Source of the DNA: Pontiella agarivorans
Lineage (GTDB): Bacteria; Verrucomicrobiota; Kiritimatiellia; Kiritimatiellales; Pontiellaceae
Reading direction: 5' to 3'
NCBI RefSeq assembly: GCF_034531395.1
Contig: NZ_JARVCO010000010.1
Location: 1,116,001-1,180,000, forward strand
Length of the DNA: 64,000 bases
The notes under the pieces are model-generated. The model worked only from the letters and a program-made list of their open reading frames with translations. It did no database searches and was not told where the DNA came from. Position 1 is the stretch's first letter. Every line of letters begins with the position of its first letter. This document shows, piece by piece, positions 1 to 64,000 of this stretch. The position numbers were made by a program, and so were the translations under genes.

Positions 1-544
<544 letters not shown>

Positions 545-580
545 TCAGTTTCTATCTTCCCAAATGATGACAGCCCCTAA

Positions 581-596
581 TGCAACAGGTGTGCCA
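581..596 (-). promoter_or_regulatory. Sigma-54 (-24/-12) promoter of nifH
   Basis: Read on the minus strand this is TGGCACACCTGTTGCA, a near-perfect match to the RpoN consensus TGGCAC-N5-TTGCA, about 80 bases upstream of the nifH start. Established for nif genes: RpoN with NifA. I looked upstream for the NifA site TGT-N10-ACA and did not find a clear one. Confidence 0.88.
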
Positions 597-700
597 CCGC
601 CCTGAATCTGAACTGCGGAGAAGTTGTAAAATGTTAATAATGAGTGGATAGAAATAATTGTCGGGGCATATGGGTGCGGGGTGCGGGGAGGGCGCATAAC

Positions 701-830
701 CGGAAAAAAATTTCCGCCTCATCTTGAGTCCGGAAGCCGAAAGCCTACAACCCTTGGAAAAACAGGGGGTTACGAAAAACCCCGACATTTTTTTCCGCCG
801 CCTTTCGACCGGCGGAAACAAATTTCCGCC
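701..830. repeat. Clustered TTTCCGCC/GGCGGAAA inverted repeats, two mutually exclusive hairpins
   Basis: CGGAAA (701-706) faces TTTCCG (711-716). About 80 bases away, TTTCCGCCG (792-800) pairs with CGGCGGAAA (810-818), and the arm GGCGGAAA (811-818) can instead pair with TTTCCGCC (823-830). The last two hairpins share an arm and cannot form together. No gene reads into the region from the right, so an attenuator role is only a guess; it may be a binding-site cluster upstream of nifH or a decayed repeat. Confidence 0.55.
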
Positions 831-1031
831 TTTTCCCGGAATAGCGTCTTGAGTTGAAAAAGGCTGCTGTTTCCAAAGCGGTTGGCCTTGGGAGGAACGA
901 CGGGAAGCAGATTGAAAGCGAACTCCGGCGGCCGGGGTTTTATCTCCTTCGTGCGCCTCGTCCATCAATACGTTGCAGGAGTGATTTCAACCCTGAATGG
1001 CATTAAGTTAAGGGCATTTGAATGGGCCTCT

Positions 1032-1059
1032 GCAGGCGAGCCGCCTGCGGTACGATTGC
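1032..1059. repeat. GCAGGCGAGCCGCCTGC palindromic repeat, copy 1
   Basis: Inverted repeat GCAGGCG-AGC-CGCCTGC followed by GGTACGATTGC. The same 28 bases recur at 9160, and the first 22 also at 9032. Sequences after the palindrome (CCCCGTAAAGC) also recur near 9115, so this is a REP-like dispersed element. Confidence 0.7.
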
Positions 1060-1558
1060 CGCCCCGTAAAGCAGACGATTTACGCTTAATTCAGAGCCAT
1101 TCAGGAGCAATCCTTTCGATGCAGGGAATCCTGTCAAATTCACCTCCTGAAGAACCGGTTCCCCAGTGACTGTAGGCCCGATGCCCCACGGGGCGCACGT
1201 ACACCAAACCGTTCATCCGGAGGACCTGTGCGAAACTGTTGTACGCGATCCTTCGCAGAACCGCCGAGTTCGCACTGAAACACCGTAATTTGAGACCCTT
1301 TCGATGGAAAATCACTTGCGCTTACTCTGGTACTCTGACGCTTCCGACGGAACTGCGGGCATAGCTGCCGGTTGGCACTGGAGCGAAAGTGGTAGATTTC
1401 GGTATCGGAGGTGCGCACGGTTTTTTTGTAGTTGCCCCTCCGCTAGCAAGCTGGTTGTCATGTGTTTTCCTTTGTATGAAAGCTCAGAAGGAAACGATAG
1501 CTAGCTATTTTTTCAATTCAGGACGGTATTCCGTGAAGAGGCTGCTTCTGTTGGTGTC

Positions 1559-1576
1559 TTGGCACTCATCATGCAT
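1559..1576 (+). promoter_or_regulatory. Probable sigma-54 promoter of the polysaccharide genes
   Basis: TTGGCACTCATCATGCAT keeps the invariant GG and GC at the RpoN -24/-12 spacing, plus the CAC after GG. Predicted transcription start is near 1586, leaving a short leader that contains only the GGGAGA ribosome site before the ATG at 1600. The fit of promoter, leader and start supports function. Confidence 0.6.
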
Positions 1577-1599
1577 ATTCCGGCTATATGGGAGAACAT

Positions 1600-2892
1600 A
1601 TGATGGGTGCGGGAAATAAAAAGGAATCCTTTTTCAATAAAGGAGGGTGGCTGATGGGTTTGCTGTGCGTTTTGACCTTTCTGGCCACCATCACGACAGG
1701 GCAGAACGTCTTTGATAACGCCTGGCTTATTTTCTGGTATGAGGCGATATTTGTGAGCGGATTTTTGATCTATCGCGGATCACAAGGACGTTTTGGAAAT
1801 CTGTTTCCTGTAAAATCGGTTGGCTTTTGGCTTTTAGCTTTATGGTTCATGAGCATCACATTGTCTCTGATGATGTCGCCCTATGCTCTGATGACCGAGT
1901 GGTTTGCCGTCCAGCGCTATCTGCAGACCCTGTTTCATCTCGTATTTTTTCTTTGTGTACTGATTTTTTTTAAACGCTACAAGGGCTCTGCATCTCCTGT
2001 CTTTTTTTCGTTGGCACTGTCGGTTGCTGTGCTGGCTCTTTTGTTTGTGGATGCCTGGTTCGCAATGCCGGAGCCCTTAACCGAGGAGAGTAAAGAATGG
2101 TTTCGTCGTCCTCCGTATAATGCGCATATTCGCATTACCGGTTTTCTTGTTGCTGCAGCAGCCGCAGCACTTCAACCCGTGTTCTGCCGAAAAAGTAATC
2201 CGGCGGTATCGACCTGTTATTATGTGGTCGGGCTTGCTGTTTGGGGCCTGATGTTCTGGACAGGGGGACGAGGTGCAATTATATCGGCCTATGCGGCCTG
2301 CGTTGCCATTGCTTTGGTTCTTCTGATCAGAAAACAGCCATGGAAGCACTATCTCATTGCGTTAGGCATCTTCACGATAGGGGGGATTCTGATTTCGGAA
2401 CTCTTTGAAGTATTTTACTGGAATGGAATTTTCCAGGCAGCAGAGCGTACGATGGCGGCCGGCGGGGATCCCTATAAGATGACCACAGGCCGTGTAACGT
2501 TCTGTGGATGGGTTGTTGAATCGTTGAACCTGAATCATGCGTGGTTATTCGGGCTGGGATCGCAGGGCTATTGCTATATGCCGAACCGCACGTTTGCTTT
2601 TCAACCGCACAACCTCATTTTCCAGTTTCTTGCGGAGTGGGGCATTGTGGGAACAGTTCTGTTTCTCTGCATGATCGGGTATGGATGCTTTATGGGATTC
2701 AGACAGACAGTTTTCCAATCTATGGAAAAACTCAGCGTTCCAAAGTTGTCCGCTTTGGCAGTAATTGTGTCACTGGGTGTACACAGCCTTGTTGACGGAA
2801 TCTTTTATCACGCCCAACCTTCCCTGCATCTGGCTATTGCATTTGCCGTGTGGATGGCAACAACTACAAATAAGCTGAGTGGCCGCGATTAA
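1600..2892 (+). CDS. O-antigen ligase / polysaccharide polymerase-like membrane protein
   Basis: A 430-residue polytopic membrane protein with about ten to twelve hydrophobic segments. It carries the large polar loop and following motif of the Wzy/WaaL (O-antigen ligase, PF04932) group: GRVTFCGWVVESL, then a GLGSQGY stretch and PHNLIFQFLAEWGIVG. Members join or polymerise polysaccharide units on the periplasmic face of the inner membrane. An in-frame ATG exists at 1588, but GGGAGA sits correctly before the ATG at 1600 (a second lies at 1603). The stop overlaps the next gene's start (TAATG), implying translational coupling. The DNA is AT-richer than the right half of the window, which often marks exchanged surface-polysaccharide loci. 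Substrate unknown. Confidence 0.8.
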   Translation: MMGAGNKKESFFNKGGWLMGLLCVLTFLATITTGQNVFDNAWLIFWYEAIFVSGFLIYRGSQGRFGNLFPVKSVGFWLLALWFMSITLSLMMSPYALMTEWFAVQRYLQTLFHLVFFLCVLIFFKRYKGSASPVFFSLALSVAVLALLFVDAWFAMPEPLTEESKEWFRRPPYNAHIRITGFLVAAAAAALQPVFCRKSNPAVSTCYYVVGLAVWGLMFWTGGRGAIISAYAACVAIALVLLIRKQPWKHYLIALGIFTIGGILISELFEVFYWNGIFQAAERTMAAGGDPYKMTTGRVTFCGWVVESLNLNHAWLFGLGSQGYCYMPNRTFAFQPHNLIFQFLAEWGIVGTVLFLCMIGYGCFMGFRQTVFQSMEKLSVPKLSALAVIVSLGVHSLVDGIFYHAQPSLHLAIAFAVWMATTTNKLSGRD

Positions 2893-4427
2893 TGAATCAA
2901 AGTCAAAAAAAAGGTTTCGTTGTTCATGGGCTTTATCTGTTTTTGGGAGCCATGTTGACGTATTCAATTTTCAGTTATTGGGGGATTCGAGCACCTGACT
3001 CGGAAATTATGTTCCGATCTGCCCAAGGACTGATTCATCAAGGGGATTTTTCAGTAGAACAAGAGTTGGCCTGGAAGGAATTCGGAATTGCTACCGGTAT
3101 TGATGGAAAAAATTATTCCATTTTCGGTCCGGGCCAGGCCGTGGTGAGTGCAGGTCTGGTTTTCTTGGCTGAGCAGGTAGTAGATGCCGGTTTTTTTGAT
3201 GAGCGCCCATTCCTGATTGCCGAAAGTCATTATTTTGAAGGAGGGATTCGTGATTTTGTAAATGGAGCAGAAGTCAAAAATATACGAGGTCACGCCGTGC
3301 GATCATTGATGGGATGGTTTAACATATTAGTTGCTTCTCTATGCGTTGTTGTCTTTTACGGTCTAGTCCATTCGTTTGAGGGTTCAAATACAGGGTCGTT
3401 ATTGAGTTCTATCCTTTTTGCTTTTGGCACTCCAATTTTAGCCTACAGTGGCACATTCTTCAGTGAATTGCTGGCTATGTTATTTTCCATGCTGGCCATG
3501 TTGTTGATTATTAAGGCGAGTTCGGAGATAGGGAGCGATCGGTATCTTAAGTTGCTGGTTGGAGGATTGCTGCTGGGGGTATCCATTCTCGTTCATATCA
3601 CGGCTATTCTTTTTGTTCCGTTTTTTATCTTTTCAATCCTTCTTTCGCCCAAGGCGGAATTCAGGGATAGCCTATGTTTAAAGATTAAGTGTGCCGGAAT
3701 TTTTGCTTCAGGAGTCTTTCTGGCTCTGGTTGTGTTGGGTTTTTATAATTTCAACCGTTTTGGGAGTGTGTGGGAAACGGGTAGGACGGTCGAGGGAGCT
3801 ATGCGATATGGGGGGTGGACTTCACCTCTACATGGTATTCAGGGGTTGCTGTTTAGTGCGGGAAAGGGATTCTTCTTTTATTGTCCTGCAATAATTCTAG
3901 GTCTCGCTTTATGGAAGCGGTTTTATTTGAAAAACAAGGTCTGGGCTTTATCGCTTATGGGAGCCTGCCTGTTTCGGCTGGTCTTTATAGCTTCTCGCTC
4001 TGACTGGAGTGGCGGTCTCTGTCTGGGGCCGAGATATCTCATTGTGCTGATTCCATTTCTGTTACTTCCTGTTGGAGTCTATCTGGGGGAGCTAAGGCGA
4101 ACGGGATCTCTGAAAGCGTTTATTGGGGTTGGCTTGTTTAGCGGTTTGTGCGTCATCCAGCAGATCTATTTTGCTTTAGGTGATGTTTTTTCTTATTGGC
4201 GACTCTCCGGCATGCAAAATGGTGTAAATCTCTTCAAAGGAGGGCTGATTTACGAAACATGGGAGGTGTCCCCGCTGTTGTTCATATTGTCAGGGTTGCG
4301 AGCTCCTCTGTTGCTACAATGGGTAGCCTGTGATAATTGGACGTTATTCTCTGTATTAAGTGCTATTGCCGGACTTCTGTTATTTTATGTGTATTATAAA
4401 ACGTTAAAGTGCGGATCAATGAAGTAG
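2892..4427 (+). CDS. GT-C-type polytopic membrane protein, putative glycosyltransferase
   Basis: A 511-residue integral membrane protein. After the first membrane segment there is an acidic APDSE stretch where GT-C enzymes place catalytic acids, followed by GIDGKNYSIFGPGQAV, which resembles the DGxxYSxYPPG loop of many bacterial GT-C glycosyltransferases (PMT/ArnT-like). These transfer sugars from lipid-phosphate donors in the periplasm. Its start overlaps the stop of the ligase-like gene, so the two are probably one operon. The 3' end overlaps the convergent gene by 12 bases. Family membership is an inference from topology and this loop; no specific substrate can be named. Confidence 0.6.
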   Translation: MNQSQKKGFVVHGLYLFLGAMLTYSIFSYWGIRAPDSEIMFRSAQGLIHQGDFSVEQELAWKEFGIATGIDGKNYSIFGPGQAVVSAGLVFLAEQVVDAGFFDERPFLIAESHYFEGGIRDFVNGAEVKNIRGHAVRSLMGWFNILVASLCVVVFYGLVHSFEGSNTGSLLSSILFAFGTPILAYSGTFFSELLAMLFSMLAMLLIIKASSEIGSDRYLKLLVGGLLLGVSILVHITAILFVPFFIFSILLSPKAEFRDSLCLKIKCAGIFASGVFLALVVLGFYNFNRFGSVWETGRTVEGAMRYGGWTSPLHGIQGLLFSAGKGFFFYCPAIILGLALWKRFYLKNKVWALSLMGACLFRLVFIASRSDWSGGLCLGPRYLIVLIPFLLLPVGVYLGELRRTGSLKAFIGVGLFSGLCVIQQIYFALGDVFSYWRLSGMQNGVNLFKGGLIYETWEVSPLLFILSGLRAPLLLQWVACDNWTLFSVLSAIAGLLLFYVYYKTLKCGSMK

Positions 4428-6329
4428 ATCTTTAGCTAGGGTAGAGTTGAGTTCTTGTGCCGATTTGAGAGCTTGAGGGTTCCCGGTTTCTTTGTAGGCA
4501 ATGATGGCATGTGCACACAGCAACGTTGGGTTTCTACCATTTTCGGAGAGCAACTGACGCAATATAATTTTCGCCTTACCTAGATTGTCTGTCCGGATAT
4601 ACAATAACATCAAATTGGTTCGGGCTGCGGTATGGTTGGGACGAAGGCTTAGTGCTTTGTTATATGCTGTTTCAGCATGTTCGAATTGTCCGCTGTTTTC
4701 GAAAGCAATGCCTAGGTTATTATGGAATATGGGGTCTGTGTTATTCAGTTTAATCGCTTTCAAGTAGGATTGTATGGCTGCTCCATTCTGCTCCATGGCA
4801 AGCAGGATATTGGCTTGCCGAAAATAATAGCCCGGGTTGTTGTCAACCCTTTCAAGGCACCGGTTGATATCAGCCAAGGCCTGCTCATATTGCCCCCGGT
4901 CATAATAGGCTGAGGAGCGCATCGATAGATCGTGTTCGATGGGATCGGCAGGGATATTGAACCAGTTAATCAAAGACAGGGGCAACAGTATGATACTGAA
5001 GAGAACCGGTGTGAGCGGAATTGATTTTTCTTTGATGGATTCCCAAAAATATAAAGCTCCCCCTCCGGCGACAATGGCCATGCCCGGCCATAGAGGGATG
5101 CGGAATCGGCTGTTGACAAAGAAAAGGATGATGGTGCCGGATAAGAGGACGAGGAAGGAGCCGATCCATAAAATCTGCTCATGTTGTCTCTGTTTGATGA
5201 GCGCGGCTATACCCCAGGGAAATAGGGACAGGAGTAGCCACCATCGAACCGGAAGCCATTTTAACAGGGTGCTGTCTTCGGTGGCGGCAAATTCAAAACT
5301 TCGGTTGTTCGGTACCTCATGATTCCAGAACATGAGCCACGTCTTTTTTGCCATCAAACCAATCCATCGGGCGGGATCCGCTTTGATCTCTTCAATGGTT
5401 TTCGTTTTCCAGTGGTTGGAAACTTTTTCCTGAGAAAGCGTTCCGGTTTCTCCGGTAGCTTCACGATAGCCTTCTTCCGCCATCACTTGGATAGGGTCGC
5501 GGTACTCGCCTTCGTATACGACATAACGATCCTGTCGGGGAATCATGCCATCGGCATTTTTTGAATTTCCGAGGTAAAAGTTAATGCCGCCGGCCTGGGT
5601 CATCAGCGAGAATTTGCCGCTGTATTGGGCATTAATCATTCCAAATAAAATTTGAATCAATAACAGCCCGGGGAGGGCCAGCAAGGGCAGTAGCGAGAGC
5701 AGGCGGGTGGTCGGTGGCCGGGAGTGTGTGCGCAGTTGAAGCCAGCGAAAGATTCCGAGCATTGGAAAAAAGAGGATGAGAGGCAGTGCATTCGGTCGGG
5801 CTTGGGCGGACAGGCCCAGCAGGATGCCAGCCGCAAGCCATAGAGCAGCAGATTTTGCAATGGGTTTGGTATTCATAGCCAGGCATACGACATAGCTCAG
5901 AACGAGTAGTAAAAAGGAAAACAGCGTGGTGATCAGAAGCTGTCCTTCAAAATAGAGGGGGGGAGCGCTCAGGCAGAAAAATAAGCCGGCCAGTATGCCC
6001 GCTGTCCTGTTGCTGAAGATTCGCATGGACAATGCGGCAACGAGCACGGTTATTCCGACACCGAGCGCCATTTGCGCCATTACGGAAAGCAGAATGCCCG
6101 AATCAGGAGCAATTCGATAAAACCCCGACAAAAAGAGAGGATAAAGCAGGGGGCGGAAGCCATCGATCAGGTCTCCACCGCCACCGGCAAGCTGGCGGGC
6201 ACATAAATCATAATAATGCTGATCAAGCAGAGGGCGTAGAAAAAAGGGAGAAGCCAACTCCTGAAAGAAATAGAGGGCGCGCACAATCAATGCACTCAGA
6301 GCGAGATAAAAGAGCGGTTTGGATTTCAC
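4416..6329 (-). CDS. Glycosyltransferase 39-like membrane protein with C-terminal TPR repeats
   Basis: The 637-residue protein has an N-terminal multi-spanning GT-C module with the early motif DQHYYDLCARQLAGG and GFRPLLYPLFL, typical of GT39/RgtA-D-like transferases. The last ~170 residues hold tetratricopeptide repeats (DRGQYEQALADINRCLE, LGIAFENSGQFEHAETAYNKAL). The TPR part may bind a protein acceptor or partner in the periplasm. The best start is a GTG at 6329, right against the edge of the RAYT element, with no good ribosome site. The insertion may therefore have removed the native leader or the first residues. It converges with the gene ending at 4427. Confidence 0.72.
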   Translation of the reverse strand: MKSKPLFYLALSALIVRALYFFQELASPFFLRPLLDQHYYDLCARQLAGGGGDLIDGFRPLLYPLFLSGFYRIAPDSGILLSVMAQMALGVGITVLVAALSMRIFSNRTAGILAGLFFCLSAPPLYFEGQLLITTLFSFLLLVLSYVVCLAMNTKPIAKSAALWLAAGILLGLSAQARPNALPLILFFPMLGIFRWLQLRTHSRPPTTRLLSLLPLLALPGLLLIQILFGMINAQYSGKFSLMTQAGGINFYLGNSKNADGMIPRQDRYVVYEGEYRDPIQVMAEEGYREATGETGTLSQEKVSNHWKTKTIEEIKADPARWIGLMAKKTWLMFWNHEVPNNRSFEFAATEDSTLLKWLPVRWWLLLSLFPWGIAALIKQRQHEQILWIGSFLVLLSGTIILFFVNSRFRIPLWPGMAIVAGGGALYFWESIKEKSIPLTPVLFSIILLPLSLINWFNIPADPIEHDLSMRSSAYYDRGQYEQALADINRCLERVDNNPGYYFRQANILLAMEQNGAAIQSYLKAIKLNNTDPIFHNNLGIAFENSGQFEHAETAYNKALSLRPNHTAARTNLMLLYIRTDNLGKAKIILRQLLSENGRNPTLLCAHAIIAYKETGNPQALKSAQELNSTLAKDLLH

Positions 6330-6342
6330 TTAGGTGTCAGTC

Positions 6343-7347
6343 CTATTTTTTCGTTATTTTGTTTTTTAAGATGAGCAGAGGTCCGTCTTTAGATTCGGCA
6401 ACTTCCTTACAAAAGCGCGACAAGTTGGAGGGGTTGCCCAGATGTAATTGTTCGCTGATCCATTGGTTACGAATGCTAACTCGCTTTCGGATGTGCCACG
6501 CTATGACTTTTTTTGCGGGATCGCTTTTTTTGAGGTTCGGTAGCGAGTCCCGAGAAACGTGTAACTTTTTAAGGCACTCTTCCAGTAAACGTTCTGCTTC
6601 GCAGATATCGTGCATTTGAATGGCCTCGCCGGAATAGGAACTCCGATGATTCCCGGTCAGTCGTTCCCCGATTCGCTCCTGCAGTGATTCCCTGAACGCA
6701 TCATCGCCGAACGCCCAGCCCCGTCGAATTCGGCTCCAGGCCTCGTCAAATTCGGCGGGATTATCGGAGTAGGCCACAAGAGTGGCCCTGGCTTGAGTCG
6801 ATTCTGCAAATTGGGATAAACCGGAGGGGGAGTCCTCCAGGCCATGTGCTCCAAGCAAACGGTTGACATCCAGCCAGTCCGGACGCAGATCCTTCGATAA
6901 ATAGAGCGGATAGCTGCTCCACTCGAATGTTTGAAGCAGTTGGTTCTTTGGATCAAAACAATGGGCGCGGGCAGGATTCAGGTGAATATAGTTTCCAACT
7001 GTTCTGAAGTATTCTTGTTGGGGGTCGACGACTAGCGCTTTATATCGCCCCTGAAACAAATGGCCCCATAGTTTGTAGCGAATATTGAAACGTTTGGTGT
7101 AAGTGCCTTGCAGCCACCGCATCCCATCCACCAAATTGGGTTCCGGGGTTTCCAGGAGAAAATGATAATGATTTCGCATCAACACAAATGCGTGAATTTT
7201 CCAGCCGGTGCGGTTGCAGGCTTCGTCCAAGGTGGACATAAAAAGTGTGTAATCGTCGTTGTTCAGGAAAATGTCGCTCTGACGGTTTCCTCGACTCATG
7301 ACATGATACAGCGCACCAGCGAATTCTATGCGTGGAACTCTTCCCAT
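6343..7347 (-). CDS. REP-associated tyrosine transposase (RAYT, Y1/HUH family)
   Basis: A 334-residue single-strand DNA transposase of the IS200-like Y1 superfamily (PF01797). The HUH metal/nucleophile-activation motif is visible as His60-Tyr61-His62 in LMRNHYHFLLE, and Tyr120 in VGNYIHLNPAR is the likely nucleophile. HVMSRGNR near the N-terminus is diagnostic of RAYTs. The C-terminal ~110 residues are a helical, basic extension likely to bind DNA. The stop codon lies inside the left terminal repeat. RAYTs normally act on short palindromic repeats rather than on themselves. Confidence 0.93.
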   Translation of the reverse strand: MGRVPRIEFAGALYHVMSRGNRQSDIFLNNDDYTLFMSTLDEACNRTGWKIHAFVLMRNHYHFLLETPEPNLVDGMRWLQGTYTKRFNIRYKLWGHLFQGRYKALVVDPQQEYFRTVGNYIHLNPARAHCFDPKNQLLQTFEWSSYPLYLSKDLRPDWLDVNRLLGAHGLEDSPSGLSQFAESTQARATLVAYSDNPAEFDEAWSRIRRGWAFGDDAFRESLQERIGERLTGNHRSSYSGEAIQMHDICEAERLLEECLKKLHVSRDSLPNLKKSDPAKKVIAWHIRKRVSIRNQWISEQLHLGNPSNLSRFCKEVAESKDGPLLILKNKITKK

Positions 7348-7360
7348 GGTTTCTGCTTAT

Positions 7361-7858
7361 ACGCGTACAGAGAGAGTTGGGCAAAATAAATAACGAAATA
7401 ATAGGACTGACACCATGTGCATTGAAGCGTTTGGTGTAGGTGCCTTGCAGCCACCGCATCCCATCCACCAAATTGGGTTCCGGGGTTTCCAGGAGAAAAT
7501 GATAATGATTTCGCATCAACACAAATGCGTGAATTTTCCAGCCGGTGCGATTGCAGGCTTCGTCCAGAGTGGACATAAAAAGCGTGTAATCGTCGTTGTT
7601 TAGGAAAATGTCGCCCTGACGATTCCCTCGGCTCATGACATGATACAACGCGCCCGCGAATTCTATGCGTGGAACTCTTCCCATGGTTTCTGCTTATACG
7701 CGTACAGAGAGAGTTGGGCAAAATAAATAACGAAATAATAGGACTGACACCTTTTTTTACGCGTACAGAGAGAGTTGGGCAAAATAAATAACGAAATAAT
7801 AGGACTGACACCTTTTTGGACTGACACCTTTTACGAAATAATAGGACTGACACCTTTT
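7361..7858. repeat. Stacked terminal repeats ending in ATAGGACTGACACC
   Basis: A 54-base unit (ACGCGTACAGAGAGAG ... ATAGGACTGACACC) is present in full at 7361-7414, 7698-7751 and 7759-7812. Shorter pieces follow at 7818-7832 and 7833-7858, with a degenerate AGGGCTGACACC near 7894. The nested, decreasing lengths suggest repeated insertion or slippage at the same end of the RAYT element. Confidence 0.85.
7424..7684 (-). pseudogene. Truncated tandem copy of the RAYT 5' end
   Basis: Starting from an ATG at 7684 this encodes the first 88 residues of the neighbouring transposase almost unchanged (for example NRQGDIF instead of NRQSDIF). It then stops matching after GTYTKRFN and runs into the repeat at 7361-7414. 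The HUH histidines are present but the nucleophile half is missing. Base differences between the copies show the duplication is not brand new. Confidence 0.88.
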
Positions 7859-7975
7859 AGACACCTTTTACCTTTTATGCCTTATGCTCTTTCAGGGCTG
7901 ACACCTTTCTACGAAATAAGAAAGCCCCCGCATTCAGCGGAGGCCATCAGTTTAAAACGTTATATGACTATGAGC

Positions 7976-8332
<357 letters not shown>

Positions 8333-8428
8333 TTTGTTTTTCTCCATTTATTTATGATTCAATATTTTTAATTTCAGCTGCCTGATCTGAGCTCACCTCA
8401 TTTTTTCTGTGTCAGACGGAATCTATAT

Positions 8429-8444
8429 AGCGGATGTCGTGCCA
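8429..8444 (-). promoter_or_regulatory. Sigma-54 promoter of the pilin gene
   Basis: On the minus strand, TGGCACGACATCCGCT has the full TGGCACG -24 element and the invariant GC at the correct -12 position. It lies about 97 bases upstream of the pilin ATG. pilA genes in proteobacteria are classically RpoN- and PilR-dependent, and an NtrC-type regulator is encoded about 1 kb away. Confidence 0.75.
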
Positions 8445-9294
8445 ACTTTTTGCTGCGCGAAAAGAAGAGGGGGCTTCCGAGCGGAATGAATGGATTGAAC
8501 CCCTTTAAATAAAGGGTGGAATATTAAACGGGATGATTCGGAATTCTTTTTTAGGAATAGATGGTCTCACGAAATGATTCTGAAAAATGAGCAGATAAGG
8601 GGGGAATCCGGTTTGCAGATACTGGAACCCGGCTGAACTGATACTATTTACTAAAACATCCCGGTCTTAACGGCAGCGTTATTCCGCGCAGAGCGCGCGG
8701 AGCCATTTATGACTGAATTTATCTGCGTCCTCAGCGCCTCTGCGAGGGATCAAATTTATATCGGATAGTTTTAACGTTTGGTATGAGATAGCGTTTATGC
8801 ACTTTGATTCTGACGTCTGCGTCGGCCGGAGCCAATGCGGCGGTTGCATGTTGTGAAAGTGGAAAAGGCCTGTGATGGAGAGAGCGTGAGCGCGTTGGTG
8901 CAAGGGTTCGTGGTCCAGTTTGTCCTGTTGTGCGGTCAATATAATGAAGCGGCATGTCATCGCCAAAGTAAACGAACATAAGGTTCATGCCGGAATTTAA
9001 GAGCCGTTGAATGTGCTTCATGTCCGGGAGTGCAGGCGAGCCGCCTGCGGTACTGTCCGTTTTCGGCGGGTTCCCGGGTTGGTGCTGCAGCGTTGTATCG
9101 CAGGCCGCCGGCCTGCCCCGTAAAGCGGACGGGTTATGCTTACTTTTCTATTTTGGAGTGCAGGCGAGCCGCCTGCGGTACGATTGCGGTATTGTCCGTT
9201 TTCGAGAGATTCCCGCAATCACCAAAACGGTTGGTGGTGCAGCGTTGTATTGCCAGCCTGCTTTATTCCGTGGAAAGAACCCGGAGGATGTGTG
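8445..9294. other. Non-coding region with repeats
   Basis: About 850 bases without a believable gene. The stretch near 8670-8760 looks like dispersed-repeat debris, and 9031-9265 holds two tandem repeat copies annotated separately. Confidence 0.55.
9031..9265. repeat. Tandem imperfect repeats built on GCAGGCGAGCCGCCTGC
   Basis: Two copies begin at 9032 and 9160 with the same palindrome plus GGTAC. They share downstream blocks TGTCCGTTTTCG and GTGCAGCGTTGTAT in the same order with small insertions and deletions. A related palindrome GCAGGCCGCCGGCCTGC lies inside the first copy. Copy 3 is at 1032. Confidence 0.75.
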
Positions 9295-9330
9295 TTATAA
9301 AAAACGCGCTTTCCGGTATGAAAAGCGCGT
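9295..9330 (-). terminator. Intrinsic terminator after the NtrC-type regulator
   Basis: Nine-base stem ACGCGCTTT / AAAGCGCGT followed on the minus strand by a T-run, 27 bases past the regulator stop. Confidence 0.85.
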
Positions 9331-9356
9331 GTTGTGTGTGCGGTGAAAAGGATCTA

Positions 9357-10739
9357 TCAGCTGTCCTGCTCTTCTTCCGGCAGTTTGCGGTAGAGGGTAG
9401 CGAGGCTGATGTCGAGTTCCTTGGCTGCGGCGACTTTATCACCGCCCATGGTATCAATAACCGTTTTCAGATATTCTTTTTCTTTGGCGCGCAGGAAGGC
9501 TTTGAGGGATTTCCCTTTTTCAAATCCCCCGGTCAGTGCTGCTTTTTGCTGCGCGGCGGGATTTTCCTCGTAGGAGACAATGAGTTTTGAGGGCAGGGTC
9601 TCCTTGGTGATTTTTCCGTCGTGAAGGAAGGTCAGGCAATGCTGGATCACGTTCTGCAGTTCGCGGACGTTGCCAGGCCAGCTGTAGCTTTGGAGAATGC
9701 CGAGTACGGTATTGTCCATGGCGGGGAATTCTTCCCCGGGTTCCAGTTCATGACTGATGAAATGCTGGGCCAGCGGAAGTACATCCTCCGGGCGTGTTTT
9801 CAGTGGGGGAATATCAATGGAAATGACGCTGAGGCGGTAAAACAGGTCTTCGCGGAAGGTGCCTTCTTTTACCATGTTTTCCAGATTGCGGTTTGATGCG
9901 GCCAGAATGCGGACATCGACATCGAATTCTTCGGTTCCACCCACTTTTCGGATTTTCTTGTTCTGGATGGCACGGAGCAGCTTGGACTGCAGGCTGTGTG
10001 GGATGGAGTTGATTTCGTCGAGGAAGAGGGTGCCTCCCCGGGCTGCCTCAAACAGGCCTTTTTTGTCAGCATTGGCTCCGGTGAATGCCCCTCTGGTATG
10101 GCCGAAGAGTTCGGATTCAATCAGAGTCTCGGGCAGTGCGGCACAGTTAACGGGAAGGAAAGGCCCTTCAGAACGGGCGCTGAAACTGTGAACAGCTTCG
10201 GCGACCAGCTCTTTGCCGGTTCCGCTTTCCCCGGAGATCATGATGGTGGTTTTGGTGGGGGCAACGCGTTTGATCATTTCGCATACATTGATCATCTGTT
10301 CGCTCTCGGCGACAATGTTGCCGAAATATTTTTTGGCTTCGATGTGTCCGTCGCCGCCGATCTGTTCGGAGAGCGATTTCTGGTATTCCAGCGCTCGTTT
10401 TACCGTTTCGAGCAGTTCATCGATTTTGAAGGGTTTGGGGATGTAGTCGAAGGCTCCTTCCTTCATGGCTTCAACCGCCGTGGCCACTGTGGCGTAGGCG
10501 GTCAGCATAATTGCGCCGACATGGGGGCGAAGCTGACGGGTGCGCTTGAGCAGTTGCATGCCATCGACCGGTTCCATTTTTATGTCGGAAATCAGGAGAT
10601 CAAACTGCTCGGATTTAAGGAGTTTTTCAGCCACGCCACCATGTTCGGCCAGCTGCACTTCGTACCCCTTGGAAAGAAGGATTTTGTTCAACAAACTTAA
10701 AATCGTCGGATCATCATCCGCAATAAGAATTTTGGCCAT
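9357..10739 (-). CDS. Sigma-54-dependent response regulator (NtrC/PilR type)
   Basis: A 460-residue protein in three parts. The receiver has the acidic pocket Asp9/Asp10, phospho-acceptor Asp52 and conserved Thr80 and Lys102. The AAA+ domain has Walker A GESGTGKE at 170-177, the sigma-54 contact loop GAFTGA at 217-222 and Walker B ending LFLDE near 240. A Fis-type helix-turn-helix forms the last ~50 residues (KVAAAKELDISLATLYRKL). It activates RpoN promoters after phosphorylation by a sensor kinase that is not in this window. Position beside pilB/pilC and a sigma-54-controlled pilin makes a PilR role likely. Terminators at both ends suggest it is transcribed apart from pilC. Confidence 0.94.
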   Translation of the reverse strand: MAKILIADDDPTILSLLNKILLSKGYEVQLAEHGGVAEKLLKSEQFDLLISDIKMEPVDGMQLLKRTRQLRPHVGAIMLTAYATVATAVEAMKEGAFDYIPKPFKIDELLETVKRALEYQKSLSEQIGGDGHIEAKKYFGNIVAESEQMINVCEMIKRVAPTKTTIMISGESGTGKELVAEAVHSFSARSEGPFLPVNCAALPETLIESELFGHTRGAFTGANADKKGLFEAARGGTLFLDEINSIPHSLQSKLLRAIQNKKIRKVGGTEEFDVDVRILAASNRNLENMVKEGTFREDLFYRLSVISIDIPPLKTRPEDVLPLAQHFISHELEPGEEFPAMDNTVLGILQSYSWPGNVRELQNVIQHCLTFLHDGKITKETLPSKLIVSYEENPAAQQKAALTGGFEKGKSLKAFLRAKEKEYLKTVIDTMGGDKVAAAKELDISLATLYRKLPEEEQDS

Positions 10740-10855
10740 AGTACAACCTCTCCCTAAATGTGTTCAGTTGTTCTATATAACCCTTATTTTTATTCGGTGA
10801 GCAAGCCTAATGATGAATAGAAGACTTGATGGGGTACACGGATGACGAGGGGGCT

Positions 10856-10899
10856 GAAAATAAAAACGCCGGCGGACATTTTTACGTCGACCGGCGTTT
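10856..10899 (-). terminator. Intrinsic terminator after the pilC-type gene
   Basis: Stem AAACGCCGG / CCGGCGTTT with an A/T-rich tail on the minus strand, just past the stop at 10925. Confidence 0.8.
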
Positions 10900-10924
10900 G
10901 CGGGGGAGGAGGAGGTCGGCGGTT

Positions 10925-12016
10925 TTACATGACCACTTCACTCATTTTGAAGATGGGAAGGAACATGGCCACCACGATGGTGCCGATGATGCCCCCGATG
11001 AAAACCATGAGCAGCGGTTCAATCATGGATGTGAGACCCGATACCATGGTCTCCACCTCGCTGTCATAAAACTCTGAGACTTTATCCATCATTTCATCCA
11101 CCTGACCGGTTTTTTCTCCGGCGGACAACATATGAACGAGCATGCGGGGGTAGAATTTATTGGGTTCCAGAGCCGCGGAGAGCGGTTGTCCTTCTTCGAC
11201 GGTTTTTTTTGCGTCGAGCAGGGAATCGCCAATGACCCGGTTTCCGGTGGCCAGACCGACGATTTCCAGCGATTCCATGATTTGGACGCCACTATGCAGG
11301 AGCTGAGAAAAGGTGGATGCAAAGCGGCTGATGGCGACCTTGGTTGCCAGTTCTCCAAGGATTGGAAAGCGCAATTTCATTTCGTCGATTTTGTAATGGC
11401 CCCGATCTGTTTTATAGACGTATTTAAACCCGTAAATGAGTCCGCACAGTACAGCCAGCGCAATATACCAGTAGGTGGTGAGCAGATTGCTGAAATCGAG
11501 CAGTTTCTGTGTGAGCCACGGAAGTTGCCCGCCGAAATCGGAGAACATTTCCGCGAAGACGGGGACAACAAACATGATCAGTGCGGTGGCGAGACCGATA
11601 GCCACCACCATGACGACGCTCGGGTACATCATGGCGGATTTAACCTTGGCTCGCAGTTTGTTACTGGCCTCAAGAAAGTCGGCAACACGGGCGCAGACAT
11701 CCGGCAGAATACCGGCGACCTCGCCGGCGCGCATCATGCTGATATACAGCTCATCGAAAATGCTTGGATAGAAGACGAGTGCTTCGGAATACATGGACCC
11801 GCCTTCCACCCGTGCGCGGATGCCCTGAATGACCGGTCTGAAGTTCTTGTTGACCGTTTGCTGCTCCATGGCGGCGAGGGTTTGCACCAACGGCATGCCG
11901 GCGGAAAGCATGGCCGCGACCTGCCGGGTGAAGACCGAGAGTTCCTTGAGTCTGATTTTACGCGCCCCCCGCACGACCGGGAGGCTGCCCTGTGCTTTAT
12001 TCAGATTTTTAGGCAT
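10925..12016 (-). CDS. pilC: Type IV pilus/type II secretion inner-membrane platform protein
   Basis: A 363-residue member of the GspF/PilC family (PF00482 twice). The first repeat starts LSVFTRQVAAMLSAGMPLVQTLAAMEQQT, the second ISRFASTFSQLLHSGVQIMESLEIVG, each followed by hydrophobic helices, with a final membrane segment near the C-terminus. This platform protein couples the ATPase to pilin assembly. It lies 11 bases downstream of the ATPase gene on the same strand, so the two are co-transcribed. GspF is the alternative name; sequence alone does not separate the two systems. Confidence 0.93.
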   Translation of the reverse strand: MPKNLNKAQGSLPVVRGARKIRLKELSVFTRQVAAMLSAGMPLVQTLAAMEQQTVNKNFRPVIQGIRARVEGGSMYSEALVFYPSIFDELYISMMRAGEVAGILPDVCARVADFLEASNKLRAKVKSAMMYPSVVMVVAIGLATALIMFVVPVFAEMFSDFGGQLPWLTQKLLDFSNLLTTYWYIALAVLCGLIYGFKYVYKTDRGHYKIDEMKLRFPILGELATKVAISRFASTFSQLLHSGVQIMESLEIVGLATGNRVIGDSLLDAKKTVEEGQPLSAALEPNKFYPRMLVHMLSAGEKTGQVDEMMDKVSEFYDSEVETMVSGLTSMIEPLLMVFIGGIIGTIVVAMFLPIFKMSEVVM

Positions 12017-12027
12017 GGAGTATTTCC

Positions 12028-13731
12028 TTAGTGTTCACTGGTTACGCGCATAATTTCTTCAATGGAGGTGAGTCCTTCACGGACACGATCCAGACCGGCT
12101 TCGCGCAACGTGCGCATGCCGTTTTCGACGCCGATCCGTTTAATCGCGTCGGCTTCGGAGTTGGTGAGAATGGTGTTGCGGAGGATATCGTCGATGAGCA
12201 GAATTTCCATGACGCCGCCGCGGCCTTTATAACCGATATTGTTGCATTTCGGGCAGCCGATACGTTCGTAGAACTGTACATCCTGCATGGTGGCGGGATC
12301 GATGCGGTTGCGCTTTAGGGTTTCAGTGGGGATATCCATTGGCTTTTTGCATACCGGGCAGAGTTTGCGGTACAGACGTTGGGCCTGGGTCAGCAGGAGC
12401 GATGAGGCCAGCATGAACGGCTCGATTCCCATATCCACCAAACGCGCAATGGCCCCGGCGGCATCATTTGTATGCAGGGTGCTGAGTACCATATGACCGG
12501 TAAGTGCCGCTTCAACGGCGATGGTGGCGGTCTCTTTATCGCGAATTTCCCCGACCATGACCACATCCGGGTCCTGACGCAGAATAGAACGAAGAGCCGA
12601 GGCAAAGGTTAATCCCACAGCGGGATTGATCTGCACCTGATTGATGCCTTCAAGCTGGTACTCCACCGGGTTTTCCGTGGTGATGATGTTGGTTCCGGTG
12701 TCATTGAGTTCCTGCAGGGCGGAGTAGAGGGTGGTGGTTTTTCCTGAACCGGTCGGGCCCGTAACGAGAATCATTCCGTACGGCTGTGCCAGTGCATACT
12801 CAAAGTTATCGAGCGAAAGCTGATCGAGATTCAGTGCTTCCAGACTCGGGACGAGGGCGCTTTTGTCGAGAATACGCATTACTATCTTTTCACCGTGAAC
12901 GGTGGGTAGAATGCTCATGCGGATGTCAACTTCTTTGCCCAGGGCCTTGATTTTGAAGCGGCCGTCCTGCGGAATCCGCCGTTCGGCGATATCGAGTTGC
13001 GACATGATTTTCAGGCGCGAAATGATTGCGTTCTGGAGGTTTTTCGGCGGACTGGATGATTCATAGAGTACCCCATCGACGCGGTTGCGCAGCCGGACCG
13101 TTTTTTCCATCGGTTCAATATGAATGTCTGATGCGCCTTTCCGGAGCGCTTCAATAAGAATTGAATTCACAATGCGGATAACCGGAGCTTCGTCGGCATC
13201 GGCAGCGGCATCATCGAGACTTTCTCCCTCTAGACCATCCAGGCCAAGTTCAACGGCTCCTTCATCGACCATATCCTTCAGGAGGTCGTCCAGTCCCTGT
13301 TCCGGTTTTTTATCAACACTTTCCAGAAGCATTTCGATTTCGTTGCTGAGCGCCACCACAGGGATAAGTTCACACTGTGTTGAAATGGTAATGGTATCGC
13401 GTCCGATCAGGTCAAACGGATCGGCCATGGCAACGGTCAGCAAGTTGCCTGTTTTGGCTATGGGAAGGGCACGTAGATCCTGCCAGCGATGTTTATCCAT
13501 TAGTTCGAGCAGGTCATGATCCAGTGTGAATCGGCTCAGGCTGATGGGGCGCAGATCCATGTATTCTGCAGTAGCCATGACCAGATCGGTCTCTGAAACG
13601 ACGCCGTGTTTAACCAGCAGCTGCTCGAGTGGAACGTTGCTGTCTTGGGCCTCCTGTTCTGTAGCGGCAAAGACTTCCGGAGGAATCGGCCGCAGTGCCT
13701 TGAGACAATCTATAATATTTTTTGAATTCAT
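12028..13731 (-). CDS. pilB: Type IV pilus/type II secretion assembly ATPase
   Basis: A 567-residue hexameric ATPase of the GspE/PilB family. An MshEN-type N-terminal domain covers about residues 20-140. Walker A GPTGSGKT is at 325-332, Walker B has Glu395 (VVMVGEIRD) and the His-box LSTLHTND follows. A zinc-binding tetracysteine is visible: Cys458/Cys461 and Cys493/Cys496. It powers pilin polymerisation from the cytoplasmic face through the platform protein encoded next. A GGGATGGGA ribosome site precedes the ATG. No PilT retraction ATPase is in the window, so whether the fibre retracts is unknown. Confidence 0.95.
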   Translation of the reverse strand: MNSKNIIDCLKALRPIPPEVFAATEQEAQDSNVPLEQLLVKHGVVSETDLVMATAEYMDLRPISLSRFTLDHDLLELMDKHRWQDLRALPIAKTGNLLTVAMADPFDLIGRDTITISTQCELIPVVALSNEIEMLLESVDKKPEQGLDDLLKDMVDEGAVELGLDGLEGESLDDAAADADEAPVIRIVNSILIEALRKGASDIHIEPMEKTVRLRNRVDGVLYESSSPPKNLQNAIISRLKIMSQLDIAERRIPQDGRFKIKALGKEVDIRMSILPTVHGEKIVMRILDKSALVPSLEALNLDQLSLDNFEYALAQPYGMILVTGPTGSGKTTTLYSALQELNDTGTNIITTENPVEYQLEGINQVQINPAVGLTFASALRSILRQDPDVVMVGEIRDKETATIAVEAALTGHMVLSTLHTNDAAGAIARLVDMGIEPFMLASSLLLTQAQRLYRKLCPVCKKPMDIPTETLKRNRIDPATMQDVQFYERIGCPKCNNIGYKGRGGVMEILLIDDILRNTILTNSEADAIKRIGVENGMRTLREAGLDRVREGLTSIEEIMRVTSEH

Positions 13732-13782
13732 GTTCCCATCCCGTAATTTTCCCTAACTGGCGGCAATATAAGCATTCAGCGT

Positions 13783-13810
13783 GCCGACCGCTGAAAAAAG
13801 CGGCGGTCAG
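13783..13810. other. Hairpin between divergent genes
   Basis: GACCGCT faces AGCGGCGGTC around a GAAAAA loop, 50 bases upstream of the ATPase gene. No gene ends here, so a leader or operator role is more likely than termination. Confidence 0.4.
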
Positions 13811-13953
13811 CTATAAGATTTTTTTGAATTTTATTCCGGGGGTGTAAAAAACAAACGGAGGTAATTTGGGGTGATGCGGTGCTAAACAGGTGTTGTCCGT
13901 TATTTGGCGTGTATCCTGCTATTATCGCGGTTGGTTTTTTAACGGGAGAAAAG

Positions 13954-14799
13954 ATGATGTCTGAAACATATGAAAATCTGGCGGACAGTATTGCCATGCT
14001 TGAGCAGATCCTTGAGGTGATGCCTCAGGATATTGATGCGCTGAAGACGCTCTATAATGCCAATCTTCAGAGTGGACTGGCCGATAAAGCCTTCGATTAT
14101 CTGGGGCGTCTGGTGGATGTGGCAGCCAGCAACGGAGATCCTGATCTGTTCGCCTATCTGCAGTATGAACTGCCGCGGTTTGAGGAGTCGCACTCATCGG
14201 AAGCTGCGGCACAGCAGTCGCGTCTGAAAACGCTGATGGGGGTTCATAAAATCAACGAGGGAATTATCAGAGACCGGAAAGCTCTGGCCGACGAACGTGA
14301 GCGTTCGCGGGGGGCTGCTGGTGACATAGATGTGACGGAAGAGCTGACGCTGGCCTGGCGGCTCTATGAAGAGGATCAGCTCTCGCAGGAAGAGTACTCG
14401 GCCGTGTTGCACGATCTTACCGAGATTTCTCAGAAGGATCTGGAGGTTCCGGCTACAGTATTGCATGTGCTGAGCGATCGTGGATTTCTCAATGTTTCAC
14501 GGATTCTGGCCTATATGGCTGAGCGCTCCGGATCTCCGTTCATTAAGTTGACGAATTTTGAACTCCCGGAAGATGCGGGTGATTTGTTGCCTATAGCGTA
14601 TGCCGCACGGGAAGGGGCTATCGCTTTCGGAACAGTTGGGGACTGTTTGCAGGTGGCGGTGCTGAATCCGTTCAACGGTAAACTGCTCGACCGGATTGAA
14701 AAAGAGTGTGGACGAAAATGCCACTCTTTTCTTGTGGAGGCTGCAGACTATGATCATACGCTGGAAAAGTTGCGCTCGTATGAAAAGGCGGCCGATTAA
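13954..14799 (+). CDS. Stand-alone MshEN-like domain protein of the pilus cluster
   Basis: A 281-residue soluble protein. Residues 1-70 look like a TPR-type helical repeat (AMLEQILEVMPQDIDALKTLYNANLQSG). The C-terminal half resembles the N-terminal regulatory domain of GspE/PilB ATPases (LSDRGFLNVSRILAYMAERSGSPFIKL, then AFGTVGDCLQVAVLNPFN), but no ATPase domain follows. MshEN domains in some ATPases bind c-di-GMP, so this could be a detached regulatory or scaffold subunit. GGGAG precedes the adjacent ATGs at 13954 and 13957. It is divergent from pilB, and its last four bases overlap the convergent gene. Function is inferred. Confidence 0.65.
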   Translation: MMSETYENLADSIAMLEQILEVMPQDIDALKTLYNANLQSGLADKAFDYLGRLVDVAASNGDPDLFAYLQYELPRFEESHSSEAAAQQSRLKTLMGVHKINEGIIRDRKALADERERSRGAAGDIDVTEELTLAWRLYEEDQLSQEEYSAVLHDLTEISQKDLEVPATVLHVLSDRGFLNVSRILAYMAERSGSPFIKLTNFELPEDAGDLLPIAYAAREGAIAFGTVGDCLQVAVLNPFNGKLLDRIEKECGRKCHSFLVEAADYDHTLEKLRSYEKAAD

Positions 14800-15323
14800 T
14801 TGTGAACGTCCACGATGAGGCTGTTGGTTTCTCCTGAAAATTCAACCAGAACATCGTGCTCGCGGATTTCAATTATTTTGACTTTGCCGTTGATGATCTG
14901 ACCGGGCTGATACTGATGGCCGTTGATGATGGCGAAAGCGCCACTGCCGTCCGGTCGCCTGCCGTGGCCGGTCAGACTGAGTTTCGGCCAGCGTATGTTG
15001 CCGTCCGTTTTTCCGAAGAGCGAAAAACTGCTTCCGTTGCCTGTTTCTGCGTCATCCGGAGGGGTGGTGGAGTGGGCGGTGAGTGTCTTAAGAAAAGACA
15101 ATGCTTGTCCGGTCTCGCCTGGTATGGCCGGTTTTTCGGTGACTGAAGAGCCGGTCGATTCGTTTTGCTGCAGGGTGGCATAGTAAATCATCATAACCGC
15201 AGTGAGCATAAGTACTGCAATCATAAGCACCATGGTAATCACCATCACTGCCGGTCTGACGGGGCGCTTCTCGCCGGCAACGCGTTCGTCGGGTGTGGAT
15301 AGTCCGCTGCTCATATTGCTCAC
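14796..15323 (-). CDS. GspB-like membrane-anchored protein
   Basis: A 175-residue protein with one membrane helix at about residues 25-47, a low-complexity linker and a C-terminal ~60-residue domain (AIINGHQYQPGQIINGKVKIIEI, then DVLVEFSGE). That domain matches the pattern of GspB/PilP-type beta domains, which sit in the periplasm near the secretin. It stands alone on the minus strand, divergent from pilM and convergent with the MshEN-like gene, overlapping the latter by four bases. Confidence 0.65.
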   Translation of the reverse strand: MSNMSSGLSTPDERVAGEKRPVRPAVMVITMVLMIAVLMLTAVMMIYYATLQQNESTGSSVTEKPAIPGETGQALSFLKTLTAHSTTPPDDAETGNGSSFSLFGKTDGNIRWPKLSLTGHGRRPDGSGAFAIINGHQYQPGQIINGKVKIIEIREHDVLVEFSGETNSLIVDVHN

Positions 15324-15523
15324 AATCTGACCTCTGTTGGTTGCCGTTGCTATAAAAAGATAATGCTTAATATCATTGGTAAATCAAACTCTTATTAGCA
15401 AGAGGTAAATTGTGGGATGGTTTTGGTATAGATACTGCTTTTCTGTTCAGTATGTCAGGTCGGGGAGGCGCTGAGCAGGGGTTGTTCAGGCCACCGGATG
15501 ACAAGTGGAAGGAACCAGTAGAC

Positions 15524-16534
15524 ATGTTGAAAAAAATATTCAGCAAGGACCGCGAAGCATCGCGGTTTTCCGATTTGATCGGAGTTGATTTTTCTACGAC
15601 CGCCACAAAGGTGGTCAGGCTGAAGAAGGGGCAGGAAGGACTTACGCTGATCGGGATGGATCTGCTGCCCGCCGTTAAGATTGCAGGTCTGGAGTCTTCG
15701 CGGCTGCCGCTGCCGCGGAATCTGACAACGAACTACAGCTGCCTCTCCTATACGGGAGACCGGGCGGTGGTTAGGATGTTCAGTGCGCATATCAACGAGG
15801 ACCAGGATCGACCGGATGATCAGAAAATCCGTGCTCAACTGAATGTGGCCGACGATTTCCGCGTTTCGGTTCAGTTGATCAAACGCGGGCGGGGTCGACA
15901 GGATTCAACATTTCTGGCGGCGGCGATTCCGGAAGCTGATGCTGAGCAAATGCTTGGGATATTTTCGTCCGGACCTCCGGCACCGGCCTCGTTAGAAATT
16001 GCCGGCCTTTCCTTCATCAACGCCTTTCTACATGCAAAAGGGAAGGAGTGCGAGGAAGCAACCGTGTGTCTTCTGGAAACCGGAGAAACCATCAGTTATT
16101 TTGCTTTTCTGACGAATGGCGCAATTACACTGGTGGGGAAGCTTCCGTTCGGAGCCAAGCAACTTCGCGAGCAGGTGGCCGAAGATCTTGGCCTGGAGGA
16201 AGAGCTGGCTGCGTCCATTCTCGATGATGCCTCCATCAATATTTCATCTTCGGTTGCAGCTGCCATTGGGCCCCAGATGAAACAGCTTTCCATCTCAAAA
16301 GATTTTATCGAACGTCATCAGGGCAGCCGGATCTCCAGAGTTTATCTTTCCGGCGGGCTCAGTCTGCTGGGCAGTTGGGGGGCGGAGGTCGGCAGGCTTC
16401 TTCATGCCAAGGTCGAGGTCTGGAATCCTCTGGAGAATATCCAATTCGATCCCAACCTGATCGATAGCACGGTGGTACAGCAGTCAACACGTTTTGCGGC
16501 GGCAATTGGTGCTGCGATCGGGGGGATAGAATAA
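15524..16534 (+). CDS. pilM: Pilus assembly actin-like ATPase PilM
   Basis: A 336-residue actin-fold protein. The phosphate-1 region is IGVDFSTTATKVVRL, and the C-terminal SRVYLSGGLSLLGSW corresponds to the adenosine motif. PilM is cytoplasmic and binds the N-terminus of PilN, anchoring the alignment complex. An in-frame extension to 15410 lacks a ribosome site, whereas the ATG at 15524 follows AAGGAA. It is the first gene of a five-gene operon in the canonical order M-N-O-P-Q, ending one base before the next ATG. Confidence 0.9.
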   Translation: MLKKIFSKDREASRFSDLIGVDFSTTATKVVRLKKGQEGLTLIGMDLLPAVKIAGLESSRLPLPRNLTTNYSCLSYTGDRAVVRMFSAHINEDQDRPDDQKIRAQLNVADDFRVSVQLIKRGRGRQDSTFLAAAIPEADAEQMLGIFSSGPPAPASLEIAGLSFINAFLHAKGKECEEATVCLLETGETISYFAFLTNGAITLVGKLPFGAKQLREQVAEDLGLEEELAASILDDASINISSSVAAAIGPQMKQLSISKDFIERHQGSRISRVYLSGGLSLLGSWGAEVGRLLHAKVEVWNPLENIQFDPNLIDSTVVQQSTRFAAAIGAAIGGIE

Positions 16535-16535
16535 A

Positions 16536-17162
16536 ATGAAATATCCACGTGTAAACCTGATCAAAAAAAACGAGCAGCGTTACCAGGGCATCGTCAGCCG
16601 TAATTTTATTCTGCTTATCGGCATTGGAACGCCGTTGATTATCATCGCCCTCATTGCCGTCACTTTGCTTATGCAACATTTAAGTGTACAGTCACAGCTT
16701 GCATCAAGCAAAGCGGTCTGGGAAACATTCGAACCGAGAATTAAAGCATTCCGGAAAGAAAAGGCCGGCTTGATAACCACCGGAAAAATCATGGGACTTT
16801 TTGAAGGGTGGGAGCAATCACAAACCTCCATCGTTGATCTCATGGATGATGTTCAGGTATGCGTGCCTTCGAATGTTCAGTTCTCCCGGATGTCGATTCT
16901 TTCAGGCAAAAAATCAACGATTTTCAAAAATGCAGATGAGCTAAAACTGCATTACAGCCTCACGATTGACGGGGTAGCGGTTGGTGAGCAGGCTGAGAGC
17001 CAGGTTCTTCTGTTACAGCGCCAGTTGCAGGCCAGCCATCCGGTATCTTCCGTCTTTGATTCGCTGAAGCTGGCTTCAATGCGGAATAAGCTCAGGTCCG
17101 ATAACACAGCCATGAGTGAATTTCGTCTTATTGCAACAGCCGGGGAAGGAGTGACGAAATGA
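16536..17162 (+). CDS. pilN: PilN-like alignment-complex protein
   Basis: The 208-residue protein starts MKYPRVNLIKKNEQR; the short cytoplasmic INLI-type motif is the PilM-binding signature of PilN. A single membrane helix follows (FILLIGIGTPLIIIALIAVTLL cut here as residues ~24-45), then a periplasmic coiled-coil and ferredoxin-like domain. It overlaps pilO by four bases (ATGA). Confidence 0.85.
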   Translation: MKYPRVNLIKKNEQRYQGIVSRNFILLIGIGTPLIIIALIAVTLLMQHLSVQSQLASSKAVWETFEPRIKAFRKEKAGLITTGKIMGLFEGWEQSQTSIVDLMDDVQVCVPSNVQFSRMSILSGKKSTIFKNADELKLHYSLTIDGVAVGEQAESQVLLLQRQLQASHPVSSVFDSLKLASMRNKLRSDNTAMSEFRLIATAGEGVTK

Positions 17163-18883
17163 ATATCGACTTTTCTAACCTGAGCAAGGAGCAGAAGCAG
17201 TACCTATTACTGGGTATTTTCGGTATCGCCGCAGTGGGATATGGTCTGTTTATCGGACTATCCAAGGTGGGCGGTTCGCTCTCCGACACAAAAAATGAAC
17301 TGGAAGATCTGAATGCGAAGATCGACAGGACAGAGCGGGAGCTGGGGCAACGGTCAAAAACACTCCGTGATTTTGAGCAGACCATCACCGTGCTCGAAAG
17401 TCACTTGGACAATCTTCCTCCAGAAGAAAACTATTACGCCTGGGCAACGGAAATTATTTATTCAAAAGGTCGAAGTGCCGGACTGCAGGTAGAGTCGGTT
17501 GATGAAGTCGTCACGGACTCTTCCACGGCTAAAAATATGAAGGATCCGGTCTACTTTGAAACCTATTCACTACGTATACTTGCACGTGGGGATTATGCGG
17601 CAACTAAGGCCTTCATCAACGATATTGAAAAGAATCATCCGTTGGTGCGATTTACCGGTATTGATATTAGCCGGGGCAGGGATCCTGAAAAGCATGCTGT
17701 TCAGCTATCCGTTCAATGGCCGCATAAACTGCAGCGTATAGCCGATCTATGGAAGGGTCAGCGTCGGAGTCCGGTTTCTGTGATTGCAGCGAAAGAACTC
17801 CGGCCGGAGCCGGTTTCTGCGCCCGTTCAGGCTGCCGTTCCGGTGCGAACTGTGGCTGAGGCGGAAGCGGAGCTGGGAGAGGTCGGCGGGCTAAAAGAGG
17901 CTGCAAATCCGCCGCCGGACTATACTCCTCCGGCTCCTGTTGTCTTGCGCAGAAAAACTGAACCCGAGGTAAAACCGGCCCCCGAACCGGACTCTGAAAC
18001 GGTCGTGCCGAGCGTGACCCAAATGGAACCGAAAGAGGTTTCCGCCCCGGTGATTGTGAAAGCGGAATCGGAAGCGGTTCCGGCACTGGAGCCTGAAACG
18101 GTCGTGCCGAGCGTGACCCAAATGGAACCGAAAGAGGTTTCCGCCCCGGTGATTGTGAAAGCGGAATCGGAAGCGGTTCCGGCACTGGAGCCTGAAACAG
18201 CCGAGCCGAGCGTGACCCAAATGGAACCGAAAGAGGTTTCCGCCCCGGTGATTGTGAAAGCGGAACCGGAAGCGGTTCCTGCACTGGAGCCTGAAACAGT
18301 CGTGCCGAGCGTGACCCATATGGAACCGAAAGAGGTTTCCGTACCGGTAATTGTAAAAAACGAACTGGGACCAGGTCCGAATATGGCCGAGATCGATTCA
18401 AGGCCGGAGAACGATATCGCATCGTCCCCATCACCGGAGCCGGAAGTTGATGCGGGTGTAATGGTTGATCTTCGAAGTGCTACCGATAGGCTCGAATCGG
18501 GCAAGGCAGATGCGCAAAAGGAAAACCCTGCGGTTGATGACCAAATGGCGACATTACTGGCCTCGTTGGATTCGCGTGGAACAAAACCTGAAGAGGTCCC
18601 TGTTTTTATCGGTCCTGCTATGCCATCCGATGCCGAGGATTTGAAGAATTACGTCAATCAGCTAGCCGTTCAGTCCGAGTCCGCCGAAGCAGAAGAAAAC
18701 GTGCAGCAAGAGACTGTCGTTGCTGAAATCCCGGAAGCTGCCGATCTGCCGGTCGTTTATGTGTCCAGTGGAAAAAGTGCCAGAATACTGGAAGACCTTT
18801 TAATGAGGGATGAACCCAAAGCTAGTAAAACGCTGGGTTCCTTCCTTGATGACATCGTGGAGGATATCAATGAAAGCCGTTAA
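17159..18883 (+). CDS. pilO: PilO-like protein with a long Glu/Pro repeat extension
   Basis: A 574-residue protein. The N-terminal ~190 residues fit PilO: one membrane helix at about 15-33, a coiled coil (TKNELEDLNAKIDRTERELGQRS-type) and a periplasmic domain, which with PilN forms the alignment complex. The family is usually about 200 residues. Here about 380 extra residues follow: a Pro/Glu/Val-rich segment with four copies of a 33-residue repeat, then a variable acidic tail. The extension would be periplasmic and may span towards the peptidoglycan or the secretin, by analogy with TonB-like rods. The next gene starts inside its 3' end. Confidence 0.8.
   Translation: MNIDFSNLSKEQKQYLLLGIFGIAAVGYGLFIGLSKVGGSLSDTKNELEDLNAKIDRTERELGQRSKTLRDFEQTITVLESHLDNLPPEENYYAWATEIIYSKGRSAGLQVESVDEVVTDSSTAKNMKDPVYFETYSLRILARGDYAATKAFINDIEKNHPLVRFTGIDISRGRDPEKHAVQLSVQWPHKLQRIADLWKGQRRSPVSVIAAKELRPEPVSAPVQAAVPVRTVAEAEAELGEVGGLKEAANPPPDYTPPAPVVLRRKTEPEVKPAPEPDSETVVPSVTQMEPKEVSAPVIVKAESEAVPALEPETVVPSVTQMEPKEVSAPVIVKAESEAVPALEPETAEPSVTQMEPKEVSAPVIVKAEPEAVPALEPETVVPSVTHMEPKEVSVPVIVKNELGPGPNMAEIDSRPENDIASSPSPEPEVDAGVMVDLRSATDRLESGKADAQKENPAVDDQMATLLASLDSRGTKPEEVPVFIGPAMPSDAEDLKNYVNQLAVQSESAEAEENVQQETVVAEIPEAADLPVVYVSSGKSARILEDLLMRDEPKASKTLGSFLDDIVEDINESR
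17996..18391 (+). repeat. Four 99-bp in-frame tandem repeats in pilO
   Basis: Units begin at 17996, 18095, 18194 and 18293. Each encodes a 33-residue block starting ETVVPSVTQMEPKEVSAPVI. The first three are nearly identical and the fourth diverges at its end. High DNA identity implies recent expansion or homogenisation, and copy number is likely to vary between strains. Confidence 0.95.
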
Positions 18884-19325
18884 TAAATTCCGTAGGAGGA
18901 GGCGTATCGACCATCGCCTGATTCCAATGGTTGGAATTCTACTGCTGTGGGGGTTCAATGCAGCTGCGCAAACCAGGGCAATCAGTGGCACGAATGATGC
19001 TCCTGTATCTGTGTCCGCATCTGAGCGGGATCCATTCTGGCCGGTTGGTTATGTGCCGGAACGATTGATTAAAGCAACAGAGAAGCAAACGGCACCGGTG
19101 AAAAAGGTGCTGACAGGGAATAAGGATTGGAGCGGGGCAATGAAGAAAGTTGCCATAAACGGAGTGAGCAGCAGGAGCGATCACTACTTCGCCATTGTTA
19201 ATGGCGAGCTCAAGAGTGTCGGGGATACGTTCAGTGTTGAACACAACGGAACCACCTACACCTGGGCTGTTGCAAGCATCAAGCCGCCGGGATCGGTAAG
19301 ACTACGCAGAGTATCAGCACTGTAA
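18870..19325 (+). CDS. pilP: PilP-like periplasmic protein
   Basis: A 151-residue protein with a very basic N-terminus (FRRRRRIDHR), one hydrophobic helix and the motif RDPFWPVGYVP. A small beta domain follows (VAINGVSSRSDHYFAIVNGELKSVGD) as in PilP/GspC homology regions that dock the secretin. The ATG at 18870 has GGAGG upstream and overlaps the pilO stop; an earlier in-frame start has no such signal. The usual PilP lipobox is not obvious, so the protein seems to be held by an uncleaved or ordinary signal anchor. Confidence 0.72.
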   Translation: MKAVNKFRRRRRIDHRLIPMVGILLLWGFNAAAQTRAISGTNDAPVSVSASERDPFWPVGYVPERLIKATEKQTAPVKKVLTGNKDWSGAMKKVAINGVSSRSDHYFAIVNGELKSVGDTFSVEHNGTTYTWAVASIKPPGSVRLRRVSAL

Positions 19326-19349
19326 TTTAAAAACAGGAAGGTGAAGAAC

Positions 19350-21092
19350 ATGAAGAACTACAAAGCAATGGGTATGGGGAGTGTTTTGGCAGCGGTCGTA
19401 ATGACTGGTTCCTTTTCCTACGCTCAACAGGAAAAAGTGGCGGACGAAGATCTGCTGAATATGCTAGAAACGGTTAATACTGCAGAAGTGCAGGAGGCGA
19501 CCGGGGTTGAAGAGGCCGTTGCGGCATCCGACACCGATCTTATGAAGGTTCAGGTGGGAGAAACGAACGAAGTCGTGGATGCCATGACGGTGGGGGATCT
19601 GAGCGATGCCGATGCGATAACTGAAGGGAATCTGATTTCTGTACGTCTCAATAAAGTCGGCCTCGAAGAAGCCATTAATCTCTTCGCCCAGCTTTCGGGC
19701 GCAAATATTATTGTTCCGGAACTCGCGGAAGCTGCACAGATTTCCGTGAACCTCAGAGATGTCGAGTGGCGTCCTGCCCTTCAATCGATTCTCGATACCT
19801 ATAATTATGAGCTTTACCAGCGCGTATCCGGATCGAACGTGTATAGCGTACGTCGTCGGCCGGCAGGTGCTCCGGAGCCGCAAGTGGTTGAAACTTTTCA
19901 GCTGAAATATGCCACCGTTCCGAATGCTGCAAAACTGATTCGTGAACTGCTTCCGCCGGAAGCAAAAATCTCCGAATTCGCATCGCGTAATATGATGGTG
20001 ATTAAGTCCACGGAATCGAGCCTAAGCGAAGTTCGTGCTGTACTTGATGCCATCGATAAAGTCCGTCAGCAGGTCTATATCGAATCTAAATTTATGGAAC
20101 TTACAGATGATGCCCAGAAGGATCTGGGAATCAATTGGAAATCATTGGAATCGTACGCGGCCGGTATGAACGTCGGTTCGGCAGCCTATGGTTATGAGAA
20201 TGCCAGCGGAAGCTCTTCGGAAAACCTGTGGAATGATATTACCGGCGGATCGGCCAAGTTTGCCGGAAACGGTGAATACACTATTCTGACCAGCGTGCTG
20301 GATGCTGATGAGTTTGCCATGACCCTCAGTGCCCTGGAGCAGAACAAAGGGGTGAACATTGTTTCCAACCCGAAGATTATCGTGGCGAATGAAGAATTGG
20401 CTAACATTTCCATTGTCCGCAAAGAGCCGAATCTCAAGCAGGAGCGTGAGCAGCAGCTGAATGATCAGCCGGCTACCACGATCTATACAATGGATCCGGA
20501 TATGCCCTGGTTTGAATACGGTATTAAACTGGATGTGACTCCATCGATAAATACAAGCAGTAACATCACGGTGCAGATTCAGCCTTCTCTCACCCGTAAG
20601 TATGCTGATAAGGAAGCTGGAGATAACACCTACCCGATCATCGATGAGAAAACGATCGATACCGTGTTCAATCTGGCCAGCGGTGAAACCGCAGCCATTG
20701 GCGGTCTGACGGAAATTACCGAGGGCGAAGAAGAGCGTAAGGTTCCGGTCCTTGGAAGTATTCCGATGATCGGCCGCCTGTTCTCATGGAAGCAGACGGT
20801 GACCGGTCAGGATGAGACGGTTATTTTTGTCACGGTTGGTCTGGCGAATACCGAACAGCTCAAAGAGGGCAACATCGATATGCCGGGCGATGCCGAATTG
20901 GCCCGTCGTCAGGTGATCCTTGACGAGAACAAACGTAAACTTCGTGATCATGGCCGTGAGTACTTTGAAATCCAGGAACAGGAAAAACTGGATGACATGC
21001 TGAACGTCTTGGATGCTGAAGAAACGAAACGTATTGAGCGCCGCGAGATCAAGTTGCAGAAGGAAGCGGCTAAACTCCAAAAACGTGGCTGA
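19350..21092 (+). CDS. pilQ: Outer-membrane secretin (PilQ/GspD family)
   Basis: A 580-residue secretin forming the outer-membrane ring of the pilus or secretion channel. It has a Sec signal peptide ending near SFSYA, an STN/N0-type domain (ISVRLNKVGLEEAINLF ... DVEWRPALQSIL), one N1-type domain (FQLKYATVPNAAKLI) and the secretin core ending AIGGLTEI ... KVPVLGSIPMIGRLF, the classic secretin signature. A charged tail of about 60 residues (KLDDMLNVLDAEETKRIERRE) follows. ATG 19350 has GGAAGG eight bases upstream; a GTG at 19341 lies within that site. Last gene of the pilM operon. Confidence 0.93.
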   Translation: MKNYKAMGMGSVLAAVVMTGSFSYAQQEKVADEDLLNMLETVNTAEVQEATGVEEAVAASDTDLMKVQVGETNEVVDAMTVGDLSDADAITEGNLISVRLNKVGLEEAINLFAQLSGANIIVPELAEAAQISVNLRDVEWRPALQSILDTYNYELYQRVSGSNVYSVRRRPAGAPEPQVVETFQLKYATVPNAAKLIRELLPPEAKISEFASRNMMVIKSTESSLSEVRAVLDAIDKVRQQVYIESKFMELTDDAQKDLGINWKSLESYAAGMNVGSAAYGYENASGSSSENLWNDITGGSAKFAGNGEYTILTSVLDADEFAMTLSALEQNKGVNIVSNPKIIVANEELANISIVRKEPNLKQEREQQLNDQPATTIYTMDPDMPWFEYGIKLDVTPSINTSSNITVQIQPSLTRKYADKEAGDNTYPIIDEKTIDTVFNLASGETAAIGGLTEITEGEEERKVPVLGSIPMIGRLFSWKQTVTGQDETVIFVTVGLANTEQLKEGNIDMPGDAELARRQVILDENKRKLRDHGREYFEIQEQEKLDDMLNVLDAEETKRIERREIKLQKEAAKLQKRG

Positions 21093-21231
21093 ATAGTCGA
21101 GCGTCTTATGCCGGCGGAGGGGAAGGCCGGCCCTTATCAGCAAATATTTTGCGGAGATCGCAAAACTATCTCCCTAACTTCCGGCTCTTTAAAAGGGACT
21201 CCTCCCGCCTTTTTAGAGGGTTGGAAACTTC

Positions 21232-21268
21232 GAAAAGCCCCGGCTTCGGCCGGGGCTTTTCTCTTTTT
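21232..21268 (+). terminator. Intrinsic terminator of the pilM-Q operon
   Basis: Eleven-base stem AAAAGCCCCGG / CCGGGGCTTTT with a CTTCGG loop and a T-rich tail, about 140 bases after the secretin stop. The A-run before it could also serve the minus strand. Confidence 0.9.
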
Positions 21269-21321
21269 TAAAGGCGAAGCGGTCTGAAAGCACGAATGGC
21301 CGAGGGAAAGGCTGCGTAGAT

Positions 21322-21425
21322 AAAAAAAGACCCGGGAGGTTAGGCCGGGTTCTTTTCGGAGTAACGGGCGGCGGTGAGTTTGGGTTCACTTTGATTACCG
21401 CTGATGCCCTGTATTGAAATTGGTT
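21322..21425 (-). ncRNA. Candidate small RNA, copy A (downstream of the ECF sigma gene)
   Basis: Predicted from its own promoter (21431-21461) to a T-run at 21322-21328. First hairpin: GGGC/GCCC and GCGGT/ACCGC arms (21366-21375 with 21397-21409) closing a loop that holds AGTGAACCCAAAC. Then a single-stranded TTACTCCGA (21356-21364), then the terminator stem ACCCGG/CCGGGT with loop containing CCTAACC. The loop, the TTACTCCGA and the terminator core are identical or near identical to copy B, while stem bases differ. No reading frame is apparent. Its function is unknown; C-rich loops and CUCC could pair with ribosome sites. Confidence 0.72.
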
Positions 21426-21430
21426 TGTCT

Positions 21431-21461
21431 ATGTATACGAGGGCAGGCGGGGGAGTGTTAC
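21431..21461 (-). promoter_or_regulatory. ECF-type promoter of small RNA A
   Basis: Minus strand GTAACACT, 14 bases, CGTATACAT. Both boxes and the exact 14-base spacing recur at 24689-24719. An AAC-containing -35 and a CGT-containing -10 are usual for ECF sigma factors. The neighbouring ECF sigma factor is the obvious candidate reader, by inference. Confidence 0.7.
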
Positions 21462-21480
21462 CCGGAAACGAACTTTTTTT

Positions 21481-21504
21481 AAAAAAATTCCAATGGTTGG
21501 AAAA
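21481..21504 (-). terminator. Terminator of the kinase-sigma operon, made from a TTCCA-N4-TTGGAA palindrome
   Basis: On the minus strand TTTTCCA-ACCA-TTGGAA runs directly into seven T residues, 25 bases after the sigma-factor stop. Confidence 0.75.
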
Positions 21505-21528
21505 TGCGTCGAGAAAAGGTATTTTTTC

Positions 21529-22137
21529 TCAACCCAGTTCGCGGTTGAGTCGGGTGATTTCTGTTCTCATCTTTTCGAAGACTTCGGCTTTGTAAACTCG
21601 GACGCTGGCTTCGGAAATACCCAGTTTAGCAGCAATTTCTTTCGTTGGGACTTCGTCTGAAACCAGCCTAAAGACATCCCGTTTGGTGTCGTAGATGCCG
21701 CCCTTGATATTGTCCCACGCCAGATTCGTAATGTGCAGCACCCATTCTTCACGGGCAAGGTTTTCAATATCGGGAAGCACCTGCTCTTCGATCGATACAT
21801 ATTGCTCCTGATATTCCACAGAGTCGCGCCCGGTAATAAAATTTTTCTTGGTTCGGAAAAAATCTTTCACGGTATTACGGGTCATGGCTGCCAGCCAGTT
21901 GTGGAATTTTCCTTTGTTCTGGTTGTATTCAAAATCTTCGATTTTCTGCCAGACTTTTGTGAGTACAGCCTGGCTGATGTCCTCGGCATCATCGGCATTA
22001 ATGCCCATGCGCAGAATCAGACTGAGGATGAAGGGACGATAAATGGTCTCGAATTCGAGCCACGCTTCGTGATTCTCGGTCTTTTTCAACTTTGCCAGCA
22101 GGGTGACCCGTGTTTGATATTGGTTTTCTTCACTCAT
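21529..22137 (-). CDS. ECF-family RNA polymerase sigma factor
   Basis: A 202-residue sigma-70 family protein with only regions 2 and 4. Region 2 has ADDAEDISQAVLTKVWQKI and WLAAMTRNTVKDFFR; region 4 has the helix-turn-helix VPTKEIAAKLGISEASVRVYKAEVFEKM. It is encoded one base after the kinase gene on the same strand, so the two form a unit. Kinase-linked ECF factors are established in planctomycetes and some proteobacteria, where phosphorylation activates the sigma factor. No anti-sigma factor gene is adjacent, which fits that model. Confidence 0.9.
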   Translation of the reverse strand: MSEENQYQTRVTLLAKLKKTENHEAWLEFETIYRPFILSLILRMGINADDAEDISQAVLTKVWQKIEDFEYNQNKGKFHNWLAAMTRNTVKDFFRTKKNFITGRDSVEYQEQYVSIEEQVLPDIENLAREEWVLHITNLAWDNIKGGIYDTKRDVFRLVSDEVPTKEIAAKLGISEASVRVYKAEVFEKMRTEITRLNRELG

Positions 22138-22138
22138 A

Positions 22139-24349
22139 TTATAGGCCGGAATAAATAATGATTACACCGCGCCGGGACAAGGATTGGATGGTGGGATCTT
22201 CGCGGAAGGCTTCGGACACCGTCAGCATTTTCAGATTGCGCAGCCAGATCAGCTGCGGGGTAATGGTGAGACCTTCGATCCGGCTGATGTCGAGTGTCCG
22301 GAGCCGGGAATATTTCAGGATATTTGAAATATTGCGGATATTAGTGCCGCTGATATCCAGTGATTGCAGCGAAGTCAGTTGATCGAGATCAAACAGATGG
22401 TTGAGCTGACTGCCGCTTAGCCGAAGTTCTACCATTCCCGGTTCTGTCAGCAGACGGAGGTCGGGGCTGCCCGTACCATTTGCATTCAACATCATAACCT
22501 GCAGGCCACAGAGCGGCGTGATATCGTCGAGATCTGGATTGCCGCCGATATCGATAATCCAGCCGCGGGACCCCGTCGGTTGCCACTGAAGATTGATTCC
22601 GCCAGCTTCCGGATTGAGGATTTCCAGTGCTTCAGCAAGGGCGGAAAAACGAGTTTCGGCCTGAAAACTGGATTTGTTCAGCTCGTAGAAAAAGCGGGGA
22701 AGCTGCTCGGCAACATTATATGCAACAAAATCTTTTACCAGTTGAGGCAGCTGTTCATCTGTCATTTCATCTAGCGTACTGTATTTCCTGGCGAGGCGGA
22801 CGGAGGGCGGGTCTTTGGTGACCGCATGGCCGTGGTTACCCGAAAGGATGTTCCAGGCTTTGGAAAAGTCGCGCTGGGCAAGCAGTATTCTGCCTTTAAG
22901 AAGCCAGGCGTCTGCAAGCTCTGGATCGAAGGCCAGAGCGGTATCGAGGGATTTTTCGGCCTTTGAAAAAGCCAGGTCATTTTGCTGCTGCCGGGCCAGG
23001 TTGAGGTAATCGGGGGCCACCTGCCTTGCTGTGCTCGCAATATATTCATTTTTTTCCTGTAACCGGCCCAGCGCATCCAGGGCTACCTGCTCGCTCTGTC
23101 TGACCGACTGAAAACTGCGGGCGGTGACGGCGGCAATAACCGCCACCGTGGCGGCGACGAGGCTGACGGCCAACTTGTGCCGTTTCACGAGCAGCAGCAG
23201 GTGCGTGAGAAAGGTCGGATTTTCCGCCGTGGTTGCAAATCCTTCCTGATATTTGTGGATATCACTGATCAGGGTGGCGACATTCGGGTAGCGGTCTGCA
23301 GGATCAAGTGCCATGGCTTTCATAACAATGGCACTGAGTGCGGCTGGAATTTTTCGTTCCGGGGCGCGGGTTCCAGGCATTGGAAAATCAGCACGCACTG
23401 TTTTCTGCAATACTTCTTTAACCGTGTCGCCTTTGAAGGGGCAGTGGTAGGTCAGAATTTCATAGAGAAGGGAACCCAGCATGTAAACGTCGGTTTGGAA
23501 ATCAATGTCCGATGGAACCCCCTGAGCCTGCTCCGGCGACATATAGCCCGGCGTTCCGCCTACTACATTTTTCCGCTCACGCTGTTTGGCGGACCCTTTG
23601 AGATAGCGAGTGAGGGTTTGGCCGTTTTCGAGCTCCACATCGTCCATGCTCTGCCAGGAAACCGTTTCTCCGTCATATTCATTAAGGTGTGTAATCAGTG
23701 TGGAAAGCCCCCAATCGAGTACGTGCACATCACCGAAATCGCCCACATTTATATTCGAGGGCTTCAGATCGAGGTGAATTACGCCCTTGGTATGGGCATA
23801 GTCGATGGCATTGCAGACTTTTAGAAAAATACCGAGCAGACGAGTGCGGGTATAGCGCTTTACATATTCAGCATCGTCAGAGCGCAACTGATGGAGGATA
23901 TCGCCCAGCGTTTCTCCCTGTAATGCTTTCATTGTAAAATACGGATTGCCGTTTTCATCCAGAGCAATGTCATAAATTGGAATAATATTAGGGTGCTGGA
24001 GGTTTGCCGTCAGCCGGGCTTCATAGAGAAACGAATCGATATCGTCTTCGGATGCGATCTTCGAATCCTGAATCAGCGCCATGGCCACTTTGCGGGCTGT
24101 GCGATGATCGTTGACCTCCCAGATCGATTTCATGCCGCCTTCGTTCAGTTTTCTGTTGGCGGTATAGCGGTCTTCCGGTTTCTCATCCATCAGGCTGTCA
24201 CGCCCGCTGGCCGAATTACGCTCCAAGTCTTCTTCAAAAAGAATTTTTTCGGTGTTGGAAAAAATAATGTCATCCGCAAAAAGGCTGGCATTCCCGATTT
24301 CCCGGCGGGGTGCTTCAGTTTTTCGGGGTGTATTATCGGCGTTGTCCAT
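22139..24349 (-). CDS. Membrane Hanks-type Ser/Thr kinase with TPR and leucine-rich sensor region, atypical active site
   Basis: A 736-residue protein from the ATG at 24349 (a TTG at 24385 would add 12 residues). The kinase domain spans about 62-370: catalytic loop HLDLKPSN at 192-199 (Asp194, Lys196 and Asn199 kept; the HRD Arg is Leu), DWG at 212-214 in place of DFG, GGTPGYMSPEQ at 264-273, and helix-C Glu110. The glycine loop reads NEGGMKSIW, and the beta-3 lysine position is Ala91 (VAMA). One membrane helix lies at about 393-412. Outside it are TPR-like repeats (430-500) and degenerate leucine-rich repeats at the C-terminus, probably the sensor. Co-transcribed with the ECF sigma factor. 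Confidence 0.88.
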   Translation of the reverse strand: MDNADNTPRKTEAPRREIGNASLFADDIIFSNTEKILFEEDLERNSASGRDSLMDEKPEDRYTANRKLNEGGMKSIWEVNDHRTARKVAMALIQDSKIASEDDIDSFLYEARLTANLQHPNIIPIYDIALDENGNPYFTMKALQGETLGDILHQLRSDDAEYVKRYTRTRLLGIFLKVCNAIDYAHTKGVIHLDLKPSNINVGDFGDVHVLDWGLSTLITHLNEYDGETVSWQSMDDVELENGQTLTRYLKGSAKQRERKNVVGGTPGYMSPEQAQGVPSDIDFQTDVYMLGSLLYEILTYHCPFKGDTVKEVLQKTVRADFPMPGTRAPERKIPAALSAIVMKAMALDPADRYPNVATLISDIHKYQEGFATTAENPTFLTHLLLLVKRHKLAVSLVAATVAVIAAVTARSFQSVRQSEQVALDALGRLQEKNEYIASTARQVAPDYLNLARQQQNDLAFSKAEKSLDTALAFDPELADAWLLKGRILLAQRDFSKAWNILSGNHGHAVTKDPPSVRLARKYSTLDEMTDEQLPQLVKDFVAYNVAEQLPRFFYELNKSSFQAETRFSALAEALEILNPEAGGINLQWQPTGSRGWIIDIGGNPDLDDITPLCGLQVMMLNANGTGSPDLRLLTEPGMVELRLSGSQLNHLFDLDQLTSLQSLDISGTNIRNISNILKYSRLRTLDISRIEGLTITPQLIWLRNLKMLTVSEAFREDPTIQSLSRRGVIIIYSGL

Positions 24350-24457
24350 AATTGTCCAAAAGTTGGGAAAAGCTAGCACGGGCAAACGAAACGGGCAAAA
24401 AAAAAGGGAGTCGCGGGATATCCGTAACCCTGAGAGTAGGTGAACAAAATTTTTCTA

Positions 24458-24481
24458 TTTCATACATTGCAATGTATGAAA
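24458..24481. promoter_or_regulatory. Perfect 24-bp palindrome, site 1
   Basis: TTTCATACATTG and its exact reverse complement, about 110 bases upstream of the kinase start. The same palindrome (22 bp core) recurs exactly 60 bases away. Probably an operator for a dimeric repressor or activator of the kinase-sigma operon; the regulator is not identified. Confidence 0.65.
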
Positions 24482-24517
24482 TTAATAAATACTTCCTATT
24501 AATAGGGTTAAATATAC

Positions 24518-24540
24518 TTTCATACATTGCAATGTATGAA
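24518..24540. promoter_or_regulatory. Perfect palindrome, site 2
   Basis: Second identical copy of the TTCATACATTG palindrome. Between the two lies AT-rich DNA with its own ATTAATA...TATTAAT symmetry. The 60-base spacing is close to six helical turns, putting both sites on one face of the DNA. Confidence 0.65.
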
Positions 24541-24571
24541 GATGATGGCCATTCTGAGGAACGGTAGGGGC

Positions 24572-24683
24572 AAAAGAAAACCCCGGGGGGTTAGGCCGGG
24601 GTAGTCGGAGTAATTTTTGAAGCAGGTGCAACGGGTTTGGGTTCACTTGAGCTGCGTGCTTCAATATAGGTTGTTGTTGGGTT
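24572..24683 (-). ncRNA. Candidate small RNA, copy B (upstream of the kinase gene)
   Basis: Homologue of copy A with the same order: promoter, hairpin with conserved loop AGTGAACCCAAAC, single-stranded TTACTCCGA (24605-24613), terminator stem ACCCCGG/CCGGGGT with loop CCTAACC and a T-run at 24572-24580. The first hairpin has a perfect 8-bp outer stem TTGAAGCA/TGCTTCAA (24617-24624 with 24657-24664) and an inner stem 628-632/651-655. One inner pair is G-U only if the minus strand is transcribed, which supports this direction. Stem sequences differ from copy A, so the base pairing has been kept by compensating change. Confidence 0.72.
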
Positions 24684-24688
24684 CATTA

Positions 24689-24719
24689 ATGTATACGTAG
24701 GGGGGATTCGAAGTGTTAC
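24689..24719 (-). promoter_or_regulatory. ECF-type promoter of small RNA B
   Basis: GTAACACT-N14-CGTATACAT on the minus strand, identical boxes and spacing to the promoter at 21431-21461. The 14 spacer bases share only a C-rich run. Confidence 0.7.
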
Positions 24720-24745
24720 TCCAAAGCGTTATTTTTCTTACATTT

Positions 24746-24765
24746 ATTTTTATACGTATAAAAAT
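24746..24765. promoter_or_regulatory. Perfect 20-bp AT-rich palindrome upstream of small RNA B
   Basis: ATTTTTATAC and its exact reverse complement, about 27 bases upstream of the -35 box. No counterpart is present at small RNA A. Possible operator specific to copy B. Confidence 0.45.
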
Positions 24766-24803
24766 CCCTTTAAAACCGATGTTTTATAGGTGGAATTTTT
24801 GTC

Positions 24804-24846
24804 ATAAAAAATCCAGAGGCTGGAAAAACACAACCTCTGGATTTTG
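24804..24846 (-). terminator. Intrinsic terminator of the porin-like gene
   Basis: Stem ATCCAGAGG/CCTCTGGAT followed by a T-run on the minus strand, 25 bases past the stop. Confidence 0.88.
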
Positions 24847-24867
24847 AGAATACTGTTTGGTGTTTTT

Positions 24868-26106
24868 TTAGAAGCGCAGTGTGCCGCGGATCCAGAACAC
24901 GGTTTTGTCGGGGGTTGGGCTTCCGCTTTCGCCTTTCATATAAAAAGCGGCGCCGGTGAGTGCATCGAAATTTTTGCAGACTTTATATTTCACCATTGCA
25001 TCAATTTCGTTGCCGAGATTTCCGGAAAAGGTCCCCGCGGGGGTGCTGGCGGCAGTGTTGAAATAGTGATAGACCGCAATCAGGTCCAGACTTTCTGATG
25101 GAGTGACGATGCCTTTCAGCCAGACGTCGACGAGTCCGAGCGGAAGGCCTGCCCCGGTACCCAGAAAAACATCGGCCCAGCCGTTGAACGCGTGTGCTGT
25201 TCCGTTCAGGGTCTGGAACTGTTCCCGGGAGGAATCGCCTCCGGAGATATATTCTGCGCCGAGTTCAATATCGGCAGCTTCGAGGTCGAGCATGCCGGAA
25301 AGGGAACCGTAGTAGGCATCTCGCTGAAAGGCGAGCATGGCATTGTGTTCGAACGATTCATTTTTACCCCAGAAACGAGCGCCGAATGTGTCGATATCCG
25401 CTGATCCGTTGTTGCGCTGCAGGTAGGCAAATGCAGAAACTCGGTTGTTTTCGCCCAGTTTGTATTCGCCGTTCATCAGGTGATACTGGCGGGTGTGGTT
25501 GATGTCACCGTCAGTGGCATTGATGCTGTCAGCGTATGCATAGAGAAGAGTCAGACTCTCTATGGAATCATTCTTAACAAGTCCGGCGTTGAAGGACTGG
25601 GCGTTGAAGCGCCAGCCGACATTGCCGATGAAACGGGCATTGTCGAGAATGATTTCCTGAGAGCCGACGCGGGCAAGGGTGTCGTATCCGGTATAAGAGA
25701 GATAGGCTTCGTGCAGTCGGAATGATTCGGGATCGGCTACGGTGTCATAGGCGGGATCCTCCGGGGAAAAATGGTCATTAATGGGGGCGACATACTGGCC
25801 CAATATTTTTCCGCCGAAGCCTTCATCATTCTGGATTTCATACGAGACACGTGTGCGGGAGAGCAGGGCATTGGCGGTTTTCAGGCCGTTTCCGGACTGA
25901 TCGGCATATTCATAGCCCAGGAGCACTTCTGCAGACAGTTGGCCTTCTTTAAGTTTTTCGGCGTTGGCCCATTCGTCGAGCGAGGGCCACTCTTGGTGGC
26001 CTTTCGTCTGTTCAACTTCGGCTTTTTCCGGTTCTACAATTTTTGCGTTTTCTGCCGCATAGGCGGCGGAGGCCACAAGTGTGGCGGTCATCAACAGATG
26101 TTTCAT
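24868..26106 (-). CDS. Outer-membrane beta-barrel porin-like protein
   Basis: A 412-residue protein with a Sec signal peptide (MKHLLMTATLVASAAYA, cut before AENAK). It has alternating aromatic/polar beta strands throughout and a C-terminal Phe (IRGTLRF), the usual barrel-assembly signal. The pattern (SRTRVSYEI ... QYVAPIND ... LRVGSQEI-like strands) resembles the alginate-export/porin group, but the substrate cannot be read from sequence. The ATG at 26106 is preferred over 26112 because AAGGGGA then has proper spacing. It is a single gene with its own terminator, next to the small RNA/kinase module, and so is a possible regulatory target. Confidence 0.82.
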   Translation of the reverse strand: MKHLLMTATLVASAAYAAENAKIVEPEKAEVEQTKGHQEWPSLDEWANAEKLKEGQLSAEVLLGYEYADQSGNGLKTANALLSRTRVSYEIQNDEGFGGKILGQYVAPINDHFSPEDPAYDTVADPESFRLHEAYLSYTGYDTLARVGSQEIILDNARFIGNVGWRFNAQSFNAGLVKNDSIESLTLLYAYADSINATDGDINHTRQYHLMNGEYKLGENNRVSAFAYLQRNNGSADIDTFGARFWGKNESFEHNAMLAFQRDAYYGSLSGMLDLEAADIELGAEYISGGDSSREQFQTLNGTAHAFNGWADVFLGTGAGLPLGLVDVWLKGIVTPSESLDLIAVYHYFNTAASTPAGTFSGNLGNEIDAMVKYKVCKNFDALTGAAFYMKGESGSPTPDKTVFWIRGTLRF

Positions 26107-26202
26107 GTGCATCCCCTTTCGTTAATTGGCATGAATCTGTATATATTTAGAAAAAGCATAGTTGAAAATTACATTGAAGCAAGGCTGATCATTGCGGGCG
26201 TA

Positions 26203-26517
26203 ATGCTCATGAACCCTGAATTCAGAACCATAGAAGCTATGGTCCGGCTCTATTGTCGGAAAAACCATGGAAAAAACGGTTGTCCCGAGTGCCGCGCGCT
26301 GTTGGATTATGCCCGCATGCGCATTGAGAAATGTCCGTTCGGGACCGAGAAGCCGACGTGTGAAAACTGCACGGTTCATTGCTATAAATCTGAAATGCGT
26401 GAGCGTGTGAAAAAAGTGATGCGTTTTTCGGGACCGCGCATGTTGATGCATCATCCGGTGCTGGCGATACGGCATCTGATCCGGTCGAAACGTTATTCCG
26501 GAAGCCGTTCGAAATAG
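26203..26517 (+). CDS. YgbA-family (nitrous oxide-stimulated promoter) protein
   Basis: About 104 residues matching the YgbA_NO family: CPECRALLDYARMRIEKCPFG, then CENCTVHCYKSEMRERV and FSGPRMLMHHPVLAIRHL. The CxxC, Cys and CxxCxxxC cysteines suggest metal or Fe-S binding. In enterobacteria ygbA is induced by nitric oxide and helps recovery from nitrosative stress. The start is uncertain: ATGs at 26203 and 26209 fit the family length, but neither has a good ribosome site, and the frame is open upstream. Its 3' end overlaps the convergent gene by 25 bases. Confidence 0.85.
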   Translation: MLMNPEFRTIEAMVRLYCRKNHGKNGCPECRALLDYARMRIEKCPFGTEKPTCENCTVHCYKSEMRERVKKVMRFSGPRMLMHHPVLAIRHLIRSKRYSGSRSK

Positions 26518-27455
26518 ACTACGCCCTTTTTCGGGCACACCGTCACGGTATATCGTTCGAGCATCCGGCGTCCTGCGCGCGGCATACGTTTTTCTCCTGG
26601 GGGCAGCAACAGGGTGGGGACCTTCCGCCAGACCACGTCGCCCAGACTGACCTGCCGGGTCAGATGCACTTTCACTTCTCCCCTCGAAAAATGGAAATCT
26701 CCTGCCACATCCAGAATGACCGGGGTTGGAATCCCGCTAATGCTCCCCTCAACGGCCAGACCGCCCTCCGGTACTTTCACCATGCTGCAAATTGACATCA
26801 GTAGATCAGTATCCGGCACGTAGATGTCGGTTGAAGAAAAGCAGACTTCCCGTTTCTGGAAATCGAAATGGATGTATTCAAAGTTTTTCAGCAGGTCATA
26901 GCCGAAGACGGCATCGATGCGGGGGGCTGCGATGCCGCGCGCCAGCGGACCCAGCGAATTCATGGCCATGCGAACATAGAGCGGGGTGTTTTGTACGTCA
27001 ATATAGCCCATTTTCATCACGGGAACTGCGGCGGCATAGCCCGGCACTTTTCCAGTGTTCAGATTGCCTGTATAGACCATTGGGTCACGGCGCGAGCCGA
27101 GAAAAACGGCATCAAATTTTTGGGCGGTTCCAAATTCCATCCACGAAACCGGAGAGCCGGTATCGAGCAACGCATTCATCGGATCAAATGCCGTGGTTCC
27201 GGAAACGCGGATGACGGGAATCGGACCGGTTTCAAATGCAATTGTTGCCGGTTGCTCCGGAATGATTTTTGCGGAACCGGCATACGTCGGTCCTTTTTCA
27301 CCTTCCACGGTTTTGAGGCCGAACTGTTCCGCCGGCTTTGCGTGCGAGAGATAGACGTTGCGCTGCATTCGCGGCAAGACGAATTCTTCTGAAGCCGGGA
27401 GTTTTCCCGCCAGCAACAAGGCGGCGGCCAGGATTGTCTGTGGGCGGGGTACCAT
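26493..27455 (-). CDS. Secreted retropepsin-like protein
   Basis: A 320-residue protein with an N-terminal signal peptide (TILAAALLLAGKLPAS). NALLDTGSPVSW holds an aspartic-protease type DTGS motif (Asp98), followed by AVFGYDLLKNFEYIHFDFQK, as in retropepsin-like (clan AA) domains. A second, weaker lobe has TPVILDVAGDF. It is the last of five tightly packed genes beginning with pyrK. It is a paralogue of the preceding gene with the same length and the same ending (CPKKGVVYFERLPE). Protease activity is plausible but unproven. Confidence 0.6.
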   Translation of the reverse strand: MVPRPQTILAAALLLAGKLPASEEFVLPRMQRNVYLSHAKPAEQFGLKTVEGEKGPTYAGSAKIIPEQPATIAFETGPIPVIRVSGTTAFDPMNALLDTGSPVSWMEFGTAQKFDAVFLGSRRDPMVYTGNLNTGKVPGYAAAVPVMKMGYIDVQNTPLYVRMAMNSLGPLARGIAAPRIDAVFGYDLLKNFEYIHFDFQKREVCFSSTDIYVPDTDLLMSICSMVKVPEGGLAVEGSISGIPTPVILDVAGDFHFSRGEVKVHLTRQVSLGDVVWRKVPTLLLPPGEKRMPRAGRRMLERYTVTVCPKKGVVYFERLPE

Positions 27456-27457
27456 CG

Positions 27458-28420
27458 TTATTCAGGATAACGTTCAATGTACACCACACCCTGCTGCGGG
27501 CAGATGGTGATCAGGTAGTTTTCCAGCAGTCTGCGTCCTGCCCGCGGTAAAGCTCCCTGAAATGGAAAGTGCTGGGTATTGACTTTGCGCACTACCAGAT
27601 CGCCGATGCTGACTTGCTTGGTTTGTGCCACCTTTTTGTCGCTGCGCGTCAGATAAAAATCGCCGGCGATATCAATGACGATTGGCGTTTTTTTTCCGTA
27701 AATGGCACCGTCTACGCAGAGGCCGTAGCCTGAAACATATTTGATCCGCGCTTTAGAGAGCAGGAGGTCTTCATGTGGCGTATAGGGATGACTTGAAGAA
27801 AAAATCACGACTTCTTTGCGCAGACTGATCTGAATGGTTTCAAACTGACTGAGAATATCCCAGCCGACGGCCATGTGAACGTCTGGCTTGAATATATTAC
27901 GTGCAAACGGACCCAGCGCCCCGCGCGACATGCGTACATAGAGCGGAACCGATTCCATAAAAAGCTGATCAAAACGCAATTGGCCGATCACGGCGGCATA
28001 GGCATTTACATCGCCATCAAATTCGCCGCGATAGGGAATGTAGTCCTCATTCATGCTCATGAAGGTGGCCCCGAATTTCTCGGCGGTGGAATATTCCATT
28101 CTGGTCAGCGGAGAGCTGAAATCCAAGAGGGCGTTGCCGTTATCGCGGGCCATTTTTCCGCGGAATTTAATGACGGGAACGTGGTCGATAAAGTCCATTT
28201 CCGCCCGATGGTTCGGGTGTAGCCGAACCGAACCGCGGAAACCGATCCCTCCGGCGGCCGGGAAGGCCTGAAATCCGAAATACTGAGGGCTTTTGGTGCG
28301 CGCCAGCGCCTGTTTTTGTTCTCGTTCTGTAAGAAATTCTTCTTCGCCATACTTTTTGGTTGCGCAACCAGCGAGCAACAGGGCGGATAATACAGAGAGT
28401 GTGATCAGTTTAATTGTCAT
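27458..28420 (-). CDS. Retropepsin-fold lipoprotein, DTG motif degenerate
   Basis: A 320-residue paralogue of the downstream gene. Lipobox LAGC with Cys19 predicts a membrane lipoprotein. The position of the DTGS motif reads DFSS (Asp100-Ser103), so the catalytic glycine and threonine are lost and activity is unlikely. The second-lobe segment TPIVIDIAGDF and the ending CPQQGVVYIERYPE are conserved. ATG 28420 follows AGGAAA at good spacing. Two bases separate it from the downstream paralogue and one from the upstream gene. A pair of active and inactive homologues could form a heterodimer; this is speculation. Confidence 0.6.
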   Translation of the reverse strand: MTIKLITLSVLSALLLAGCATKKYGEEEFLTEREQKQALARTKSPQYFGFQAFPAAGGIGFRGSVRLHPNHRAEMDFIDHVPVIKFRGKMARDNGNALLDFSSPLTRMEYSTAEKFGATFMSMNEDYIPYRGEFDGDVNAYAAVIGQLRFDQLFMESVPLYVRMSRGALGPFARNIFKPDVHMAVGWDILSQFETIQISLRKEVVIFSSSHPYTPHEDLLLSKARIKYVSGYGLCVDGAIYGKKTPIVIDIAGDFYLTRSDKKVAQTKQVSIGDLVVRKVNTQHFPFQGALPRAGRRLLENYLITICPQQGVVYIERYPE

Positions 28421-28421
28421 G

Positions 28422-29009
28422 TCATTTTTCCTGATTGTAAGCCGCCAGTTTACCATCATAGGTATCCAGCAGAATGAGAATATCAGTCGGATTTTCAGAG
28501 AGGCATGCCAGTAGAATATTGTCGGTCAGCGCAAACGTCAGGTGCAGGCCGGCGGCAAGTTCGGGAGCATCGAACTCCCAGACCGGCCATACTGCATGCT
28601 TGCCGAGAAACTGAAGTTTTCCGCCTTCGGCCGCCTCGAGTTTCCAGCGCAGCCACGGACTGCGCCAGCCCACCCAGCTTGCTGCTGCCCAGGTTTTCTG
28701 CCGGCCGGCGCTGCGGAAGGGTAAATCCGCCACTGCAATTTCAGATGCCGTCGCCAGCCTTTTCCACTCGTTGGACTCCGCAATGGCGCGCAGCGAATTT
28801 CCGCTGCCCAATGCACTGTCGATCTGTCCGCAGACCGGACTGTTCAGCAGTTCGGTGAGGTTTTCGGCTTTGAAAACAAATGTGGCCTCCTGCGGAATGG
28901 CCTGTTGCACGGCATCCGGATAGAACGGCTGGGTAAACGAATAGGCCAATACGGCTCCCACAAAAAGAGCGCCCAGAAATAACGTTAGAATGAATTTAAC
29001 TTTTGTCAT
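28422..29009 (-). CDS. Membrane-anchored protein of unknown function
   Basis: A 195-residue protein with a hydrophobic N-terminal anchor or signal (FILTLFLGALFVGAVLAYSF). I do not recognise the rest; it contains VQQAIPQEATFVFKAENLTELL, a pattern seen in DUF3352-like extracytoplasmic proteins, and many Trp residues in the middle. Its ATG overlaps the pyrD stop (ATGA), so it belongs to the pyrK operon. Confidence 0.6.
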   Translation of the reverse strand: MTKVKFILTLFLGALFVGAVLAYSFTQPFYPDAVQQAIPQEATFVFKAENLTELLNSPVCGQIDSALGSGNSLRAIAESNEWKRLATASEIAVADLPFRSAGRQKTWAAASWVGWRSPWLRWKLEAAEGGKLQFLGKHAVWPVWEFDAPELAAGLHLTFALTDNILLACLSENPTDILILLDTYDGKLAAYNQEK

Positions 29010-29923
29010 ACCTTCACTGTGCCGACGATGTCGTATACTGAAGCGTGACCTTTTGCGGTCAAATAATGTTCAATACCGCTGATGACGCGGTCGACGGTGG
29101 TTGGGTCTACAAAGTTGGCAGTGCCCACGGCCACGGCGGTTGCACCGGCAATCAGGAATTCGATGGCATCTTCGGGCTCGAAAATTCCACCCATTCCAAT
29201 GATGGGAATACTGCAGTTTTGCGCGGCATCAAAAACGAGTTTGATGGCAATCGGTTTGATCGGCGGACCGCTGAGTCCACCAAATTTGTTGGCCAGCTCG
29301 GGTTCGAGTGTGTCGATGTTGATGGCCATGGCCGGCATGGTGTTCATGATGGCGATGGCATCCGCGCCGGCATTTTCGGCCGCTTTGGCAAAACTTCCAA
29401 TGTTTGGAACATTGGGCGCAAGTTTCGGAATAATCGGTTTTTCAGTTTTTGCGCGGACGAGTTCGATCACTTTTGAAAAGGTGGAAACATCCGTGCCGAA
29501 GGCGGAGCCGCCCTCTTTGACGTTGGGGCAGGAGAGATTGATTTCGTAGGCATCAATGCCCTCTTCGGCATCCAGCAGGTCGACAATGCGCCCGTAGTCC
29601 TCCATGACTTTGCCCCAGATGTTGACAATTACAGGGGTGTTGAACTGGTTCAGAAAGGGAATATATTTTTGAATAAATCCTTTTGCGCCGGGGCCGGGAA
29701 GACCGATGGCGTTGAGCATGCCGCCACGGGTTTCGAAGGTGCGCGGGGTTTGATTGCCCACATGTTCTTCCGGGCAGATGCCTTTAACGGTGATGGCTCC
29801 GAGGCGGTTGAGGTCGACGAGGTCGGCATATTCGGGGCCGTAACCGAATGTGCCCGATGCAACCGTCACCGGGTTCTTCATGGTCATGGAACCGATTTTA
29901 ATTTCAAGATTCGGCTTACTCAT
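29006..29923 (-). CDS. pyrD: Dihydroorotate dehydrogenase, class 1B catalytic subunit
   Basis: A 305-residue FMN-dependent enzyme oxidising dihydroorotate to orotate in pyrimidine synthesis. Class 1 features: GTFGYGPEY near the N-terminus, catalytic Cys in INLSCPNVKEGG, and GMGGIFEPEDAIEFLIAGA as the phosphate-binding C-terminal part. Class 1B uses NAD through PyrK, which is encoded immediately upstream and overlaps by eight bases. The start MSKPNLEIKIGSM fits the family; the frame is open well upstream inside pyrK. Confidence 0.96.
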   Translation of the reverse strand: MSKPNLEIKIGSMTMKNPVTVASGTFGYGPEYADLVDLNRLGAITVKGICPEEHVGNQTPRTFETRGGMLNAIGLPGPGAKGFIQKYIPFLNQFNTPVIVNIWGKVMEDYGRIVDLLDAEEGIDAYEINLSCPNVKEGGSAFGTDVSTFSKVIELVRAKTEKPIIPKLAPNVPNIGSFAKAAENAGADAIAIMNTMPAMAINIDTLEPELANKFGGLSGPPIKPIAIKLVFDAAQNCSIPIIGMGGIFEPEDAIEFLIAGATAVAVGTANFVDPTTVDRVISGIEHYLTAKGHASVYDIVGTVKV

Positions 29924-30701
29924 CCCACAGCACCTCGCGTGATTCATAGATCGGTCCGTCTTTGCAGCAACGCGACCATTCCCAGTCTTTTGGGGTATCT
30001 GTTTTCCGTTTAATGACGCAGGTGAGGCAGGCGCCGACGCCGCAGGCCATGTGGCGGTCGATCGAGAGCCAGGCGGTGAAATCGTGCGCAATGGCGCGGT
30101 CGCCGATCGCTTTGAGCATCGGGTTGGGACCGCAGCAGAAGACTTCCAGAGATTGGAAATCCTGTTTTTTCGCCCAGGGATCGAAGGCGTCGGTAACCAG
30201 ACCTTGCGTGCCGAGCGATCCATCGTCGGTGGTGGGGCGTACGTCCCAGCCGAGTTCTTCAAATTCTTTAACGAGCAGAATGTCGATGGCGGAGCGGCCT
30301 CCGAAGAAGGCGATGCCTTTTTTCTTCATCCGCTGGGCGAGAATATAAAGCGCGGCGTTGCCGTAGCCGCCGGCGACGAGCACCGGCGTTTTTGAAGCGT
30401 CCGGTTCCGGATAGCCGTTGCCGAGGGGGCCGATAATATTGACGGTGTCACCGACCTGGATGTTGGCCATGGCTTCGGTGCCGCGTCCGACGGCTTTATA
30501 AAGAACGGCCACGCCGGAGGCATCGGCCTGATAGATGCTGAAAGGGCGGCGCAGGATCCGTTCGCCCAGGTTCGGGACCTGAAGGCCGAGAAACTGTCCC
30601 GGTTTGACTTGCGGGCCGGTAACCGGTGCGGCCAGCCGGAGAATGCGGTATTCGCCCTGAAAATTGTCGTGTTCAATTACGTTGGTGAGTTCATGTTTCA
30701 T
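29916..30701 (-). CDS. pyrK: Dihydroorotate dehydrogenase electron-transfer subunit
   Basis: A 261-residue flavin/iron-sulfur protein passing electrons from PyrD to NAD. FAD-binding RRPFSIYQAD, NAD-binding LVAGGYGNAALYIL, and a 2Fe-2S cluster near the C-terminus with CGVGACLTC followed by a distant Cys in the CCKDG segment. It begins the operon pyrK-pyrD-three envelope genes. No other pyr genes are in the window. Confidence 0.94.
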   Translation of the reverse strand: MKHELTNVIEHDNFQGEYRILRLAAPVTGPQVKPGQFLGLQVPNLGERILRRPFSIYQADASGVAVLYKAVGRGTEAMANIQVGDTVNIIGPLGNGYPEPDASKTPVLVAGGYGNAALYILAQRMKKKGIAFFGGRSAIDILLVKEFEELGWDVRPTTDDGSLGTQGLVTDAFDPWAKKQDFQSLEVFCCGPNPMLKAIGDRAIAHDFTAWLSIDRHMACGVGACLTCVIKRKTDTPKDWEWSRCCKDGPIYESREVLWDE

Positions 30702-30921
30702 ATAGGCGCGGGATAATGAGGGTTTCGCCGGAGCGGGTCAAACCTTTCCAAGGTCTGGAAGTGCACCCGGGGAAGAAGGTATTACAGGTAAATATTCTTC
30801 TTAGTAACTTTAGAAAGAGTGGGGTATGTTTTCTGCTTGTAAATTAGGTTTTCAAATGGAGCTCATTTCGGCAGGTTGGAGCTGTTTTGCGATTTGTTTA
30901 TCGAGATAAATAGGGGATTTT

Positions 30922-33900
30922 ATGAAAATGAAAGTTTTGTTTGCGGGTGTGCTGGTCCTGTCCGTCGCTGTAAGGGCGCAGATCGATGTGAAAGACGGGG
31001 AACATAAAATTCTCAAAACCAGTAATGATCTGGGGGCGGCTGCAGTAACGGTTGGTGAGGCCACTTCAGATAACTCGTTGACGGTTGCTGATAAAGTTGC
31101 GCTGTCGGCAGGTGCAGCCTACATCGGTCGGGAATCGTCGGTCTCGAATAATCTGCTGACGCTGGAGTCGGCTTCGGCGATGGATGTCAGCGGAATGATA
31201 TATATTGGCGAGGAGGGGGTTGGCAACGGACTCTGGATTCAGGAGGGATCGTATCTGGAAGCAGCTAATGCCGTGGTCGGATTTTCGGATTCTGCGGACA
31301 ATAATGCGGTGCGGGTTGATGCCGGTGTATTCGGTGTTTACGGAGATATGGTGATCGGCGATGGGGGATCGGGCAACAGCCTTGTGGTGACCAACGGAGG
31401 AACGGTCAGTGCAAATAATTTTCTGATCGGTGCGCAGGAAGGGGCAGAGAATAACTGGGTTGAGGTGAACGGCAGCGGGCTGAGTGCCGGGGGACTGCTG
31501 GCCATCGGTTATGGCGGCTCTTCGAACCGAATGGATATCCTGAATGGAGCTGAAGTTTCGGCGGTGACCGGCTATGTCGGCTATGCGGAAGCGGCGAACA
31601 GCAATCTGTTGGTGGTGGCCGATGCGGAGCTGGAGGTCGAAACGTTGATTGTGGGTGCAGCCAGTAACCATATGAATGTCGTGGAGGTTAATGACGGCGG
31701 TGAGGTTACTCTGGATGAACTGATCATTGTCGGAACGAACAATTTTGAACTGAACGATGGCGGAACGCTGAATGTTCAGGCTGATTTTAATGCAATGACG
31801 AACGGGTTTGTGTGGAACGCGGGCGGCGGTTTGAATGTTTATGGAGCATTATCGGGGGTTACCGGGCTGGAAAGCAACCGGATCCTCGGGGTGCACGGCA
31901 CATGGAATGAAGCCGGTATGGTTGCGGTCGGTGCATCGAGCTCGGGGAGCCGGCTGAGTATTTCCGGGGACGCACGTATCGGGACTCTGGAAGTGGGAAC
32001 AGGTTCCAATGCGGTGGATAATGCGGTCACGGTTTCTGGAAGCGGGTCGCAATTGATGGCGGATTCGCTCGTGCTGGGCCATGTGTCGAATTCCAATAAC
32101 AGTGTGCTGGTGCGTAATGGAGGTAAGGTGGTGCTGAATGCCGCCGATGGTCTGACGATTGCCGGTGATAATACCTTTACGTTTGAAAATGGAGGCTGGC
32201 TGGTGGCCAGCAATGATTTTGCGGTTCCGGTCAATGGCTTTGTATTCGGCGAAGGGGGTACGTTTGAGGTGACCGGTGCGCTTTCGGGGATGACCAATGC
32301 GCTCGATGGCAGCAAGACCCTGCTGTTGAGCGGAGGCTCCTGGAATGTCGGTGCTGATGCGCTGACTCTCGGTGCAACAAATGGCGGAACGGTGCTGCAG
32401 GTTGCGGATGGCGGGACGCTGACTTCGACCGAAGCAAGTCTGGGAGAGACCGGTGATGGCAGCATATTGCTGGTTGATGATGCCGTCTGGAATAATACCG
32501 GTGTTCTTTCGATCGGTGAAATGGGTTCAATGAATCAGTTGGTGGTCACCAACGGAGGTTCTGTATTTACGGGCGATCTGGAACTTGGGAATCAGGGCGA
32601 TCATAACCTGGTACGGGTAAGTGGAGGATCGTTCGCGGTTTCCGGAGATGCTGTTGTTGGGGGAACGGGGCAGGGGAACCTGTTGCTGCTGGAAGGGAGT
32701 GCTGATTATACCGGTGATAATGATCTGACCGTTCTTGGTTCCGGAAATGCCGTTCGCGTTTCTGATTCGGCCCGGCTTGATGTGGCTCAGACCCTGTCGG
32801 TGTCAGGCGGTGCGAAGCTGCAGGTTGAAGATGATGCTGCGGTAGTGGCGGGATCGTACATGCAGGATGCTGATTCCGTGCTGGAGTTTGATCGTATGAC
32901 GGCAGCGTCGCCGGTGATTGAGGTGGCAAACGCAGATTTTGAAACAAATGCAACGATCCGGTTTACCGGTCTGGCAAGCGATGTTGCAGTTGGTGTGACC
33001 AATTCCCGGCAGATTGTCAATGCATCGTCTTCATTGGTGATCGGCGGGGGGAGTGACCCCTCTGTTTTGAATGTCGAAGCTGAGAATGGGCTGTTCAATA
33101 TTGATATGTCAGTGGTCGGAAATGATCTGTTTATGGAGCTGGTCCGGCAGAGTCTGGCTGTGAGTGCCGGTTTTGATACGAATTCCCAAATGTATGCAGT
33201 CTCCGGCGAAATTGATGATCTTGCTTCCGGCGGAGATCAGCATGCTGTTAATCAGCTTCAGGTGCTGGGGGGGATGAGCGGCGCACAGCAGAATGCGCAG
33301 CTGACGCAGCTGTATGATCGCGGTGCACCGACGTATATGCATATGGAAGGCCTTTTTGAGGCGATGCGGCAGGTGCAGAACCGTGGCATTGTTCCGGATT
33401 CCTATTGGCCGGTGGGGACTTATGGGCCGCATTTCCCGGGCGAACAGGCTCAGTTCTGGTTCAAAGGTTTCGGTAGTTGGGGGCAGCAGGACGACGACGG
33501 TTCCTTTTCCGGATATGACCAGTCTGTCTATGGCGTGGTTGTCGGATATGATAAAGCTTTTGGGGATCTGCTTGTCGGTTTGGCCGGTGGCTATTCCATG
33601 TCGGATATTGATCAGGATGACGGCGATGAAAGTGAATCCGATATGGGCTACGGTATTCTGTACGGCTCCTACGGTTCGAAAGCCTGGTTTGCCGATGCGA
33701 GCTTGGCCTATGGCATGGGATCGGTGGAAAACAACAGTGGAACGGACTTTGATTCTGAAGCGGATTTTGATGCCAGTCAGTTCGGGTTTTATCTCGGCGG
33801 CGGCAAGGAGCTGGTTTATCGGCAGGATACTGTTTTTGTGACTCCGACACTGGGGCTGTCCGGCGGTAACTGGATGCAGGATGGTTATAAAGAAAAGTCT

Positions 33901-34269
33901 TCCGGTTCGGTGGTGAAAAAAGTCGATGATTACAATCGTTGGAATTTCAAGTCGGAGCTGGGTGTTGAAACGGTATTCCGGAAAGAGTTGCGTAACTCGG
34001 TACTGATGCCGGAGGTGCATGTGAAATGGTTGCATGAATTCAACAGCGATGAGGAAAATCTGGGCTACACACTTGACGGTGGAACGGGGAGTTATTCGTT
34101 TGGTATGGTTTCACCGGCTTCGGATCTGTTTGAGCTTGGTGCGGCTCTTTCGCTCTGGACGGAAAATAAACGGGGCACAGTTTATGAATATGCCATTGGT
34201 TTGGATGGCCGTTTCGGTTCCGGTTATATGGCGAACATCCTCAATGCCCGTGTAAATATCGAATTCTGA
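30922..34269 (+). CDS. Type V autotransporter with repetitive beta-helix passenger
   Basis: A 1115-residue surface protein. Signal peptide (MKMKVLFAGVLVLSVAVRA), then about 750 residues of imperfect repeats built from motifs such as NSLVVTNGGTVSANNFLIG and NNAVRVDAG, typical of parallel beta-helix passengers. The last ~280 residues are an autotransporter barrel (AQFWFKGFGSWGQQDDDGSF ... DQSVYGVVVGYDKAFGDLLVG) ending in ARVNIEF with terminal Phe. No catalytic motif is seen, so an adhesin or surface-layer role is the best guess. Monocistronic, with a TTCCA-N4-TTGGAA palindrome 30 bases after the stop. Confidence 0.88.
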   Translation: MKMKVLFAGVLVLSVAVRAQIDVKDGEHKILKTSNDLGAAAVTVGEATSDNSLTVADKVALSAGAAYIGRESSVSNNLLTLESASAMDVSGMIYIGEEGVGNGLWIQEGSYLEAANAVVGFSDSADNNAVRVDAGVFGVYGDMVIGDGGSGNSLVVTNGGTVSANNFLIGAQEGAENNWVEVNGSGLSAGGLLAIGYGGSSNRMDILNGAEVSAVTGYVGYAEAANSNLLVVADAELEVETLIVGAASNHMNVVEVNDGGEVTLDELIIVGTNNFELNDGGTLNVQADFNAMTNGFVWNAGGGLNVYGALSGVTGLESNRILGVHGTWNEAGMVAVGASSSGSRLSISGDARIGTLEVGTGSNAVDNAVTVSGSGSQLMADSLVLGHVSNSNNSVLVRNGGKVVLNAADGLTIAGDNTFTFENGGWLVASNDFAVPVNGFVFGEGGTFEVTGALSGMTNALDGSKTLLLSGGSWNVGADALTLGATNGGTVLQVADGGTLTSTEASLGETGDGSILLVDDAVWNNTGVLSIGEMGSMNQLVVTNGGSVFTGDLELGNQGDHNLVRVSGGSFAVSGDAVVGGTGQGNLLLLEGSADYTGDNDLTVLGSGNAVRVSDSARLDVAQTLSVSGGAKLQVEDDAAVVAGSYMQDADSVLEFDRMTAASPVIEVANADFETNATIRFTGLASDVAVGVTNSRQIVNASSSLVIGGGSDPSVLNVEAENGLFNIDMSVVGNDLFMELVRQSLAVSAGFDTNSQMYAVSGEIDDLASGGDQHAVNQLQVLGGMSGAQQNAQLTQLYDRGAPTYMHMEGLFEAMRQVQNRGIVPDSYWPVGTYGPHFPGEQAQFWFKGFGSWGQQDDDGSFSGYDQSVYGVVVGYDKAFGDLLVGLAGGYSMSDIDQDDGDESESDMGYGILYGSYGSKAWFADASLAYGMGSVENNSGTDFDSEADFDASQFGFYLGGGKELVYRQDTVFVTPTLGLSGGNWMQDGYKEKSSGSVVKKVDDYNRWNFKSELGVETVFRKELRNSVLMPEVHVKWLHEFNSDEENLGYTLDGGTGSYSFGMVSPASDLFELGAALSLWTENKRGTVYEYAIGLDGRFGSGYMANILNARVNIEF

Positions 34270-34395
34270 TTTTGGAGGGGCGGGGTGCATACCCCGGCTT
34301 CCAAGGTTTGGAAATTGACCTGAGGGCAGGGCTCGGGTAGCTTGTGCGATCAATTTTTGTGAGCCCGTGAGGCCTGGAACCTTTTGCACAAGTTT

Positions 34396-36204
34396 ATGAA
34401 CGACCTTAGTTTAATTCGGAATTTCTCGATTATCGCCCACATCGACCACGGAAAGTCGACGCTGGCTGACCGTATGCTGGAGCTGACTCAAACGGTTGAG
34501 CAACGTAAAATGAAGGAGCAGTTGCTCGACTCCATGGATCTGGAGCGGGAACGCGGCATTACGATCAAGGCTCATCCGGTGACGATGAAATATACGGCAA
34601 AGGATGGGAAAACCTATACCTTCAATCTGATCGATACCCCCGGACACGTGGATTTTTCCTATGAAGTTTCGCGCAGTCTGCAGGCGTGTGAAGGCGCGAT
34701 TCTGGTGGTGGATGCTGCGCAGGGTGTGGAAGCGCAGACTGTTTCGAACACCTATCTGGCATCCGACAACGAACTCGAAATTCTTCCGGTACTCAATAAA
34801 ATCGAGATGCCCAATGCGGATATCGATGAGGTTTCGCAGCAGATTGAAGATATTCTGGCCATTGATGCCACCGAGGCATTGCAGATCAGTGCCAAAAAAG
34901 GGATCGGCATTGAAGCGGTACTGGAGGCTGTGGTGGAGCGTTTTCCGCCGCCGATACCGGCTGCGGATAAGCTGACGCGCGCACTTGTTTTTGATTCTAA
35001 ATATGATGCGTTCCGTGGCGTGGTGGTATATATGCGCCTCTTTTCCGGGGCCTTGAAGGCCGGCGATAAAGTCCGGGTGATGAGCACCGGTACAGACTAT
35101 GAAATCAAGGAAGTCGGCGTATTCACGCCGGAGATGGAAAAGTGCAAAATTCTCGAAGAGGGGGCTGTGGGCTATGTGATTGCCAATATGAAGGATGCCT
35201 CGGAAATCCAGATTGGCGATACGCTTACACGGGCAAAGAATCCGGCCGAAGATCCGTTGCCCGGTTTTAAAGAAATCCATCCGATGGTTTTTTCGGGCAT
35301 TTATCCGGTGGAAACTTCGGATTATGAAAAGCTCGGGGCGAGCATGGACAAGCTGCGCTTGAACGATGCATCGTTTACTTTCCAGGCGGAATCCTCCATC
35401 GCGCTCGGTTTCGGCTTCCGGTGTGGTTTCCTCGGTCTGCTACATATGGAAATCATCATGGAGCGCCTGCGGCGTGAGTTTAACCTCGATATTATATCGT
35501 CTTATCCGAACGTGGAATACCGGGTGGTGCTGAAAAACGGTGAGGTCAAAGAGGTGGATAATCCGATGTATCTGCCGGATCCGTCGTTGATTGAGCATAT
35601 TGAAGAGCCGATGATCAATGCGACGATTATCTGTCCGACGGATTATATGGGCGATATGATGGCGTTGATTATGGATAAACGCGGTCAGATTGTGAAAACC
35701 GATTCCATTGATGGAACGCGTGTGATGCTGACCTGCCACATGCCGCTGAATGAAGTACTGATTGATTTTTATGACAGGCTGAAGACCATTTCGCGCGGTT
35801 ATGCGTCGATGGATTATGAATATGCCGACTATCAGGAGTCTGAACTGGTGCGGATGGATATCATGATTCACGGCGAGGTGGTGGATGCCTTTTCAAGTAT
35901 TGTTCACCGCTCGAAGGCGGAATACCGCGGGCGGCAGATGTGTAAATCGTTGCTCGACGTTATTCCGCGTCAAGCCTTTGCGGTCGCGCTGCAGGCTGCT
36001 GTGAACGGCAAAGTGATTGCCCGTGAAACGATTCGTGCCTACCGAAAAGATGTGACGGCCAAATGTTACGGCGGCGATATTTCCCGAAAGCGCAAACTGC
36101 TCGAGCGCCAGAAGGAAGGGAAGAAAAAGCTGAAGGCTATCGGTAAGGTGAATATTCCGCAGGAGGCCTTTATTGCCGTTCTGAAAACCAATAATAACAA
36201 GTAG
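34396..36204 (+). CDS. lepA: Elongation factor 4 (LepA), ribosome back-translocase
   Basis: A 602-residue translational GTPase. G1 AHIDHGKST, switch II DTPGHVDF, G4 NKIEMPNAD (the LepA-type variant of NKxD), then EF-G-like domains and the LepA C-terminal domain ending in ISRKRKLLERQKEGKKKLKAIG and VNIPQEAFIAVL. It recognises stalled ribosomes. The ATG at 34396 gives the standard N-terminus MNDLSLIRNFSIIAHIDHG. lepB follows 106 bases later, as in many bacteria. Confidence 0.97.
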   Translation: MNDLSLIRNFSIIAHIDHGKSTLADRMLELTQTVEQRKMKEQLLDSMDLERERGITIKAHPVTMKYTAKDGKTYTFNLIDTPGHVDFSYEVSRSLQACEGAILVVDAAQGVEAQTVSNTYLASDNELEILPVLNKIEMPNADIDEVSQQIEDILAIDATEALQISAKKGIGIEAVLEAVVERFPPPIPAADKLTRALVFDSKYDAFRGVVVYMRLFSGALKAGDKVRVMSTGTDYEIKEVGVFTPEMEKCKILEEGAVGYVIANMKDASEIQIGDTLTRAKNPAEDPLPGFKEIHPMVFSGIYPVETSDYEKLGASMDKLRLNDASFTFQAESSIALGFGFRCGFLGLLHMEIIMERLRREFNLDIISSYPNVEYRVVLKNGEVKEVDNPMYLPDPSLIEHIEEPMINATIICPTDYMGDMMALIMDKRGQIVKTDSIDGTRVMLTCHMPLNEVLIDFYDRLKTISRGYASMDYEYADYQESELVRMDIMIHGEVVDAFSSIVHRSKAEYRGRQMCKSLLDVIPRQAFAVALQAAVNGKVIARETIRAYRKDVTAKCYGGDISRKRKLLERQKEGKKKLKAIGKVNIPQEAFIAVLKTNNNK

Positions 36205-36310
36205 AGGTGATTCCCGCTAATGGTCGTTGATTTTCCCTGATTTGTTTCCATTGTGAAAAAATCAGAATTTGTTATTCAATGCGGGTTAGTGGGTTAGAAC
36301 TGAGGTTCCA

Positions 36311-37432
36311 ATGATTGGATATTTTGCAAAACGCAAGCTGAAGAAGCAGCTGAAGGAATATCTGCATATGGCGCGGCATGCGCGTCACATGCGTGAGGAT
36401 ATTGCCGACCCGGCCGATCTGGCTGCATTGATTGAGGCCGAGGCCGTCGTGCTCGAGATACAAAAGACCGGCAAAGGCGATGTTGAACGCGCCGTCCAGA
36501 CGCTGGAAGAAGCGGCGAACCGGGTTTATCCATTTGCCCGGAAAACTCCGATGATGGAGTGGACTGAAACGTTGATTGTGGCCCTCGGAGCCGCGATGGC
36601 AATCCGGGCATTTTTCTTTCAACCCTTTAAAATTCCGACGGGGTCGATGCAGCCGACGCTGAATGGCATTACGGTGGAACAGCAGGCTGAACCGGGGCTT
36701 TTTGATAATCCGCTGACAAAATTTCCTAAATGGCTGATCACCGGTACGTCGTATAAAGAGATTCGTGCTAAAGCCTCCGGGCGTTTCATGCAGCGGAATG
36801 TGCGGGGTGATCGCGATAAAATCATTATCACGATCGGAGGAAAGGAGCATAAATTTCCGAGCTATCTGCAGGAGGAGCTGCGTCGGCAGATTGCGGAGCG
36901 CAGTGCCCAGCAGCGGACCAGTGAGCCCTACTACAATGAAGGGGATGTCATTGTTGCGGCGAAAGTTATTGCCGGGGACCATATCCTGGTGAATAAAATG
37001 AAATATAACTGGATGAAGCCGGAGCGGGGTGACATTTCCGTGTTTTCCACGCGCCATCTGGATCATCCGCAGATCCGGAAGGATAATTTCTACATTAAGC
37101 GCATGGTTGGGCTGCCCGGCGAAAAAATCCAAATTCAGAACCATCGTCTGGTTGCTGACGGTGAGGTGGTGTCGGAACCGCCGATGTTTGAAACCATTGC
37201 CACCGATCCGAAATACAGCGGGGGGCACAGCACTACGCCGGGGTCCCGGTTGGAAACGGCCGATGATTTTATCCAGTTAGGTGAGGATGAATATCTGATG
37301 ATGGGCGATAACACCAAGCCGAACATGAGTCTCGACGGCCGGTTTTTCGGTGGTGTTCCTCGTAATGATTTCCAGGGACCGGCCATTTTTGTCTACTGGC
37401 CCTTCCGTGATCATTGGGGTGTTGTGCGCTAA
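36311..37432 (+). CDS. lepB: Signal peptidase I with an internal insertion
   Basis: A 373-residue type I signal peptidase. Catalytic Ser112 in IPTGSMQPTL just after a membrane helix, general base Lys263 in NFYIKRMVGLPGEK, and the C-terminal box GDNTKPNMSLDGRFFGGVPR. The N-terminal ~75 residues are a charged cytoplasmic helix. Between the Ser box and the GDHILVNK strand there is an unusual ~100-residue insertion rich in charged residues. It removes signal peptides from exported proteins at the periplasmic face. A TTCCA-N4-TTGGAt near-palindrome overlaps the start region. Confidence 0.93.
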   Translation: MIGYFAKRKLKKQLKEYLHMARHARHMREDIADPADLAALIEAEAVVLEIQKTGKGDVERAVQTLEEAANRVYPFARKTPMMEWTETLIVALGAAMAIRAFFFQPFKIPTGSMQPTLNGITVEQQAEPGLFDNPLTKFPKWLITGTSYKEIRAKASGRFMQRNVRGDRDKIIITIGGKEHKFPSYLQEELRRQIAERSAQQRTSEPYYNEGDVIVAAKVIAGDHILVNKMKYNWMKPERGDISVFSTRHLDHPQIRKDNFYIKRMVGLPGEKIQIQNHRLVADGEVVSEPPMFETIATDPKYSGGHSTTPGSRLETADDFIQLGEDEYLMMGDNTKPNMSLDGRFFGGVPRNDFQGPAIFVYWPFRDHWGVVR

Positions 37433-37540
37433 CTGATAAAAATGAGGGATTTGCGGGTTGACTTCAAAATCCGCTTCGCTACTATCCCAACCTCTTTTCC
37501 CGAACTGCGGGAACGAATTTGTTAAAACGGAGTATTTGAA

Positions 37541-37804
37541 ATGCCGAATCTTAAAAGTGCTAAAAAAAGAATGCGTCAGAACACGGTGCGCCGCGACCGC
37601 AATGTGCAGGTCCGTACCCGCATCAAAACGGCGCGCCGCAGCATGATGGAAGCATTGGAGGCCAAGGACGCAGAGGCAGGTACTGCCGCACTGAAATCCT
37701 ACAGCTCCGTGCTCGATAAAGCGGCTAAAGCGGGAGTGATCAAAAAGAACACTGCAGTCCGCCGAAAAACCAATGCTGCAAACAACCTGCGTAAGATTGC
37801 TTAA
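37541..37804 (+). CDS. rpsT: 30S ribosomal protein S20
   Basis: 87 residues, very basic, beginning MPNLKSAKKRMRQNTVRRDRN and ending NNLRKIA, the S20 pattern. Binds 16S rRNA early in 30S assembly. Followed at once by a dispersed palindrome and a strong terminator. Confidence 0.96.
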   Translation: MPNLKSAKKRMRQNTVRRDRNVQVRTRIKTARRSMMEALEAKDAEAGTAALKSYSSVLDKAAKAGVIKKNTAVRRKTNAANNLRKIA

Positions 37805-37825
37805 GTAATCTTCCAGTGTTTGGAA

Positions 37826-37854
37826 AAGGCCCGCCTTGAGCGGGCTTTTTTTTT
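37826..37854 (+). terminator. Intrinsic terminator of rpsT
   Basis: GCCCGC/GCGGGC stem followed by nine T residues. It sits directly after a TTCCA-N4-TTGGAA palindrome at 37811-37825. Confidence 0.92.
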
Positions 37855-37933
37855 GGAAGAAACGTTCTCGGTTCCGGAAGCAGGTTTGCGAGCGGGCGGG
37901 TGTTGGCGCTGAATATCTGAAGTTGAGTGAGTA

Positions 37934-38100
37934 ATGCCCTGTTTGATTACTTCTCGGTATATACTTCGTCGTCCAGGATCTCCGAAGTTTCACCTCGGAG
38001 GACCCAGGGAAACACGGAGGAAGGATTCTGTGTTCTCCGAGTTCTCCAGCGGAGCGGGTGGTAAAAATATACCCGTATGTTTTAGCAGGTGGTATAGCAG
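37934..38100. repeat. CACGGAGG/CTCCG-type debris between rpsT and the lptE-like gene
   Basis: About 170 non-coding bases with several short CTCCG/CGGAG inverted pairs (for example around 37980-38005 and 38015-38060). It resembles the dispersed ACGGAGGA-rich intergenic repeats of many environmental bacteria. No gene seen. Confidence 0.4.
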
Positions 38101-38110
38101 GCGAGGAGTG

Positions 38111-38629
38111 CTAGTTCCACGCTTCGATCAGGTCATCGAGCATAAATTTAGCAATTTCATCCGCTGCCGGGGGCAGAGCGTTGCGCTTTGAGGTGGTGAG
38201 ATCGCTGGTGAATGAAAAGGTGGATTCACCGTAAGTTGCTGAGCTGGCGATCACTTCGCCGGTATCGGTGCTGCGCAACTCGGCCTTGCCGGTGATACGC
38301 AAGCGATAGAGGTCTGGTGTGGTGCGCTGGCCTTCTTCGGTTTTATAGGCGATGGGCTGTATGTTGTATTTGGTCAGCGTAATTTCCACGACGGCATCGG
38401 CCTGTTCAACCTGATTAACCAGTTTAATACGGCCGTCAAACTGAAGGCGGTTGCGCATGGCATGCGTTACCTGAGTTTCAATTGCGGGTTCGGAGGTGTT
38501 GTTGATGACCGGGGCCAGTGCTGCCGAATTGATTCCTGCGTGGGTTGTGCCGCCCAATTGGTAGCCCATGCAGCCGCTGAAAAGCAGGGTGCTGGTGAGG
38601 GTGCCGGTCAATAGTAGTCGTCTCTTCAT
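38111..38629 (-). CDS. lptE: LptE-like LPS assembly lipoprotein
   Basis: A 172-residue lipoprotein (MKRRLLLTGTLTSTLLFSGC, lipid Cys followed by MGYQLGG). The early GYQLGG and LAPVINNTSEPAIETQVTHAMRNRL are the pattern of LptE (PF04390), which plugs the LptD barrel for lipopolysaccharide insertion. An in-frame ATG at 38641 exists, but the one at 38629 has GGATGA before it. It sits alone, opposite to serA. Confidence 0.8.
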   Translation of the reverse strand: MKRRLLLTGTLTSTLLFSGCMGYQLGGTTHAGINSAALAPVINNTSEPAIETQVTHAMRNRLQFDGRIKLVNQVEQADAVVEITLTKYNIQPIAYKTEEGQRTTPDLYRLRITGKAELRSTDTGEVIASSATYGESTFSFTSDLTTSKRNALPPAADEIAKFMLDDLIEAWN

Positions 38630-38751
38630 AAATTCATCCAAATAAGGGGTGAAAACTGTGCCGGAAAAATGAAAATTGTCAAAGCTTGATTCCGGCGGGA
38701 AGCCTCCTTAGTGTCAGCCGCTCATTTTTCAAACCAAACCGAGAGGAAATA

Positions 38752-40329
38752 ATGAAAAAGGTACTGATACCAACTAAGCTGAATGCGGTGGCCCGCGAAA
38801 CCCTGGAAGCCCACGGCGGCTACAATGTTGTGCAGGATGAATCGTCAGACCTCCGTTCTCTCGCATCCGAACATTCCGATGCGCATGCTCTGATTGTGCG
38901 TTCCGAAAAAGTGACGGCGGAAATTATCGATGCCATGCCCTCTCTGAAAGTGGTTATCCGGGCCGGTGCCGGCTACAATACCATTGACACGCGTTATGCC
39001 CGCTCCAGAAATATTGATGTCATGAATACGCCGGGTGCCAATGCCAATGCGGTGGCTGAAGAGGTGATTGCATTGATGCTGGCCGATGCGCGCCACGTGA
39101 TTCCTGCTGATGAATCCACCCGGTCAGGAAAATGGGAAAAGAAAAATTTTATGGGCAAAGAGATCACCGGAAAAACCGTGGGCATTGTCGGGTTCGGCGC
39201 CATCGGTCAGTTGGTGGCCAAACGACTTGCCGGTTTTGAAGTTAAGGTTCTGGCCTACGATCCCTTCCTTTCCGCTGAGCGTGCGCGTGATCTGGGGGCG
39301 ACGTCTGCGGAGCTGACTGAGATTTTTGAAAAGTGCGACTACATCTCGCTTCATATGCCGGAAAATGATGAAACGCGCGGCATCATCAATAAAACACTGT
39401 TCGCCCGCATGAAAAACGGGGCTACAATCATCAATTGTGCACGCGCCGGTATTCTGAATGAAGACGATCTGCGTTCGCTGAAAGCCGACAAAGGGATCCG
39501 CTTCCTGAACGATGTGTATCCGAAGGATGAAGCTGGCGATAAGCCGATTGCCGATATTGCGGATATCATGCTTCCGCATCTGGGGGCCAGCACCGTTGAG
39601 GCAAACTGGAATGCCGCGCATCGTTCAGCTACCCAGCTGATGGGTTATGATGATAAAGGGATTGCCTCCTATGTCGTCAATCGTGATGTGCCGATGGGGC
39701 TCGATAAGGCCTATTCCGAGCTCGCTTTTGCCTTGGCGCATGCCTGCCGCGGAATTGCCGGCGGAAACAAGCAGATGAAGTTGATTGAAACCAGCTTCTA
39801 CGGGGATCTTGCCAACTTTGGCGATTGGCTGCTGGTGCAGATTGTGGCGGCTCTTTCCGATGGATTCGACCGTTCGCTCGGTTTTGACGCGGCCTTGGAC
39901 TATCTGAAGGAAATGGGAGTTGAATATTTCAATCGCGATGCTGATACCTCCAAAGGGTACGGAAATTCCATTACCGTGGATGTAACGACCTCTGTGGATG
40001 CTTCGCTTTTTCAGCGTATCAGTGTCCGCGGAACGGTGGCTGAAGGTAATATGATGATTTCGCGCATAAATGATTTCGATAAGCTCTATTTTGAGCCGAT
40101 CGGAACCTGCGTCATCTTTATCTATAAAGACCGGCCGGGCGTCATCGGTCAGATCGGCCGGGCACTGGCGGATGCGGGGCTGAATATTTCTGACATGCGT
40201 AATCCGCATGATCCCTCCGGCGAAAATTCACTGGCGCTGATGCGCATCAGCGAAAAGGCCGACTGCGAAGTAATTGATAAGATTGCTGAGCAGATTGATG
40301 CACTCCATGCCTCCTGCATTACGTTCTAA
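38752..40329 (+). CDS. serA: D-3-phosphoglycerate dehydrogenase
   Basis: A 525-residue NAD-dependent enzyme starting serine synthesis. Rossmann motif GIVGFGAIGQ; catalytic Arg in NCARAGIL, Glu in VYPKDEAGD and His in LPHLGAST. Then an intervening domain and a C-terminal ACT domain (CVIFIYKDRPGVIGQIGRALADAGLNISDM) for feedback by serine. The ATG at 38752 follows AGAGGAAAT; an in-frame start at 38686 has no such site. Confidence 0.95.
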   Translation: MKKVLIPTKLNAVARETLEAHGGYNVVQDESSDLRSLASEHSDAHALIVRSEKVTAEIIDAMPSLKVVIRAGAGYNTIDTRYARSRNIDVMNTPGANANAVAEEVIALMLADARHVIPADESTRSGKWEKKNFMGKEITGKTVGIVGFGAIGQLVAKRLAGFEVKVLAYDPFLSAERARDLGATSAELTEIFEKCDYISLHMPENDETRGIINKTLFARMKNGATIINCARAGILNEDDLRSLKADKGIRFLNDVYPKDEAGDKPIADIADIMLPHLGASTVEANWNAAHRSATQLMGYDDKGIASYVVNRDVPMGLDKAYSELAFALAHACRGIAGGNKQMKLIETSFYGDLANFGDWLLVQIVAALSDGFDRSLGFDAALDYLKEMGVEYFNRDADTSKGYGNSITVDVTTSVDASLFQRISVRGTVAEGNMMISRINDFDKLYFEPIGTCVIFIYKDRPGVIGQIGRALADAGLNISDMRNPHDPSGENSLALMRISEKADCEVIDKIAEQIDALHASCITF

Positions 40330-40342
40330 ACGAAAAAACAGC

Positions 40343-40927
40343 ATGAAAAAAAAAGTTCCAGAGTTCGGAAACGCTGTGCGTCCCGGACTGCTGGAACTTT
40401 TTTTTGCCTTTCTTCGGATCAGTGCCGTAACGATTGGCGGCGGGTATGTGATGTTTCCGATGATGAAGGCCGAGCTGGCCGATGCCAAGGGGTGGGTTTC
40501 CGACGAAGAGATGGTGGATTATTATGCCCTTGGGCAATCGGTTCCGGGGATTATTGCAATGAATGTGTCCACGCTGATTGGTTTTCGGAAGCGTGGATGG
40601 GCCGGTGCAGCTTGTGCTGCGGCGGGCATGGCTGCGCCGTCGGTGGTGGTTATTCTGCTGGTTGCGGCCTTTCTTTCGCGCTGGTTTGATCATCCGTGGG
40701 TGCAGAGGGCGTTTTCCGGAATCCGTGCTGCGGTGGTGGCGTTGATTATTATGGCGGTCTGGCAGGTGGGTAAAAAGTCGGCGTCAAAACTTCCAGCCCT
40801 TGGAATTGCCGTCAGTTCTTTTGCTCTGATTGTTTTTGGAGGGCTGCATCCGGTGTTGCTGATGCTGTTTGGCGGAGTTCTGGGGAGTATCTTTTTTCGT
40901 AAAAATGTCGGTGGAGACGAATTGTGA
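40343..40927 (+). CDS. Chromate transporter, first half (short-chain CHR)
   Basis: A 194-residue membrane protein of the CHR family. FFAFLRISAVTIGGGYVMFPMM and GWVSDEEMVDYYALGQSVPGIIAMN are the CHR-domain signatures. Short-chain CHR proteins work as pairs encoded side by side. The true substrate may be chromate or another oxyanion such as sulfate. Confidence 0.88.
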   Translation: MKKKVPEFGNAVRPGLLELFFAFLRISAVTIGGGYVMFPMMKAELADAKGWVSDEEMVDYYALGQSVPGIIAMNVSTLIGFRKRGWAGAACAAAGMAAPSVVVILLVAAFLSRWFDHPWVQRAFSGIRAAVVALIIMAVWQVGKKSASKLPALGIAVSSFALIVFGGLHPVLLMLFGGVLGSIFFRKNVGGDEL

Positions 40928-41442
40928 GCATGCTGTTGGAGCTCTTTCATGCTTTTTTTGTAATCGGCTGTTTTTCTTTTGGCGGTGGTTACGCGATTCT
41001 CTCGTTCCTTCAGCAGGAAGTGGAGCGGCGCGGCTGGATGACCACGGAGCGCTTCGTGGATATGATTGCGATCTCGCAGAGTACGCCGGGGCCGATCGCC
41101 ATCAATATGGCGACGTTTGTGGGGTATGAAACCGGCGGCATTCCCGGAGCGTTGGTGGCCTCGCTGGCGGTGGCGCTGCCCGGTATGATGCTGATGACCT
41201 GTTTTGCGCTCTGTTTTTTTCATTTCTATGAGCGGCGCGGTGTGCAGGCGGCGATGAAAGGGCTGCGTCCGGCAGTGGTGGGGCTCATTGCTGCTGCAGC
41301 GTGGCAGATCGGGCGTGTTGCGGTGGTGAACTGGGTTGCGGCGGGGATTACGGTTGCGGCACTGGTTCTGATAGCCAAATGGAAAGTCAGTCCGGTATGG
41401 CTGGTGATCGGCTCAGCGATTGCCGGGATTCTTTTGTTTTGA
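40924..41442 (+). CDS. Chromate transporter, second half (short-chain CHR)
   Basis: A 172-residue CHR protein (FFVIGCFSFGGGYAILSFLQ, TTERFVDMIAISQSTPGPIAINMATFVGY), partner of the preceding gene. The GTG at 40924 overlaps the upstream stop by four bases, so the two halves are translationally coupled; an ATG at 40930 is the alternative start. Confidence 0.88.
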   Translation: MSMLLELFHAFFVIGCFSFGGGYAILSFLQQEVERRGWMTTERFVDMIAISQSTPGPIAINMATFVGYETGGIPGALVASLAVALPGMMLMTCFALCFFHFYERRGVQAAMKGLRPAVVGLIAAAAWQIGRVAVVNWVAAGITVAALVLIAKWKVSPVWLVIGSAIAGILLF

Positions 41443-41479
41443 GCTCCGGGCATGCTGCGGTCAGCCCGGCGGTCTGACC

Positions 41480-41959
41480 CTACGGGTTATTTTTCCGCTG
41501 CATCAGATCCGCGTCGGCGTCTTGGACGAGATCGGCCGAGGGCAGGGAGGCGACGCCGGCGGTGACGCTGGGGTGGTTTTGTTTGGCTATGACACGCTCA
41601 ACAAATTTCCAGGCATTGGAAGATCCGGTCTCAGGAAGGATTACGGCAAATTCATCGCCGCCGAAGCGACAGACGATGTCGGCGGCGCGAGCGGTCGAAT
41701 TCAGAGTATCCGCGAAGGCTTTGAGTGCGGCGTCGCCGGCAGCGTGACCGGAAGTGTCGTTAATCTGCTTGAAACGGTCTATGTCGAAAAGGATGAGACT
41801 GAGTTCCCTGTTGTAGCGCTGCGCGGCGGAGAGGTGGTCGTTCAGTGTCTCTTCGAAGTAGCGCCGGTTGTACAGGCCGGTGAGCCAGTCACGGGTGGCC
41901 TGCTTTGTGAGGGCGAGGATGGTGAGCCACAGTAGAGGGTTGTTTTCAGAATGATTCAT
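41480..41959 (-). CDS. Minimal GGDEF protein, putative diguanylate cyclase
   Basis: A 159-residue protein that is almost only a GGDEF domain: DWLTGLYNRRYFEE, FDIDRFKQINDTSGHAAGD, RxxD inhibitory site at 91-94 and intact GGDEF at 100-104. It should make c-di-GMP and be product-inhibited. The C-terminal end (after VTAGVASL) is shorter than usual. No sensor domain is fused; a short hydrophobic N-terminal stretch is present. It is encoded after, and overlapping (ATGA), a YdcF-like membrane protein that might provide localisation. Confidence 0.85.
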   Translation of the reverse strand: MNHSENNPLLWLTILALTKQATRDWLTGLYNRRYFEETLNDHLSAAQRYNRELSLILFDIDRFKQINDTSGHAAGDAALKAFADTLNSTARAADIVCRFGGDEFAVILPETGSSNAWKFVERVIAKQNHPSVTAGVASLPSADLVQDADADLMQRKNNP

Positions 41960-42609
41960 CAGGGGTGGAAAAACAGTTTAGCGTAGAGGTAAGCGATTGA
42001 TTCACCGATGACTTCGCGGACTCCTTCGCTGCACTTGTACCAGTCTTCCGGTTCATAGGCTGAGGGGGGCAGGCAGGTGATGCCGACGTTGTATTCGATG
42101 CCGAGAGCTTTTTGGAAAAGCATGCGGCTGCGGCGCCCGTGGGCGCCGACAGAGATCAGGTGAAGGTCGGTTTGCGGAAGATTGTGGGCGATGAGCGCTT
42201 CTCGGAGGGCTTCGGCGGATCTGTAGGTCCGGTCTTTTTTTGCTGAATCAGCGATCGTAACGATTATCTGTTCTTCGGGGATTCCCATTTTGCGAAGTCG
42301 CTGAGCGGTCATTTCGGGGTAGGATTTAAATTGCTGAATGTAACTTCCGGTTTCAATCGGTACACCGGTGCAGACGATTTTCTCGTAATCACCGCATTTG
42401 AATAGTTTGACAGCGTCATTGAGGGCGAGGTCGTGAATCCAGCCTTCAACGACCATAAGTCCTTTTTGTGGCGGGGATTCGGGGGATAGAAAGGGATAGA
42501 GGTTGCTGAATGCAGCAAAACCCAGCGTGAGAATTGCAGTTGCAATTAGTAGCCAGCCAAGCCATGTTGGACGTCTTCGGGGCCGAATGCTGGTGAGTAT
42601 GAGATGCAT
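41959..42609 (-). CDS. YdcF-like (DUF218/SanA-ElyC group) membrane protein
   Basis: A 216-residue protein with one N-terminal membrane helix (WLGWLLIATAILTLGFAAF) and a periplasmic DUF218-type domain: LMVVEGWIHD, YEKIVCTGVPIETG, then DRTYRSAEALREAL and ISVGAHGRRSRMLFQKAL. Relatives such as ElyC and SanA affect envelope integrity; the reaction is not established. Upstream of and overlapping the GGDEF gene. Confidence 0.75.
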   Translation of the reverse strand: MHLILTSIRPRRRPTWLGWLLIATAILTLGFAAFSNLYPFLSPESPPQKGLMVVEGWIHDLALNDAVKLFKCGDYEKIVCTGVPIETGSYIQQFKSYPEMTAQRLRKMGIPEEQIIVTIADSAKKDRTYRSAEALREALIAHNLPQTDLHLISVGAHGRRSRMLFQKALGIEYNVGITCLPPSAYEPEDWYKCSEGVREVIGESIAYLYAKLFFHP

Positions 42610-42670
42610 GCCGATTTATATAGCAGGTTTCCGGGCGGTGGAAAAACCGGAAACTTCTCACTTACAGGGG

Positions 42671-42697
42671 TTGACATGACCCGGGCCCTTCTATAAC
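42671..42697 (+). promoter_or_regulatory. Sigma-70-type promoter of rplM-rpsI
   Basis: TTGACA and TATAAC with a 15-base spacer, 48 bases before the rplM start. Both boxes are strong, the spacer slightly short. Confidence 0.6.
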
Positions 42698-42744
42698 TTC
42701 CCCCACCTTGTGTTTTTACCGAACAACGCTAGAGGACTATTTAA

Positions 42745-43179
42745 ATGAAAACTTTTATGCCCAAAGAGGCTGATGTTGTGCGCGACTGGTATGTTGTCGA
42801 CGCTGCCGACAAACCGGCCGGCCGTCTGGCTGTAGTAATTGCCGACGCGCTGCGCGGTCGCGATAAGCCCACTTACACGCCGCATGTTGACACCGGCGCC
42901 TTTGTTGTTGTGGTTAATGCTGATAAAATCAAGCTGACCGGCAACAAAGAGAATAATAAAATCTATCAGGACTATTCTGGATATTCCAGCGGCCGTACCG
43001 AAACAAAGGCCAAAGATATCCGTGAGAAGAATCCGGAACGCATCATCACCCAGGCCGTTAAAGGCATGTTGCCGGCAAACCGGCAGTCCCGTCAGACGCT
43101 CAAGCGCCTGAAGGTCTATGCCGGCGGTGAGCATCCGCACGCGGCGCAACAGGTGAAAGAACTGGCCCTCAACTTCTAA
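42745..43179 (+). CDS. rplM: 50S ribosomal protein L13
   Basis: 144 residues. VRDWYVVDAADKPAGRLA near the start and HVDTGAFVVVVNADKIKLTGNK are L13 signatures. In the usual L13-S9 operon. Confidence 0.97.
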   Translation: MKTFMPKEADVVRDWYVVDAADKPAGRLAVVIADALRGRDKPTYTPHVDTGAFVVVVNADKIKLTGNKENNKIYQDYSGYSSGRTETKAKDIREKNPERIITQAVKGMLPANRQSRQTLKRLKVYAGGEHPHAAQQVKELALNF

Positions 43180-43194
43180 GCAGGATAATTGATC

Positions 43195-43593
43195 ATGGCA
43201 AAAGATACTCTGACATTGGCCGCAACCGGACGTCGCAAGACTTCTGTTGCACGTGTACGCATGACTGAGGGTTCCGGTAACATTATCGTTAACGGTCTCG
43301 AGTCTGATAAATATTTCAGTACGGCTCTCCAGCAGGAACTGCTCAAAAAGCCGTTCGAATGCGCTGGTGTGGCCGGCAAATACGACATTATCGCATCCGT
43401 TAAGGGTGGCGGGAAATCCGGTCAGTGCGACGCCGTGGTTCATGCGGCTTCCCGTGCACTGGCAGGTTCTGACGATGAGCTGAAGGCGGTACTGAAAAAG
43501 GCCGGTTTCCTTACTCGCGATTCCCGCATGAAAGAACGTAAAAAACCGGGTCAGCCGGGTGCGCGTAAACGCTTCCAGTTCTCCAAACGTTAA
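43195..43593 (+). CDS. rpsI: 30S ribosomal protein S9
   Basis: 132 residues ending KKPGQPGARKRFQFSKR, the S9 tail that reaches the P-site tRNA. The ATG at 43195 follows AGGA; 15 bases separate it from rplM. Confidence 0.97.
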   Translation: MAKDTLTLAATGRRKTSVARVRMTEGSGNIIVNGLESDKYFSTALQQELLKKPFECAGVAGKYDIIASVKGGGKSGQCDAVVHAASRALAGSDDELKAVLKKAGFLTRDSRMKERKKPGQPGARKRFQFSKR

Positions 43594-43614
43594 TCGTTAC
43601 GGACTGCGAACGAC

Positions 43615-43646
43615 AAAAGCCTCCCGGAGCCGGGGGGCTTTTTTTG
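43615..43646 (+). terminator. Intrinsic terminator of rplM-rpsI
   Basis: AAAAGCC(T)CCCGG / CCGGGGGGCTTTTTTT hairpin just after rpsI. Confidence 0.9.
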
Positions 43647-43710
43647 TTTTCCAACCTTCGGAAAATCATTTTAATCCGCCTTCCAATCTATGGAAGTAAA
43701 GGAACAGAAC

Positions 43711-44892
43711 ATGTATTCAGAAATCCATTTGCCGAAAGGCTTCAAGTGTGCAGGTATTGCCGCCGGGATTAAACCGGCGAGTGTAAAAGATATGGCATTG
43801 ATCCTTTCGGAGCGGCCCGCCGCCTCGGCCGGTGTGTTTACGACCAATCAGGTTTGCGCAGCACCGGTCAAGGTGTGCAGGGCGCATCTTGCGCACGGTG
43901 TGGCACGGGCGATTGTGATGAACAGCGGGATTGCAAATGCATGCACCGGTTCTGAGGGGATGGTGGCCGCGAAGGATATGGCGGCCGAAGCCGCCAAGGT
44001 GATCAGCTGCGAACCGCAGGAAATATTTGTCTGTTCCACGGGAAAAATCGGTCCGCAGCTTCCGCTGGATAAAATTATTCAGGGCATTGGAACGCTGTTT
44101 GAATCGGCCTCGATCGGGAATGTGCAGAATACGGCCGAGGCCATGATGACGACGGATACGCGGCCGAAGGTTTCGGTGGCCGAAATCGTGATCGAGGATA
44201 AGCCGGTGAAAATCGTCGGTTTTGCGAAGGGCGCGGGCATGATTGAGCCGAATATGGCGACGATGCTTTCGTATATCACGACGGATGCCGCGGTGGAGCA
44301 GCATGCGCTGCAGGCTGCGCTGAAAAAATCGGTCGACGGCAGTTTTAACCGGATTTCAATCGATGGTGATCAGAGTACGAATGATACGGTGCTGGCGCTG
44401 GCCAACGGTGCGGCGGAAAACCGGCTGCTGGATGAGAATTCTCCCGAATGGAATGTGTTTTTCCAGGCCTTGGAAAAAGTATGTTTTGAGCTGGCGATGA
44501 TGATTGTGCACGACGGCGAGGGCGCGGATAAATTTGTGACGGTGAAGGTGACGGGCGCGGCGTCAAACGACGATGCGGAGCTGGCGGCGCGGGCGGTGGC
44601 CAACTCTATGTTGAACAAAACAGCCTGGGCGGGTACGTACCCGGACTGGGGCCGGATAATGGATTCGGTCGGTTATTCGAAGGCGCAGGTGGTTGAAGAG
44701 CGGGTGGATATCTTTTACGACGACACGCAGGCGGTGGCCGGCGGGTGCCAGTCGGGTGTTGCACAAGAGGATTTGATTAAGGTGGTTTCGCAGAGCGATT
44801 TTGCTATAAACATCGATCTGCATCTTGGGGGCGGAGAAGCCGTGGTTTATACCTGTAATTGCACCGAGGAGTATGTGCGCATCAATTATTAA
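43711..44892 (+). CDS. argJ: Bifunctional ornithine acetyltransferase / N-acetylglutamate synthase
   Basis: A 393-residue self-cleaving enzyme giving cyclic arginine synthesis by recycling the acetyl group. The cleavage and nucleophile site is GAGMIEPNMATMLSYITTDA with Thr184. ATG 43711 follows AAAGGAA; an upstream in-frame ATG at 43690 lies inside the palindrome at 43681. It begins the argJ-argB-argD-(DUF3127)-argG run. Confidence 0.95.
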   Translation: MYSEIHLPKGFKCAGIAAGIKPASVKDMALILSERPAASAGVFTTNQVCAAPVKVCRAHLAHGVARAIVMNSGIANACTGSEGMVAAKDMAAEAAKVISCEPQEIFVCSTGKIGPQLPLDKIIQGIGTLFESASIGNVQNTAEAMMTTDTRPKVSVAEIVIEDKPVKIVGFAKGAGMIEPNMATMLSYITTDAAVEQHALQAALKKSVDGSFNRISIDGDQSTNDTVLALANGAAENRLLDENSPEWNVFFQALEKVCFELAMMIVHDGEGADKFVTVKVTGAASNDDAELAARAVANSMLNKTAWAGTYPDWGRIMDSVGYSKAQVVEERVDIFYDDTQAVAGGCQSGVAQEDLIKVVSQSDFAINIDLHLGGGEAVVYTCNCTEEYVRINY

Positions 44893-44925
44893 GTCCTGAA
44901 TTCAAGGCACAGGAGAGAGTTTTAG

Positions 44926-45795
44926 ATGGAACGATATATTGAAAAGGCCGCAGGACTGATTGAAGCGTTGCCGTTTATTCAGCAGTTTCGCGGTGAGACG
45001 GTGGTGGTGAAGCTGGGCGGAAGCATTATGGAGAGCGAAGAGGGTTATCGCCGCATTATGCAGGATATTGCCTTTATGGAATGCATCGGTATGCTTCCGG
45101 TAGTGGTGCACGGCGGAGGGAAAGCGATTTCCCGGGCGATGAAGGAAGCGAAGATTGCTCCGAACTTTGTGCAGGGGCTGCGCGTTACGGATGAGGCGAC
45201 GATCCGGGTGGTTGAGCAGGTGCTGAATCGTGAGGTGAATCCGCATTTGGTCGATATTATTCAGCAATTTCATGGTAAAGCGCGCGGAATCCACGGTGAG
45301 GATATTATCCGTGTGGAAAAACTCTCCGGCACGAACGGGCACAAAGAGTCAGTTGACTGGGGCTATGTTGGGAAAGTAAACCATGTTGATGTTGAGCCGA
45401 TTAAGGCGTATCTGAAATCTGACATTATTCCGGTGATTACGCCGTTGGGCAAAGGGCCGGCGGGCCGGCTGTTTAATATTAATGCAGATGATGCGGCCAC
45501 GGCTGTGGCGGTGGCGTTGAAAGCACGGAAGTTGGTTTTTCTGACGGATGTTCCGGGGCTGCTGCTGGATCCGGAGGATAAATCATCAATTATTTCATCG
45601 TTGCACCTGGGTGAAGTGGATGAATTGATCGAGCGCGGCGTGATCGCCGGGGGAATGCTGCCGAAAATCAAAGGAATGGTCGGCGCGGTGAAATCGGGCA
45701 TTCGGAAAGCCCATATTATTGATTCGTCCATGCCGCATTCGCTGTTGCTGGAATTATTCACGTCCGAGGGTGTGGGAACCGAAATTACGGAGTAG
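44926..45795 (+). CDS. argB: Acetylglutamate kinase
   Basis: A 289-residue amino-acid kinase fold protein (VVVKLGGSIM, VVVHGGGKAIS, NINADDAATAVAVALKARKLVFLTDVPG). The N-terminal helix before VVVKLGG is as long as in arginine-inhibited hexameric forms, so feedback by arginine is likely. Catalyses the second step of arginine synthesis. Confidence 0.96.
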   Translation: MERYIEKAAGLIEALPFIQQFRGETVVVKLGGSIMESEEGYRRIMQDIAFMECIGMLPVVVHGGGKAISRAMKEAKIAPNFVQGLRVTDEATIRVVEQVLNREVNPHLVDIIQQFHGKARGIHGEDIIRVEKLSGTNGHKESVDWGYVGKVNHVDVEPIKAYLKSDIIPVITPLGKGPAGRLFNINADDAATAVAVALKARKLVFLTDVPGLLLDPEDKSSIISSLHLGEVDELIERGVIAGGMLPKIKGMVGAVKSGIRKAHIIDSSMPHSLLLELFTSEGVGTEITE

Positions 45796-45799
45796 TAAA

Positions 45800-47041
45800 A
45801 TGACTGCAGGGGAAATAGAACGTTTACAGAAAGACTACCTGATGCCCACTTATGCGCCAGGTCTGGCTTTGGTGGAGGGTGCAGGAGCCCATGTGTGGGA
45901 TGCGGATGGGAATGAATATCTTGATTTTGTCTCGGGCATCGCCGTGACAAATATCGGGCACTGTCATCCGAAAATGATTCGTGCGGTGCAGGATCAGGTG
46001 GAAACGCTGGTTCATGTATCCAACCTTTTTTACAACGCAAAACAGCCGGTGCTGGCGAAAAAGCTGGCGGAGCGGTCCGGGCTGCCCGGCGCGAAGTGCT
46101 TTTTTTCCAATTCCGGGGCGGAATCCAATGAGGGGCTGATCAAGCTGGCTCGGCTCTGGGGATCCGAGCATGGGAAATATGAAATCATTACCATGCGGCA
46201 GTCGTTTCACGGCCGAACGTTGGCGACGCTGACGGCGACCGGGCAGGAAAAAGTGCAGACTGGATTCGGTCCATTGCCGCAGGGGTTTGTTTACGCCACG
46301 TTTAACGATATTGATTCGGTGGAAGAGGCCATTTCATCTAAAACCGCGGCGGTACTGGTGGAAGCACTTCAGGGTGAGGGCGGTGTGATTCCGGCCGATC
46401 AGGAATTTCTTTCCGACCTTCGGAAGCTCTGCGATGAGCGGGGCATTCTGTTGCTGTGCGATGAGGTGCAGTCCGGGATGGGCCGGACCGGTAAATGGTT
46501 CGGGTTCCAGAATTATGATGTGATTCCGGATGCCTTTTCGTTGGCCAAAGGTCTGGGCAACGGGGTTCCGATCGGAGCGATTGTGGCCGGTGAAAAACTG
46601 GCGGATATTTTTCAGCCGGGGCGTCACGCGACGACCTTCGGCGGCACGCCGCTGGCCTGCGCGGCGGCGCTCTCGGTGATCGAGGTGATCGAAGAAGAGG
46701 AGTTGCTGGCCAATACCCAGATGATGGGGGCTTATTTTGCGGAAGGGCTGTGCGAGCTCGCCATGAAATATAAAAAGTGGATTGCGGGCGTGCGCGGACT
46801 GGGCCTGCTGCTGGGGCTGGTGCTGGATGTTCCGGCGGCACCGCTGCAGAAAAAACTGCAGGAAAAAGGTATGCTTGCGATTGCCACTGCAGGTAATGTC
46901 CTGCGCTTATTGCCCCCGCTGAATGTGACGCAGGAGGAAATCGACCAGGCGCTGAAGCTGATCGGCGAAGCCTGTGCGGACCTGCATGACGAAATGGCTG
47001 AGCAATCGCCCAACCCCTGTGTGTGCGGCGAGGGCGAATAG
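45800..47041 (+). CDS. argD: Acetylornithine aminotransferase
   Basis: A 413-residue class III PLP aminotransferase. Lys250 in SLAKGLGNGVPIGA binds PLP, and LLCDEVQSGMGRTG lies before it. An unusual cysteine-containing tail (NPCVCGEGE) ends the protein. The ATG at 45800 lies four bases after the argB stop. In organisms of this type it may also serve lysine synthesis. Confidence 0.95.
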   Translation: MTAGEIERLQKDYLMPTYAPGLALVEGAGAHVWDADGNEYLDFVSGIAVTNIGHCHPKMIRAVQDQVETLVHVSNLFYNAKQPVLAKKLAERSGLPGAKCFFSNSGAESNEGLIKLARLWGSEHGKYEIITMRQSFHGRTLATLTATGQEKVQTGFGPLPQGFVYATFNDIDSVEEAISSKTAAVLVEALQGEGGVIPADQEFLSDLRKLCDERGILLLCDEVQSGMGRTGKWFGFQNYDVIPDAFSLAKGLGNGVPIGAIVAGEKLADIFQPGRHATTFGGTPLACAAALSVIEVIEEEELLANTQMMGAYFAEGLCELAMKYKKWIAGVRGLGLLLGLVLDVPAAPLQKKLQEKGMLAIATAGNVLRLLPPLNVTQEEIDQALKLIGEACADLHDEMAEQSPNPCVCGEGE

Positions 47042-47063
47042 AATTTGAATAAGGAGATAAGAT

Positions 47064-47420
47064 ATGGCGTATGAATTGACCGGTAAGGTGAAGGTGATCC
47101 TGGAGCCGAAAACCTTTGCGAGCGGATTCACGGTGCGTGAATTTGTGGTGACCGTGGAAGACGGAAAATATCCGCAGGATATTATTCTGCAGGTGGTACA
47201 GGAAAAAGTGAGCCTGCTGGATTCCATTCAGGTGGGAGAAGAAGTGACAGCTACGTTTGATGTCCGCGGCCGCGAATACAACGGGCGCTATTTCAACAAT
47301 CTTCAGGCCTGGAAGATTGAGTCCGGTGCTGCGGCACCTGCGGCCGATGATAAGCCGCCGGTTTCGGATAAGGATGTTCCGGCCGACTTTGACGAATTTG
47401 AAGATGATATCCCGTTTTAG
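47064..47420 (+). CDS. DUF3127 domain protein
   Basis: A 118-residue protein matching DUF3127 (MAYELTGKVKVILEPKTFASGFTVREFVVTVED, single OB-fold-like barrel). The acidic end DEFEDDIPF resembles the partner-binding tail of single-strand DNA-binding proteins. It sits inside the arginine operon between argD and argG, with a GGAG ribosome site. The function is unknown; a nucleic-acid role is possible. Confidence 0.75.
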   Translation: MAYELTGKVKVILEPKTFASGFTVREFVVTVEDGKYPQDIILQVVQEKVSLLDSIQVGEEVTATFDVRGREYNGRYFNNLQAWKIESGAAAPAADDKPPVSDKDVPADFDEFEDDIPF

Positions 47421-47499
47421 CAGCAGCGCTGCGTTGTAGATTGCGCCGGGCGGAATTCTGATTTCGGCGTTTGTTTTTTTGATACGAAAGGAAATGACA

Positions 47500-48702
47500 A
47501 TGAAAGTCGTACTCGCATATTCCGGTGGTCTGGACACGACCGTACTGCTGACCTGGCTGCAGGAAAAATATAATGCTGAAGTAATCTGCTACTGTTCCAA
47601 CGTGGGGCAGGAGGAAGAGCTGGACGGTCTCGAAGAGAAGGCCCTGAAACATGGCGCGGTGAAGTGCTATGTGGATGACGTGCAGGACGAATTTGCGGCC
47701 GAGTACATCTATCCGATGATGCAGGCCAATGCGATTTATGAAGGCACTTACCTGCTGGGCACCTCCATTGCCCGCCCGCTGATTGCCAAACGCATGATCG
47801 ATATTGCCAACGCCGAAGGGGCCGAGGCCATCTGCCACGGCGCAACCGGTAAAGGCAACGATCAGGTCCGTTTCGAGCTCACGGCGTACGCGCTGAAACC
47901 TGATATCAAGGTGATAGCCCCGTGGCGCATGCCGGAGGATTTCCCGTTCGAAGGCCGTATGGACATGGTCAAATATCTCGAAGAGCGTGGCGTACCGACC
48001 ACCGTTTCCGCGGCGAAGCCCTATTCGATGGATCGCAACATGCTGCACATCAGTTTTGAGGGCGGCATTCTGGAAGATCCGTGGAATGAGCCGGATGAGG
48101 ACATGTGGTGCATGACGAAGCCGTTGAGCCAGGCGGCCGATGAAGCTGAATATGTTGAAATCAGTTTTGAAAAGGGGATCCCGGTTGCGGTCAACGGTGA
48201 AAAGCTGGGCGCTGCGGCCCTGCTGAAAAAGCTGAATGCGCTGGGCTGCGAGCACGCGGTCGGCCGCATTGATATTGTTGAAAACCGTTTCACCGGCATG
48301 AAGGACCGCGGTGTGTATGAAACCCCCGGCGGAACCATTCTGCAGGCGGCGCATCGTGCGCTGGAGTCTATCTGTATGGACCGTGAAGTGATGCATCTGC
48401 GCGACAGCTTTATCCCGAAATATGCCGAGCTGGTTTATAACGGTTTCTGGTTTGCGCCGGAGCGTGAAATGCTGCAGGCGGCGATTGTCCAGAGTCAGGA
48501 AACGGTGACGGGCGATGTCCGTGTGAAGCTCTACAAGGGCGGCGTTCATGTGTGCGGACGGAAATCTCCGTATTCGCTCTACAGCCCGGAACTCGTCAGC
48601 TTCGACGAAGCCGGCGGCTATGATCAGTCCGACGCGACCGGCTTTATTAAGCTGAATGCACTGCGTCTGCGCGTGCTGGCGACCATGAAAAAAGAGAGCT
48701 GA
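47500..48702 (+). CDS. argG: Argininosuccinate synthase
   Basis: A 400-residue enzyme joining citrulline and aspartate. PP-loop [23 protein letters not shown] and the [13 protein letters not shown] end region are all present. ATG 47500 follows AAAGGAA at the right distance (a closer ATG lies at 47494). argH and argF are not in the window. Confidence 0.96.
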
Positions 48703-48725
48703 TCAACACTTCCAGGCATTGGAGA

Positions 48726-48758
48726 GGGTTTTTCCAAGGTTTGGAAAAACCCTTTTTT
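48726..48758 (+). terminator. Terminator of the arginine operon, built from the dispersed palindrome
   Basis: GGGTTTTTCCA-AGGT-TTGGAAAAACCC followed by six T residues. One-mismatch copies of the same palindrome lie immediately on either side (48710 and 48764). Confidence 0.92.
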
Positions 48759-48772
48759 GTGTCTTCCGGACA

Positions 48773-48800
48773 TTGGAAATGATGCGTGTTCGTGTATAGT
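48773..48800 (+). promoter_or_regulatory. Probable promoter of lysA
   Basis: TTGGAA, 16 bases, TATAGT; the ATG follows 28 bases later. The -35 box is the right arm of the palindrome copy at 48764, so a protein bound to the palindrome would affect lysA. Confidence 0.55.
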
Positions 48801-48827
48801 CCCGCCTTTGATTTTTAGGAGAAAAAC

Positions 48828-50093
48828 ATGGCTGAAAAAAAGATTCCCTTGAGTAAGGACGAGCTGGAGGCGCTGGCGGAACGTTTTCCGACCCCCTTCC
48901 ATATTTATGATGAAAAAGGCATCCGTGAGAATGCCCGGCGCCTGAAGGCGGCGTTTGCCTGGAATGCGGGCTTCAAGGAATATTTTGCGGTTAAGGCGGC
49001 ACCGAATCCGTACCTGATGAAAATCCTGAAGGCGGAAGGGTTCGGCTCGGACTGTTCGTCGATGGGGGAACTGCTGCTTTCGGACGAAGTCGGGATCAAC
49101 GGTGAAGACATTATTTTCACTTCCAATGATACACCGGCATATGAATACAAAAAGGCGGCGGAGCTGAATGCCATTATCAATCTGGATGATATTTCGCATA
49201 TCGACTATCTGGAAGAGCATGTGGGCCTGCCGGAACTGGTTTGCTGCCGTTACAACCCGGGGCCGCTGAAAGCCGGCAATGCAATTATCGGACATCCGGA
49301 AGAGGCGAAGTACGGATTCACCCGCGAGCAGCTTTTTGAAGGCTACCGGATCTTGCGCGACAAAGGTGTGAAGCGTTTCGGGCTGCATACGATGGTGGCG
49401 TCGAACGAGCTGGAAGTCAGCTATTTTATTGAAACGGCTCACATGCTGTTTGAGCTGGTGGGCGAACTGAGCCGTGAGCTGGGGATCGAATTTGAATTTG
49501 TGAATCTCGGCGGTGGAATCGGTATTCCGTACAAACCGGAGGAGGATGCGGTTGATCTGGAGGCGCTCGGCGAAGGCGTTAAAAAACTCTACGAGGAGCT
49601 GATCATCGGGCAGGGGCTGAAGGCTCTGGATATTCGCCTGGAGTGCGGACGTATGATTACCGGACCGTACGGTTATCTGGTTGGCCGCGTGCTGCATCGC
49701 AAGAGCACCTACAAGGAATATGTCGGGCTCGATGCCTGTATGGCGAACCTGATGCGGCCGGGCATGTACGGCGCTTATCATCATATTACCGTGGCCGGAA
49801 AAGAAGATGCGCCGGCGGATTTTGTCTGCGATGTGACAGGTTCGCTCTGCGAAAACAACGACAAGTTTTCCATCGACCGGGCAATCCCGGAGCCGGAGGT
49901 CGGCGATCTGGTGGTGATTCACGATGCCGGGGCCCACGGTCATTCGATGGGCTTTAACTATAACGCCAAACTGCGTTCCGCCGAGCTGCTGCTCCGCGAG
50001 AACGGAGAAGTGAAATTGATACGCAGGGCAGAAACATTAGATGATTACTTCGCGACGTTGGATTTTGATGCGCTCGTGGAGTTTAAGGCATAA
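48828..50093 (+). CDS. lysA: Diaminopimelate decarboxylase
   Basis: A 421-residue fold type III PLP enzyme giving L-lysine from meso-diaminopimelate. PLP Lys56 in YFAVKAAPNPYL, GGGIGIPY phosphate site, and the active-site DVTGSLCENNDKF with catalytic Cys. First of lysA-[cassette]-dapA-dapB. Confidence 0.93.
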   Translation: MAEKKIPLSKDELEALAERFPTPFHIYDEKGIRENARRLKAAFAWNAGFKEYFAVKAAPNPYLMKILKAEGFGSDCSSMGELLLSDEVGINGEDIIFTSNDTPAYEYKKAAELNAIINLDDISHIDYLEEHVGLPELVCCRYNPGPLKAGNAIIGHPEEAKYGFTREQLFEGYRILRDKGVKRFGLHTMVASNELEVSYFIETAHMLFELVGELSRELGIEFEFVNLGGGIGIPYKPEEDAVDLEALGEGVKKLYEELIIGQGLKALDIRLECGRMITGPYGYLVGRVLHRKSTYKEYVGLDACMANLMRPGMYGAYHHITVAGKEDAPADFVCDVTGSLCENNDKFSIDRAIPEPEVGDLVVIHDAGAHGHSMGFNYNAKLRSAELLLRENGEVKLIRRAETLDDYFATLDFDALVEFKA

Positions 50094-50531
50094 GGCCAAT
50101 AGGCATTAGGCACCAGTGAATAGCATGGGCGTGGAAATCAGGAGTTTCAGGGATCTGGTGGTATGGCAGAAAGCCATGGATCTTGTTGATGTTGTTTATT
50201 CCCTGACTTCTGGTTATCCAAAAGAAGAGCAATATGGGCTGACATCGCAGTTGAGAAGGGCAGCGGTTTCAATTCCAAGTAATATTGCTGAGGGGTATGG
50301 TCGTCATTCAACGTCTGATTATACCCGCTTTCTGCAAATAGCTCTCGGATCGTTGAATGAATGTATAACGCAGCTGGAGATCAGTGTTCGCCTCAGGTTC
50401 ATCGGTAAAGATGGAGTTAAAGAAGCGCTTGAACTTTGCGCTGAAATAGAAAAGATGCTCGTCTCGTTAGTGAAAAAGCTGCGCGTGAAGTAATGGTAAT
50501 CACTAGAGCCTATCGCCTAGTGCCTATTGCC
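50094..50531. mobile_element. S23/four-helix-bundle cassette with inverted-repeat ends
   Basis: Left end GGCCAATAGGCATTAGGCAC (50094-50113); right end at 50508-50531 has the reverse complement of AATAGGCACTAGGC, with an extra inner copy. Between them is only the four-helix-bundle gene. It lies exactly between lysA and dapA, one base after the lysA stop, which looks like an insertion into a lysine operon. Confidence 0.6.
50125..50493 (+). CDS. Four-helix-bundle protein (23S rRNA intervening-sequence family)
   Basis: A 122-residue S23/IVP family protein: FRDLVVWQKAMDLVDVVYSLTSGYPKEEQYGLTSQ (shown in part by residues 5-40), RRAAVSIPSNIAEGYGR and the helix FLQIALGSLNECITQLEI. Such genes occur inside 23S rRNA intervening sequences and also as free cassettes; the biochemical role is unknown. 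A GTG at 50116 is an alternative start. Confidence 0.9.
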   Translation: MGVEIRSFRDLVVWQKAMDLVDVVYSLTSGYPKEEQYGLTSQLRRAAVSIPSNIAEGYGRHSTSDYTRFLQIALGSLNECITQLEISVRLRFIGKDGVKEALELCAEIEKMLVSLVKKLRVK

Positions 50532-50553
50532 TCCAACTTTGGAGATTAAGATT

Positions 50554-51422
<869 letters not shown>

Positions 51423-51423
<1 letters not shown>

Positions 51424-52244
51424 TGTCAGTAAAAGTTGTAATTCAAGGTGCCTGCGGGCGCATGGGAAAAGCATTGATCCGGTGCATTCTGGAGGAGAAA
51501 GTCCAGGGTCTGGAACTGGTCGGTGCCGTGGATCGCCGGGAAGCGGAACAGGGCAAGGATGCAGGCGTGATGGCCGGCTGTAAAGCAGCCGGCGTGAACG
51601 TGACGAACCGGCTGGAAGAGGTTGGACCGGATGCGGACGTGATTATTGATTTTTCATCGCATACCGCAACCGCCGGGAATGCCCCGCATATTGCGGAGTG
51701 GGGCACCGCCTGGGTGATCGGCACCACCGGCCTGAATGAAGAAGAGCAGGCGGCGGTTCATGCCGCGGCGGAAAAAACACCGGTTGTGCTTTCCGGCAAC
51801 ATGAGCATGGGCATTAACCTGCTCTGCCATCTGGTTGAGCTCGGCGCGCAGTCGCTGAAAGGCAAGGGCTACGATGTGGAAGTGCTGGAAAGTCACCACA
51901 ATCAGAAAAAGGATTCGCCGAGCGGTACCGCGCTGATGCTGGGTCAGGCCGCCGCCGACGGTTACGGCTGGGATCTGAAAGAAGCGCAGGTTGACGGTCG
52001 CAGCGGTATGCCGGGCGAACGTCCTGAAAAAGAGATCGGTTTTCATGCAATCCGCGGCGGCGATATTGTAGGCGACCACACGGTGATGTTTGCCGGAGTC
52101 GGTGAATTGCTGGAGCTTTCGCACCGGGCCACCAGCCGTGATGTTTTTGCCATCGGCGCTCTGCAGGCCGCTTTGTGGGTGGCGGGTAAAGAGGCCCGAC
52201 TGTACACAATGAAAGATGCCATGAAATACGTGCTTGGTATTTGA
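51423..52244 (+). CDS. dapB: 4-hydroxy-tetrahydrodipicolinate reductase
   Basis: A 273-residue NAD(P)H enzyme. GACGRMGKALI nucleotide site, GTTGLNEEEQ, and the signature ESHHNQKKDSPSGTAL with catalytic His/Lys. Translationally coupled to dapA. Confidence 0.96.
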
Positions 52245-52276
52245 ACGGAGGGGCGTTGTCCCACCAGTTTCAAAAA

Positions 52277-52310
52277 GGCGTTTCCAAGGATTGGAAGCGC
52301 TTTTTTTTTA
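52277..52310. terminator. Bidirectional terminator from the dispersed palindrome
   Basis: GCGTTTCCA-AGGA-TTGGAAGCGC with eight T residues on the right and an A-run on the left, between convergent dapB and the sulfatase-modifying gene. Confidence 0.9.
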
Positions 52311-53267
52311 GAGGTCGCGCGCGCAGCGGAATCCGAGGTTGCCGGTGGAGGAGTCGGGGGTGTTGGAGGTGCGGGCGGCGACGCGGTAGCGGTTGCAGTA
52401 GGAGTCGTGGCAGAGGTAGGAGCCGCCCCGGTTTACGCGGCGCTCCCCGCTGTCCGGCCCCACCGGATTTTCGCGCGGACCGCTGATGTGGAAACCGGGG
52501 CTCCACCAGTCGAACACCCATTCCCAGACATTACCGGCCATGTTGTAGAGGCCGTATCCGTTGGGCTCGAAGGCATCGACCGGGGCGGTACCGATATAGC
52601 CGTCTTCGCCGGAATTGTATTCGGGGAATTTGCCTTGGAAGATGTTGCACATGTGTTTGCCGCCGGGCATGAGTTCATCGCCCCAGACATAGCGTTTTCC
52701 TTCAAGTCCTCCGCGGGCGGCATATTCGGTTTCGGCCTCGGTCGGCAGTCGTTTGCCGGCCCAGTCGCAGTAGGCCAGAGCATCGCGGTAGGATACATGG
52801 GTGACCGGATGATTTTCCAATCCCTGGAAATCGGAGTCAGGACCAAAGGGGTGGGCCCAGTCGGCTCCTTCGACATTATACCACCATTCCAGGCCCTGAA
52901 CGGTACGACCAAGCAGGTCGAGTGTTCGTTTCAGGCTGGAGGGAAGTAATAGATGAAAAACGAAGGAGTAGCCGAATTTTTCAGCATCGGTTTTATAGCC
53001 GGTGGCATCGACGAACTTTCGGAAGTCATCATTGGTGACCGCGTATCGGTCCATGTAAAAGGGGGCGAGTGTAATCGTACGAATAGGCCCTTCACCGTCG
53101 TCGGGATAGCCGATTTCATCGTCAGTGCCCATCAGAAAAGTGCCGCCATCGAGGCGGACCATGCCATCGGTTGAGCCCGTTGAAATTCGCTGAAATGGTT
53201 GGCCGAGGTGGCCTTCTTCGCATCCGCACCGTTTTTTGCCGGGGGTACAGCAGCTTCCGTTACCCAT
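52308..53267 (-). CDS. Formylglycine-generating enzyme (sulfatase-activating)
   Basis: A 319-residue FGE/SUMF1-type protein. Both copper-binding active-site cysteines are present: Cys286 and Cys291 in GGSYLCHDSYCNRYR, followed by NTPDSSTGNLGFRCA exactly as in true FGEs. Many bacterial paralogues lack this pair. It converts a sulfatase active-site Cys to formylglycine. The N-terminus is cysteine-rich (CCTPGKKRCGCEE), unusual and possibly metal-binding. No sulfatase gene is in the window. AAGGAA precedes the ATG. Confidence 0.93.
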   Translation of the reverse strand: MGNGSCCTPGKKRCGCEEGHLGQPFQRISTGSTDGMVRLDGGTFLMGTDDEIGYPDDGEGPIRTITLAPFYMDRYAVTNDDFRKFVDATGYKTDAEKFGYSFVFHLLLPSSLKRTLDLLGRTVQGLEWWYNVEGADWAHPFGPDSDFQGLENHPVTHVSYRDALAYCDWAGKRLPTEAETEYAARGGLEGKRYVWGDELMPGGKHMCNIFQGKFPEYNSGEDGYIGTAPVDAFEPNGYGLYNMAGNVWEWVFDWWSPGFHISGPRENPVGPDSGERRVNRGGSYLCHDSYCNRYRVAARTSNTPDSSTGNLGFRCARDL

Positions 53268-53390
53268 GATGTTGTTCCTTTATATTTGAGCTGATCTTCA
53301 TAGCTTTCCATCCGGTTTCGGGCCAGCAAAAATAAGCTTATTCAGATCCGCGGTTGTCACGTCGGAATGCATCGCCTATGGTTTCGGCAT

Positions 53391-54128
53391 ATGGAAACAC
53401 CGAAGGAATCGCTCAGTGTAAATTATGCCCGGGTCTATGGCAGCCCCGGCGAGGCCCCGCGTGTTCTGGGCCTGCTCCGGGCATTCTGGCCGTTGCTGGT
53501 GATCTGCCTGGTGACCGGCTACCTTTTGCGCGCCTGGTTTCCGAAACCCTATCTCAGTGTTTCGATGGTTGGGGTTTTCTTTTTTCTCGTGGCGGTGGCG
53601 ACCGCGCTTTTGCTGTCGTGGGGAGACCGCCGGCTCGGGAATTTTCTGAAAGGCGCGAAGGGCGAGGAGTGGGTGGCCCACGAACTGGCGTTTCTGTCGG
53701 CGGATTATACGGTGTTTAACGGGCTGCGGCTGCGCGGCGGAAAACAGAATTTTGACCACATCATCGTGGCCCCGGCAGGGATCTTTGTGGTGGAGACAAA
53801 AAACTGGCGCGGTGCGGTGGAGTTTAAGGATGGGAAGCTGGTTTTTCCGGACGGAAAAGAGCCGTCGCGTCCGCCGCTAAAACAGGTGAAGGCGGCAACG
53901 GCGGAACTGGTGAGTTATATTGATGACGCCGGATGCGGGGACCTGCCGGTACACTCGGTACTTTGTTTTCTTGGAACCCGGCTTCCCGAGGATTTGATGA
54001 ATGTAAACGGTGTTGTGGTCTGTAAAGGTGAGAAACTCACGGATGTGCTGCAGGAAACCTTTGATGAGCCGATTGCCGAACCGCTGCGTAATCTGGTGGT
54101 TGATGAGTTGAAGAAAGTCATTGAGTGA
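53391..54128 (+). CDS. NERD-domain membrane protein
   Basis: A 245-residue protein with two N-terminal membrane segments (about 22-62), then a NERD (nuclease-related) domain: GAKGEEWVAHEL, FDHIIVAPAGIFVVETKNWRG carrying the D...ExK-type catalytic residues. NERD proteins are presumed nucleases; role here unknown. The start at 53391 is weakly supported. Confidence 0.82.
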   Translation: METPKESLSVNYARVYGSPGEAPRVLGLLRAFWPLLVICLVTGYLLRAWFPKPYLSVSMVGVFFFLVAVATALLLSWGDRRLGNFLKGAKGEEWVAHELAFLSADYTVFNGLRLRGGKQNFDHIIVAPAGIFVVETKNWRGAVEFKDGKLVFPDGKEPSRPPLKQVKAATAELVSYIDDAGCGDLPVHSVLCFLGTRLPEDLMNVNGVVVCKGEKLTDVLQETFDEPIAEPLRNLVVDELKKVIE

Positions 54129-54193
54129 TGCGTGAAGCGTGAGCCGTGAGCAATCACGATTCACTCGCCGCTCTTCACGAAACGGAGGTAAAT

Positions 54194-54736
54194 ATGAACG
54201 TACTGGTACCTATTGCCAACGGCTCCGAAGAGATGGAAGCCGTCATTATAATTGATACTTTGCGCCGGGCTGAATTTGAGGTTACGGTTGCGGGACTCAC
54301 TGCCGGCACGATTGAAGCTTCACGGGGGGTAAAGCTGGTTCCCGATACCACCTGGGAGCTGGTTGATCCCGCCGATTTTGATGTGCTGCTGCTGCCGGGC
54401 GGCTTCGGGGGGACGGAAGCTTTTATGGCGCATGCCGGAGTGCAGCAGGCGCTGAAAGATTTTGATGCCGCCGGAAAATGGTTCGGCTGTATCTGCGCTG
54501 CGGCGCTGGCGCTGAACGAAGCAGGTGTGCTGGAAGGAAAGAGATTCACCTGCTATCCCGGGGTGGAGCAGAAATTGCCGCCGAATGTGCAGCCGGAACG
54601 TGACCCTGTGGTGGTCGACGGCCATCTGATTACCAGTCAGGGCCCGGGTACCGCCTTTGAGTTTGCGCTCAAGGTGATTGCTGAGTGCGGAAGCCCGAAC
54701 CTTGCCGATGAGGTCCGTGCGGGGCTGTTGCTTTAA
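54194..54736 (+). CDS. DJ-1/PfpI family protein
   Basis: A 180-residue protein. MNVLVPIANGSEEMEAV carries the conserved Glu, and FGCICAAALALNEAG the nucleophilic Cys of DJ-1/YajL proteins, linked to glyoxalase III or deglycase-type stress protection. GGAGG precedes the ATG; the longer frame has none. Confidence 0.9.
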   Translation: MNVLVPIANGSEEMEAVIIIDTLRRAEFEVTVAGLTAGTIEASRGVKLVPDTTWELVDPADFDVLLLPGGFGGTEAFMAHAGVQQALKDFDAAGKWFGCICAAALALNEAGVLEGKRFTCYPGVEQKLPPNVQPERDPVVVDGHLITSQGPGTAFEFALKVIAECGSPNLADEVRAGLLL

Positions 54737-54954
54737 AACCGGCTCCGCTTTGCTTTTCCGGGCCGGTCAGAGGCCGGTTCCGATTCTTGACATAAACGCC
54801 GGTTTGCTCTACACCTTTCGCCACGAAACCGCTTTTCAGGCCGACTTCTCGGGACGATTGCCCCCATCACCTGAGAAGCGATTTTCTATTCACAGGTGCA
54901 TTGAACAAAGGGCTTTTTGTGCTCCCACTGCACCGCAGGTTACAGGCCGATTTT

Positions 54955-56763
54955 GTGACATTATTTAATCAAAGACATCGTATTCTTTTTTCACGTAAAC
55001 TGCAGCAAAAGACCCGGTCCATACTGTATCGGTTCAAGATCAGCGAAAATACGTTTGCTGTTCTGCTTGCTGTGGTTATCGGGGTGCTCGGAGGGTTGGG
55101 AAACTACCTGTTTCGGAAAACGATCGAGTTGATTCACTGGCTGGTGGTTGAACAATCTATGGAATTCTTCGACATTCAGTTGGAGGAGTGGAGCTATCGC
55201 CGATTGCTGGTGATCCTGTTTCCCGTGATTGGCGGTTTGCTGATGATCCCGATGTGGTTTTTGTTCGGGAAAGACCTCAAGGGCGGTTTCGCCGGATTCC
55301 TGGTCTCGGTTAATTTGAAAGGGGCCAAGCTTCCGTTTCGTCCGTTGTTTACACGCGGTCTGGCGGCGGCCATCACGCTGGGCACCGGTGGAAGTGCGGG
55401 TCAGGAGGGGCCGATCGCGGTCATTTGCGGCACCATCGGAAGCCGGTTCGGCCGGCTGTTCAAGCTGCGCGGATCGAAACTCAAGGTGCTGGTTGCCTGC
55501 GGTGCGGCTGCGGGGGTTGCCGCCACATTCAACGCACCGATCGCCGGCGTATTTTTCGCGGCCGAGATCGTTCTGCTCTCTTCCTTTGAGGTCACCAGTT
55601 TCACCATGATTGTCGTCGCCAGCGGCATTGCCACGGTCGTTTCCCGCGCTTTGCTGGGCAACGGTTCGGAGCTGGTGGCACCGGCTTACGCGATGAGCAG
55701 TTTCTGGGAGCTGGGACTCTATCTGCTGCTCGGGATCATGATCGGCGGCCTGGCCGTCGGGTTTATCAATCTCTTTTACCGGATCAAAGACGTCATCGAC
55801 GGCGTCAAAGTGCCGAAGCTGGTCAAGCCGGTGCTGGGCGGCCTGCTGGTCGGCCTGATCGGTCTGTTCCTGCCGCAGGTTTTCGGAAACGGGTATGAGT
55901 TCATGAGCGAGGTGCTCAGCGGGCATTATGCCTGGCACCTGCTGCTGCTGCTCGTGCTGGCCAAAATGGTGGCCACCGGGGTCACCATCGGCTCCGGTCT
56001 GCCGGGTGGACTCTTTGCGCCCTGCCTGTTTGTCGGGGCAGTCGCGGGCGGTGCGTTCGGCCATGTGATGGCGACGCTGATGCCGGGCGCCGACATCTCG
56101 CCCGGGGCCTATGCACTGGTCGGTATGGGCGCCTTTCTCGCCGCCACAACGCATGCGCCGATGACGGCCATTTTTCTGCTCTTCGAGATCACCGACAGTT
56201 ATGAAGTCATTATCCCGATCATGCTGACCTGCGTGATCGGCACCGCCATTGCCCGCCACCTGAAGAAAGAGAGCCTGGAAACGGCAGAGCTCAGCCGTCT
56301 CGGCATTGATCTGGAAGCGGGCAAAGAGCGGAATATTATGAAAAGCCTGCGGGTCGGCGATGTGATGCAGACGGAGGTTGAAAGCATTCCGGAGAACATG
56401 ACGCTGGGCCAGTTTGCTGACTTCATTCAGCGGACGCAGCACACGAATTTCCCGCTGGTGAACGGCGCCGGCGAGTTGACCGGCATCATCTCGGTGCAGG
56501 ATTTCATGGACGTGGTCTTTGAAAAGAACCTGATGGATCTGGTGGTGGTCAAGGAGCTGGCGACCGCGGATGTGATCACGGTTTACGCCGAGGAAAATCT
56601 GGATGCGGCGATGCGCCGGATCGGCTACCGCAATATTGAACAGCTTCCGGTCGTCGACCGCGAAACCGGCCGCAAGCTCTACGGCATCATCTCCCGGCAC
56701 GACATGATCTCGGCCTATAACCGCGCGCTGATGGCCCGCAATATGGTGGAAGAGGACGCCTGA
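54955..56763 (+). CDS. CLC-type chloride channel/transporter with CBS pair
   Basis: About 602 residues. CLC signatures: GTGGSAGQEGPIAVI (with the gating Glu), GVAATFNAPIAGVFFAAE and GSGLPGGLFAPCLFVGA. The C-terminal ~140 residues form two CBS domains (VGDVMQTEVESIPENMTLGQF and ATADVITVYAEENLDAAMRRI). The start is uncertain: GTG 54955 follows AGGCC, while a TTG at 54901 would add 18 residues, and there is no ATG before the first helix. Direction and mode (channel or H+ exchanger) cannot be told. Confidence 0.9.
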   Translation: MTLFNQRHRILFSRKLQQKTRSILYRFKISENTFAVLLAVVIGVLGGLGNYLFRKTIELIHWLVVEQSMEFFDIQLEEWSYRRLLVILFPVIGGLLMIPMWFLFGKDLKGGFAGFLVSVNLKGAKLPFRPLFTRGLAAAITLGTGGSAGQEGPIAVICGTIGSRFGRLFKLRGSKLKVLVACGAAAGVAATFNAPIAGVFFAAEIVLLSSFEVTSFTMIVVASGIATVVSRALLGNGSELVAPAYAMSSFWELGLYLLLGIMIGGLAVGFINLFYRIKDVIDGVKVPKLVKPVLGGLLVGLIGLFLPQVFGNGYEFMSEVLSGHYAWHLLLLLVLAKMVATGVTIGSGLPGGLFAPCLFVGAVAGGAFGHVMATLMPGADISPGAYALVGMGAFLAATTHAPMTAIFLLFEITDSYEVIIPIMLTCVIGTAIARHLKKESLETAELSRLGIDLEAGKERNIMKSLRVGDVMQTEVESIPENMTLGQFADFIQRTQHTNFPLVNGAGELTGIISVQDFMDVVFEKNLMDLVVVKELATADVITVYAEENLDAAMRRIGYRNIEQLPVVDRETGRKLYGIISRHDMISAYNRALMARNMVEEDA

Positions 56764-56825
56764 TCCTCAGCGGTTGAAATTAATATCGCTGTTTTCCGTT
56801 CTGCTTTCCCGTTTCTTTTTCTGTT

Positions 56826-59800
56826 TCAGGGCGCGGCCGGTTTGACGAGGCGGTAGAACCGACGGTCTTCCCCCGGCACGTAGAAGGGGGAGTAGATGAG
56901 TTTCTCTAGATCCGACGTCAGGGGCTCCGCGGCGTAGACGGCATTGGTGAGGCTGAACCAGGTTTCGAGATCGGGGGAGGCTTCAAGCTGTGCCTCCCAC
57001 CCCTCAGCCGCCGCCAGGAGAGCGCGCTGGAAGGTGAGCGCCGTGATGCCCTGCGCATCCGGTTCGATCGTCAGAGCTGCGTCGGCGGCATCGGCGCTGA
57101 ACGGATCGGTACCGAAGAAAAACTCCGAGGCCCCGCAGAGGCCGTCGCCGTCGAGATCGCCATCCGGATCCAGCTGATACCAGTCGAGGTAGTCGGCATA
57201 GGAATCGATCGTCTCCGCCGGCACGGACTCGAGGGCGTGGTGGGCGATCGGCGTGACGAACACGGGAGCGGCCAGCGGCGTCTCGGCAGTGAGGGTGAGA
57301 TTGGTGACGATCAGGGGAAGCGTGTCGAAGTAGACGAGCTCGTCGGGGTCTTCCGGATCGGGAGCCGGGACGGCGTGTGAGAAGGTGGACAGGATGCTGC
57401 CCGGATACGTCGCGGGGAAGACAAAGTAGGTTCCTGCATCGGGAACGCTTCCGTCGGGATCGGGCTGCGCGCCGGGGGTGCTTTCGTGGAAGCGCATAAG
57501 GCCTTCCCACGGGATCTTCATCACCAGACGGGCGTCGGGCGTATTGTCGGTCTGGTCTTCGGCCCCGTACGGCCAAGGGAGGAAAGAACGGGTGGTGCCC
57601 ACTGCGATCAGTCCGTCGCCGCCGTCGCCGAGCGCGCCGATCTGGTCGTAATGGGGGCCGGCATGAATCGCGAAGCGGGTGACGCCCAGTTTCGCGGTGA
57701 GGCGGGCGGTGAACGCGGAGGTGCCGGTGGCAAAGGACGTGCTGCTGTTGTAGATGCCCATTTGTCCCCCGATCCAGAGGGCACCGTCGGCCCAGCGCAT
57801 GTCGCGGATGATATCGTAGGGCGTTGTTCCGTCGCCCGGCAGCGGATCGATGAGGTCATAGCGGCTGTCGCCGTCGAGGCTCTTGTCGTGGCCGATCAGA
57901 ATAGAGTCGATGAGGGTGCCGTCGGCATCCAGTTTGGTGACCAGCATGGAGGGCAGGTCGTCGAGGACGGTCACGGCGTGGCTGCCGCCGAGGTAGAGAC
58001 TGCCGTCCGGCCCCTCCGCGATGGCGTTGTATTGCGGGATGCGCTCGTGCGCCAGAAGAATGGACCAGATCACCGCGCCGGTCTGGCCGTCAATCTTCAC
58101 CACGAGTCCGTTGTCGGTGCTGTTCACCGTATTGAGGGGCCCTTCGCCGGAGCGGATGTCGGCGTCCGTTGTTCCGATAAAGACGAGGTTGCTGTCGGAC
58201 GTGACGAGGCAGTCGCTGAGCTCGCAGGAGGAGCCCTCACCGCCGGGCGGGTCGGGGGTGTAGAGCTTGGCCCAGAGGAGGTCTCCATTCCCGTCATATT
58301 TAATAACGCTCGGTTTGCGGAAGTCCTGGTGGGTTCTGCTGAGGACATAGTATTCAGGTTCACCGGTGCCGGATTCGCCGCGGACGATGCGGCGGGTATC
58401 ATTGCCGGTAATGGAGTCGATTTTGTCGGTCACGGCCCAGAGGCGGTTGCCGCTGCTGTCGAAACGCCCCAGGTGAATGCGGGAGAATCCGGCGCTGAGT
58501 GCGGTGAATGATCCGTCGGGTTCAGCCACCGCGGAAATGACGGGGGCGGGATAGGTATCGAGGCTCCACTTCAGTTCACCGTCCGGGCCGAACCGGCTGA
58601 GGTCGCCGTCGAAGGTTTCTCCGCAGCCGGCGATGAAGTCATCACTGCCGGTCAGGGGAAGAACAAAGGCGCCGATGGCGGAATCGGCGGGGGCGGTTTC
58701 GGTCTGGAGGACGCGGGCCCAGCGGGTCTGTTCGCCGGCGAGGGGACGCATGCCGGGATTGTCGGGCAGCGTAACGGCGGCCGCGGCTGCGAGCGCAGCC
58801 CCATCGGCTTCGAGGTGGAAAAGCGGCTGCGTGAAGATGGTGCGTTCCACATCGGCGATGGTGATCAGGTTGAACAGGTCGAGCTCGAGGCCGGCGCGGA
58901 GGTCGAGGTCGCCGTCGAGCGACCACCAGGGGCTGCTGGCGGGGGCACTGGTGCAGGAGCCGCTGATTTGGATCCCGAAGGTGGGGCCGATTTCGGCGGT
59001 GCTGCCGCCGAATGCGATGCCGCATTTGATCTGGGCAGAGAGCCAGGCTTCCACGGCGGCTTCGAGTTGGCGGTAGATGGCCGGAGTGGAGACCTCGGTC
59101 GGGAAATCGGTGACTTCGGAATCATAAAAGGGCACGCCGTTTTCAACCCCGGCGTTAAAGGTGACCTGGAGGGAGGAGCTTAGGGGCACGGACAGACCCG
59201 AGGGCGCCTGCACAGAAGCCCCCGTTGCGATCGAGATTTCCGGGGTGAGCTGGAATCCGGCGGGGAGCACGATCGAAAAGAGATCGAAGGAGAGGAGCTC
59301 TTTCTGCTGCTGAAAGAGCGTATCGCCGGTGTTGTCGGCGGCCCCTTTGGTTTCGACCAGGAGATTGGCCTCTGCATTCACGGTTGCGGTGACCTCGAAG
59401 CGCTGAAGGGTGCGGTTCTCGATGTCGAGCGCGACGCTGAACGGTCCCGGAGTGAGGAAGAATGATCCGCTCAGCTCGATCGCATCGCTGATCCTGATGC
59501 GGTTGAAATGGATGGGCCGGTGGTTCGGTACGACGGGCCCGCCGGCCTCGTGGGTGGTCTCCAGACCGCTGGGCATGGAGACCATGGCGGTATTTCGGAT
59601 CGTGCCGTGTTTGACGACATCGGTGAGGGGGACCTGCTGACCGGAGAGGCCGTAGGTCTGGTAGCCCATTTCTCCAATTTCAGAGACGAGGAAGGGCAGG
59701 AGACGGTCCACGCCCTGGAACATCTCGAGAACGGGCGTCTGATTGACGATTTTCGGCGGGACGGCGTAGATGCTCTCCTCTTCGATGATGAGCGTGCCGG

Positions 59801-60974
59801 CGGAAAAAGGCGGCGGTGTACTGTAGGTGAGTGTTTCCGGAATGCTGCCTGTGCTGGACAGTTTGGCGTCGGCGATGAACACGGGATAGAGAAAGACCCA
59901 GAGCTCTTTGCCGCTGGTGGTGAAGCGGGAGTGGTTGAGGATGGAGGTGCGGAAGGCGGTGAGATCTGCGGTCGGTACAATCACGGTGAGGTTCTCACCG
60001 GTTTCGGGGGCGGTGGTTGCCTGGGCGGGAAGGGTTTCGAACTGCAGCGGAAGGGGATCTGGAACGATGTCGGGGCCGCCGGTGAAGGCGGCGGGAATGT
60101 TTACTTCCACGCCGGCCCAGGGGCACAGCGAATCATTCTGCAGGGAGACGGTGATCACGACCTCGGTGGTGCCGTTGCCGAGATCGTTCTCGGACTGAAT
60201 GGCGGCATTAACGGGAATCAGTTTCGGGGAATCCACGGCATCGGTGCCGATCCGGTCGTCGGTGAATTCGCCAGCCGCCAGTTCCCCGACCTGAAGGTCG
60301 TAGGTATAGCTGCTTTCGTAGACGGTGTCGTTGTTGGCGATGGTGCCGTGGATTCGGGCGCGGATGCGGTATTCCCCGGGCGCGAGGATGGCGTAGAGGT
60401 CGAACGCGCCGGTTCCGCCATCGACGGTCTCAGGGGCGGCTGTACGGACGGTTTCCCAATGATCGTCGCCGATGTGATGAATGAGGGTGATTTCGGTGAA
60501 GAGGTCTTCGCCCAGAATGGTGCCGGTGAGGCGGCAGGGGGTGTTTGGACCGGTCACGGTGAAGGCGCGGATGGACTCGTTGCCCGGATCGTTGCTGAGG
60601 ATGAAGACCGCGGTGTTGGGAAGCGGCTGATCCAGGCCGTCGCGTGCGTCCATGTGGTAGCGGGTCAGACCGCTTCCGGTGACGCGGTAGTCGACCCCGG
60701 TGTCGGTTACGAGGACCGTTTGATTGGAGAGGATAAAGGTGACGTCGGCCTGCACGCCGTCACTGCCGGAGAGGTCTTCCAGCTGGAGCGTATCTTCGAT
60801 CCACGCGCTGTCGGTGCCGATGTCGTCCGCGCTGAAGGAGACCTCGTACGGCGCTTGGGCGGCATTTCCGGTGATATCGACCTCGGCGGAAGAGGTGCCG
60901 TTGGAGATCCCGGCGCGCAGCGGAGCGGTGAAGAGAAACGACAGGAGAAATACGGTAAGGCTTCTGTTGGTCAT
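56826..60974 (-). CDS. Very large secreted protein with calcium-repeat-like C-terminus
   Basis: A 1382-residue exported protein (signal TVFLLSFLFTAPLRA). I recognise no enzyme. The middle third (about 740-1150) reads like a delivery/beta-propeller region with repeated G-D-G-L-WS/WA and LxxxGS motifs (FGPDGELKWSLD, YDGNGDLLWAKL, DGQTGAVIWSIL). Near the end, DPDGDLDGDGLCGASEF is a calcium-binding DxDxDG-type repeat, followed by a ~90-residue tail ending RRFYRL. That tail type is frequent on secreted proteins of Verrucomicrobia and Kiritimatiellota and may be a sorting domain. Strongly GC-rich. Divergent from a subtilase. Confidence 0.75.
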   Translation of the reverse strand: MTNRSLTVFLLSFLFTAPLRAGISNGTSSAEVDITGNAAQAPYEVSFSADDIGTDSAWIEDTLQLEDLSGSDGVQADVTFILSNQTVLVTDTGVDYRVTGSGLTRYHMDARDGLDQPLPNTAVFILSNDPGNESIRAFTVTGPNTPCRLTGTILGEDLFTEITLIHHIGDDHWETVRTAAPETVDGGTGAFDLYAILAPGEYRIRARIHGTIANNDTVYESSYTYDLQVGELAAGEFTDDRIGTDAVDSPKLIPVNAAIQSENDLGNGTTEVVITVSLQNDSLCPWAGVEVNIPAAFTGGPDIVPDPLPLQFETLPAQATTAPETGENLTVIVPTADLTAFRTSILNHSRFTTSGKELWVFLYPVFIADAKLSSTGSIPETLTYSTPPPFSAGTLIIEEESIYAVPPKIVNQTPVLEMFQGVDRLLPFLVSEIGEMGYQTYGLSGQQVPLTDVVKHGTIRNTAMVSMPSGLETTHEAGGPVVPNHRPIHFNRIRISDAIELSGSFFLTPGPFSVALDIENRTLQRFEVTATVNAEANLLVETKGAADNTGDTLFQQQKELLSFDLFSIVLPAGFQLTPEISIATGASVQAPSGLSVPLSSSLQVTFNAGVENGVPFYDSEVTDFPTEVSTPAIYRQLEAAVEAWLSAQIKCGIAFGGSTAEIGPTFGIQISGSCTSAPASSPWWSLDGDLDLRAGLELDLFNLITIADVERTIFTQPLFHLEADGAALAAAAAVTLPDNPGMRPLAGEQTRWARVLQTETAPADSAIGAFVLPLTGSDDFIAGCGETFDGDLSRFGPDGELKWSLDTYPAPVISAVAEPDGSFTALSAGFSRIHLGRFDSSGNRLWAVTDKIDSITGNDTRRIVRGESGTGEPEYYVLSRTHQDFRKPSVIKYDGNGDLLWAKLYTPDPPGGEGSSCELSDCLVTSDSNLVFIGTTDADIRSGEGPLNTVNSTDNGLVVKIDGQTGAVIWSILLAHERIPQYNAIAEGPDGSLYLGGSHAVTVLDDLPSMLVTKLDADGTLIDSILIGHDKSLDGDSRYDLIDPLPGDGTTPYDIIRDMRWADGALWIGGQMGIYNSSTSFATGTSAFTARLTAKLGVTRFAIHAGPHYDQIGALGDGGDGLIAVGTTRSFLPWPYGAEDQTDNTPDARLVMKIPWEGLMRFHESTPGAQPDPDGSVPDAGTYFVFPATYPGSILSTFSHAVPAPDPEDPDELVYFDTLPLIVTNLTLTAETPLAAPVFVTPIAHHALESVPAETIDSYADYLDWYQLDPDGDLDGDGLCGASEFFFGTDPFSADAADAALTIEPDAQGITALTFQRALLAAAEGWEAQLEASPDLETWFSLTNAVYAAEPLTSDLEKLIYSPFYVPGEDRRFYRLVKPAAP

Positions 60975-61276
60975 GTTGATCTCCTTATGTTGAAGAAATG
61001 AGCGATTTCTAATGCCTTGAGCGGCCGGATCGCCTGCTCGTTAAGGGGAGCGTAGCTGAAGTCGGGAAGAGGTCAAGCCCTCCCTTGTGAAGTATTAAAT
61101 GCGTATGGTTGATACATATTTTCTTTTTCGAGCGTGGTCCGAAGGCGCCTCATCTTGACAAAAAAACCGGGGTCCATTACACGTGTCGCTATGAACGTGT
61201 CCTCCCCTGCGAACCTCACCGAGCGTTTGTTTCTTCGGCCTGAACAGCCGTTTTTCATTTCGTTTCCCGGCCCGGG
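60975..61276. other. Divergent intergenic region
   Basis: About 300 bases between the large secreted protein and the subtilase, holding the promoter at 61155. No further gene seen. Confidence 0.5.
61155..61183 (+). promoter_or_regulatory. Possible sigma-70-type promoter of the subtilase gene
   Basis: TTGACA, 17 bases, TACACG; the -35 is perfect and the -10 weak. About 95 bases upstream of the start. Confidence 0.4.
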
Positions 61277-62764
61277 ATGTCCGGTATGACGGTCCGGTAT
61301 TTTATCGCCGTTATGATTTCGCTGTGCCTGCTTCGGTCGGTCGCGGCCGCGGATTTTTCGGCAAAAATAGATCCGCAGGTCCGGGCCCGTTTCGGGAAAG
61401 CGGAGTCCGTCCGTGTAACCATCCTGTGCCGCACGCAGCTGCTCGAGCCCCCGGATGGATTCGGGCGGTTCTGTGCGGACCACGAATCGCGCGGCCGGAC
61501 GGAGTTGCGCGCGGCGGTGATTACCCGGCTGAAAGCGATCGCGGAAAACGGCGAACAGGATGCCGTGCTCAAAGCCGCGGACCGGGCGAATGCGGAGCGG
61601 CACTGGATCGTCAATGCCGTTACGGTGCAGCTCCCGCGGCGCACGATTGAAAAAATCGCCGCGCTGGATGAGGTGAAATATGTCTATCGGGGGTTCGCCG
61701 GATTACCCCCGAAAAGGTCCGGCCGCCTCTCGGAAGCAGTGGTGCCGGCGGAACGCGAGCCGTTCAGCGTGAAGGGCCGCAATGTGCCGTGGAACCTCGA
61801 AGCCATCGGGGCGCCGCGTGTCTGGGCCCGGAAAAAGAATGCCGGTGAGGGTGTGGTGGTGGCGATGCTCGAAGGCGGCGTGGATTATACCCATCCGGAC
61901 CTGCGGCGGAACCTCTGGACCAACCCGGGCGAAACGCCCGGCAATGGAATAGATGACGATGGTAACGGGCTGGTCGACGATTATTACGGCTATAATTTCA
62001 GAACCGGTTCCTGCGAAGTCGGCGCCCTCACGGCGAAGCATCATCATGGCACCGTGACGTCGGGCATTGTGGCGGGTGACGGTTCCGGTGGGACGATTAC
62101 GGGCGTCGCACCGCGGGCGCGGCTGATGCTGCTGGCGGGTGCCGGTGTCTATGCCTATCAATATGCTCTGGAGCACGGGGCGGATGTTCTGAGCATGTCA
62201 TTCAGCATTCCCGGCCTGGGTGACGGGCGCGGATTGTGGCGGCTGATGTCGGAGCATGCGGTCTGTGCGGGGCTGGTGCTGGTTTCCGGTTGCGGAAATT
62301 TTCAGCAGTCGGCGGAGATTCCGGAACAGATTCGTATTCCGGAAGGGATTCCCTGTGTTATCGGCGCGGGCGGAGTGGACCGGTCGCTGAAGGTGCCGGG
62401 GTTCTGCTCGCTGGGTCCCGTAGAGTGGGGGACGGTAAAGTTCTATGGCGATCATCCGCTGCCGGAGGGCCTGATTAAACCCGATGTCTGTGCATTTCCC
62501 GGCCCCGGTTATCCGCAGCTCGGGCCTGCCGGCGAAGATTATGGCAGCCAGCGCCGCGGCAACTCATTCAGCGGTCCGCATATTGCGGGAGTGGCGGCGC
62601 TGATGCTCTCCGCCGCACCGGAGCTGCAGGCGTGGCGGATTCAGGAATTGATGGAGGCGACCGCGAAGGATACGGGACCTGCCGGCAAGGACTGCCGCAC
62701 CGGCGCGGGTCTGATTGATGCCTGGGCCGCGGTTTCTGCGGCAGAGGCCGCTGCTAAAGAATAG
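61277..62764 (+). CDS. Subtilisin-like (S8) protein with Asp-to-Glu change in the triad
   Basis: A 495-residue exported protein (signal ending SVAAA) with a ~150-residue propeptide-like region, then an S8 domain. His257 in HHHGTVTSGIV, oxyanion Asn341 in SGCGNF and Ser430 in RGNSFSGPHIAGVAAL are all present. The usual DTG or DSG aspartate motif reads LEGGVDYTHPDL, so the catalytic Asp is Glu199. NGIDDDGNGLVDD is a calcium-binding loop found in this subgroup. Whether it cleaves protein is therefore open. Divergent partner of the 1382-residue secreted protein. Confidence 0.88.
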   Translation: MSGMTVRYFIAVMISLCLLRSVAAADFSAKIDPQVRARFGKAESVRVTILCRTQLLEPPDGFGRFCADHESRGRTELRAAVITRLKAIAENGEQDAVLKAADRANAERHWIVNAVTVQLPRRTIEKIAALDEVKYVYRGFAGLPPKRSGRLSEAVVPAEREPFSVKGRNVPWNLEAIGAPRVWARKKNAGEGVVVAMLEGGVDYTHPDLRRNLWTNPGETPGNGIDDDGNGLVDDYYGYNFRTGSCEVGALTAKHHHGTVTSGIVAGDGSGGTITGVAPRARLMLLAGAGVYAYQYALEHGADVLSMSFSIPGLGDGRGLWRLMSEHAVCAGLVLVSGCGNFQQSAEIPEQIRIPEGIPCVIGAGGVDRSLKVPGFCSLGPVEWGTVKFYGDHPLPEGLIKPDVCAFPGPGYPQLGPAGEDYGSQRRGNSFSGPHIAGVAALMLSAAPELQAWRIQELMEATAKDTGPAGKDCRTGAGLIDAWAAVSAAEAAAKE

Positions 62765-62773
62765 TCCTGCCGA

Positions 62774-63817
62774 TCAGGGGGTTTCGTTTTCGGGCGCTTT
62801 TTTCAGTGCGTCCAGGCGTTCGGTGCCGGCCTGAATCTGTGCTTTCAGCACTTTTTTTTCTTCGCCCTCGGCGGACTTGGCCTGCAGCTGCAAATCTTCA
62901 ATGTGGTTGAGCAGGGTTTCTTTTTCGGTTTCCTGCTGCGCGGCTTCTTCGGCTTTGTCGAAAATAATATCCTCGGCGGCGGGGGCGGCCGACGGGGTAT
63001 CGGCGGTGATGGACGGGGGCACGGCTTTCTGCTCATCGCCGAGCCGGCGCTGGTTCATATAGGCAGGGGACATGATTTCAATATTTTCGCCGTGTAGGGT
63101 GTCGAGGATGGCCTCGTGCAGGCGGGATTTGGCCGTGATCATACCCTTCACTTCTTCGAGCACACCGGACACCCGGTATGAAATCGAAAAGTTGCCCAGT
63201 TCGATAATGTGAATAAACGGATCTTTCAATCCGCTGCGCCCGGCGGCCCGGCCCAGCAGGTCTTGAATGCGCGTATGGTCGAGTTCGTATCCCAGGGAGA
63301 GCGTGGCCGAAACAATGGCTCCGGCGCTGTGCGTGGTAGCCACCGGATGGCGGACCAATACGGCATTGGGAATGGCAATCAGTTCGCGGGTTTCGGACTG
63401 AATTTCCGTGTCAAACAGGCCCAGCTCGGATACCCGGCCGAAGTGGTCCTGCACCCGGATGAAATCGCCGATGCGGAAGGGACGCGTTATGCGCAGCAGA
63501 AAACCGGCAATCAGGTTGGTCATGGCCGACGACGAGGAAAAGGCGATGGTCCCGGAGAGCAGAATGCCCAGCAGGCCGATCAGCTGATTGCGGGCTGATT
63601 CGCTGACGGGCAGCACCAGGATGATGCCGATGGTGCAGAACAGAATCACCAGCAGCATGGCGATCTGCCGGGGGAAGAGACGGGCCTGTTCCATATTCTT
63701 TTTCCGGCCCAGCAGCAACCAGTGCGCTCCGGCAATGATTCCGCCCGCCACAACGAAAGCCACGGCCATGGCCGCCAGTGTAAACAGATTGTCCTGAAGA
63801 TATTCCCATCCGCGCAT
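62774..63817 (-). CDS. MscS-type mechanosensitive channel
   Basis: A 347-residue membrane protein with three to four N-terminal helices and the pore helix region LLGILLSGTIAFSSSSAMTNLIAGFLLRITRPFRIGDFIRV, characteristic of MscS (shown by residues ~75-115). A cytoplasmic cage domain follows. The last ~100 residues are an extra acidic, coiled-coil-prone tail (AEEAAQQETEKETLLNHIEDLQLQ) with an Ala/Pro linker, longer than E. coli MscS. ATG 63817 has GGAGG upstream; an earlier ATG at 63844 is less likely. Confidence 0.9.
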   Translation of the reverse strand: MRGWEYLQDNLFTLAAMAVAFVVAGGIIAGAHWLLLGRKKNMEQARLFPRQIAMLLVILFCTIGIILVLPVSESARNQLIGLLGILLSGTIAFSSSSAMTNLIAGFLLRITRPFRIGDFIRVQDHFGRVSELGLFDTEIQSETRELIAIPNAVLVRHPVATTHSAGAIVSATLSLGYELDHTRIQDLLGRAAGRSGLKDPFIHIIELGNFSISYRVSGVLEEVKGMITAKSRLHEAILDTLHGENIEIMSPAYMNQRRLGDEQKAVPPSITADTPSAAPAAEDIIFDKAEEAAQQETEKETLLNHIEDLQLQAKSAEGEEKKVLKAQIQAGTERLDALKKAPENETP

Positions 63818-63911
63818 AACAGCCTCCACCTGAATCCTGAGCATCCAACGTACATAGTGGCACGGGATGCTGCAGGGGTCAAACTATGTGCCGGGGGCGC
63901 GGCGGGTTGGG

Positions 63912-64000
63912 CTACAAATCGGCAAACGGATTGTTCACGAAGCCGCGGGGTTTGGAGTCGCGGTTTTTCTGCTGCTGATTGGGATTCCGGCGCGGGTTCT
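63912..64000 (-). CDS. C-terminal 28 residues of an unidentified gene (runs off the window)
   Basis: Reading in from the right edge, the frame gives NPRRNPNQQQKNRDSKPRG then FVNNPFADL and a TAG stop. The basic, Gln/Asn-rich composition and ordered end resemble a real protein tail. No family can be named from so little; placed because other minus-strand frames are less protein-like. Confidence 0.4.
   Translation of the reverse strand, partial: NPRRNPNQQQKNRDSKPRGFVNNPFADL

Follow-up and report, generated by a model that had tools for sequence, protein, structure and literature searches.

The two predicted small-RNA genes that flank a kinase–ECF sigma factor operon in Pontiella agarivorans belong to a genus-wide family of sibling small RNAs (sRNAs) under one dedicated ECF-type promoter. 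The family is present in one to a few copies per genome, which usually but not always flank the kinase–ECF pair. The locus is located in a stretch of 64,000 nucleotides, here called the window, and an earlier reading based on its letters alone (the sequence-only reading) had described it as a kinase–ECF operon bracketed by twin sRNAs; that observation was right, and stronger than it had been stated. The explanation considered best, and held to be rather probable, is that the kinase acts on the ECF sigma factor, which would read the dedicated promoter and drive trans-acting sibling sRNAs that likely repress translation.

The order of the genes on the minus strand was RNA B (24688–24572), kinase (24349–22139), ECF sigma factor (22137–21529) and RNA A (approximately 21430–21322), in agreement with the order given in the sequence-only reading. 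The kinase gene encodes a membrane Ser/Thr kinase of 736 aa, counted from its ATG, and the ATG of the ECF gene is placed one base after the kinase stop codon. The ECF sigma factor has 202 aa, with Sigma70_r2 and region 4, and DAED is kept in region 2.2. No anti-sigma gene was present beside the operon, as had been expected of a kinase-linked ECF. Directly upstream of RNA B, also on the minus strand, a porin-like gene (Alginate_exp) is found at 24868–26112.

Both RNAs have about 110 nt in this locus, within a family range of about 90–125 nt. Their bodies align and share the blocks AAGTGAACCCAAAC, TTACTCCGA and CCCGGCCTAACC, and each carries an intrinsic terminator, confirming the homology proposed for the two candidates. 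RNA B (24572–24688) consists of a 5' tail GAACCCAACAACAACC, a hairpin 1 with GUGAACCCAAACCC loop, an unpaired linker UUACUCCGA and the terminator, while RNA A (21322–21430) shows a hairpin 1 with AAAGUGAACCCAAAC loop, the same linker and the terminator, according to folding and to a covariance model built from 24 RNA bodies without promoter sequence. This model scored RNA B at 99.7 bits and RNA A at 87.4 bits and detected three copies in this genome, A, B and C, whose scores are not independent since all three are in its training set. Copy C (G000:C10:680626-680715, with its promoter at 680716-680746) is located 457 kb away, after fusA; it was revealed by a relaxed promoter search and is syntenic in another species.

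The model detected the RNA in 25 of the 28 Pontiella-group genomes, one of them (G018) with a weak match only. In many species, located by searching with the ECF protein, the same RNA is found on both sides of the operon, before the kinase and after the ECF gene; in several genomes the copies are distant and none flanks the pair, and one genome (G009) has a tandem pair of RNAs. The search of related genomes proposed in the sequence-only reading was successful as to the family, with the RNAs away from the kinase–ECF pair in several genomes. Likewise, the description as twins that flank the pair holds for RNAs A and B in this locus, but not for the third copy C or for the genomes without flanking copies. 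All genus genomes at least 90% complete and with an ECF orthologue have the RNA, the exceptions being less complete genomes; in G021 (81% complete) there is an RNA match and no close ECF orthologue was detected. Outside the genus only weak covariance-model matches (E above 1e-4) were obtained, none of them convincing in other families, and the three that were examined as possible relatives had no promoter and were judged to be chance terminators. An Rfam search of the window gave no match above gathering score. The family is new to Rfam.

The promoter GTAACACT-N14-CGTATACAT precedes RNA B at 24689–24719 and RNA A at 21431–21461, both on the minus strand, with the exact N14 spacing that had been noticed. 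Pattern scans found these 2 sites in the window, against 0 expected from shuffles, and exactly 2 sites in the 4.44-Mb genome, both of them RNA promoters, against 0 in the reversed control. The exact box precedes both RNAs but differs from the family consensus. In 45 RNAs this consensus is an A-tract followed by [AG]TAAC[GA]nT-N14-CGTAT[TA][AC]A[TA], with an A6 tract 14 bp upstream of TAAC; the corresponding UP-like A-tract of RNA A, conserved across the RNA family, is at 21474–21480 on the minus strand. Both TAAC and CGTA were present in all 45 RNAs and the gap between them was 17 in 45/45, of which 26 were first found with a pattern allowing gaps of 16–19 and 17 without any promoter selection. 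The latter, found by the promoter-free RNA model alone, all have the same promoter and spacing.

When RTAACRNT-N14-CGTAT was scanned over the 28 genomes, the matches in the genus numbered 32, and 25 of these were RNA promoters; the remaining 7, without RNA link, are not above the level of the reversed control (9 in the same scan). All matches in this genome (3/3) were RNA promoters, and the number of sites with up to 3 mismatches was at control level. A matrix trained without this genome and applied to 0.86 Mb of it (the pattern scans covered the whole genome) scored the three RNA promoters at 34.6–40.9 bits (34.6 for RNA B and 39.7 for RNA A) and the next-best site at 12.8 bits. The ECF-type promoter proposed for both RNA genes is supported by these data, and the matrix separation, together with the pattern matches relative to the reversed control, suggests that, as far as these scans reach, it serves the RNA family almost exclusively.

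The next-best site of the matrix scan looks like a fourth RNA copy in decay, its promoter mutated (G000:C10, around 678792, minus strand; L183), 1.9 kb from copy C and syntenic with a decayed copy in the close relative G025 (G025:C1:3931539-3931633).

The members of the family follow a common plan, with a single-stranded 5' tail (usually GAACCCAAC), hairpin 1, an unpaired UUACUCC linker and the intrinsic terminator. The stem sequence of hairpin 1 varies freely and its loop carries one or two AACCCA motifs; the terminator loop often repeats AACCC. The predicted folds leave the ACCC motifs and the ACTCC linker largely single-stranded. The ACUCC of this linker is the complement of the GGAG core in the local Shine–Dalgarno (SD) sequence, the SD consensus of the genome being AGGAG. 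RNAs A and B were more stable than dinucleotide shuffles (z of -2.1 and -4.6, respectively). The arms of hairpin 1 had a mean pairing energy of -12.3 kcal/mol with their own partner and of -8.5 kcal/mol when swapped, and 0 of 5000 permutations were as good, in a shuffle that ignores relatedness and takes the arms from each molecule's own fold, which favours own pairing. Hairpin 1 is supported by compensatory variation. A small-protein reading was rejected, as frames are not conserved and stops occur in all three; the 31-codon ORF in RNA B of the window was judged to be due to chance.

The ECF orthologue is 73–96% identical across the genus and the kinase about 43–88%, and the pair is syntenic across the genus. 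The motif DAEDISQ[A/T] is present in nearly all ECF orthologues and is not replaced by STTA/QTTA. Since DAED is kept, this sigma factor is not ECF43-like in region 2.2, and the activation step proposed below stays conditional. With its kinase neighbour, the retained DAED and no anti-sigma gene, it fits the kinase-linked groups in general (ECF59/61/62/217-like). A putative operon promoter, TTGCCC-N14-TGCTAGCTT (24370–24398, minus strand), is sigma70-like with an extended -10 and not of ECF type; 18 of 23 loci have the same form, TTGCCC-N14-TGCTACnnT, ahead of the kinase gene. It can be read as a housekeeping-type promoter, in which case the sigma factor would be present constitutively and controlled by its activity.

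The ECF gene and the transmembrane Hanks-type kinase adjoining it form a conserved pair. The kinase domain extends over residues ~60–370, followed by a transmembrane segment (~392–411) and a C-terminal region with TPR/LRR-like similarity. HLD (192–194) and DWG (212–214) are present, and the beta3 lysine is replaced by Ala91 (codon 24077–24079, minus strand), while the glycine loop carries Lys74 (codon 24128–24130, minus strand). All orthologues read and the 8 ECF-linked paralogous kinases inspected (L175–L182) have alanine in place of the beta3 lysine (VAMA or similar) and a lysine where the glycine-rich loop would have its third glycine (GGMK, GGEK, GGLK). The shifted arrangement was also present in G028, of a different genus in the same family; among the kinases examined in the remaining families of the class, most had the canonical beta3 lysine and none had a lysine in that loop position. 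In a 2007 kinome survey, Wnk was called the only functional ePK family without the beta3 lysine, and the same lysine shift was described (PMC1821047). The active site has the WNK-style arrangement, with the beta3 lysine absent and a lysine in the glycine-rich loop; it looks like a convergent relocation of this kind in bacteria. Because the canonical beta3 lysine is absent, any kinase activity would have to rest on the relocated lysine.

According to the pathway proposed, the membrane kinase would sense an envelope signal through its periplasmic part and activate the ECF sigma factor transcribed together with it, probably by phosphorylating it, given that no anti-sigma gene is present and that known ECF–kinase families work in this way. 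RNA polymerase with the activated sigma factor would then read the A-tract and [AG]TAAC[GA]nT-N14-CGTAT and drive only RNAs A, B and C in this genome, while the kinase–ECF operon itself would be made from the housekeeping-type promoter. Since the RNA family is essentially the sole carrier of the presumed promoter of the sigma factor in the genome, regulatory RNAs are probably the main route by which the signal takes effect. The RNAs would be trans-acting siblings with repeated unpaired ACCC(A) motifs in the 5' tail, in the loop of hairpin 1 and often in the terminator loop. Most likely they would base-pair with ribosome-binding sites and so repress translation, using redundant C-rich seeds like those of LhrC in Listeria, without Hfq. 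Base-pairing translational control is favoured because the ACUCC linker matches the SD core and because redundant C-rich unpaired motifs are a hallmark of LhrC (PMC4132741); a comparison of the C-rich segments with 627 translation starts did not bear it out, their complementarity being no better than that of shuffles. No Hfq was found in the genome, which is 97% complete, with a search that detects Hfq in 5 control genomes, and an Hfq-dependent sRNA reading was therefore discarded. The porin mRNA was also considered as a target of RNA B, on account of the conserved adjacency of the two genes, but the long-range duplexes differ between species and were not convincing. A more far-reaching version, offered tentatively and with somewhat less than even confidence, is that a kinase with WNK-style lysine acts, in Kiritimatiellota, on an ECF sigma factor that directly controls sibling sRNAs and no protein-coding gene at all, an ECF counterpart of GacSA–RsmYZ acting via ACCCA repeats.

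The main rival to base pairing is protein titration through ACCC(A): the RNAs would be decoys whose repeated unpaired motifs bind a translational or RNA-processing protein and relieve its action, as CsrB/RsmY do on CsrA. An identical motif repeated in separate single-stranded places while the stems vary is what such decoys would show, several RNA copies per genome fit a dosage mechanism, and the tail, loop and linker segments gave no enrichment of pairing beyond shuffles when searched against 627 translation starts (0.86 Mb, about 20% of the genome). CsrA is present in the genome, but the RNAs have only 0–2 GGA motifs, mostly none, so a CsrA sponge of the CsrB/RsmY type was rejected and CsrA is not the partner; no other candidate protein was found, and titration does not explain why the ACUCC linker, which matches the SD, hardly varies. 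We regard the decoy as unlikely, while giving it more weight than either of the following readings.

The promoter could also be read by another sigma factor, for example another kinase-linked ECF paralogue, and its link to the kinase–ECF pair would then be positional only. The genome has 11 ECF-family matches, that is, the ECF under study and ten more, the 8 paralogue regions inspected all contain kinases, and in several genomes the RNAs are far from the pair. This reading is nevertheless improbable: the ECF orthologue studied is by far the most conserved member of the family, whereas the paralogues are mostly ~26–38% identical and their number varies greatly between genomes, small genomes such as G012 have one other ECF-family member only, and many genomes have RNA A or B beside the pair. 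Very improbable is a purely cis-acting or incidental role, in which the RNAs would be driven by the ECF and partial read-through of the terminator of RNA B would feed kinase transcription, with no function in trans. In many genomes RNA B does immediately precede the kinase gene, with the same orientation, but the unpaired motifs and the structure are conserved over three loci, including copy C beside unrelated genes, the kinase has its own promoter-like site, and genomes without flanking copies still keep the RNA family. The pathway from the kinase through the ECF to trans-acting sRNAs is preferred.

Other elements were observed in the neighbourhood. In many genomes, RNA B comes after the same Alginate_exp-type porin gene, as seen in the window and at loci L126, L128, L130 and L131; this adjacency persists in several genomes with the kinase–ECF pair elsewhere, and in some a DEAD-box helicase gene follows instead. 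The palindrome CATACATTGCAATGTATG is present in the window at 24521–24538 and, 60 bp from this copy, at 24461–24478; there are 14 identical copies in the genome and 0 in the control, with two pairs exactly 60 bp apart, and G025 shows similar palindromes with a different centre at the same locus. A second palindrome, TCCAA-N3-TTGGA, is very strongly over-represented at the 3-base spacing, with 8 sites in the window and 92 in G000:C10:1-800000, against 0–2 at other spacings, and was seen just upstream of some gene starts; it may serve a global regulator as operator, or may be a repeat element.

In the library searched, no paper on small RNAs of Kiritimatiellota was found. In envelope stress, the sigmaE-dependent sRNAs MicA and RybB are a known case of an ECF sigma factor driving trans-acting sRNAs; there, the regulon includes a large set of protein genes, sigmaE is paired with an anti-sigma factor, and the sRNAs work with Hfq. 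The kinase–ECF pair described here differs in having no neighbouring anti-sigma gene, no Hfq found in the genome and a promoter apparently dedicated to the RNAs. In Pseudomonas, the GacSA–RsmY/RsmZ system has been described as acting exclusively through sibling sRNAs (PMC4132741), and in P. agarivorans, similarly, the only recognisable sites with the promoter are those of sibling RNAs; unlike GacSA, the regulator is a sigma factor with a Ser/Thr kinase and not a two-component system, and the RNAs carry ACCC motifs instead of the GGA motifs of RsmY/RsmZ that bind CsrA/RsmA. LhrC1–5 of Listeria monocytogenes are under LisRK, and their effect on lapB does not require Hfq (PMC4132741). Like LhrC, the RNA of Pontiella is multicopy and repeats a C-rich single-stranded motif in a loop, a single-stranded stretch and the terminator, a functional resemblance for which no homology is claimed; the motif is ACCC(A) here and UCCC in LhrC, and the control element is an ECF-type promoter, with no sequence relation claimed to the LhrC/LisRK system.

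The ECF43 sigma factors with Hanks kinases (EcfP/PknT, EcfK/PknS) share their locus with the gene of a transmembrane Ser/Thr kinase; they have no anti-sigma factor and are switched on by phosphorylation (PMC8999054, PMC13147305). The Pontiella ECF shares the transmembrane Ser/Thr kinase and the lack of an anti-sigma gene, and phosphorylation would be the corresponding step; DAED is kept, as described for other kinase-linked groups, whereas ECF43 members have no DAED, and the known ECF43 regulons consist of protein genes such as those of T6SS or polymyxin resistance. If the proposed pathway is true, this would be a bacterial sigma factor working essentially only through regulatory RNAs. The RNA family provides a ready genus-wide set (25 species-level genomes) with an unusually information-rich promoter, and it may be testable in cultured relatives (Pontiella strains). 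It would also link kinase-coupled ECF signalling, which has been described in several groups of Planctomycetes but is for the most part uncharacterised, to an output that a single northern blot can measure.
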